Origin: Candidatus Competibacteraceae bacterium | GTDB lineage: Bacteria; Pseudomonadota; Gammaproteobacteria; Competibacterales; Competibacteraceae | Assembly: GCA_027492875.1 (NCBI GenBank) | Contig: JAPUDV010000112.1 | Location: forward strand, 2,773 to 37,068 | Length of the DNA stretch: 34,296 nucleotides | Direction: 5' to 3' | Shown: one piece after another, positions 1 through 34,296 of the stretch | Layout: each line of letters begins with the position of its first letter | Position numbering within the stretch: the stretch's first letter is position 1 | Program-made: the position numbers and the translations under genes | The notes under the pieces: generated by a model | Seen by the model: the letters and a program-made list of their open reading frames with translations, nothing else | What the model was told of the DNA's origin: nothing | Database searches by the model: none

Positions 1-107
1 CGTTTGCGCCTCGCTGTTCGAACCATGAAAACTGATTGAAATATTAGTAGAGTATGGCGCTGTTGCCAGAAGGAACGGCGTTAGCGATCCGGAACCCACC
101 ATCCCCC

Positions 108-881
108 ATGAACATTCGTACCCAATCCATCGCCCTGCAAACCATTCTGATCAAGGAAACCCTGCGTTTCCTGCGCATCTGGATCCAGACCATCCTGCCG
201 CCAGCGGTGACCACCGCGCTGTATTTCATTATTTTCGGCACGCTGATCGGCGCCCAAATCGGGCCGGTGGAAGGCTTGAGCTATCCCCAGTACATCGCGC
301 CGGGGCTAATCATGATGGCGGTGATCACCAATGCCTATTCGAACGTGGTGTCCTCGTTCTTCAGCGCCAAGTTTCAGCGGCACATCGAGGAAATGCTGGT
401 CTCGCCTCTGCCCAACACCATCATCGTGCTGGGTTTCGTCGGCGGCGGGGTGGCGCGGGGCTTGGCGGTGGGCGGCGTGGTCGCGGCGGTCTCGCTATTT
501 TTCACCGACCTGCCGTGGCGGCATCCGCTGGTCACGCTGGCGGTGATCGTCCTGACCTCGGTACTGTTCGCCTTGGCCGGGTTGCTCAACGGTATTTACG
601 CCAAGAGCTTCGACGACATCTCGGTGGTGCCCACGTTCGTGCTCACCCCGCTGATCTATCTGGGCGGCATCTTCTACTCCATCAAGATGCTGCCGCCGTT
701 CTGGCAGGCTGCGTCCCTGCTCAACCCCATCCTGTACATGATCAATGCCTTCCGTTACGGCATCCTGGGTGTGTCAGACATCGATATCCGCTTCGCCTTC
801 GCCATCATCCTGCTGTTCGTCGCTGTCCTGTTCGGCTACAGCCTGTGGCTGCTGCGTCGGGGTACCGGCATCCGCAGCTGA
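108..881 (+). CDS. yadH: ABC-2 type transporter permease, YadH family
   Basis: Integral membrane permease of an ABC-2 exporter, about 257 residues, which is the usual YadH length. The similarity to E. coli YadH runs end to end as I recall it: the N-terminal KETLRFLRIWIQT stretch, YPQYIAPGLIMM followed by VITNAYSNV, AKFQRHIEE, GGGVARGL, KSFDDISVVPTFVLTPL and the arginine-rich C-terminus. About six hydrophobic segments are visible. I chose the ATG at 108 because it gives the family N-terminus; an in-frame ATG at 54 would add 18 residues (MALLPEGTALAIRNPPSP) that do not look like the family. The ribosome site before 108 is weak. The partner ATPase (YadG type) is presumably to the left of the window; bases 1-53 show no recognisable gene end. 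The transported substrate is unknown. Confidence 0.9.
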   Translation: MNIRTQSIALQTILIKETLRFLRIWIQTILPPAVTTALYFIIFGTLIGAQIGPVEGLSYPQYIAPGLIMMAVITNAYSNVVSSFFSAKFQRHIEEMLVSPLPNTIIVLGFVGGGVARGLAVGGVVAAVSLFFTDLPWRHPLVTLAVIVLTSVLFALAGLLNGIYAKSFDDISVVPTFVLTPLIYLGGIFYSIKMLPPFWQAASLLNPILYMINAFRYGILGVSDIDIRFAFAIILLFVAVLFGYSLWLLRRGTGIRS

Positions 882-920
882 CTTTCCCCGCCCCGCCCAA
901 GGTGCGGCAAACGGCCGTTG

Positions 921-953
921 TGCGCGTTATCCGCGCATGACGCTATTTTTTTT
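921..953 (+). terminator. possible terminator after yadH
   Basis: The arms TGCGCG (921-926) and CGCGCA (932-937) form a 6-bp hairpin with a 5-nt loop. A run of eight T follows at 946-953, but eight bases separate the stem from the T-run, so it is an imperfect intrinsic terminator. It lies between yadH and dctP, where a transcription boundary is expected. Confidence 0.4.
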
Positions 954-995
954 CTATGCTTAGTTTCTAGGGTTCCGGTTCCTCCGCGAACCTGA

Positions 996-2063
<1,068 letters not shown>

Positions 2064-2079
2064 TCCTTCGTCGGCCGCG

Positions 2080-2119
2080 CCTCCCGGCGTTCGGAACAAC
2101 GCCGGGAGGTGCGTTTTTT
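2080..2119 (+). terminator. strong hairpin plus T-run between dctP and dctQ
   Basis: CCTCCCGGCGTT (2080-2091) and AACGCCGGGAGG (2098-2109) form a perfect 12-bp stem with a 6-nt loop. Four bases after the stem comes TTTTTT (2114-2119). This is a canonical intrinsic terminator or attenuator placed inside the TRAP operon, 25 nt before the dctQ start. It probably lets most transcripts end after dctP, or protects the 3' end of dctP mRNA, so that binding protein exceeds permease. Confidence 0.8.
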
Positions 2120-2144
2120 CAGGCTTCCGCTCAGAGGGTTCCCC

Positions 2145-2735
2145 ATGTTTGCCCGCATCGTCCATCATCTGGAAGAAGGGTTTATCGCCCTGCTACTGGC
2201 GCTGATGGTCACCATCTCCTTCGTGCAGGTGATCAACCGCTATGTACTTGGTACCGGTTTTACCTGGGCGCTGGAACTGGTCACCTTCCTGTTCGCTTGG
2301 CTTGTGCTGTTCGGCGTTTCCTACGGGATCAGAACTGGCGCGCACATCGGCATCGACGTGCTGGTGCGCCAGTTTCCACACAAGCTGCGCCGCATCATCG
2401 GCCTGCTCGGGGTGCTGGCCTGTTGCGCCTATTGCATCATCATGCTGGTCGGCTCAGCCGGCTATGTCTATAAGCTCTACGAACTGGGTATCGAAGCCCA
2501 GGATTTGCCGGTCCCGCGCTGGATTCCCTTCATCATGCTGCCCATCGGTCTTTCTCTGGCCCTGCTGCGACTGCTGCAAGTGGGCTGGCGCACCTGGCTC
2601 GGCCAGCAGGAAGGACTGCAACTGGCCGACGAAGCCCGCGAAGCGATCGATGCGGTTGAGGGCGTTGAAGTAGTCGAGGCGGTCGAAATCCTGCATCCAG
2701 CCGCCGGTCCTGCCCGTCAGGAGAAAGCGCCATGA
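2145..2735 (+). CDS. dctQ: TRAP transporter small permease DctQ
   Basis: Small membrane subunit of the TRAP transporter, 196 residues with four hydrophobic segments (ALLLALMVTISFVQVI; FLFAWLVLFGVSYGI; RIIGLLGVLACCAYCIIMLV; FIMLPIGLSLALLRLLQV). The family signature VINRYVLGTGFTWALEL followed by the FAWLVLFG segment is visible near the N-terminus. The ATG at 2145 follows a CAGAGGG site and gives the usual short cytoplasmic N-terminus. The acidic C-terminal tail has a short valine/glutamate-rich low-complexity stretch (VEGVEVVEAVEI). Its stop overlaps the dctM start (ATGA), so the two permeases are translationally coupled. Confidence 0.93.
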   Translation: MFARIVHHLEEGFIALLLALMVTISFVQVINRYVLGTGFTWALELVTFLFAWLVLFGVSYGIRTGAHIGIDVLVRQFPHKLRRIIGLLGVLACCAYCIIMLVGSAGYVYKLYELGIEAQDLPVPRWIPFIMLPIGLSLALLRLLQVGWRTWLGQQEGLQLADEAREAIDAVEGVEVVEAVEILHPAAGPARQEKAP

Positions 2736-4009
2736 CCTCGCTGTTCCTGTTTACCATTCTGTTTGTTTTCCTGCTGATGGGCATTCCCATCGCCTTCTCC
2801 CTGGGTCTATCCAGCATCCTGACCATCCTGTTCTTCACCAACGATTCGCTGGCCTCCATGTCGCTGAAGCTGTTCGACACCATGGATCATTACACCCTGC
2901 TGGCGATTCCATATTTCGTGCTGGCCTCGGCGTTTCTGACCACGGGCGGGGTGGCCAAGCGGCTGATTCGCTTCGCCGTTGCCGCCGTTGGCCACATCAC
3001 CGGCGGCATGGCTATCGCTTCAGTGCTGGCCTGCATGTTGTTCGCGGCGGTGTCGGGTTCGTCGCCGGCCACCGTGGCCGCGATCGGCTCTATCGTGATC
3101 GGCGCCATGGTCAAGGGCGGCTATCCGCAGAAATACGCCGCCGGCATTATCTGTAACGCGGGGACTCTGGGGATTTTGATTCCACCGTCGATTGTGATGG
3201 TGGTGTACGCCGCCGCGACTGAAACTTCGGTCGGTCAGCTATTTATGGCCGGGGTGGTGCCGGGCATCGTGCTGGGCCTGATGCTGATGATCGCCATTTA
3301 CGTCAGCGCAAGGAAGATGAAGATTCCGTTGCAACCGCGCGTTTCGTTTCGGGAGTTGATGGTGGCGACCCGGGAGGCCATCTGGGGACTGGGTCTGATC
3401 ATCGTGGTGATGGGCGGTATCTACGGCGGTTTCTTCACCGCTACTGAAGCGGCGGCGGTGGCGGCGGTTTACGCCTTTGTGGTCGCTCTGTTCATCCACC
3501 GCGACATGGGATTTCGCGAGGTGCCCCGGGTGTTCGCCGATGCCGGCAAGGTCACGGTGATGCTGCTGTTTATCATCTCCAACGCCATGCTGTTCGCCCA
3601 CGTCCTGACCACCGAGCGCATCCCCCAGATGATGGCGGAAACCATCGTCGGTTGGGGATTGTCGGGCTGGCAGTTCCTGATCGTGGTCAACATCGTACTG
3701 CTGATCGCCGGCAACTTCATGGAGCCATCGTCGATCCTGCTGATCCTGGCGCCCATCTTCTTCCCCATCGCCACCCAACTCGGCATCGACCCAATCCATC
3801 TGGGCATCATCATGACGGTCAACATGGAAATCGGCATGATTACCCCCCCGGTGGGACTCAATCTGTTTGTAACCGCCGGCGTCACCGGCATGCCGCTGTG
3901 GGACGTGGTGAAGGCCGCCATGCCCTGGCTGATGGTCATGCTGAGCTTCCTGATCATCGTGACCTACATCCCGCAAATCAGTCTGTTCCTGCCGCAGTTG
4001 CTGTTCTAG
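2732..4009 (+). CDS. dctM: TRAP transporter large permease DctM
   Basis: Large permease subunit that carries the Na+-coupled transport pathway, 425 residues, the standard DctM length. About twelve hydrophobic segments are visible, with the family motifs GIPIAFSLGL, AAVSGSSPATVAAIGSI, LGILIPPSIVMVVYA, FFTATEAAAVAAVYA, NFMEPSSILLILAPIFFPIA and GMITPPVGLNLFV. The start overlaps the dctQ stop by four bases. A hairpin terminator follows at 4031-4070. The last 32 bases overlap the 3' end of a minus-strand gene. Substrate is presumably a C4-dicarboxylate, judged from dctP. Confidence 0.95.
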   Translation: MTSLFLFTILFVFLLMGIPIAFSLGLSSILTILFFTNDSLASMSLKLFDTMDHYTLLAIPYFVLASAFLTTGGVAKRLIRFAVAAVGHITGGMAIASVLACMLFAAVSGSSPATVAAIGSIVIGAMVKGGYPQKYAAGIICNAGTLGILIPPSIVMVVYAAATETSVGQLFMAGVVPGIVLGLMLMIAIYVSARKMKIPLQPRVSFRELMVATREAIWGLGLIIVVMGGIYGGFFTATEAAAVAAVYAFVVALFIHRDMGFREVPRVFADAGKVTVMLLFIISNAMLFAHVLTTERIPQMMAETIVGWGLSGWQFLIVVNIVLLIAGNFMEPSSILLILAPIFFPIATQLGIDPIHLGIIMTVNMEIGMITPPVGLNLFVTAGVTGMPLWDVVKAAMPWLMVMLSFLIIVTYIPQISLFLPQLLF

Positions 4010-4514
4010 CGCCGGTGGCATCGGCTGAATGGCACGAGGGGGCGGTGCATATCGCCCCTTTTTTCGTGCCGTTCAAAACCGGCGGAGCCGCATAGCGCAA
4101 CACCCAGTTGCGAGGCTGGCGCAATTCGGCGCCCGCGCCGAATAACAGCAGTCCCAGCGCGGTGCGGGTACGGATATGATCCCGCATGAGGTAGTGGCCG
4201 GCGGGTGCGCTCACGCCGTCCAAAGCATAGCCGGCAAACTCGGCCGTATCGCAATAGCGACCCGCCCCGGCCACGGAGAGTAGCACCGCCTCGCCGGGCC
4301 GGTAGGTCTCGGGCAAGGCGAAAATACCGTAAACATGATGGCGACCGGAAAAGGGTTCGACCACCACTTTCAGCGCCTGGACAGTCACCGAGCCGCCAAG
4401 CGGTAAGTAATGAGAGCCCTCGCAGAAGGTATCGGGCGGAGGCCAAGCCATCCAGCCGACAACCCCAAGCAAGCCGGCGCCAGCAATCGCGACAGCTAGT
4501 TTTCGCCGTGACAA
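3978..4514 (-). CDS. small exported or membrane-anchored hypothetical protein
   Basis: I do not recognise this protein. The 178-residue frame begins at a TTG, 9 bases after the mepK stop, with a signal-like N-terminus (RRKLAVAIAGAGLLGVVGWMAW). A compact body follows that includes FCEGSHYLPLGG, a VYGIFALPETYRPGEAVLLSVAG stretch, RYCDTAEFAGY and GHYLMRDHIRTRTALGLLLFGAG. Position directly behind mepK on the same strand suggests one transcript and an envelope role. The last 30 or so residues are low-complexity, run antisense through the dctM terminator and overlap the dctM coding end, so the native stop may once have been earlier. The two Cys (FCEG, RYCD) could form a disulfide. Existence is likely; exact ends are uncertain. 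Confidence 0.55.
   Translation of the reverse strand: MSRRKLAVAIAGAGLLGVVGWMAWPPPDTFCEGSHYLPLGGSVTVQALKVVVEPFSGRHHVYGIFALPETYRPGEAVLLSVAGAGRYCDTAEFAGYALDGVSAPAGHYLMRDHIRTRTALGLLLFGAGAELRQPRNWVLRYAAPPVLNGTKKGAICTAPSCHSADATGARTATAAGTD
4031..4070 (+). terminator. intrinsic terminator of the dctPQM operon
   Basis: The inner stem GGGGCG (4039-4044) and CGCCCC (4053-4058) has an 8-nt loop and is followed directly by TTTTTT (4059-4064). The outer arms GGCACG (4031-4036) and CGTGCC (4065-4070) can also pair. It lies 22 bases after the dctM stop. On the minus strand there is no T-run after the stem, so it should act mainly on dctM transcripts. Confidence 0.8.
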
Positions 4515-4523
4515 GCCGCCCGC

Positions 4524-5117
4524 TCAGCTCCAGTAACGCACCGGACCGCTGTCGACGTGAATGAAATTGGAACGGGGATAGTAGCCGACCCCCCCCGCGC
4601 CCAGGGAACGAGCCACCTGATAAAGATCCGATATCCGACCGTCCGGCAGGCGGATATCGAGCGCCATGGCCTGAATATGGTAGCTGTTGCGCGCCACGCG
4701 CCGGTTACTCTCGCACAACATGCGGTTGGTGGACGGCGATCGATAACCGCTGATGACATGGATCGGCCTGCCGGGATTGATCTGCACCTGCAAGGCGTAA
4801 AGCTGATCCAAAACATTAGGGTCGAACTGCTTGACCTCACCGTTATGATGGTCGCGCAGCCCCCAACTCAACTCGCCGATGGCTTCATGGATATAACCGT
4901 CCCGGGGGGTCCAGTAGACTTGGCGGACACTCTCGCCGGTATTGGGGTTGTAGAACAGCAGATAGCGGTCGCGCCGGACGGCCGCCTCGAGCAGAGCCGG
5001 CGCCAAGGCTAAGGCGCCAAGGCTACCCGCCGCCAGCTTCAGGAATCCTCGCCTGCCCAGTTCTGGCTGACTGTCTTTCTTATTGTTGCTCGGTTGAAGC
5101 GCTACGTCTGTTCGCAT
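4524..5117 (-). CDS. mepK: murein DD/LD-endopeptidase MepK (YcbK, DUF882, M15 family), Tat-exported
   Basis: Peptidoglycan hydrolase that cleaves peptide cross-links in the periplasm, 197 residues. A twin-arginine signal is clear: GRRGFLKL at residues 21-28, then a hydrophobic region ending near ALLEA. The M15-type zinc site is intact: H147 and D154 in SYHIQAMALD, and H187 in NFIHVD. The segments ISGYRSPSTN and GAGGVGYYPRSNFIHVDSGP match E. coli MepK very closely. The start is supported by a GGGAGGA site ten bases upstream. It probably heads a two-gene transcript with the small exported protein downstream. Its long upstream gap is AT-rich and would hold its promoter. Confidence 0.92.
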   Translation of the reverse strand: MRTDVALQPSNNKKDSQPELGRRGFLKLAAGSLGALALAPALLEAAVRRDRYLLFYNPNTGESVRQVYWTPRDGYIHEAIGELSWGLRDHHNGEVKQFDPNVLDQLYALQVQINPGRPIHVISGYRSPSTNRMLCESNRRVARNSYHIQAMALDIRLPDGRISDLYQVARSLGAGGVGYYPRSNFIHVDSGPVRYWS

Positions 5118-5471
5118 TGTCGTAAAATCCTCCCAGCAACGAGCTTATTAGTGAGCGTTCGCTTCATCTAAGCAAATCAAGTTTGCCAAATCAAGAATCA
5201 GACATACCACGATTTTTTTGCCATTGAGCAACAAATACCAATTTCCCAGTCTTTAACTCGGATATTTGACCTCTATTATCAAACCATCAGCCTCATAAAG
5301 CTCTTATCCAGCATGAAATAAGTACCATTTTAAAAATTTTATTTTACAAATAGATATAATGAAATTACCATTTCATCGTGCTAGATTTTATCTTTATAAA
5401 TACAAATTTTGTATTTTCTGCAACAATTATTAAATATACAAAAAAACAACGCGCACCCATGAAAAAATGTA
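5118..5471. other. AT-rich intergenic region between divergent mepK and ybaK
   Basis: This gap of about 354 bases is strikingly AT-rich against its GC-rich surroundings, with many A and T runs (for example 5330-5450). It must hold the divergent promoters for mepK and ybaK. I see no open frame with a convincing start, no tRNA, no strong hairpin with T-run and no repeat. AT-rich gaps of this kind are typical targets of nucleoid proteins. Confidence 0.6.
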
Positions 5472-5960
5472 ATGAGCAAAATTAAATTTTCAATAACCCC
5501 CGCGATCCGTCTCCTACGAGATCGCCAAGTCGCCTTCAGCGTACATCCGTACCCTTACGAAAAGCGTGGCGGCACCGCCCACAGCGCGCGTTGTCTGGGA
5601 GTCGATGAACACTGTGTAATTAAAACCCTGATCATGGAAGATGACCGGCAACAACCACTCATCGTATTGATGCACGGCGATCGCAAGGTGTCCACTCGCG
5701 AGCTGGCCCGGCTGCTGGGCGTCAAGGCCGTAAATCCCTGTGACCCGGCCACGGCTCACAAACACAGCGGTTATCTGGTCGGCGGAACCTCGCCTTTTGG
5801 CACCCGCAAGCCCATGTCGGTCCATCTGGAAGCGAGCATCCTGGAATTACCGCTCATCTACCTCAACGGCGGCAGGCGCGGCCTACTGGTCGGTCTGGCG
5901 CCGGCCGATATCCAGCGCGTGCTGGAACCGATCCCGGTCAACGTCGCCATCGAGGGCTGA
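5472..5960 (+). CDS. ybaK: Cys-tRNA(Pro)/Cys-tRNA(Cys) deacylase YbaK
   Basis: Trans-editing enzyme that hydrolyses mischarged Cys-tRNA(Pro), 162 residues, the usual length of the single-domain YbaK/EbsC family. The visible signatures are the N-terminal TPAIRLLRDRQVAFSVHPYPYE, VIKTLIMEDDRQQPLIVLMHGD, the STRELARLLGVKAVNPCDPATA stretch and GYLVGGTSPFGTRK. The catalytic Lys of the family corresponds to the Lys in VIKTL. No strong ribosome site precedes the ATG at 5472; nearby upstream ATGs are out of frame. Only three bases separate its stop from rlmL, so the two genes are probably co-transcribed and both act on translation components. Confidence 0.93.
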   Translation: MSKIKFSITPAIRLLRDRQVAFSVHPYPYEKRGGTAHSARCLGVDEHCVIKTLIMEDDRQQPLIVLMHGDRKVSTRELARLLGVKAVNPCDPATAHKHSGYLVGGTSPFGTRKPMSVHLEASILELPLIYLNGGRRGLLVGLAPADIQRVLEPIPVNVAIEG

Positions 5961-5963
5961 ACC

Positions 5964-8120
5964 ATGGATGAACCCACTTTTATCGTCACCGCGCCGGCCG
6001 GTGTCGAACCGCTGTTGACGGTGGAACTGACAGGGCTGGGCGTGGCGGAAACTAGACCCGTCCGCGGCGGCATCCGTTTTCAGGGACCGCTGGAACTCGC
6101 TTACCGCGCCTGCCTGTGGTCGCGGACCGCCAGCCGGGTACTGCGGGTGCTGGCTGAAATCTCCGCCGCCGACGCCGGCGAACTCTACAGTGGAGTTCAC
6201 GATCTGCCCTGGGAGGAGCACCTGGACCCGGACGGCACGCTCGCCGTGGATTTCGGCGGCGCCTGCGCCGGTATCGATCACAGCCACTACGGCGCGCAGC
6301 GGGTCAAGGACGCCATCGTCGACCGGTTTCGGACACGCTGCGGCCGGCGGCCATGCGTCGACCGACTGCGACCGGACCTGCGCATCCAGGTTCAGGCCCG
6401 CGATGGCCGAGCCACAATCAGCCTCGACCTGTCGGGCGACAGCCTGCATCGGCGCGGTTACCGTATAGAGACGGTCGCGGCGCCCTTGAAAGAAACCCTG
6501 GCCGCCGCCCTGCTGCTCAAAGCCGGCTGGCCGGCAATCGCCGCGACCGACGGCCCCCTGCTCGATCCGTTGTGCGGCTCCGGGACGCTGGCCATCGAAG
6601 CCGCCTGGATCGCCGGTGATCGCGCTCCCGGCCTGTCGCGCGAGCGCTGGGGTTTCAGCGGCTGGCTGGGCCATATGCCGGCGCTGTGGAACCGGCTGCT
6701 GGCCGAGGCGCGACAGCGACGGGAAATCGGCCTGACTCACATCCCTCCGATTCTGGCCAGCGATCACGACCCCAAGGCCGTGCGGGCCGCGCTGCTCAAC
6801 GCCAACCGCGCCGGAGTAGCCAACCGGATCGGCATCGAGCGGCGCGACTTGGTCGAACTCGAGCCACCGGATGGCCCACCGGGACTGTTGATCGCCAACC
6901 CGCCCTACGGCGAACGGCTGGGCGAGCAGGACGATCTGGCCGGGTTATATCACCAGATCGGCGAGCGGCTGAAAACACGCTTTGGCGGTTGGCGAGCCGC
7001 GATCCTGACCGGCAACCCCGAACTTGGCAAACGCATGGGGCTGCGCGCCGAAAAAACCCATGTTTTTTACAATGGCCCGCTGGAATGCCGGTTGCTGCGC
7101 TTCCGGGTCGAACCCACCTTCTTCGTCGATCGGGACGCGGCCGACCAGCGCGCCCGAACCCGGATTTTGCAGCAGGCCATCGAGCACGGCGCCGACGGTT
7201 TCATCAACCGGCTGCGCAAAAACCTGCGCCATCTCGGCCGTTGGGCGGAACGGGAAGGCGTGCGCTGCTACCGCTTGTACGACGCCGACCTGCCGGAATA
7301 TGCGGTGGCGGTGGACCGTTACGAGCAATGGCTGCACGTACAGGAATATGCACCCCCATCCAGCATCGATCCCGTCCAGGCGCGCGCGCGGCTGGAGCAG
7401 GTGATGGCTGTGCTGCCGGCGCTGCTGGAGCTGCCTCCGGAGCAGGTCTTCCTCAAGGTCCGCCAGCGGCAACGGGGGGCCAGCCAATACCAGAAACTAG
7501 CCGAACAGGGACCTTTCCACCAAATTCGCGAAGGAGCTGCCCGTTTCTGGGTCAATTTCACCGACTACCTAGATACCGGGCTGTTCCTCGACCACCGCAT
7601 CACCCGGCAACGGCTGGGCGAATTGGCGGCCGGACGGCGTTTCCTCAACCTGTTCGGCTACACCGGCACGGCGTCCGTGTGCGCCGCATTGGGGGGTGCG
7701 GCCAGCAGCACCACCGTGGATTTGTCGGCGACCTATCTGGACTGGGCTCGGCGCAATCTGGAACTGAACGGCCTCTGCGGCCCCCGCCACGCGCTGATTA
7801 GGGCCGACTGCCGGCAATGGCTGGACCAGTCGCGGGAACGCTACGACCTGATTTTTCTCGACCCGCCGACTTTTTCCAACTCCAGGCGACTGCCGGAATC
7901 ATTCGACGTACAGCGGGACCACATCGGCCTGCTGCGCCAGACGTTGCGGTTGCTGGCGCCGGACGGCGTGCTGATTTTCTCCACCAACCACCGCGCGTTC
8001 CGGCTGGACCGGGACGCTCTGGCCGATCTGCGGATCGAGGACTGGAGCCGGCGCACGCTGCCGCCCGACTTCGCCCGCCAGCCCAAAATTCATCATTGCT
8101 GGCGGATCGCGCGGCGGTGA
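5964..8120 (+). CDS. rlmL: bifunctional 23S rRNA methyltransferase RlmKL (m2G2445 / m7G2069)
   Basis: Fused rRNA methyltransferase of 718 residues, the standard size of the gammaproteobacterial RlmKL fusion. The N-terminal part is a THUMP domain followed by a class I methyltransferase with DPLCGSGTLAIEAAW and the catalytic NPPYGERLGE near residues 312-321. The C-terminal part is a second, RlmI-like methyltransferase, with FLDHRITRQ, LNLFGYTGTASV near 561 and FLDPPTFSNS near 632. Together they modify G2445 and G2069 of 23S rRNA during 50S assembly. GAGGG at 5952-5956 gives a good ribosome site for the ATG at 5964. It follows ybaK by three bases. Confidence 0.95.
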   Translation: MDEPTFIVTAPAGVEPLLTVELTGLGVAETRPVRGGIRFQGPLELAYRACLWSRTASRVLRVLAEISAADAGELYSGVHDLPWEEHLDPDGTLAVDFGGACAGIDHSHYGAQRVKDAIVDRFRTRCGRRPCVDRLRPDLRIQVQARDGRATISLDLSGDSLHRRGYRIETVAAPLKETLAAALLLKAGWPAIAATDGPLLDPLCGSGTLAIEAAWIAGDRAPGLSRERWGFSGWLGHMPALWNRLLAEARQRREIGLTHIPPILASDHDPKAVRAALLNANRAGVANRIGIERRDLVELEPPDGPPGLLIANPPYGERLGEQDDLAGLYHQIGERLKTRFGGWRAAILTGNPELGKRMGLRAEKTHVFYNGPLECRLLRFRVEPTFFVDRDAADQRARTRILQQAIEHGADGFINRLRKNLRHLGRWAEREGVRCYRLYDADLPEYAVAVDRYEQWLHVQEYAPPSSIDPVQARARLEQVMAVLPALLELPPEQVFLKVRQRQRGASQYQKLAEQGPFHQIREGAARFWVNFTDYLDTGLFLDHRITRQRLGELAAGRRFLNLFGYTGTASVCAALGGAASSTTVDLSATYLDWARRNLELNGLCGPRHALIRADCRQWLDQSRERYDLIFLDPPTFSNSRRLPESFDVQRDHIGLLRQTLRLLAPDGVLIFSTNHRAFRLDRDALADLRIEDWSRRTLPPDFARQPKIHHCWRIARR

Positions 8121-8196
8121 AGTGGAGGGAATGCCCGCCACAAAAGACACTATAATAATAAGTGTAATGCCTGAGGCGCGGCGCCGGAGGACCGAC

Positions 8197-9909
8197 ATGA
8201 TGAGTGCTCAAACATCCAGCAAGCAGGCCACTTCCCCCCGACCCGGATCCATGCTCGATCCGTTCGATGTTATCGGTTCCAGCCTAGCGGTACAGCAGGC
8301 CTGGTTGCGGCAACCCGAGCGGCTGGCCGCCATCCTGCAAGGACTGGCATTGGACGGCCACCGGGTTCACCAGCGTTTCGCTCAAACCGGCCTGGGCATT
8401 CCCAGCGCACCGGCGGTGGCCGCCGTCCCCCGCGACGAACGCTTTCAAGATCCGGTCTGGAGCGAGCAGCCCGGCTTTAGCTATCTAAAAGAGATGTACC
8501 TGCTGTACAGCCGCTGGTTGGAAAACGCCATCTACGCCACTGAAGGCATCGAGCCATCCCGCCGGCAGCGGGCGGCGTTCTGGGTCCGGCAGTGGCTGGA
8601 CGCCATCGCGCCCAGCAATTTTTTCTGGACCAACCCCGAAGCCCTGCGGCGCGGCATCGCCAGCCACGGCTACAGTCTATTGTGGGGACTGCAAAACTGG
8701 CTGCGCGACACCGCCGCCGGCGAGGTGCGGATGGTGGAGCCGGACGCCTTCACGGTGGGACGCGACCTGGCCGCCACCCCCGGTCAGGTGGTGCTGCGCA
8801 ACGACTTGCTGGAACTGATTCAATACGCACCCACCACCGAACGGGTCCATGCCATACCGGTGGTACTGATCGCACCGTGGATCAACAAGTACTACATCCT
8901 GGATCTCGGCCCGCGTAACAGCTTGGTGCGTTATCTGGTTGAGCGGGGCTTCACCGTGTTCGTCACCAGTTGGAAGAATCCAACTCCTGAAGCGCGGGCG
9001 ACGACGCTGGACGACTACCTGCTACGCGGCGTGCGGCCGGCGCTGGAAACGGCTCGCACCATCCGGGGTGTACCCCAAGTCCACGCCACCGGCTATTGCC
9101 TGGGTGGCACCGCACTAGCGATGCTGCTGGCCTGGTTCAACGCCGATTCTGGCGACCGCGCCGCCAGCCCAGTTGCTCACTGGACGACCTTCACTACGTT
9201 AGTGGACTTTCAGGATCCCGGCGAAATTAGCGCTTTTCTGAGCGAGGACAGCTTCGAATTCCTGCGCGAGCGCATGAACGCCGACGGCTATCTGGACGGC
9301 GCCGATATGGCCAGCGCTTTCCGGCTACTGCGGCCTAATAGCCTGATCTGGCACTATGCAATTCACAGCTATCTGTACGGTGAGGAACTGCCGCCCAGCG
9401 ACGTGCTGTTCTGGAACTGCGACACCACACGCATGCCGGCGGCCATGCACGAGTTTTATTTGAGAGAGCTTTACCTGAACAACCGGCTGGCGCGGTCGGG
9501 CGATTTGGTGATCGGCGGGCGCCGGCTCGACTTGGGCCTGATCGACCAACCGCTGTACGCGGTTGGCGCCGAGCAGGACCACATCGCGCCCTGGCGTCAG
9601 ACCTTCCGGCTCTGCGGGTTGACCGGCGGGCCAGCGCGCTATGTTCTGGCCACCTCCGGGCACATTCTCGGCATCATCAATCCGCCGGTGACGCCGCCCA
9701 AGCGGCGCTACTGGGTTGGAGACGTCAGCGACCCACACGATCCGGAAGCCTGGCGGGAAAGCACCACCAAGGCGACGGGATCATGGTGGGACGACTGGAC
9801 CCGCTGGCTCGGCGAGCGCTGCGGGCCACTGGTCGAGCCACCGGCTCCGGGCAGCACCGCTTACCCGCCCCTGGAAGTAGCGCCTGGTCGATATGTGTTT
9901 GAAAAATGA
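8197..9909 (+). CDS. phaC: class I poly(3-hydroxyalkanoate) synthase PhaC
   Basis: Polymerises hydroxyacyl-CoA into PHA granules, about 570 residues. The catalytic triad is readable: Cys301 in the lipase-like box GYCLGG, Asp461 in GAEQDHIAPW and His489 in TSGHILGI. The spacings are almost the same as C319/D480/H508 of the Cupriavidus necator enzyme. The PhaC N-terminal domain and the FVTSWKNP segment typical of class I are present. I chose the ATG at 8197, six bases after GGAGG (8186-8190), over the longer in-frame start at 8122. A TATAAT-like element at 8151-8156 could be a -10 box, but no good -35 is seen. No phaA, phaB, phasin or phaR lies beside it. Confidence 0.95.
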   Translation: MMSAQTSSKQATSPRPGSMLDPFDVIGSSLAVQQAWLRQPERLAAILQGLALDGHRVHQRFAQTGLGIPSAPAVAAVPRDERFQDPVWSEQPGFSYLKEMYLLYSRWLENAIYATEGIEPSRRQRAAFWVRQWLDAIAPSNFFWTNPEALRRGIASHGYSLLWGLQNWLRDTAAGEVRMVEPDAFTVGRDLAATPGQVVLRNDLLELIQYAPTTERVHAIPVVLIAPWINKYYILDLGPRNSLVRYLVERGFTVFVTSWKNPTPEARATTLDDYLLRGVRPALETARTIRGVPQVHATGYCLGGTALAMLLAWFNADSGDRAASPVAHWTTFTTLVDFQDPGEISAFLSEDSFEFLRERMNADGYLDGADMASAFRLLRPNSLIWHYAIHSYLYGEELPPSDVLFWNCDTTRMPAAMHEFYLRELYLNNRLARSGDLVIGGRRLDLGLIDQPLYAVGAEQDHIAPWRQTFRLCGLTGGPARYVLATSGHILGIINPPVTPPKRRYWVGDVSDPHDPEAWRESTTKATGSWWDDWTRWLGERCGPLVEPPAPGSTAYPPLEVAPGRYVFEK

Positions 9910-9933
9910 AGTGAAAAGTGAAAGCTCCAAGCT

Positions 9934-10491
9934 TCAACCCAAACCCCGCCCCGGATTGCGCCATAGCACCTCAATCCCCCCCTCGTCCCGGGCGAGAATT
10001 CGGCACAGCACGAACAGCAGGTCCGACAGCCGGTTCAGGTAAACCTGCACATGCTCGCTGGCGTGTTCCAGTCGTGCCAGCGATACCACCCGCCGCTCGG
10101 CACGCCGGCAAATCGCCCGCGCCATGTGGCAATCCGCCGCCGCCCGTCCACCGCCAGGAAGTATGAACTCCTTGAGCGGCGGCAACTGGCTGTTGAATTC
10201 GTTCAGCGCCGCTTCCAGTCGCTCCACGTCTTCCTCCTTGATCGCCTGGTAGCCCGGAACGCTCAACTCCCCTCCCAGATCGAACAGCTTGTGCTGCGCG
10301 TCCCGCAAGCAGTCGCGGATAGGCTCGCGCAGGTCATGCACCAGAACCCGGCCAATGATGCAATTCAATTCATCGACCGCGCCGATCGCCTCGATGCGCG
10401 GGCAATCCTTGGCAACCCGATCCCCGTTGCCCAAACCGGTGGTCCCCTTGTCCCCCGTGCGCGTGTAGATTTTGGAAAGTCGGTTGCCCAT
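9934..10491 (-). CDS. pduO: PduO-type cob(I)alamin adenosyltransferase
   Basis: Transfers adenosine from ATP to cob(I)alamin to make adenosylcobalamin, 185 residues, the normal size of the single-domain PduO/MMAB family. The N-terminal ATP-binding motif TRTGDKGTTGLGNG is present, as are GAVDELNCIIG, HKLFDLGGELS, FILPGGG and the C-terminal RAICRRAERRVV with VYLNRLSDLLFVL. The start has a GAGGAG site eight bases upstream. It is convergent with phaC, with 24 bases between the stops. Adenosylcobalamin feeds enzymes such as methylmalonyl-CoA mutase, which in PHA-storing bacteria can provide propionyl-CoA for copolymer; a link to phaC is inference only. Confidence 0.93.
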   Translation of the reverse strand: MGNRLSKIYTRTGDKGTTGLGNGDRVAKDCPRIEAIGAVDELNCIIGRVLVHDLREPIRDCLRDAQHKLFDLGGELSVPGYQAIKEEDVERLEAALNEFNSQLPPLKEFILPGGGRAAADCHMARAICRRAERRVVSLARLEHASEHVQVYLNRLSDLLFVLCRILARDEGGIEVLWRNPGRGLG

Positions 10492-10758
10492 CGTCGCTCC
10501 TCTGTTAATCGTTGGTACCCATTTTTCGCGGCCAAACTTGGAAAATTTCCAACTCCATGGAACCTCGATTTTCCATCTGCTCGGAGTGCGCCAGCCTCTT
10601 TTCCAAGCTGCTCAACAGACCCCGAGCCCCGGGCCGGGAACCCGCCTTCGATTCTACTCTTCCCCCGCCACAAGCGGTTGATTCAGGATTCGTTCACCAA
10701 CGGTCCCGTTTCATATCCAGCCAGAACCGACCGGGATTTTTGTTTAAAATTCATATTT

Positions 10759-10794
10759 TTCATAGAGTTGATAAAAAAATTCATGGGGTTGATA
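10759..10794. repeat. pair of imperfect 15-bp direct repeats, 21-bp period
   Basis: TTCATAGAGTTGATA (10759-10773) and TTCATGGGGTTGATA (10780-10794) match at 13 of 15 positions. Their starts are 21 bp apart, close to two helical turns, so they would present the same face of the helix. They might be binding sites for a regulator, but two copies in an AT-rich region could also be chance. Confidence 0.35.
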
Positions 10795-11140
10795 TAAGAT
10801 AAAAATATTATTTAACTTACTGATTTTATACAAATTAAATTTAATATTACACTGTTTTTAAATAAGCTTCACGTCGCTGAAAAGAATCGCTCTCGTTTGA
10901 TAGCCGTTCTTTTTTGCCAATTTACAAAAAAATTATAATTTATTGTTTTTAATAATTTTTTTTATAATCAGCCGCAAAAATTGACGACAGCATAACATGC
11001 TGTTTTATAACATATATTTTATAAATGAACGGCGGTTAGAAACCAAATTTTCGACATATAAAAATTATTTATTTGGCAATCTGATACTTGCAAAACATTT
11101 CAGTCCCATGCTTTCATAGTTGCCAATGTTGTATTGCAGT

Positions 11141-11192
11141 ATGTTCCTGCCATAGGCCAGGTATCGTAGTTTGATACCTGGCCTAGGAACAT
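11141..11192 (+). promoter_or_regulatory. large hairpin upstream of the lytic transglycosylase
   Basis: TAGGCCAGGTATC (11153-11165) and GATACCTGGCCTA (11173-11185) form a perfect 13-bp stem with a 7-nt loop. Outside it, ATGTTCC (11141-11147) pairs with GGAACAT (11186-11192) across a 5-nt one-sided bulge. It could be a structured RNA element or a DNA operator. No T-run follows, so it is not a simple terminator. Confidence 0.6.
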
Positions 11193-11201
11193 CAGGCGAC
11201 A

Positions 11202-11340
11202 CCGGAAATCAGGCTGGCAGGCCATATTTCCGGAGTTGCTTAGTCGGGTCTGCGGCGGCCGGAGCGATCCGGCTGGGTCCAGGGAGGACCGGTACCGATC
11301 CAGGATACGGGCCTATCGAGCACTATCAGTTCGTGCTGAT
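11202..11340 (+). promoter_or_regulatory. series of four further hairpins in the transglycosylase leader
   Basis: Four more inverted repeats follow in order: CCGGAAAT/ATTTCCGG (11202-11209 with 11226-11233); GCCGGA/TCCGGC closing a GCGA tetraloop of GNRA type (11258-11273); GGTCC/GGACC (11276-11280 with 11286-11290); and ATCAG/CTGAT (11325-11329 with 11336-11340). The last one competes with AGCAC/GTGCT (11319-11323 with 11333-11337), just before the ribosome site at 11348-11352. I could not match the set to a known riboswitch class. Confidence 0.45.
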
Positions 11341-11358
11341 CAACGACGGAGGTTTTTT

Positions 11359-12003
11359 ATGGAATTCACGGAATGCGTCAAGGAAAGGCTTACTCTGACC
11401 CTGAAGTCAGGACTGCTGTGCGCGGTCATTCTTGCCCCCACCGCAGCGCTGGCTCAATCGCCGGAGACAGTCCGTGGCGAAGAGCCTAGTCCGGTCACCG
11501 CAACCATCAACCTGGATTCCGGCGCCGATGCCGGCGCCGCCGACATCAAACCGGCCGACCAAGGGAAAGTCGCCCGGCTTTCCAGCCATATCCAAAGCAA
11601 GTATCGAATTCCCGAAGCCCGGGCGCGGCAGATCGTCCGCGAAGCGATTCGCAACGGCAAGCGCCACGATGTGGATCCGGAGCTCATCCTTGCCATCATC
11701 GCCGTCGAATCGACATTCAAGGAGCGGGCTGTCAGCCGGGTCGGCGCCCGTGGCCTGATGCAGGTGATGCCGGGTTCCCACAAGGGCAAGATTCGACAAA
11801 TCGGCGGCGCTCCTGCACTGTTCGACCCCGCCAAGAACATCCACGCCGGCTCGCAAATCCTGGTGGAATACCTCGAAGACCACTCTGGCAACCTACGCCG
11901 GGCGTTGCTCAACTACAACGGTAGCCTGGGCACACGCTCGTCTTTCCCGGACAAGGTCATCCGGATCTACCACCGGCTGCAACGGGTCACCGTCGAGGGC
12001 TGA
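11359..12003 (+). CDS. exported lytic transglycosylase, SLT domain
   Basis: Cleaves peptidoglycan glycan strands in the periplasm, 214 residues. A signal peptide (SGLLCAVILAPTAALA, cleavage near residue 32) is followed by a short linker and an SLT domain at about 85-205. The catalytic glutamate is E117 in AVESTF; RVGARGLMQVMPG, FDPAKNIHAGSQIL and RALLNYNGS are the other family motifs. GGAGG (11348-11352) lies six bases before the ATG at 11359, which fixes the start. It appears to be a single-gene transcript with a hairpin-rich leader upstream and a terminator downstream. The protein is a minimal SLT enzyme without LysM or other binding domains. Confidence 0.9.
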   Translation: MEFTECVKERLTLTLKSGLLCAVILAPTAALAQSPETVRGEEPSPVTATINLDSGADAGAADIKPADQGKVARLSSHIQSKYRIPEARARQIVREAIRNGKRHDVDPELILAIIAVESTFKERAVSRVGARGLMQVMPGSHKGKIRQIGGAPALFDPAKNIHAGSQILVEYLEDHSGNLRRALLNYNGSLGTRSSFPDKVIRIYHRLQRVTVEG

Positions 12004-12041
12004 GGCAAAATCCGTTTCGCACTCCTTATATATTGAGGAGC

Positions 12042-12087
12042 CGCTCGCACCCCCTTTGCCAAACTGGGAAAGGGGTGCGAGCGTTTT
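12042..12087 (+). terminator. intrinsic terminator of the transglycosylase gene
   Basis: A 12-bp stem pairs bases 12042-12053 (CGCTCGCACCCC) with 12072-12083 (GGGGTGCGAGCG), and is followed by TTTT (12084-12087). It starts 39 bases after the stop codon. The T-run is short but the stem is strong. Confidence 0.7.
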
Positions 12088-12151
12088 AGCTCACGGATCC
12101 TGCCTGGAATGGGCTTGGTAGAGATTCCGAGCGGTGGAGGTTCGCCGCGCG

Positions 12152-12183
12152 CTCGTTCATCCTTCATAATAAGGATGAACGGG
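12152..12183. repeat. perfect inverted repeat before the DUF1285 gene
   Basis: GTTCATCCTT (12155-12164) and AAGGATGAAC (12171-12180) form a perfect 10-bp inverted repeat around CATAAT. A few more outer pairs are possible to 12152 and 12183. There is no T-run. Its position 11 bases before the TTG start of the next gene suggests an operator or a 5' mRNA hairpin. Confidence 0.5.
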
Positions 12184-12193
12184 AAACCGCACC

Positions 12194-12790
12194 TTGACCT
12201 CCGACCTCGTTATGCACCGAGCCACCCTCGACCCGGAAACCCTGACCTCTCAACTGTCGTCCGCTCCATCGCTGCCGCCAGTGGAGCGCTGGAACCCGCC
12301 ATTCAGCGGTGAAATGGACCTGCGCATCGCCCGCGACGGCACTTGGCACCATGAAGGCGCCCCCATCCAGCGCGAGGCGCTGGTCCGACTGTTCGCCTCC
12401 ATCCTGCGATGCGATCCGGACGGTCATTGTTACCTGGTCACGCCGGTGGAAAAATGGCGCATTCAAGTCGATGACGCGCCATTCCTGGCGGTACGGTTGG
12501 ATGTCGTCGGCACCGGCCGCGAGCAGCGACTGCTCTTCACCACCAACCTCGGCGATCAGGTCGGCGCCGGCCCCACCCATCCGCTGATAGTCGAATACCG
12601 CAGTCCCGGCGGCGAACCCTCGCCCTACATCCATGTGCGCGGCGGTTTGCGCGCGCTTGTGAGCCGGGCGGTGTTCCTGGAGCTGATCGAACTGGGCGAG
12701 GAGCAGCCGGCGGCCGACAGTGGCCGCAACTACGGGGTATGGAGCGAGGGCGCGTTCTTCAGCCTCGGCCGGTTGGACGACGAGAGCTGA
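12194..12790 (+). CDS. DUF1285 family protein
   Basis: Cytosolic protein of unknown function, 198 residues, typical for DUF1285. Family signatures are WNPPFSGEMDLRIARDGTWHHEGAPI, ALVRLFASIL, YLVTPVEKWRIQVDDAPFLAVRLD and the C-terminal PYIHVRGGLRALVSRAVFLEL. The start is uncertain: the frame can begin at TTG 12194 or ATG 12212, and neither has a strong ribosome site. The conserved domain begins about 32 residues after the TTG, so both are possible. It leads a group of plus-strand genes, with 14 bases to the next. DUF1285 structures are described as a two-subdomain fold without assigned activity; I infer no function. Confidence 0.82.
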   Translation: MTSDLVMHRATLDPETLTSQLSSAPSLPPVERWNPPFSGEMDLRIARDGTWHHEGAPIQREALVRLFASILRCDPDGHCYLVTPVEKWRIQVDDAPFLAVRLDVVGTGREQRLLFTTNLGDQVGAGPTHPLIVEYRSPGGEPSPYIHVRGGLRALVSRAVFLELIELGEEQPAADSGRNYGVWSEGAFFSLGRLDDES

Positions 12791-12804
12791 AGCGGGGTCC
12801 GCCG

Positions 12805-14223
12805 ATGCGTCATCTGCTGCTGTCCCTGCTGCGCGTCTTTGTCCTACTGCCATCGTATGGCCTGGTCTTGCTGGTGCGCCTGATCAAGTGGCTGATTGCC
12901 CCACCCCTCCTGCTGTTGCAACTGCTGTTTGGGACGCCGCTGGCGCTGTGGCGCGTCCGCCAGCCGCTACGACCGCGCTTCGTCCCGGTCCAGGAAGTGG
13001 AGCTACCCGACGCCGCTTGGCTCGCGCTCACCGATGCCGCCGAATCGCTGGCCGCAGCCGGCTTCACCCGCTGCAACGACTTTCGCAGCGACGACCTGAT
13101 CCAGGATGCGTGGCTGCGGCTGCTGGCGCAGTCGGAACAGGGCAGCGGCGCTCTGATCGCTCATATCCAGTTTGTGGCCGGTTCCCGCCCGCCGCACGAT
13201 TTCGTCGAGTTCTCGACCCAATTGCAAGACGGTCGGGTGCTAGCCACCAATAACCTGAACCTACCTTACAGCCTACCCCCACCGGCCTATATGGCGCGGC
13301 TACAATTGAAGGATGTCTGGGACCCACGAGCGCTGTACGCCCTGCACCGCAGGTTGTTGAACGCCTTGAAATCAGCGGTGGATCCAAACCCAGCCGCGCG
13401 GGCTGTCCGCGACCCGGCCGGTCTGCTGGCTGATGGTTACACCCGCGAAATCCAGGCGCTGATCGGACAAGGCTGGCTGCGAGCGGACCGGGACGGCGGC
13501 GCGGCCCGGCTGCGACTGCGGGCGGCGGCGGCAGGAGTCTGGCGTCAAGCCTGGCCGCTGGCCAGTCTGTACCTGCGGGCCGCCGACCGTCATGCCCGCC
13601 GCGTGCTGGCCAGCCATGGTATCGATGCGTCCGCCTTCGCCGGCGGCGCCACTGCCATCCTGGTCGACCGCCAGCCACTACCGGCTGAAACCGTGATCGA
13701 CACCGCCCGCGCCGGCTACCCAATAGTACGGCCAGTGGCCCAAGACGCCGCCCCCCGCGCGATGCTGGAAGCCGTGGTGGCGGAGTTGGACGGCGGGATC
13801 CAAGGCGCGATCAAGATCCGGGAACTGCGCTATGCCTTCTGCGGCTGCGAGGACTATCCGCAACGGCGCATCCGGCGGTTATACAGCTTCGACATCCTGC
13901 TCGACCCGACGGCCGGCCAACTCGCGGTGACCGCCGTGGATCGGGAGTTCGAGCAGGCGGCCGACGAGGCCGGATGGGACGAGCTGGCCGCCGCCACGCC
14001 GCTGGCCCCGCTGGTGCTGGGATCCTGGCTGCACGATCTCGACCGGGTGCTACCGTCGGTCCAGGCGGCGCTGGCCATCCGAGCCAGCGCGCTTGCCCTG
14101 GATTCGGCCTCGCTCCATGTGGACGAGCGCGGCACGACCTGCTGGCAGGTGGGTAGCCTGGGACTACAAAGACCGGCCCCTGCATGTGGTGGTGGACGCG
14201 CGTTCGGGTTTGATCGAGGATAA
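12805..14223 (+). CDS. unrecognised membrane-anchored protein, C-terminus apparently frameshifted
   Basis: I do not recognise the family. The 472-residue frame starts with a long hydrophobic N-terminus (about residues 2-50, including VFVLLPSYGLVLLVRLIKWLIAPPLLLLQ), enough for one or two membrane passes. A soluble region rich in Ala, Leu and Arg follows. A segment near the middle has HDFVEFSTQLQDGRVLATNNL. The C-terminal third contains KIRELRYAFCGCEDYPQRRIRRLYSFDILLDP and VDREFEQAADEAGWDEL. The last 22 residues of this frame look unnatural. Reading one base later from 14159 gives WDYKDRPLHVVVDARSGLIE and a stop at 14236, a far more plausible end. DUF1285 lies 14 bases upstream; qmcA follows after about 127 bases. 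Confidence 0.75.
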   Translation: MRHLLLSLLRVFVLLPSYGLVLLVRLIKWLIAPPLLLLQLLFGTPLALWRVRQPLRPRFVPVQEVELPDAAWLALTDAAESLAAAGFTRCNDFRSDDLIQDAWLRLLAQSEQGSGALIAHIQFVAGSRPPHDFVEFSTQLQDGRVLATNNLNLPYSLPPPAYMARLQLKDVWDPRALYALHRRLLNALKSAVDPNPAARAVRDPAGLLADGYTREIQALIGQGWLRADRDGGAARLRLRAAAAGVWRQAWPLASLYLRAADRHARRVLASHGIDASAFAGGATAILVDRQPLPAETVIDTARAGYPIVRPVAQDAAPRAMLEAVVAELDGGIQGAIKIRELRYAFCGCEDYPQRRIRRLYSFDILLDPTAGQLAVTAVDREFEQAADEAGWDELAAATPLAPLVLGSWLHDLDRVLPSVQAALAIRASALALDSASLHVDERGTTCWQVGSLGLQRPAPACGGGRAFGFDRG

Positions 14224-14236
14224 AGGTGACGGATAA
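14159..14236 (+). other. out-of-frame continuation of the preceding gene
   Basis: Starting with TGG at 14159, in the frame one base later than the upstream gene, 25 codons read WDYKDRPLHVVVDARSGLIE and then DKGDG before TAA (14234-14236). The stretch has the look of a beta strand and turn ending a domain. The shift falls at the CC of positions 14157-14158, where one extra C would account for it. It may be a sequencing error or a real mutation. Confidence 0.6.
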
Positions 14237-14350
14237 CGGGGATCGGGCACGGACGTGGGGACAAGCCAAAACCAATTCCAATCTTTGATCCTTTGCCCTT
14301 CGCCCTTTTCCCTTTAATCTTTAACCCTACCCACACTGGAGAAAATAGTC

Positions 14351-15283
14351 ATGTTGGAGGGCTTCTCCGCGTTTGTGGTGGCGCTGGCGGTGCTGGCGGT
14401 CATCCTGATCTTTCTGGGCGTCAAGTCCGTGCCACAAGGCATGGAATACACGGTCGAGCGCTTCGGCCGCTATACCGAAACCATGCGGCCCGGCCTGAAC
14501 CTCATCATCCCGATCATCGACCGCATCGGTCACAAGATCAATATGATGGAAACGGTGCTGGATGTCCCCTCGCAGGAGATCATCACCAAGGACAACGCCA
14601 TGGTCCAAGTGGACGGCGTGGTGTTCTATCAAGTGCTGGACGCCGCCAAGGCCGCCTACGAAGTCAACAACCTGGAATTCGCCGTCCTCAACCTCACCAT
14701 GACCAACATCCGCACGGTCATGGGCTCGATGGATCTGGACGAACTGCTATCCAGGCGCGACGACATCAACGCTCGACTGCTCACCGTGGTGGACGAGGCA
14801 ACCACGCCCTGGGGTCTCAAGGTCATTCGTATCGAAATCAAGGACATCGCTCCACCCAAGGATTTGGTGGATTCGATGGCGCGGCAAATGAAAGCCGAGC
14901 GGGATAAACGGGCGTCGATTCTCACCGCTGAAGGTGCGCGCCAGGCCGCTATTCTGGAAGCCGAAGGCCTCAAACAGGCGGCTATTCTCGAAGCCGAGGG
15001 CCGCAAGGAATCCGCCTTCCGCGACGCTGAAGCCCGCGAGCGGCTGGCTCAGGCCGAGGCCCGCGCCACCCTGATGCTGTCGGAAGCTATCGGCAAGGGC
15101 GACGTGCAGGCGATCAACTACTTCGTGGCGCAGAAATACGTGGAGGCGGTGGCAAAGCTGGCGGCGGCGCCAAACCAGAAAGTGCTGTTGATGCCACTGG
15201 ATACTTCGGGGCTGATCGGCACGCTGGCCGGGGTGGCCGAACTGACGCGGGAGGCGCTGAGTAAGACGGGCGCGCGTTCGTGA
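14351..15283 (+). CDS. qmcA: SPFH/stomatin-like membrane protein QmcA
   Basis: Membrane-anchored SPFH (band 7) protein of 310 residues, close to E. coli QmcA. One N-terminal transmembrane helix ([17 protein letters not shown]) is followed by the SPFH domain from [24 protein letters not shown] to about residue 190. A coiled coil rich in Ala and Glu follows (two AAILEAEG repeats near 200-215) and a C-terminal [14 protein letters not shown] segment. These proteins form large ring assemblies in the inner membrane, linked to protease control and membrane stress. TGGAGA at 14337-14342 gives the ribosome site. It overlaps the next gene (NfeD-like) by four bases, the standard qmcA/nfeD pairing. Confidence 0.93.
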
Positions 15284-15732
15284 GCAGCTGGCTGCTGGCG
15301 CCGGTTTACTGGAACTGGTGGCTGCTGGGCGTGGTGTTGATGGTGATCGAAGCCATCGCCCCCGGCTTCTTCTTTCTATGGATGGGCGTGGCGGCCCTGC
15401 TGGTGGGGCTGGTGCTGACCCTGCTGCCGGAACTGGCGTGGACCTATCAGGTGCTGCTGTTCGCGCTGCTGTCGGTCGGTTCCATCGTCGCCTGGCGACT
15501 GCGATTGCGACGACACCCGACCCATACCGAGGATCCGCTGCTCAATCGTCGTGGCCATCAATACGTCGGGCGGGTCTTCACCCTGGATGTGCCGGCGGTT
15601 AATGGCCACGGCAAGATCCGCGTCGACGACAGTACCTGGAAAGTTCTGGTGGATCAGGATTGTCCGGCCGGTGCCCGGCTGCGCATCGTCGGGGTGGATG
15701 GGGTTCTGTTGAAGGGTGTGATCGAGCCGTAA
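15280..15732 (+). CDS. NfeD-like membrane protein, partner of QmcA (YbbJ type)
   Basis: Short NfeD-family protein of 150 residues. Two to three N-terminal hydrophobic segments ([54 protein letters not shown]) precede a small soluble OB-fold-like domain ([30 protein letters not shown] and [14 protein letters not shown]). The GTG start at 15280 overlaps the qmcA stop (GTGA), so the pair is translationally coupled. NfeD proteins are thought to work with their neighbouring SPFH protein; the molecular role is not established. Confidence 0.9.
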
Positions 15733-15814
15733 GGGGTTGGGCGATCACCAAGAAGCAATTTTTTTGTTGATTCATACCTCTTGAGCGTCATCACAATCTA
15801 TATAATTACTATCG

Positions 15815-15830
15815 TCTCTCAAAAGAGAGA
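15815..15830 (+). promoter_or_regulatory. small hairpin over the wecA ribosome-binding region
   Basis: TCTCTC (15815-15820) and GAGAGA (15825-15830) pair around an AAAA loop. The GAGAG strand is the only purine-rich stretch in Shine-Dalgarno position for the ATG at 15836. Pairing would hide the ribosome site and could reduce or regulate translation. The stem is short and weak. Confidence 0.4.
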
Positions 15831-15835
15831 GCGGC

Positions 15836-16996
15836 ATGGATAATACATTATTCGAATATGCGTCGCTGCCGAGCGCGTTCCTGTGCAGCGTCGGATTCAT
15901 TGCACTGCTGGTCAAACCGGCGCGGATCCTGGGCTGGGTCGATCAACCGGATGCCCGCAAATATCATCGCAATCCGGTTCCCATGGTCGGCGGAGTGGCG
16001 ATGTGCGCGGCGTTCTGGGCGAGCGTACCGCTGCTGGCGGAACAGCCCCACGCCTCCCCCGCGTTGCTGATCGGCATGACTCTGCTCACCCTGGTCGGCC
16101 TTTATGACGATCTATTCTCCCTTCGCCCCGCATTGCGCTTCCTGTTCCAGATCGGCGCCATCCTATTGATGGGGTTGGTGGGAGACGTGACCTTGGCCAG
16201 CCTGGGCGACCTGTTCGGGGGGGGCCGTATCCTGCTCGGCGATTTCACGATCCCATTCACCATTTTCGCCGTGGTCGGCATCATCAACGCCTTCAACATG
16301 ATCGACGGGCTCGACGGCCTGGCCGGCGGGCTGGCGCTACTCGCCACCCTCTGCCTGATCATCCTGAACCTACTCGCTCCAGCCGGGGGAAGCACGGCTA
16401 TCGGCGCCCTGTCGGTGTTGGCCCTGGTGATCGCCGGCTTTCTCTGCTTCAACCTGCGCCATCCCTGGCGGACCCGCGCCAGCGTGTTCATGGGCGATGC
16501 CGGCAGCACCACCCTTGGCTTTATCCTGGGCTGGTTCCTGATTCGCTCGTCCCAGGGTCCGCAGGCCGTGATGGCGCCGGTCACCGCGATCTGGATCGTG
16601 GCCCTGCCTCTGATGGATACCATCGCGGTGATGACCCGCCGCATCCGCGCCGGTCACAGCCCGTTCGCCGCCGACCGCCAGCACTTTCACCACCTGCTGC
16701 TCGGCATCGGCCTGACGGACGGACGGGTCTGCGCGATCCTGCTGGCCGTCGCCACGCTTGCCGCCGGCGGTAGTGTCCTGGCCTGGCGGCTAAGGGTGCC
16801 CGAATACTGGCAGTTTTACGCCTTCCTCGCCGTGTTCGCGCTGTACTACCGGTTCACCGCCCGGCTCTGGAACCGGCAGCAGGCAACGGCCGGGTCTAGA
16901 GCCGAGCCGGATCGAAACAGCGCCGTGGTGGATCTGGCCCAGCCGGCACTCAGCCTGCATGGCCCCTCCGTGACCAAACCCTGCTATCCGCCTTAG
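15836..16996 (+). CDS. wecA: undecaprenyl-phosphate GlcNAc-1-phosphate transferase, WecA type
   Basis: Polytopic membrane enzyme of the polyprenyl-phosphate N-acetylhexosamine-1-phosphate transferase family, 386 residues. It attaches the first sugar phosphate (GlcNAc-1-P in WecA) to undecaprenyl phosphate, the priming step for surface glycans. The catalytic motifs are visible: the LVGLYDD Asp pair followed by LFSLRP near residues 86-97, NAFNMIDGLDGLAGG near 151, FMGDAGSTTLGF, and the cytosolic ADRQHFHHLLL. About eleven hydrophobic segments are apparent. The C-terminal tail is not conserved. It points toward, but is not part of, the minus-strand EPS operon; its stop overlaps the ydfG stop by four bases. 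It is the only priming transferase in the window. Confidence 0.92.
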   Translation: MDNTLFEYASLPSAFLCSVGFIALLVKPARILGWVDQPDARKYHRNPVPMVGGVAMCAAFWASVPLLAEQPHASPALLIGMTLLTLVGLYDDLFSLRPALRFLFQIGAILLMGLVGDVTLASLGDLFGGGRILLGDFTIPFTIFAVVGIINAFNMIDGLDGLAGGLALLATLCLIILNLLAPAGGSTAIGALSVLALVIAGFLCFNLRHPWRTRASVFMGDAGSTTLGFILGWFLIRSSQGPQAVMAPVTAIWIVALPLMDTIAVMTRRIRAGHSPFAADRQHFHHLLLGIGLTDGRVCAILLAVATLAAGGSVLAWRLRVPEYWQFYAFLAVFALYYRFTARLWNRQQATAGSRAEPDRNSAVVDLAQPALSLHGPSVTKPCYPP

Positions 16997-17748
16997 CCCT
17001 CACGGCCGATCGCGAACGGCGCGAACGCCTGACACACCGGCATCACCTCGATGCTGTTGAGATTGACGTGGACCGGGCGGCTCGTCGCCCAGTACACGAT
17101 ATCGGCGATATCCTCCGGCCGCAGCGGCTGAGTACCCTGATAGACCTTGGCGGCCTGAGCATCGTCGCCCTTGAACCGCACCAGGGAAAACTCGCTTTCC
17201 GCCAAACCCGGTTCGATGTTGGTCACCCGCACCCGGGTACCCAGCAGGTCGGCGCGCAGGTTCAGGGAAAATTGTTTGACGAAGGCCTTGGTGCCACCGT
17301 AGGCGTTGCCGCCCGGATAGGGATAGCTACCGGCCACCGAGCCGATATTGATCACATGGCCGCAGTCGCGGGCTACCATGCCGGGCAGGATGGCCCGCGT
17401 GCAATACAACAGCCCCTTGATATTGGTGTCCACCATCCGTTCCCAATCCTCCATGTCGCAACGGTGAGCCGGCTCCAGACCCAGCGCCAGGCCAGCGTTG
17501 TTCACCAACACGTCGATCTCGGCGAATTCCGGCGACAGGCCAGCGATGGCGGCCTTGACGGCGGCTCCGTCGCGCACATCGAGCGGGAAGGCGCGTATCG
17601 GGACACCGGCCAGTTCGGCGCGCAAGGCATCCAGACGATCCTGACGCCGGCCGCACAGGACCAGCGACCAGCCGGCGATGGCGAAGCGGCGGGCGCAGGC
17701 AGCGCCGAACCCGGAAGTGGCGCCGGTAATGAAAGCAAGCTGGGGCAT
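16993..17748 (-). CDS. ydfG: short-chain dehydrogenase YdfG (NADP-dependent 3-hydroxy acid / L-allo-threonine dehydrogenase)
   Basis: Cytosolic SDR enzyme of 251 residues, close to E. coli YdfG over its length. The Rossmann motif FITGATSGFGAACARRF, the NADP-binding CGRRQDR, VLVNNAGLALG, the catalytic Ser/Tyr/Lys in INIGSVAGSYPYPGGNAYGGTKAFV, and NIEPGL are all present. Family members oxidise L-allo-threonine and related 3-hydroxy acids with NADP+, or reduce malonic semialdehyde. AGGAG 8-12 bases before the ATG at 17748 decides the start; the longer frame to 17772 adds eight unconserved residues. It is divergent from the lipoprotein gene and convergent with wecA. Confidence 0.92.
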   Translation of the reverse strand: MPQLAFITGATSGFGAACARRFAIAGWSLVLCGRRQDRLDALRAELAGVPIRAFPLDVRDGAAVKAAIAGLSPEFAEIDVLVNNAGLALGLEPAHRCDMEDWERMVDTNIKGLLYCTRAILPGMVARDCGHVINIGSVAGSYPYPGGNAYGGTKAFVKQFSLNLRADLLGTRVRVTNIEPGLAESEFSLVRFKGDDAQAAKVYQGTQPLRPEDIADIVYWATSRPVHVNLNSIEVMPVCQAFAPFAIGREG

Positions 17749-17855
17749 GGAATTTCTCCTATTGCATGACACCCTCGCAACGGAGCGTGAACAGTCTCGC
17801 GCGAGGACTGGAAAAGTGACGGCATCGGAAAATGCGATCCTGTTATGCTAGCGGC

Positions 17856-18338
17856 ATGTCACGCTCTCGTCACCGGCCAGCCTCGCCCCTGCTTGCCCTG
17901 CTGCTGCTTGCCGGCGGCTGCCGGACCGTGCCGGAGCCGATTTTACCCCCCGCCCCGCCGACCGAACTGATCCGAATCAACACCGCCGTCAACCAGCAGG
18001 GCCAGCCCTGCCCGAGCGATTTCTGCCTGGATGACTGGCCAGACGCCGCCGATCTCGACCGGCTGACCGCTTGGGACTGCAAGGCCTACGCCGTCGCCAA
18101 GGCCGACCGACTGATCCACCGGCACGGCTATCACCCGGATCGGCTGGAATACGTGCTGGTCGCCGGTCCGCCACTGCGGGTCACCCACGCCGCCCTGCTG
18201 GTGGACGGTCGCTGGGTGCTGGACATGGGCCTGCGCTGTCAGATCTGCACGCTGGAAACATTCGTCGACGGGGGCGCGCTGCGGGGCCGGTTGCCGGTGG
18301 CGGATCTGCCCCACGCCCGGCGAGCGCTACGCTGGTAG
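17856..18338 (+). CDS. lipoprotein resembling transglutaminase-like cysteine peptidases (BTLCP type)
   Basis: Predicted lipoprotein of 160 residues. The lipobox LAGG-C places the lipidated Cys at residue 22 after a hydrophobic signal (SPLLALLLLAGG). The body has the order expected for bacterial transglutaminase-like cysteine peptidases: Cys75 in TAWDCKAYAVAKADRL, His111 in RVTHAALLVDG and Asp123 in WVLDMG, forming a likely Cys-His-Asp triad. Extra Cys residues (52, 57, 128, 131) may form disulfides. It is shorter than LapG, consistent with a minimal catalytic core. The start at 17856 has no strong ribosome site; an in-frame ATG at 17832 is possible. It sits alone between ydfG and the end of the EPS cluster. 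The fold assignment is by motif only. Confidence 0.75.
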   Translation: MSRSRHRPASPLLALLLLAGGCRTVPEPILPPAPPTELIRINTAVNQQGQPCPSDFCLDDWPDAADLDRLTAWDCKAYAVAKADRLIHRHGYHPDRLEYVLVAGPPLRVTHAALLVDGRWVLDMGLRCQICTLETFVDGGALRGRLPVADLPHARRALRW

Positions 18339-18345
18339 GCCCGCT

Positions 18346-19878
18346 TCACAACGCAAACGGGTTGGTTCGATTTTCCGGTGGAATCTCGTAGACCGGCGCG
18401 GCGGCTGGCTCTTCCCCACCGCCGGACGCTCCCCGCCGCCGCCGTGCGGGTTGCCGCTCCTCCTCGACCGGACGGTGAAAAAATACCGCCGCCAACAAAG
18501 CCGCGAATACGGCGTTGGCCGGTATTCGCAGATTAAAATCTACCAGGGTATGCAACATCATCAACAGCAGCGCGATGCCGGCTCCGGCCTGAGCGAAACG
18601 CAGCGGCGTCCACTCGCCGCGTTTCCATACCCGCCCCCACTGGCGCAGGTAAAACACCAGCCAAATCGCAATGAGCAGCGCCGCCGCCAGCCCGAACTCG
18701 AGTAGCCATTCGAGGTAATCATTGTGGGCTCGATTGATGGTTACCCCCAGAAAATCCGCCGGGTGAAACCGCCGCAGCACGTCCTCGAAAGTGCCGCCGC
18801 CGCTGCCTAGCGGGAAGAATTCGCCGATCGCCTGGAGAGTGGCGTCGAAAATCCGCCAACGTCCGTCCTCGATCGGATCCGAATAGGCAAAGCGACTCCA
18901 TACCGGCGTCAATCCGATCAGCCCGGCCAACCCGACGCCAACCGTGGTGAAACTCCCCATCAGCCCGTAGGCGTTGCGTCCGCCCAACCGGGTCGAGAAC
19001 AGCGCGGTGCATAACAGAATGCCCAGCATCGCCAGACTGACCCCGGCGCGGGAGCGGGTGAACACCAACCCCAGCAGGATGATCAGCGCCACCGCGCCGT
19101 ACAGCGTCGCCTGATCGATCCGGCTCACGCTGAAGCGCGCCAGCCATTGGCGCACGGTCCGTTTGCGCCGGCCGCCGCCGATATGTCGGGGCAATCCGTG
19201 GCCGACCGTGGCCGCCAGCAGCGCCAAGGCCACCGGTAGCCCCATTTCCAGCAGACCCGCCAGATGGTTGCGGTTAACGTAGGTACCCGAGGCGTTGCCG
19301 CCCATCAGCGTGTTGCCAAACCGGAACGCGCTGTCCGCTCCATCGCCGTACTGAATCAAGCCCAGCAGCGCCTGAGCAGCGGCGATTCCCAGAAACACCT
19401 GCGCCAGCGCCAGCAGTTGCCGGCCGGACAGGCAGCTCGCCGCCACAAACACCGCCAGCGGCGGCAACAATGCCAGCCAAGCCGCCTCGGTCGAGGACGG
19501 AACCAGCGAAATCGCCCGCCAGTCGAAGCCGGCGACGACGCCCGAGCCAGCCAGACGCAGCGCCCCGGCATAGTATTCGCGTCCGGGCAAACCCGCCCAA
19601 AGCGCCAGCGGCACCGGCAACAACTGCATCAACGGCAGCAGAAAGAGCGCGATAAGGAACACCCGCACCGGCCGGGACAGCGCCGAGGGTTGAACCGGCC
19701 TCACTCCTCCCCAAACCAAACCGGCCAACAGCACCAGCGCCGCCAGCTCCATGACCAGCAACGGCAGCGGCTGGTTGCCACCCCAGTACAATGGCGCGAA
19801 CACCAGCAGGGCGGATAGCCCATAAAACAGAACCGCACCGCTTTCGGCGGCGCGGTTCGTGGTGGAACCCGACAGCAC
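18346..19878 (-). CDS. O-antigen ligase / Wzy-like polymerase membrane protein
   Basis: Polytopic membrane protein of 510 residues with ten or more hydrophobic segments, carrying the Wzy_C (O-antigen ligase) signature. The conserved region includes GNASGTYVNRNHLAGLLEMGLPV, FTRSRAGVSLAML and RAHNDYLEWLLEFGLAAALL with the HNDYLE motif in the large periplasmic loop. In an EPS locus this is the likely polymerase that joins lipid-linked repeat units, though a ligase role cannot be excluded. The start is GTG at 19878, with GGGGG a few bases upstream. The C-terminal tail is basic and proline-rich. It is the last gene of the minus-strand cluster, 33 bases after the FecR-like gene. Confidence 0.85.
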   Translation of the reverse strand: MLSGSTTNRAAESGAVLFYGLSALLVFAPLYWGGNQPLPLLVMELAALVLLAGLVWGGVRPVQPSALSRPVRVFLIALFLLPLMQLLPVPLALWAGLPGREYYAGALRLAGSGVVAGFDWRAISLVPSSTEAAWLALLPPLAVFVAASCLSGRQLLALAQVFLGIAAAQALLGLIQYGDGADSAFRFGNTLMGGNASGTYVNRNHLAGLLEMGLPVALALLAATVGHGLPRHIGGGRRKRTVRQWLARFSVSRIDQATLYGAVALIILLGLVFTRSRAGVSLAMLGILLCTALFSTRLGGRNAYGLMGSFTTVGVGLAGLIGLTPVWSRFAYSDPIEDGRWRIFDATLQAIGEFFPLGSGGGTFEDVLRRFHPADFLGVTINRAHNDYLEWLLEFGLAAALLIAIWLVFYLRQWGRVWKRGEWTPLRFAQAGAGIALLLMMLHTLVDFNLRIPANAVFAALLAAVFFHRPVEEERQPARRRRGASGGGEEPAAAPVYEIPPENRTNPFAL

Positions 19879-19911
19879 GTTCGACCCCCAACGCGACCGG
19901 ATATAAAGCTA

Positions 19912-21006
19912 CTAGGGAGGAGTAGAAGAAGTAGCGGCCGTCGCGTCCTGATTGTTATTCGCTATGATGGCCGCACCGACCAGCACCCCACCCAGCACGG
20001 CGACGATGGTCCCGCCGCTAACGGTGCCCACCGCGGCAAGCCCGGCGCTGGTGGCGGTGGTTCCGCCCGTCCCAGCAACGCCAGCACCCGCCCGCAAACC
20101 CGCCACGCAAAGGCTCGATAGATCCTCGACCAGCACTCGCTCCTTCTCTCCCAACCGCGTCCGGCAGCCATCGAACACGACCACGACCCGGCTACCCGCT
20201 TCGGTGACGATCAGGTCGTCGCCCATGACAGGTCTTCTCGAACGCACTTGCGCCCGACCCTCTCCTTCGCCGACGAACACGTCACCCTTCGGCTGCTTCA
20301 ATCCCGCCACCAAGTCCTTGCCGGTTTTGGAACCATCCAAAACACCTTCCTTGCACCGGGCTCTTAATTCTTCGACCTTGACGCGCTCGCCGGGACCGAC
20401 TTCCACCTCGCAGCCTTTGAAAACCACAGTAAGCTCGCTGTCCTTCTCGGTGATCAACCGAGTGTCGTTCTGGACGCCCATGTTCTGCCGGGCCGGCGCC
20501 CGGACGCCGCGCTCTTCCACAAAGGTGCTGCCCTTTGGCTGTTCCAGCCGTGCGTCCCAGCCGCCGCCACCGGTTGTCGCGCCAGCGGCGTTCGCCCGTG
20601 GGGGATTGGCCGGTGAGGGACTGGCCTGGGCGGGACCGGGTGCCGCCGCCGGTAACGGACCCGCCTGACCGATCCGAGTATCCTGAAATCCGTCGATGGT
20701 GCGGACGCGAGCCTGGCTCTGGCGACATTGTCCGGGCTCCCCGATAGCCAGCAGACCGTTCTCGGGCACCGCCACCGCGCAGCCGTCCGGATACACGACT
20801 TCCGCCCGGCCGCCGGCGACCGCCACCACCCGGTTGCCGGCGTACAAGGGCAAGCCATCCTGGGCCGGCCCCATCGTCGTGGCTTGACCGACAAATACCC
20901 GCCCCTGCGACCGCCGCAGCACGGCCGAGGGCTCCATCGCGCTGGCCACGGCGGCGTATCCCGCCAAAACCAGCGCCAAACTCACAGTCATCGCTTGTGT
21001 TTTCAT
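19912..21006 (-). CDS. exported protein with three tandem FecR-like modules, each with a Cys pair
   Basis: Secreted or anchored protein of 364 residues. A signal peptide (residues 1-23, ending ASA) is followed by three related modules of about 60 residues: 33-94, 157-218 and 239-300. Each begins with G-x-x-F/V-V-G/E-like VFVG or TFVE, contains a strand of the type AEVVYPDGC, TVVFKGC or VVVFDGC, and ends with a second Cys 18-19 residues later (Cys76/94, 199/218, 281/300). The arrangement resembles FecR-type beta domains with an added disulfide. A Pro/Ala/Gly linker (115-150) separates modules 1 and 2. A glycine-rich hydrophobic stretch (332-349) near the C-terminus could anchor it. GAGGT before the ATG fixes the start. 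It lies between the TPR protein and the polymerase; its function is unknown. Confidence 0.8.
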   Translation of the reverse strand: MKTQAMTVSLALVLAGYAAVASAMEPSAVLRRSQGRVFVGQATTMGPAQDGLPLYAGNRVVAVAGGRAEVVYPDGCAVAVPENGLLAIGEPGQCRQSQARVRTIDGFQDTRIGQAGPLPAAAPGPAQASPSPANPPRANAAGATTGGGGWDARLEQPKGSTFVEERGVRAPARQNMGVQNDTRLITEKDSELTVVFKGCEVEVGPGERVKVEELRARCKEGVLDGSKTGKDLVAGLKQPKGDVFVGEGEGRAQVRSRRPVMGDDLIVTEAGSRVVVVFDGCRTRLGEKERVLVEDLSSLCVAGLRAGAGVAGTGGTTATSAGLAAVGTVSGGTIVAVLGGVLVGAAIIANNNQDATAATSSTPP

Positions 21007-21050
21007 GATTCGTCAAACCTCACTACTTTCCATCGCCACAGCCACCACAC

Positions 21051-21065
21051 TCGCCTGACAGGCGA
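21051..21065. repeat. short inverted repeat upstream of the FecR-like gene
   Basis: TCGCCTG (21051-21057) and CAGGCGA (21059-21065) are perfect inverted arms around one base. It sits in the 161-base gap between the TPR gene and the FecR-like gene, the widest gap inside the minus-strand cluster. It might be an operator for an internal promoter; as an RNA hairpin it would have no loop, so a DNA site is more likely. Confidence 0.3.
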
Positions 21066-21167
21066 TACAGTACATTCTCGAGTATACGGCAAGCGAACAC
21101 GGACGTTGAGGTTTCGCCAACTTGAAAATATCGGCGGCAGCCTTACCGGAAACCGGAAGAAAGACCG

Positions 21168-22400
21168 CTAACCCTGCCGGCTGATCGCCAGATCGTCGAA
21201 CCAGACGCCGCCCTGAGCTTCGAAATCCAGTTCCGCCCGACCCTCCAGTTCCAGCCGCAACCATTGCACCGGGCAATCCGCCCCTGGAACGGTGAAATCC
21301 TGGGTGAAAGACTGCCAGTCGTCGGAACCGATAAAGGATGGACCCTCCGCCAGCAGTCGGTCGCCCGACTCGCCGCAGCGCACCGTCCAACGCAGGCCAC
21401 GCTCCGCCTGCAAGCCATCCGGACGCACCCGCCCTTGCAAGCGATAGCGGCCCGGCTCCAGATACAGCGGTTGCCGAACGTGCTGGAAACGCACCCGCTG
21501 GCCGTTGAAGGCCACATGCAGGGCTTTGCCGCCGCGGGTGCCGTAGGTCTCGGTGATTTCGACCAGCGCCCCGCTCGGCGTCGAAATACGCCAATCGAAA
21601 CCCAAACCGGTCACCGGCAGTTCGAAGCCGCCGTTATAGAGATTCCCCAAACCCTGTTGCTGGCGCTCGTCTAACCCGCTCAACCAGGCTAGATACGTCT
21701 CCAGCCAGTGTCCTTCCCGCCATAACCGCTCCAAGTAGACCTGCTGTTCGGCGACGCTGGGCAGTTTTCCACCACGCTCGCGGTTTCGATACAAAAAGAC
21801 CACCGCTTCCAGGTGCGCCGCCCGGGCCGCGACATAGGCGAAGAATCCGTTCCACCACGGCGGCGGATCGGCCAGCAGCGGCCGCAACAACGGGCGAGCC
21901 TCGGCGCTCTCGACCCAGCGCAGCAGCAGCGGATACAACTGATCGGCGGTTTCCGGCCGATTTCGCAGTAGCATATCCCAACGCGCCAGCGCCCGATCCG
22001 GCCGGCTCTGCGCCAGCCAGAATGCCGCCGAGCGGGCCAGCACCGGCGTGCGCATCGGCCCCAGCGCATCGGCCGTTTCCGCCAACGCGACCGCCGGCTG
22101 ACCGGCTCCCGCCCGCAGTTCGGCCAGCGCGAGATAGACCAGCGCATCGGTGGGATTGGCCCAAGCCGCCGCCTGCAACAGCCGCCCAGCGGCGGTCGGG
22201 TCGCGCCCGGCCAGCGCCAGACCCTGCCGGTACAGCGCCACCGGTTGGCCACCCCGCCAGCGCAGTGCGCCGGCGTCGGCTTCCGGCGTGTCCCGGCCGG
22301 CATAGTACTCGGCCAGCCCGGTCACCAACACCCGCCAGGCCAAAACCGCACCCAGCAGGGTCAGAACCGCCGCCCCGATCACCTTGTTCGTCACGGCCAT
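21168..22400 (-). CDS. membrane-anchored TPR-like protein with C-terminal jelly-roll domain
   Basis: Protein of 410 residues from the ATG at 22400, which has AAGGAA upstream; an in-frame GTG at 22442 would add 14 residues. An N-terminal transmembrane helix (about 7-29, VIGAAVLTLLGAVLAWRVLV) is followed by a helical, TPR-like region (about 52-240) with the ALYRQGLALAGRDPTAAGRLLQAAAWANPTDALVYLALAELRAG pattern. Residues 253-408 look like a carbohydrate-binding jelly-roll: it opens NLYNGGFELPVTGLGFDW, has ALHVAFNGQ and LEPGRYRLQGRVR, and ends GGVWFDDLAI, the common end of such domains. The topology puts both domains in the periplasm. It probably scaffolds the EPS assembly machine or binds polymer; that is inference from context. 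Confidence 0.78.
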   Translation of the reverse strand: MAVTNKVIGAAVLTLLGAVLAWRVLVTGLAEYYAGRDTPEADAGALRWRGGQPVALYRQGLALAGRDPTAAGRLLQAAAWANPTDALVYLALAELRAGAGQPAVALAETADALGPMRTPVLARSAAFWLAQSRPDRALARWDMLLRNRPETADQLYPLLLRWVESAEARPLLRPLLADPPPWWNGFFAYVAARAAHLEAVVFLYRNRERGGKLPSVAEQQVYLERLWREGHWLETYLAWLSGLDERQQQGLGNLYNGGFELPVTGLGFDWRISTPSGALVEITETYGTRGGKALHVAFNGQRVRFQHVRQPLYLEPGRYRLQGRVRPDGLQAERGLRWTVRCGESGDRLLAEGPSFIGSDDWQSFTQDFTVPGADCPVQWLRLELEGRAELDFEAQGGVWFDDLAISRQG

Positions 22401-22442
22401 GTCCGTGGATTCCTTCGGTCGTCGCGCGTTGCCACTTTCCAC

Positions 22443-24056
22443 TCAATGTCCGGGCCAGTCGTAATCGATGGCCACGATGGATGGCTGCCCGTCCCGCTTG
22501 CTCACTGCGAAGCGGATTGTGCCCGCCAACTGAATCGAAGCACCGGTATCACGCCGTCGCAACCACACTTCGTAGCGGCCGACGGCGCTGGCGGAGCCAC
22601 CGTTGTACGCCCAGCGCAGATCGTGCAATTGCATCCGCCGGATCCAGTGCGCGCCGAACAGCGTTCCGTAATCACGACGGATGCGGTCGAGGTCGACTCC
22701 CTCCTTGCCGCGGGCGTCGGCCGCGAACAGCGCCATCAATCTGTCCAGATCGCCGCGCCGGTAGGCATCGGCATAGCGCCCGATCAGTTCGTCCAGTTCC
22801 TGGATGGTTGGCGCACCGGCGTCCGGGGCGGCGGCCAACCGCGATTCGCCCGCCGGTTCCGCCTGCCGAACCGGCTCGGGTCGCACCCGTCCGAGCCGGG
22901 TTCGCTCGGCCTGTTCCCGCTCGGTCCGCAAGGCCTCGGCCAGCCGTTCGGCGCTGGCCTGCTCGGCTTGAAGTTCTTCCAGTTTCGCCTGCCCGGCCAC
23001 CAGCCGCTCGCTCCGTGCCTGTTCCGCTTGAGCCTGCTCGGCTTTCAACCGCTCCAGCTTCGCCTGCTCGGCCACCAGCCGCTCGCTCCAGATGCGTTCG
23101 GCGCGCAACTGTTCGGCACGCAACTGTTCTTCCAAGCGGGTCCGCTCCACCCGCATCTGTTCCAACAGCGCTTCATCAGCCGCCAGCCGCTCCCGGCGGG
23201 TCTGTTCCATGTGCTCCTGGGCGGCGCGGCTGTCGCTGGCCTGTTGGCGGGCGTGGCGCTCGCGCTGCCCCAGCGCCTGCCAGTCCGGCGCGGTCAGCAG
23301 CGCGGCGATGGCGCTACGGTCGGCGGAATCGGCGAACGACTCCGGCTCCGTGGCAACCGGGCCGGCGACGAGCGCGGGTCCGGTGGGCGCGGCGGCTTGC
23401 GGTCGGGTTTCATAAATGCCCCAAACCGCCAGCACCGCCGCCAAGGCAAACCCACCCAGCACCAAACCCGGCAGCCAGCGGCGCGGCGCGGCGGCCCGGG
23501 CACGACAACGGACGGACAGGCGCCGCCGCCGACCCGGGGGGTGCACCGGGGTCACTGGGGGAGATTCGGTTGGGCGGGTGGCAACCGGAACGATCACCCG
23601 TGACGGCGATTGCGACCGTCGGGCGTCGTAAGCCACGCGGGATTGGGGACGGGACAACACGGTCCAGGCTTCGTTGACCCGGCTGGCGAAATGATCGGTC
23701 CAGCCCTCGCCGCCGGTGCGGTCGGGGTGAAACAACCGCATCAGCAATCGGTGGTGTTCCTTAAGCTGTTGGACCGTCGCGCCGGGCTCGAGTCCCAACA
23801 CGCGGTAAAGACTGGCGTCGCGGGCGAAGCAAAGCTGCTGGACCAGAAACCGGGCGGCGGCGCACAGTTCGTCCACCTTGGCCCCGGTTTGACGGATGGC
23901 GCTCTCCAGCGTTTCCGGCGAACCGTTAGCCAGCCACAGCAGGCGGGTCATATCCGGCGGCAGCGGCGCGGCGGCAGCCAGACGGTCCTGATGGGACAGT
24001 GGGGCGCGGTAGCAGGCCAGCGCCAGCTCGAAGATATCGAGGCCGGGATCGGTCAT
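22443..24056 (-). CDS. J-domain / transmembrane / coiled-coil / NTF2-like fusion protein
   Basis: Unusual 537-residue protein. In order: an N-terminal helical region (1-78); a J domain (80-145) with the HPD motif at 110-112 in RLFHPDRTGG and the ending VAYDARR; a basic Pro-rich linker; one transmembrane helix (194-213, WLPGLVLGGFALAAVLAVWG); a long charged coiled coil (about 262-388) containing two 25-residue repeats beginning SERLVAEQAK (324) and SERLVAGQAK (349); and a SnoaL/NTF2-like domain (416-534, IQELDELIGRYADAYRRGDLDRLMALFAADA opening). With the basic linker inside, the J domain would be cytosolic and the rest periplasmic. The start is 10 bases after wzc. A functional HPD suggests DnaK recruitment; the target is unknown. 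Confidence 0.82.
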   Translation of the reverse strand: MTDPGLDIFELALACYRAPLSHQDRLAAAAPLPPDMTRLLWLANGSPETLESAIRQTGAKVDELCAAARFLVQQLCFARDASLYRVLGLEPGATVQQLKEHHRLLMRLFHPDRTGGEGWTDHFASRVNEAWTVLSRPQSRVAYDARRSQSPSRVIVPVATRPTESPPVTPVHPPGRRRRLSVRCRARAAAPRRWLPGLVLGGFALAAVLAVWGIYETRPQAAAPTGPALVAGPVATEPESFADSADRSAIAALLTAPDWQALGQRERHARQQASDSRAAQEHMEQTRRERLAADEALLEQMRVERTRLEEQLRAEQLRAERIWSERLVAEQAKLERLKAEQAQAEQARSERLVAGQAKLEELQAEQASAERLAEALRTEREQAERTRLGRVRPEPVRQAEPAGESRLAAAPDAGAPTIQELDELIGRYADAYRRGDLDRLMALFAADARGKEGVDLDRIRRDYGTLFGAHWIRRMQLHDLRWAYNGGSASAVGRYEVWLRRRDTGASIQLAGTIRFAVSKRDGQPSIVAIDYDWPGH

Positions 24057-24066
24057 GCCGTGCGCC

Positions 24067-26424
24067 TCACGCTTCCGCCTTCATCTCCTCGACCGGCAGT
24101 TTTTTGGTATCGGGCGTGGTCTCGCCGTAGTAACCGGTGTGGTAGTAGTAGTAATAGCTGCGGTAATACCCGTAGGCGCCGGGCCGGGCCTCCAGCTTGG
24201 TCAAGATGGTGCCCAATACGTGCACCCGCGCCCCGCGCAACCGTTTGAAAGCACCCTGCACGTAGCCACGAGGCGTACTGCCCATTTCCACGGTCAACAA
24301 GGTGCCTTCGCAAAGATTGCCGATGATCAGCGCGTCGGCCAAACCCAGCAGCGGGGGGCTATCCAACACCACCTGATCGAATTTCTCGGCGGCCAGCGTC
24401 AGCAACGCCACCATCCGGCCGGACGACAGCAGTTCGGCGGGGTTGGGCGGCAGCGGCCCGGACGGGATGGCGAACAGATTGGCGATGAGCGTAGGCCGGG
24501 TGATGTCGGCCGGCTGCACCTCCCCGCCGGCCAGGTAATTGGTCAACCCGGTCTGGTTGTCGAGCTTCAGGGTCTTGTGGAGCGAAGGCTTGCGCAGGTC
24601 GGCCTCGACCAGCAACGTCCGCTTGCCGGACTGGGCGAACTGGATGGCCAGGCTGACCGCCGTGGTGCTCTTACCCTCGCCGACCATGGCGCTGGTTACG
24701 GTCAGCAGCCGGGGCACGCCGCTGGCGGTCGAAAATTGCAGGGCGGTGCGCACCGAGCGGTAGGCTTCGGCGAAGGCCGAGCGCGGGTCGTCGTGGCCGA
24801 TCAGGGCGATGGGGCGCCCGTCGCCGCGCTCCTGTTTGGTCATCGGGATCACGCCCAGCACCGGCAGGCCCAGCAGCTTTTCCAGATCCTCGGGTTTGCG
24901 GAAGGTGTCGTCGAGATGCTCGAACAGGAAGGCCAAGCCGATCCCGCCCAGCAGGCCCAGGATCAGCGCCATCCAGGCGTTCTTGCGCAGGTTGGGCGTG
25001 TAGGGGGCGCCGGGCGCCTTGGCCTCGTCCACGATCGAGATGTTGTTGGTGCCGATCCCGGCCGCCACCCCGACTTCCTTGAAGCGCTGCAACAGCCCGT
25101 CGTACAGCTCGCGATTGGTATCCACCTCACGGCGCAGGATGTTGAACTGGATGCTGCGGCCTTGCAGCGCCAGCACTTCCTGCTTGAGCTGGTCGAGGTT
25201 GGCGCGCAGCAACGCTTCCTCGGCCTTGGCCGCCTCGTAGCTGGCGGTGATCGCCGCCCGAATGTTGCCGATTTCCAGGTTGATCATGTTGTCGACCTGG
25301 CCGATCTGGTTGCGCAGTTGCACCATGGTCGGATAGGCCGGCTTGTAGATGCTGAGGTTGTCCTGGTACTGGGTCTCCAACTTGGCCTTGGTCTGCTTGA
25401 GGTCCTGAATGATCTTGCTGTCCAATACCTGGCTCAGCCCCTGACCGCGGGTGCCCAGCATCTGCCGGTACATCGCCTCGGCGGCGATCCGCCGCTTTTC
25501 CGCCTCGCCCAGGGCGGCGTTGGTGGCCGACAGATTCTGGCCGACGATGCTCTCCTTTTCGCCGACGGTGATGATCTCTTCCCGGCGGGAAAAGTCGACC
25601 AACCCCCGTTCGGACTCCTCCAGCTTGGCCTTGACCTGCTGCAACCGCTCTTGCAGAAAGTTGCGGGCGTAGGTGGACGCATCGAAGCGCCGTTCCAGAT
25701 TCATGTTGATATAAGTCTTGGCCAGGGTATTAAGAACGGTGGCAGCCAACTTGGGGTCGGGGCTATCGTAGCGCAGGATGACCAGTCGCGACCTTGGCAC
25801 CGGCTCGACCGCCAAGCCGCCCAGGAACGCGCCGATGGCGCCCTCGACGCGGGCGGTTTCCGCCGAGGGCGCGGATTTTGCATCCTGTTTCCCGGATTCA
25901 ATCTCGGCGTCGCTGGTTTTCGGCAACCAACCGACCAACCAGCTCTTCAGTTGCGCGCCCAGCGAGGGCGGCGGCGGGGTGTCCGCCTGCCGGTCGGCCA
26001 GGCCCATCTGGTTGATCACCCGCAAAGCCAGGCTGCGACTCCTCAACAGTTCGTACTGGGTCTGGTAGTAATCCGGACTGCCGATCGAAGTATCGACCGA
26101 CCCCATCTGCTGGTTCTGGAAAACCCGGATATCCTCGCGGTCGATCTGCAAGGTCAGGCTGGCGCGGTAGATCGGGGTCTTCAGGTAGGTGGCGGTCACC
26201 ACCGCCGCGACCACGATGCCGGTAAAAATGAGGATGGTCCAGCGGCGCTTGAGAACGACCTGCCACAGTTCGCGGAGGTTGAAGCTTTCCCCCTCCGACT
26301 CTTCCTCGAAAGGCTGATAGTTCCGCGGCGGGGCCGCCATGGGAACGCCAACCTGGCGTTCGGTCAGGGCGCGTCCCGGCGGCTGAGAACTGGCCGGGTG
26401 TTGGGGCAATTCGGGAGTGTTCAT
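24067..26424 (-). CDS. wzc: Wzc-like polysaccharide co-polymerase and tyrosine autokinase
   Basis: Inner-membrane EPS chain-length regulator fused to a BY-kinase, 785 residues. An N-terminal cytosolic part leads to the first transmembrane helix (WTILIFTGIVVAAVVTATYL, about 61-80). A long periplasmic Wzz/GNVR region with coiled coils follows, then a second helix near WMALILGLLGGIGLAFLF. The cytosolic kinase has Walker A (MVGEGKSTT, about 578), Walker A' (LLVEADLRKP, about 605) and Walker B (VVLDSPPLLG, about 687). The C-terminus has ten Tyr within 16 residues, the autophosphorylation cluster. The start is ATG 26424; the codon before it is an in-frame TTG. Wza-like export protein lies 29 bases upstream. 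Phosphorylation cycling with the PHP phosphatase would control polymer export. Confidence 0.93.
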   Translation of the reverse strand: MNTPELPQHPASSQPPGRALTERQVGVPMAAPPRNYQPFEEESEGESFNLRELWQVVLKRRWTILIFTGIVVAAVVTATYLKTPIYRASLTLQIDREDIRVFQNQQMGSVDTSIGSPDYYQTQYELLRSRSLALRVINQMGLADRQADTPPPPSLGAQLKSWLVGWLPKTSDAEIESGKQDAKSAPSAETARVEGAIGAFLGGLAVEPVPRSRLVILRYDSPDPKLAATVLNTLAKTYINMNLERRFDASTYARNFLQERLQQVKAKLEESERGLVDFSRREEIITVGEKESIVGQNLSATNAALGEAEKRRIAAEAMYRQMLGTRGQGLSQVLDSKIIQDLKQTKAKLETQYQDNLSIYKPAYPTMVQLRNQIGQVDNMINLEIGNIRAAITASYEAAKAEEALLRANLDQLKQEVLALQGRSIQFNILRREVDTNRELYDGLLQRFKEVGVAAGIGTNNISIVDEAKAPGAPYTPNLRKNAWMALILGLLGGIGLAFLFEHLDDTFRKPEDLEKLLGLPVLGVIPMTKQERGDGRPIALIGHDDPRSAFAEAYRSVRTALQFSTASGVPRLLTVTSAMVGEGKSTTAVSLAIQFAQSGKRTLLVEADLRKPSLHKTLKLDNQTGLTNYLAGGEVQPADITRPTLIANLFAIPSGPLPPNPAELLSSGRMVALLTLAAEKFDQVVLDSPPLLGLADALIIGNLCEGTLLTVEMGSTPRGYVQGAFKRLRGARVHVLGTILTKLEARPGAYGYYRSYYYYYHTGYYGETTPDTKKLPVEEMKAEA

Positions 26425-26453
26425 CAAGCGCTGGATCAGGTAGGGGTTCTGTT

Positions 26454-27245
26454 TCAGGGGGCGATAAGCCAGAACGGCAGGACGAATTCCATGATTTCCT
26501 TGGCGGTGGCCTTGAATCCCGACGTTTCGACGTGGACGACGTCCTCACCGAGTACTTCGGGATCCGGCGCCTTGCCGTCGCGGATCGCCTCCAGATCGTA
26601 TTGCCGCATTTTGCGCATGCCGTCCGGCTCGGAGCGCAGCACCATGGCCGTGCCGGTCGCCACGTTGGTCGTGCCGCCGGCGCCGGCCACCACCTGCAAC
26701 AGGGTGGTCCGTCCCTTGAGCGGATACACGCCCGGACTCTTGACCGAACCCACCACCGTGGCCCGCTGGCTGGTGAATTCCTCAATGAAAATGGTGACTT
26801 GTGGATTCTGCAGATAGTCCTTGGCCAACCGGGTTGCGATATCGGCCGCCAGTTGCTCGCCCGTCCGGCCCGCCGCCTGCACCAGGCCGACCAGCGGCAG
26901 GGAGATCTGACCTCGGGAGTTGACTCGAACCGAACGGTTCAGACTCTCGACGCCAAACACCTCGACCTTCAGTAAATCCTGCGGGCCGATGAAATAGTCG
27001 CTCGGCGCCTCGACCGGCGCGGTGGCGATCGCCGACGTTGGAGGCGCACCCGCCACCGCAACGGGAGCGGCGGATACCTGGACCATGGCGGCCACGGGAC
27101 GCGACGCAGCGGCCGGATCGGCGGGCGTGGAAACCGGCGCGGCGGCGGCCGGATCGGCGGTGGGCGACGTACCGGCGCATCCAGCGACGCCAAGGAAAAC
27201 CATCCACAGCACCGTCATCCCCGCAAACACTTTCTCAGCCCGCAC
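26454..27245 (-). CDS. polysaccharide export lipoprotein, Wza/OPX family (short form)
   Basis: Outer-membrane-associated export protein of 263 residues. A lipoprotein signal is visible (WMVFLGVAG then C). An Ala/Pro-rich linker (about 25-80) precedes the polysaccharide export domain, which starts DYFIGPQDLLKVEVFGVESLNRSVRVNSRGQISLPLVG, and one SLBB domain (ATVVGSVKSPGVYPLKGRTTLLQVVAGAGG). It is shorter than E. coli Wza (about 379) and has one clear SLBB repeat, as in the EpsE/short OPX proteins that pair with Wzc-type kinases. The start is GTG at 27245 with GAGG upstream. Its place between the phosphatase and the kinase is the usual order. Confidence 0.9.
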   Translation of the reverse strand: MRAEKVFAGMTVLWMVFLGVAGCAGTSPTADPAAAAPVSTPADPAAASRPVAAMVQVSAAPVAVAGAPPTSAIATAPVEAPSDYFIGPQDLLKVEVFGVESLNRSVRVNSRGQISLPLVGLVQAAGRTGEQLAADIATRLAKDYLQNPQVTIFIEEFTSQRATVVGSVKSPGVYPLKGRTTLLQVVAGAGGTTNVATGTAMVLRSEPDGMRKMRQYDLEAIRDGKAPDPEVLGEDVVHVETSGFKATAKEIMEFVLPFWLIAP

Positions 27246-27287
27246 GCTCGCACACCTCGGATTTAGTGATCATCGACTTGAAACCGT

Positions 27288-28094
27288 TCAGTACCGACCC
27301 AACCATTTACCCAACATCGTCTTGACCGACTGCATCCATGGCGCGGTTGAAACCAACCCCGGCAGCGCCGGCATTCGATCCGGTTCGATATTATCCAGTA
27401 TACCTTTAGGGCGCGTCCGCACCAGATACGTCGCCTCTTCCGCGCCCAGCCAGCACTCCGCCGCGCGCTGCCCCTCCGCCAACAGCGGCGGTCGCCGATC
27501 CGCGCCATGCGAATCGGTGGCCAAAATGTGAACCCAGCCTTCATCCAGCAACCGCTCGCCCCAATATTGCGCCGCTGGACCGAATCGGCCGGTCAGGCTG
27601 CCGGCGGTCACTTGCAGCCAGGCGCCCCTACGCACCAGTTCCACGAAAGCGCCGTAATGGTCCTCGATCCAGCTCAAGCGCTCGGGGTGGGTGATCACCG
27701 GCACGTAGCCGGCGGTCAACAGGTCGAACACGGTTTCGCCCAGGCGCGGCGGCGCCACATGATGCGGCGGCTCCAACAGGAAATAGCGGCCGCCGTGCAG
27801 CGACGGCACCCGGCCGGAGCGCAGGCCGTCCACCAAATCCCGCGCGAGATGGGTATCGGCGCCGTGGGTCAGCCGCAGCGGAATATCGGCATCGATCAGC
27901 CGGCGCTGGAGTTCCGCCACCGCCCGGCGGATGGACGGACCGTCGTTCTCGTACAAGCCCGGATAAATGTGCGGCGTGCAGGCGACGATTTCGATGCCAT
28001 CGGCAACGGCGATGCGGGCCATGGCCAGCGCGGTTTCCAGGTCCGGTGCCCCATCGTCGATCCCCGGTAACAGATGGCAGTGCAAGTCGATCAT
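27288..28094 (-). CDS. PHP-family protein-tyrosine phosphatase (CpsB/YwqE type)
   Basis: Metal-dependent phosphotyrosine phosphatase of 268 residues. The PHP motifs are clear: DLHCHLLPGIDDGA at the N-terminus, CTPHIYPG, a HGADTHL segment, VITHPERL and ATDSHGADRR near the end, with His and Asp metal ligands. In capsule systems this family dephosphorylates the tyrosine cluster of the BY-kinase, here presumably the Wzc-like protein encoded two genes downstream. No low-molecular-weight (Wzb-type) phosphatase is present in the cluster. The ATG at 28094 gives the conserved start MIDLHCH. The 42-base gap to the export lipoprotein suggests one transcript. Confidence 0.9.
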   Translation of the reverse strand: MIDLHCHLLPGIDDGAPDLETALAMARIAVADGIEIVACTPHIYPGLYENDGPSIRRAVAELQRRLIDADIPLRLTHGADTHLARDLVDGLRSGRVPSLHGGRYFLLEPPHHVAPPRLGETVFDLLTAGYVPVITHPERLSWIEDHYGAFVELVRRGAWLQVTAGSLTGRFGPAAQYWGERLLDEGWVHILATDSHGADRRPPLLAEGQRAAECWLGAEEATYLVRTRPKGILDNIEPDRMPALPGLVSTAPWMQSVKTMLGKWLGRY

Positions 28095-28197
28095 GCTCGT
28101 GAAACCTGGATGTGGCGGCTTAGCCGTGAAAAGTCAAAATAATCGTCGTCTGGATGATACTCGTCGCAAAAAAGCGGAATCCCGCTGGTCGCCACCG

Positions 28198-29145
28198 TCA
28201 ATGCCTCAGCGCCCCGACACCTCGCTGCTCCAGATACCAGGCGTAGGTGGCGGCGATACCCTCGCGCAGGGGGATGCGGGCTTTCCAGCCCAGCGCATGG
28301 AGCCTGGACACATCGAGCAGCTTGCGCGGCGTGCCGTCGGGCTGGCTGGGATCGAAAACGATCGCCCCGGAATAGCCAACAATACCGCCGATCAGCTCGG
28401 CCAGCTCGCGAATGGCGATATCCTCGCCCACGCCGACATTGATAATGCGCTCGTCGCCGTAATGCCGCATCAAAAACAGCGCGGCGTCGGCCAGGTCGTC
28501 CACATGCAGGAACTCGCGGCGGGGTGTACCGCTGCCCCAGACGGTCACGCTCGGCGCATCGGCGATCCGGGCCTCGTGAAACTTGCGGATCAGCGCCGGC
28601 AGGACATGGGAGTTGGCCAGATCGAAGTTATCGCCGGGACCGTACAAGTTGGTGGGCATCAGGCTGATGGCGTCGAAACCGTACTGGCGGCGATAGGCCT
28701 GACAGGTCTTGATGCCGGCGATCTTGGCGATGGCGTACCACTCGTTGCTCGGTTCCAATGGCCCGGTCAACAGGCTGTCCTCGCGGATCGGCTGCGGAGC
28801 CAGCCTGGGGTAGATGCAGGAGGAACCGAGAAACTGCAACTTCTTCACCCCATGGCGCCAAGCGGCATGAATCACACTAGTCTGAATCGCCAGGTTGTCG
28901 CGAATGAATTCAGCCGGGGAGCGGGCGTTGGCGTGTATGCCACCGACCTTGGCTGCCGCCAGAAACACGTAATCCGGGCGCTCGGCATCGAAAAAGGCAT
29001 CGACCGCCGCCGGGTCGGTCAGATCGAGTTCGGCGTGGGTGCGGACGAGGAGTTGGGAATAACCGGCCTGTTGCAGGCGGCGGACGATAGCCGAACCCAC
29101 CAGCCCCCGGTGGCCGGCGACGTAGATGCGGGCATCGTGCTCCAT
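28198..29145 (-). CDS. fcl: GDP-L-fucose synthase (WcaG/Fcl)
   Basis: Extended SDR enzyme of 315 residues that epimerises and reduces GDP-4-keto-6-deoxy-mannose to GDP-L-fucose. Motifs: [17 protein letters not shown] for nucleotide binding, [11 protein letters not shown], the FLGSSCIYP segment with the catalytic Ser and Cys, [20 protein letters not shown] with Tyr and Lys, [13 protein letters not shown] and [18 protein letters not shown] lies about eight bases before the ATG at 29145, which fixes the start; a longer frame to 29226 runs back into gmd. Only four bases separate it from gmd, its pathway partner. Confidence 0.95.
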
Positions 29146-29149
29146 GGTC

Positions 29150-30283
29150 TTACTCCTGGTGATCGAAGGCGCGGTAGCCGGCCGACTTGACCAAAGCGTC
29201 GCATTGAGCCTGGCGCAGATCTTCACGCGCCATCTCGGCGACCAGCTCGGCGAAGGTGGTGCGCGAGGTCCAGCCGAGTTTTTCGCGGGCCTTGCCGGGA
29301 TCGCCGAGCAGGGTTTCGACCTCGGTGGGGCGAAAGTAGCGCGGATCGACCCGGACCACGACGCGGCCGACCAGCGCCCGAGCGCTCTCGGTCAAGCCGG
29401 CCGGTTCGAGCTCGACTGCGGCGACCGTGCCCGTCTCGGCGACGCCCTCCCCTTCCCAGCGCAGCGCCAGGCCGAGCGCTGCGGCGGCCCGGCTGGCGAA
29501 CTCGCGCACGCTGTGCTGTTCGCCGGTGGCAATCACGTAGTCGTCGGGCGCGTCCTGTTGCAACATCAGCCACTGCATCTCGACGTAATCGCGGGCATGG
29601 CCCCAGTCGCGCCGGGCCGACAGGTTGCCAAGGTACAGACAATCCTGCAAGCCGAGGGCGATACGGGCCAGGGCGCGGGTGATCTTGCGGGTGACGAAGG
29701 TCTCGCCGCGCACCGGGCTTTCGTGATTGAACAGGATGCCGTTGCTGGCGTGCAACCCGTAGGCCTCGCGGTAGTTGACGGTGATCCAATAGGCATAAAG
29801 CTTGGCGACGGCGTAGGGCGAGCGCGGGTAGAAGGGCGTGGTTTCCCGCTGGGGGGTTTCCCGTACCCGACCGTACAGTTCGGAGGTGCTGGCCTGGTAA
29901 AAGCGGGTTTTCCGCTCCAACCCCAGGATGCGGATGGCTTCGAGCAGGCGCAGGGCGCCGAGCCCATCGGAGTTGGCGGTGTACTCCGGTTCTTCGAAGG
30001 AGACGGCGACATGGCTCTGGGCGGCGAGGTTGTAGAGTTCGTCGGGCCGCACCTGTTGGAGGATGCGGATCAGGCTGCTGGAATCGGTCAGATCGCCGTG
30101 ATGGAGAATGAAGCGGCGATCCGGCTCGTGCGGGTCCTGGTAGAGGTGATCGATGCGGTCGGTGTTGAACAGCGAGCTGCGGCGCTTGATACCATGGACG
30201 GTGTAGCCCTTGGCGAGCAGGAATTCGGCCAGGTAGGCGCCGTCCTGGCCGGTAACGCCGGTGACGAGAGCGGTCTTGTTCAT
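29150..30283 (-). CDS. gmd: GDP-mannose 4,6-dehydratase
   Basis: Converts GDP-D-mannose to GDP-4-keto-6-deoxy-D-mannose, the first step to GDP-L-fucose; 377 residues, the usual length. Family motifs are present in order: [75 protein letters not shown], the catalytic [14 protein letters not shown] and [18 protein letters not shown] chose the ATG at 30283 (MNKTALVTG); the frame extends to 30346 with unconserved sequence. The ribosome site is weak. It is directly followed by fcl and preceded by the GT2 gene. Confidence 0.96.
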
Positions 30284-30354
30284 GGAATTTGAGAAGTCGG
30301 AGTGGCTGGGGCATAAGGCAGGGCAGACCGGGATGTCCTTGGGCATCGAGACCT

Positions 30355-31107
30355 TCAGCCCGGACGGATAAAGAACTGCGGCAGTTTTTGCAGGTTCTTC
30401 AACAGCAGCGCGCCCAAGCCGCCGACCCGATTATGCCGGAGGGCGCGGTAATCTTCCCACGATTTCCGCAGCAGGCTGCGCGGGGAGCGGTTGCTGGCGC
30501 CACCCGTGCGCATGTGCACCAGCACTTCAGGAATGTAGGCACAGGCGATCCGTCCGGCGCCGAGAAAACGCAACAGACAGTCGTAGTCGGCGGCGATGCG
30601 GTAGCCGGAGTCAAAGCCGCCGAGCCGCTGGTACACCGCGCGGCGGGCGTAGAAGGTGGGATGCGGCGGCATCCAGCCCCAGGCGAGCCGGCGCGGCCGG
30701 TAGGAACCAGCCCGCCAGCAGCGGACCACGCGACCGGGATCGTCCCGGCGGACGTAAAGCAGGTCACCGTAGCAGGCGTCCACGCCGGGATCGGTCAGGG
30801 CGGCGGCCACTCGCGACAGCACCCGATCATCGGCATAGCGATCATCGGCGTGCAGAAAACCGACAATGTCGCCCATGGCCAGGCGCAGGCCCTTGTTGAG
30901 CGCATCGTAAATCCCCTCGTCCGGCTCGCTGATTACATGGTCCAGCCGCCCGGCGTAACGCTGGATCACCTCCTGAGTCCCATCGGTGGAAGCGCCGTCG
31001 ATGACGATCAACTCCAGGTCGGAATGATCCTGAGCCAGCGCCGAATCGAGCGCGTCGGCCAGCGTGGCGCGACCGTTGCGCACGGCGGTGATAACGGAAA
31101 TTTTCAT
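30355..31107 (-). CDS. family 2 glycosyltransferase
   Basis: Cytosolic GT-A type glycosyltransferase of 250 residues. The N-terminus [25 protein letters not shown] and [14 protein letters not shown] are typical GT2, and the metal/nucleotide site is seen in [52 protein letters not shown] is the acceptor-side region common in WcaA/WcaE-like enzymes. The ATG at 31107 begins the conserved MKISVIT; the frame continues upstream into the carbamoyltransferase gene and that part is not coding. It is the only glycosyltransferase in the cluster apart from the distant priming enzyme WecA. Donor sugar is unknown; GDP-fucose or UDP-galactose would fit the neighbours. Confidence 0.92.
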
Positions 31108-31160
31108 CGAAAGTTTGGATAAAGATGGGGGAAAGACAGGTTCTGACCCCTGGCCCCTGT

Positions 31161-32906
31161 TTACGTCCTGCTCACCACCCACTCGCCCAGCACCAACAGA
31201 TCCATGTGGGTGCGCAGGAAACAGTCGAGTGCTTCCTCGGGTCGGCACACCACCGGTTCGTTCTCGTTGAACGAGGTGTTGAGCACCATCGGCACCCCGG
31301 TCAGGTCGCGGAAGGTTTCGATCAGGCGGTGGTACAGCGGGTTGGTGGCGCGGTGGACGGTCTGCAAGCGGCCGGAGCCATCGACATGGGTAACGGCGGG
31401 AACGAGCGGGCGCTTCTCCTCTCGAATCTGGAAGACCTGCATCATGAACGGCACCTCGTCCTCGTCCTCGAACCAGTCGGCCACCGCTTCGCGCAGGATG
31501 GAGGGCGCGAACGGCCGAAACGATTCGCGGCGTTTGATCTTGCGGTTGAGGATGTCCTTCATGTCGGGCCGCCGTGGATCGCAGACGATGGAGCGATTGC
31601 CCAGCGCTCGCGGCCCCCACTCCATCCGCCCCTGGAACCAGCCGACCACTTGCCCGTCCGCCACCGCCCGCGCGGTCAGCCGGCATCGTTCCTCCACGTC
31701 GGCGATCCGCTCCACCCGGCAGTGCTGGGTTTTCAGCTCCTCACGCCGCATCTCCAGCGCCTCGCCGAGTTCGGCCTCGCCGAACCGGGGTCCCCAGTAG
31801 GCATGATCCATGTGAAAGCGCGGCCCGGCGGCATTGAGTCGGTGCCAGGTCACGAAGGCCGCGCCGATGGCTCCACCGGCGTCGCCGGCCGCCGACTGGA
31901 CGTAAACCTGGCGGAACGGCGTCATGCGCCGCACCTTGCCGTTGGCCACCGAGTTCATGCCGCAACCGCCAGCGATAGCAACGGCGTCGAGCCGATGGCG
32001 GGCGTGCAACGTGTCGAGCAGATGAAAAAACGCTTCTTCGTACAGGGCCTGGACCGACCGGGCGATATCGTGGTGGCGCGACTCCAGCGGCTGATCCGGA
32101 GCGCGGGCCGGGCCGAGCAGGTCTTCCAGCGCCGGGCTGTATAACCGGCCGACGGTCGGGGAGCCATCGGACCATTCATAGTCGATCTTTTCGCGATGGT
32201 GACGGAAGTAGTCCAGATTCAGGCGGAAACCGCCACCGTCTTCCAGCCGGACGATGCGGCGCATGGCGTCCAGATGGCGCGGTTCACCGTAGGGCGCCAA
32301 CCCCATGACCTTGTACTCGTCTCCGTAGTGGGGAAAGCCAAGATACTGAGTTAGGGCTTGATAAAAGATGCCGAGCGAGTGCGGGAAATAGACCTGGTCC
32401 TCGACCTCGATTCGCGCACCCCGCCCCACGCCCCAGGCGGCGCTGGCGAAATCGCCAAAGCCATCCACCGACACCACGACCGCTTCCGGAAAGGGCGAGA
32501 CATGGAAGGCCGAAGACAGATGGGCGAGGTGGTGCTCGACGGCGTGGACCTGGCCGCTGAAATGCGGGCCGGGGAAGGCACGGGCCAGATGTTCGGCAAC
32601 GCTGGCGCGTTCCTGCTTATTGCGCAACCGATCCAGCACCAGACCAAGGTCGGGACGATGAGCCAGGGTGTAACCGATCTTTTTCCATAGATGGGCGGTG
32701 CGATCCTGATTGACGGCGAGGTGATCGATGGCATCCAAGCCGATGCCGGCTTCGCGCAGGCAGTAGCGGATCGCCTCGCCGGGGAAGCCGGCCCAGTGCT
32801 TGACGCGGCGGAAACGCTCTTCCTCCGCCGCCGCGACAAGCTGGCCATCGCGCACCAGGCAGGCGGCGGAGTCACCGTGGAAAGCGTTAAGGCCGAGGAT
32901 CAGCAT
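31161..32906 (-). CDS. carbamoyltransferase, NodU/CmcH family
   Basis: O-carbamoyltransferase of 581 residues, standard for the family. The N-terminal Kae1-like half opens LILGLNAFHGDSAACLVRDGQLVAAAEEERF and holds the metal-binding histidines in VEHHLAHLSSAF, VSVDGFGD and EYKVMGLAPYG. The C-terminal domain has GQVVGWFQGRMEWGPRALGNRSI and the VLNTSFNENEPVV segment. These enzymes move a carbamoyl group from carbamoyl phosphate, via carbamoyl-adenylate, to a sugar hydroxyl. In this locus it probably decorates the EPS repeat unit or its precursor. AAGGA lies upstream of the ATG at 32906. It follows galE by 62 bases. Confidence 0.93.
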   Translation of the reverse strand: MLILGLNAFHGDSAACLVRDGQLVAAAEEERFRRVKHWAGFPGEAIRYCLREAGIGLDAIDHLAVNQDRTAHLWKKIGYTLAHRPDLGLVLDRLRNKQERASVAEHLARAFPGPHFSGQVHAVEHHLAHLSSAFHVSPFPEAVVVSVDGFGDFASAAWGVGRGARIEVEDQVYFPHSLGIFYQALTQYLGFPHYGDEYKVMGLAPYGEPRHLDAMRRIVRLEDGGGFRLNLDYFRHHREKIDYEWSDGSPTVGRLYSPALEDLLGPARAPDQPLESRHHDIARSVQALYEEAFFHLLDTLHARHRLDAVAIAGGCGMNSVANGKVRRMTPFRQVYVQSAAGDAGGAIGAAFVTWHRLNAAGPRFHMDHAYWGPRFGEAELGEALEMRREELKTQHCRVERIADVEERCRLTARAVADGQVVGWFQGRMEWGPRALGNRSIVCDPRRPDMKDILNRKIKRRESFRPFAPSILREAVADWFEDEDEVPFMMQVFQIREEKRPLVPAVTHVDGSGRLQTVHRATNPLYHRLIETFRDLTGVPMVLNTSFNENEPVVCRPEEALDCFLRTHMDLLVLGEWVVSRT

Positions 32907-32968
32907 CGATGGATATTCCTTAAAGCGCGGATGGGGGCGTCAAGAGTCAAAGGTTGGAAATTCAGGGA

Positions 32969-33991
32969 TCAGCAGCCTCGCCCCTGATCTTTCCTGCTCC
33001 GCATCCACACCCACGCCGTGCGGATGATCTCCTCCAGCGCGGGAATGGCCGGACGCCAGCCGAGCATGTCCCGCGCCTGGATCGCGCTGCCCACCAGCCA
33101 GGCCGGGTCGCCGGGTCGGCGCGGGTCGATCCGGTAGCGGATATCGGCGTCCGTTACCCGCCGGGCGGTTTCGATGACCTCCCTGACCGAGTAGCCGGCG
33201 CCGTTGCCCAGGTTATAGGCTTCGGCACCCTCCGCTCGATCCGCCATCAGCCGGTCGGCGGCAAGCAGATGAGCGACGCACAGGTCGGCGACGTGAATGT
33301 AGTCGCGCACGCAGGTACCGTCCGGGGTGGCGAAGTCGTCGCCGTACACCGCCAGTTGCGTTGCGCGCGGGTCGCCGCCGGCCCGCATCCGTGCGGCTTC
33401 GCGCAACACCAGCGGGATCAGATGGGTTTCCGGCTCGTGCCGTTCGCCCAGGCGACCGGCGGGATCGCAGCCGGCGGCGTTAAAGTAGCGCAGGCTGATG
33501 CTGGCCAGGCCATAGGCTTGGGCGTCATCCCGCAGGATCTGTTCGACGATCAGCTTGGTCCAACCGTAGGGATTGACCGGCTGCTGGGGGTGGGTTTCGG
33601 TGATCGGCCGCTCCAGGGGTTCGCCGTAGGTGGCGCAGGTGGAGGAGAACACCAGGTGCCGAATCCCGCTGGCCCGCATCGCCGCCAGCAAATTAAGGGT
33701 GCCCGTGACGTTGTTGTCGTAGTAGCGCGCCGGGTGCTGGACCGACTCGCCGACGTAAGCCAGCGCGGCGAAGTGCATCACCAGCTCATAGTCGCGCGCG
33801 GCGAAGCAGCGGCGCAGATCGTCGGCGGAACGCAGGTCGCCCTCGATCAGTTCGGCCGACCCAACCGCATCGCGATGGCCGCGCGACAGATTGTCGAACA
33901 CCGCGACCCGATGGCCGGCATCCACCAGCATTTGCACCATGTGCGAACCGATGTAGCCGGCGCCGCCAGCCACCAGAATCGAATGAGGCAT
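32969..33991 (-). CDS. galE: UDP-glucose 4-epimerase
   Basis: Interconverts UDP-glucose and UDP-galactose, 340 residues. The NAD-binding GGAGYIG is at residues 9-15, followed by VFDNLSRGH, MHFAALAYVGESVQHP, VFSSTCATYGEP, the catalytic NPYGWTKLIVEQ with Tyr and Lys, SLRYFNAAGCDP and GTCVRDYIHVADL. I chose the ATG at 33991, preceded by GGGGAA; the codon before it is an in-frame TTG. It is the first gene of the minus-strand EPS cluster seen here and would supply UDP-galactose for the polymer. A broader substrate range (UDP-GalNAc, UDP-arabinose) cannot be excluded. Confidence 0.93.
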   Translation of the reverse strand: MPHSILVAGGAGYIGSHMVQMLVDAGHRVAVFDNLSRGHRDAVGSAELIEGDLRSADDLRRCFAARDYELVMHFAALAYVGESVQHPARYYDNNVTGTLNLLAAMRASGIRHLVFSSTCATYGEPLERPITETHPQQPVNPYGWTKLIVEQILRDDAQAYGLASISLRYFNAAGCDPAGRLGERHEPETHLIPLVLREAARMRAGGDPRATQLAVYGDDFATPDGTCVRDYIHVADLCVAHLLAADRLMADRAEGAEAYNLGNGAGYSVREVIETARRVTDADIRYRIDPRRPGDPAWLVGSAIQARDMLGWRPAIPALEEIIRTAWVWMRSRKDQGRGC

Positions 33992-34037
33992 CAAACCATT
34001 CCCCGTCCAGGTTCTGAGCGATACACGATGACGATCC

Positions 34038-34296
34038 TCATTCCTCGCTCGCCTGCTCGCTCAGGACCGCCAGCCAAGACTCGCCGTCGGCGCAGTCCAG
34101 CAACGCCTCGCCGAGTCGCTCCAGGGTCTCCGACGCCGTCACTCGCGCCAGCAACGGCGCGCTCCGCTCCGCCACCGCCGCACCGAAGCGATGCCGCGTT
34201 TGTCGCAGCAACAGGTTGCGCTCCGAATCCAGGCCCTGTTGCAGGCCCTGTTGCAGGCCCTGTTGCAGGCCCTGTTGCAGGCCCTGTTGCAGGCCC
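34038..34296 (-). CDS. partial gene ending in a DUF4351-like domain (Rpn/PD-(D/E)XK nuclease-like family)
   Basis: The 5' part is cut by the window edge. The visible C-terminal 86 codons start with repeated Gly-Leu-Gln-Gln units, continue DSERNLLLRQTRHRFGAAVAE, and end ETLERLGEALLDCADGESWLAVL with a short acidic tail and TGA at 34038-34040. LLLRQTRHRFG followed by LERLGEALLD is the pattern of DUF4351, a C-terminal domain found on Rpn-like transposase/nuclease proteins, in which a Gln/Gly-rich repeat linker in front of the domain is common. The start, the nuclease core and whether the gene is intact cannot be seen. It lies 46 bases upstream of galE on the same strand but is probably unrelated to EPS. 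Confidence 0.7.
   Translation of the reverse strand, partial: GLQQGLQQGLQQGLQQGLQQGLDSERNLLLRQTRHRFGAAVAERSAPLLARVTASETLERLGEALLDCADGESWLAVLSEQASEE
34230..34296. repeat. 12-bp tandem repeat, five full units plus a partial at the window edge
   Basis: CAGGCCCTGTTG repeats without error five times from 34230 to 34289, and a sixth copy is cut after seven bases. On the minus strand each unit encodes Gly-Leu-Gln-Gln in the linker of the DUF4351-like gene. Identical units suggest recent slippage expansion. The true copy number cannot be seen because the array runs out of the window. Confidence 0.95.

Follow-up and report, generated by a model that had tools for sequence, protein, structure and literature searches.

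A wzc-linked, membrane-anchored J-domain protein from a Competibacteraceae polysaccharide operon as a candidate co-chaperone of Wzc-type machines

The window, that is, the whole stretch of 34,296 nucleotides of Candidatus Competibacteraceae DNA analyzed here, encodes on its reverse (-) strand an array of genes in the order CpsB/CapC, Wza, Wzc, J-domain gene, Y424, X364 and Wzy. Its nearest named relatives, Ca. Competibacter phosphatis among them, likewise place it in a genome of the Competibacteraceae. The CpsB/CapC-family protein (27288..28094; Pfam CpsB_CapC, 1.6e-48) belongs to the family of PHP-type tyrosine phosphatases, and is followed by a Wza-type outer-membrane polysaccharide export protein (26454..27245; Pfam Poly_export and SLBB) and a Wzc-type tyrosine autokinase (24067..26427; Pfam Wzz, GNVR and AAA_31; NCBIfam TIGR01007), which has 10 tyrosines among its last 40 residues. 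Further downstream lie X364, a predicted exported member of a block conserved in synteny (19912..21006), with a weak match to an NCBIfam LapA-retention model, and a Wzy/O-antigen ligase-like polymerase (18346..19878; Pfam Wzy_C, 6.5e-15). The assignment of the locus to the Wzx/Wzy type rests on the Pfam matches of Wza, Wzc, Wzy and the CpsB-family gene, and these bear out the exopolysaccharide setting proposed for it in a first-pass annotation. That annotation had also placed the start of the J-domain gene ten bases after the kinase gene; the measured distance between the wzc stop, ending at 24067, and the ATG is indeed 10 bp, and a GAGG motif positioned 8 nt ahead of this ATG overlaps the stop. 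Elsewhere in the window, a carbamoyltransferase is encoded at 31161-32906 (Pfam, 9.9e-73 and 4.3e-54); a Bradyrhizobium polysaccharide locus likewise has a carbamoyltransferase gene, upstream.

The J-domain gene (22443..24056, ATG start) codes for a protein of 537 aa, whose parts we delineated from the translation, Pfam and an AF2 model built from 4 sequences (mean pLDDT 71.9). At the N-terminus is a helical module (hereinafter the N-module; residues ~6-80, 23817..24041), which was delimited by the alignments A1-A3 and modeled as helices spanning 8-76 with pLDDT mostly ~80; it defines the family and was absent from the earlier domain list. It is followed by a J domain (residues ~81-145, 23622..23816), recovered by Pfam DnaJ at residues 83-144 (E 2.4e-12) and by a profile match to DnaJ structures including 5NRO, with an HPD motif at 110-112 and J helices modeled at 83-135; by eye, some of the residues of DnaJ helix II are unmatched in it. 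Residues 139-251 are of low confidence in the model and contain the one hydrophobic segment (~196-216, 23409..23471) that hydropathy marks as a transmembrane helix. The 21 residues before it hold 9 K/R and 0 D/E, and the 28 after it 1 K/R and 3 D/E; this charge bias points to an N-in orientation, whereby the J domain is predicted to be cytosolic and the C-terminus periplasmic by the positive-inside rule. The C-terminal domain (residues ~416-537, 22446..22811) has the alpha+beta fold of the NTF2-like superfamily: Pfam SnoaL_2 matches at 427-524 (E 6.6e-6) with 27.1 bits, barely above the cut-off of 27.0, the fold is modeled at 418-532 with pLDDT ~90, and VIA-align comparisons with solved NTF2-like, ketosteroid isomerase and SnoaL structures give Z-scores of 14.6-16.9 over 107-123 residues. 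In the Pfam scan of the 537-aa protein, nothing beyond DnaJ and SnoaL_2 rose above the cut-off. Thus, the HPD-bearing J domain, the single membrane helix and the NTF2-like domain named in the first-pass annotation all stand, with both folds predicted.

The fourth element of that description, a long coiled coil, holds only as regards the long helix. A single helix is modeled at residues 259-387 (22896..23282; pLDDT ~90), but the periodicity of its hydrophobic residues does not exceed that of shuffled sequences (206 and 723 of 1000 were equally high); as heptads are not apparent, "long charged helix" is the safer label. It contains a 75-bp (25-aa) tandem repeat, and it is not conserved, since the corresponding region of two relatives (G052, G386) is a Pro-richer spacer, and Pro/Ala-rich or other spacers replace it in the distant members of the family. 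We also considered and rejected a fixed periplasmic ruler: the arm measures 51-377 residues across the family (115-377 in the wzc-linked forms with NTF2-like domains) and is altered by repeats.

A profile made from residues 1-150 (A2), searched against 369 genomes of the gammaproteobacterial class, recovered the N-module and J unit in about twenty places, in ORFs of ~560-1380 aa; ordinary DnaJ proteins match this profile over the J part alone. A wider profile (A3) extended the unit to a second class of the phylum (G482, G729), and in the order of G482 it occurs in 11 of the 150 genomes. The second-class form is a small protein lacking the NTF2-like domain and is cytosolic or merely tail-anchored. 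The N-module is common to the family, being partial in variants of the L095 type, and it is conserved at 36-81% identity to the relatives as against 45-85% for the J domain, both above the spacers. The N-module is matched by no sequence family of NCBIfam, Pfam or PDB; it was searched within longer queries, such that its fold could still be a known one. No relatives of the window protein were found on viral contigs, and the PLSDB plasmids searched with it yielded only a DnaJ. Our literature search on J domains with EPS or wzc, and on Competibacter EPS, found no description of the family, of the N-module or of the tie to wzc, with an earlier mention being possible in the J-protein domain survey of Barriot et al. 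2020; the parts themselves are of known kinds. The genome of the window also has a second HPD-bearing J protein (L003, G000:C113; 531-aa ORF), which has an N-terminal J domain and no N-module, and, by eye, a dnaK gene adjoining a DnaJ-type match at L004.

The most consistent feature of the wzc-linked members is their position. The wzc gene lies directly upstream of the J gene in the window and in 9/9 close relatives (Competibacteraceae and G052), in four further genomes (G386, G133, G311, G211), in 11 of the 12 second-class loci (L100, L101 and 9/10 further) and in Bradyrhizobium; in the second-class exception (L127), the J gene adjoins CpsB. On the Bradyrhizobium plasmid, an export protein is followed by a tyrosine autokinase and then, after 5 bp, by a DnaJ domain-containing protein, a hypothetical protein that is a relative of Y424, and O-antigen ligase. 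In each of the 25 wzc-linked loci that were measured, the two genes lie on one strand and are mostly -4 to 30 bp apart, whereas two loci without HPD have gaps of 101 and 309 bp; these distances are read from ORFs of which some have over-extended starts. An apparent fusion of 1125 aa in L077 proved to be a wrong-frame ORF continuing through wzc, the two genes being separate. The first-pass annotation had held that recurrent linkage to wzc and wzy would speak for a dedicated role, and such linkage was recovered far beyond chance in two classes of Pseudomonadota, establishing that the J gene occupies the same operon position in both. The Wzc partners of the J proteins retain their Tyr-rich tails. 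In a search for a docking site on Wzc, 21 alignment columns, 6 of them within 707-759, distinguished 8 operons with the J gene from 3 without it, but these operons are too few and too closely related for the columns to be interpreted.

The gene on the other flank is a comparably steady companion. Y424 (21168..22442), characterized here through synteny, co-occurrence, AF2 and Foldseek, is a membrane-anchored protein with a TM helix, TPR-like helices and a C-terminal beta domain; a low-confidence model of it (pLDDT 63.7) has a Foldseek match to CBM4-type modules, and one of its relatives has a weak Pfam match. The CBM4-like match would fit periplasmic polysaccharide handling. Y424 follows the J gene in 24 of the 25 wzc-linked loci (L122 is the exception). 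Among 59 relatives, all 10 genomes that carry the J gene also have Y424, as do 2 that lack the J gene; in the order of G482, it is found in all 11 J carriers and in 9 further genomes (Fisher 1.1e-11), though in 2 of these 11 carriers it is not adjacent to the J gene. The converse does not hold: in two Competibacteraceae operons otherwise matching that of the window, the J gene is cleanly missing, with wzc and Y424 overlapping by 4 bp in one (L137) and separated by a 93-bp gap in the other (L138), and genome G024 has a second block (L139) that likewise lacks it. Its absence from sister operons marks the J gene as accessory rather than a core part; the wzc-Y424 block is stable and the J gene an optional insertion within it, whose product would modulate the polysaccharide machine without being essential for it. 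These data also bear on whether the protein might serve the folding or quality control of other members of the machine, such as Wzy, Y424 or the Wza precursor, in place of Wzc. Its restriction to Y424 carriers, both in the second-class order and among the 59 relatives, is in keeping with this, as is the service of membrane-anchored J proteins to membrane assemblies (PMC10754441). However, most of Y424 and of Wzy lies in the periplasm or within the membrane, beyond the reach of cytosolic DnaK after insertion, and the operons without the J gene retain both; hence, we regard these alternative clients as rather improbable.

The HPD motif is intact in 22/22 rows of the window's clade (moderate support, 85/68), the short NTF2-less forms included, and in G052. 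It is lost in the 27 other rows, two of which (L076, L081) have QPD; these rows include three wzc-linked loci that occupy the same place in the operon (G133, G311, G211), one of which holds two degenerate J copies. Linkage to wzc is seen in 22 of 23 rows with HPD and 4 of the 27 others (Fisher 3.4e-9), an association that is not independent of descent, as the tree implies only about two changes of HPD status; with independent pairs, of which there are 3, p = 1. The intact motif throughout the clade fits DnaK recruitment at Wzc. The three HPD-less loci at the same position imply that this position can be filled without canonical triggering of DnaK, and they lend some weight to the main rival reading, namely that the N-module and J fold form a DnaK-free protein-binding adaptor for Wzc and Y424, with the HPD being a remnant in some lineages. 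The loss of HPD in other gammaproteobacterial relatives, and fusions to an XrtA-type ATPase, a receiver domain and FHA domains that resemble adaptor use, would agree with such a scaffold. A remnant, however, should decay, yet the motif is kept in every member of a clade that spans two classes, and we accordingly consider this reading unlikely, if less so than that of the alternative clients.

Relatives located elsewhere are often beside other polysaccharide genes: CpsB (L076), a sugar transferase (L082, L083), a polysaccharide deacetylase (L095), or YjbH, SLBB export and Wzz genes (L078, L079, L085, L086, L089). The profiles and Pfam scans used found no polysaccharide marker near L081, L087, L090, L091, L093, L094, L102 and L104. 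The random placement away from EPS genes that the first-pass annotation had set against a dedicated role is hence seen in part of the wider HPD-less family and not in the window's clade. Several of these relatives are elaborated by additional domains. An ATPase domain, AAA_22 in those scanned, precedes an N-module/J/TM/NTF2 unit without HPD in L085 (8273-11956), L081, L084, L086, L089, L090, L093, L094 and L105; L081 and L090 are not beside YjbH, SLBB export or Wzz genes, unlike L085, L086 and L089. In a wzc-linked protein (L080, 9585-12101), a response-regulator receiver domain (Pfam, 1.6e-20) separates the degenerate J domain from the TM helix, and the same operon has a separate small gene (13598-14128) for an NTF2-like protein similar to the corresponding domain in the J protein. 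In L102 (8072-9850), the N-module and J-like region is followed by two FHA domains (Pfam, 1.7e-38), with no TM or NTF2 segment found. L095, L104 and L106 have a different C-terminal region with no NTF2 match, its end having by eye a phosphate-binding-type look that Pfam did not confirm; L095 is near a TPR/polysaccharide deacetylase gene.

Remodeling of protein assemblies is a normal task of Hsp70. Wzc, for its part, cycles between a dephosphorylated octamer and phosphorylated monomers, a cycle proposed to regulate polymerization and export (PMC8285477), and DjlA, itself anchored in the membrane, cooperates with DnaK in acting on Rcs partners, for which it needs the His of its J domain, the H233Q mutant failing (PMC11709261), and boosts the assembly and/or capacity of AcrAB-NodT (PMC10754441). 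Taken together, the Wzc cycle, Hsp70 remodeling and the DjlA precedent favor DnaK recruitment to Wzc, with the DnaK-free scaffold as the main rival. Hence, we propose, at about even odds, that the window protein belongs to the class C J-domain co-chaperones and is dedicated to polysaccharide machines of the Wzc type, recruiting DnaK to Wzc on the cytosolic face. The class is given by the J fold with HPD and the lack of the zinc finger or C-terminal DnaJ domains of classes A and B in the Pfam scans, with partial DnaJ-model matches covering the J domain only. Briefly, the N-module might act as a docking element that positions the J domain against Wzc, either at its cytosolic kinase ring or at its Tyr-rich tail. 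There, DnaK would be recruited and triggered by the HPD loop, and might help Wzc pass between the phosphorylated-monomer and dephosphorylated-octamer states, or keep it competent for assembly. In the gammaproteobacterial forms, the anchor, spacer and periplasmic NTF2-like domain probably tie the protein to periplasmic partners, e.g., Y424 or Wza. DnaK binding, Wzc as the client, the octamer/monomer step and the partner of the NTF2 domain are what we infer in this scheme. The earlier suggestion of a chaperone link across the inner membrane to the polysaccharide machine gains from the wzc linkage and the HPD, but spanning of the membrane is not part of the shared core, because the second-class protein is cytosolic or tail-anchored and lacks the NTF2-like domain.

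The proximity to wzc admits a reversed relationship too, in which the J domain would bring DnaK to Wzc as a substrate for phosphorylation, coupling polysaccharide synthesis to the stress response. The immediate linkage of the J gene to wzc, the Tyr-rich nature of the kinases and the phosphorylation of Bacillus subtilis DnaK at Y601 by the BY-kinase PtkA, which matters for chaperone activity (PMC4835898), could be read in this way. However, PtkA represents a different BY-kinase arrangement in another organism, and the CpsB-family gene of the operon suggests control of autophosphorylation as the main output, leaving such a role highly improbable.

If the co-chaperone reading is true, an ATP-powered chaperone step would be added to the kinase/phosphatase cycle of Wzc. 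To our knowledge, the take-down and rebuilding of the Wzc ring during export have so far been explained by phosphorylation alone, through kinase and phosphatase; Wzc-type machines may thus have a dedicated chaperone helper of their own. The broader form of the claim, in which Wzc machines across two classes of Pseudomonadota have an Hsp70 co-chaperone dedicated to them, with DnaK powering disassembly or reassembly of the ring, is possible but doubtful. A conserved, wzc-linked and HPD-intact J protein that is naturally missing from sister operons makes the chaperone role directly testable, and the relatives without HPD form a natural series in which the possible conversion of a J domain into an adaptor could be followed.

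Among known systems, the class C protein DjlA of E. coli and Caulobacter is alike in combining a cytosolic J domain with one transmembrane anchor, in its DnaK-dependent action on a membrane system controlling capsule (PMC11709261) and in serving as a co-chaperone of a trans-envelope pump (PMC10754441). It differs in that its anchor is N-terminal and its J domain C-terminal, and in having a TerB-like domain; the window protein has instead the N-module, J domain, anchor, spacer and periplasmic NTF2-like domain, placing it outside DjlA proper, and its gene, unlike that of DjlA, is inside a polysaccharide operon. DjlB and DjlC, the tail-anchored partners of HscC, resemble the short J proteins with a C-terminal anchor (L120, L128, L129 and Bradyrhizobium WP_280978429.1), but are encoded near hscC and not wzc (PMC8215388). 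The C-terminal domain shares its fold with the NTF2-like, SnoaL and ketosteroid isomerase domains, and is here predicted to be periplasmic, on the membrane arm of a J protein. Finally, the XrtA/PEP-CTERM-associated ATPase TIGR03015 is in some relatives fused ahead of the N-module/J/TM/NTF2 unit (L085, E 1.5e-107), an association that sets these apart from the window protein and the wzc-linked loci examined, from which this ATPase is absent.
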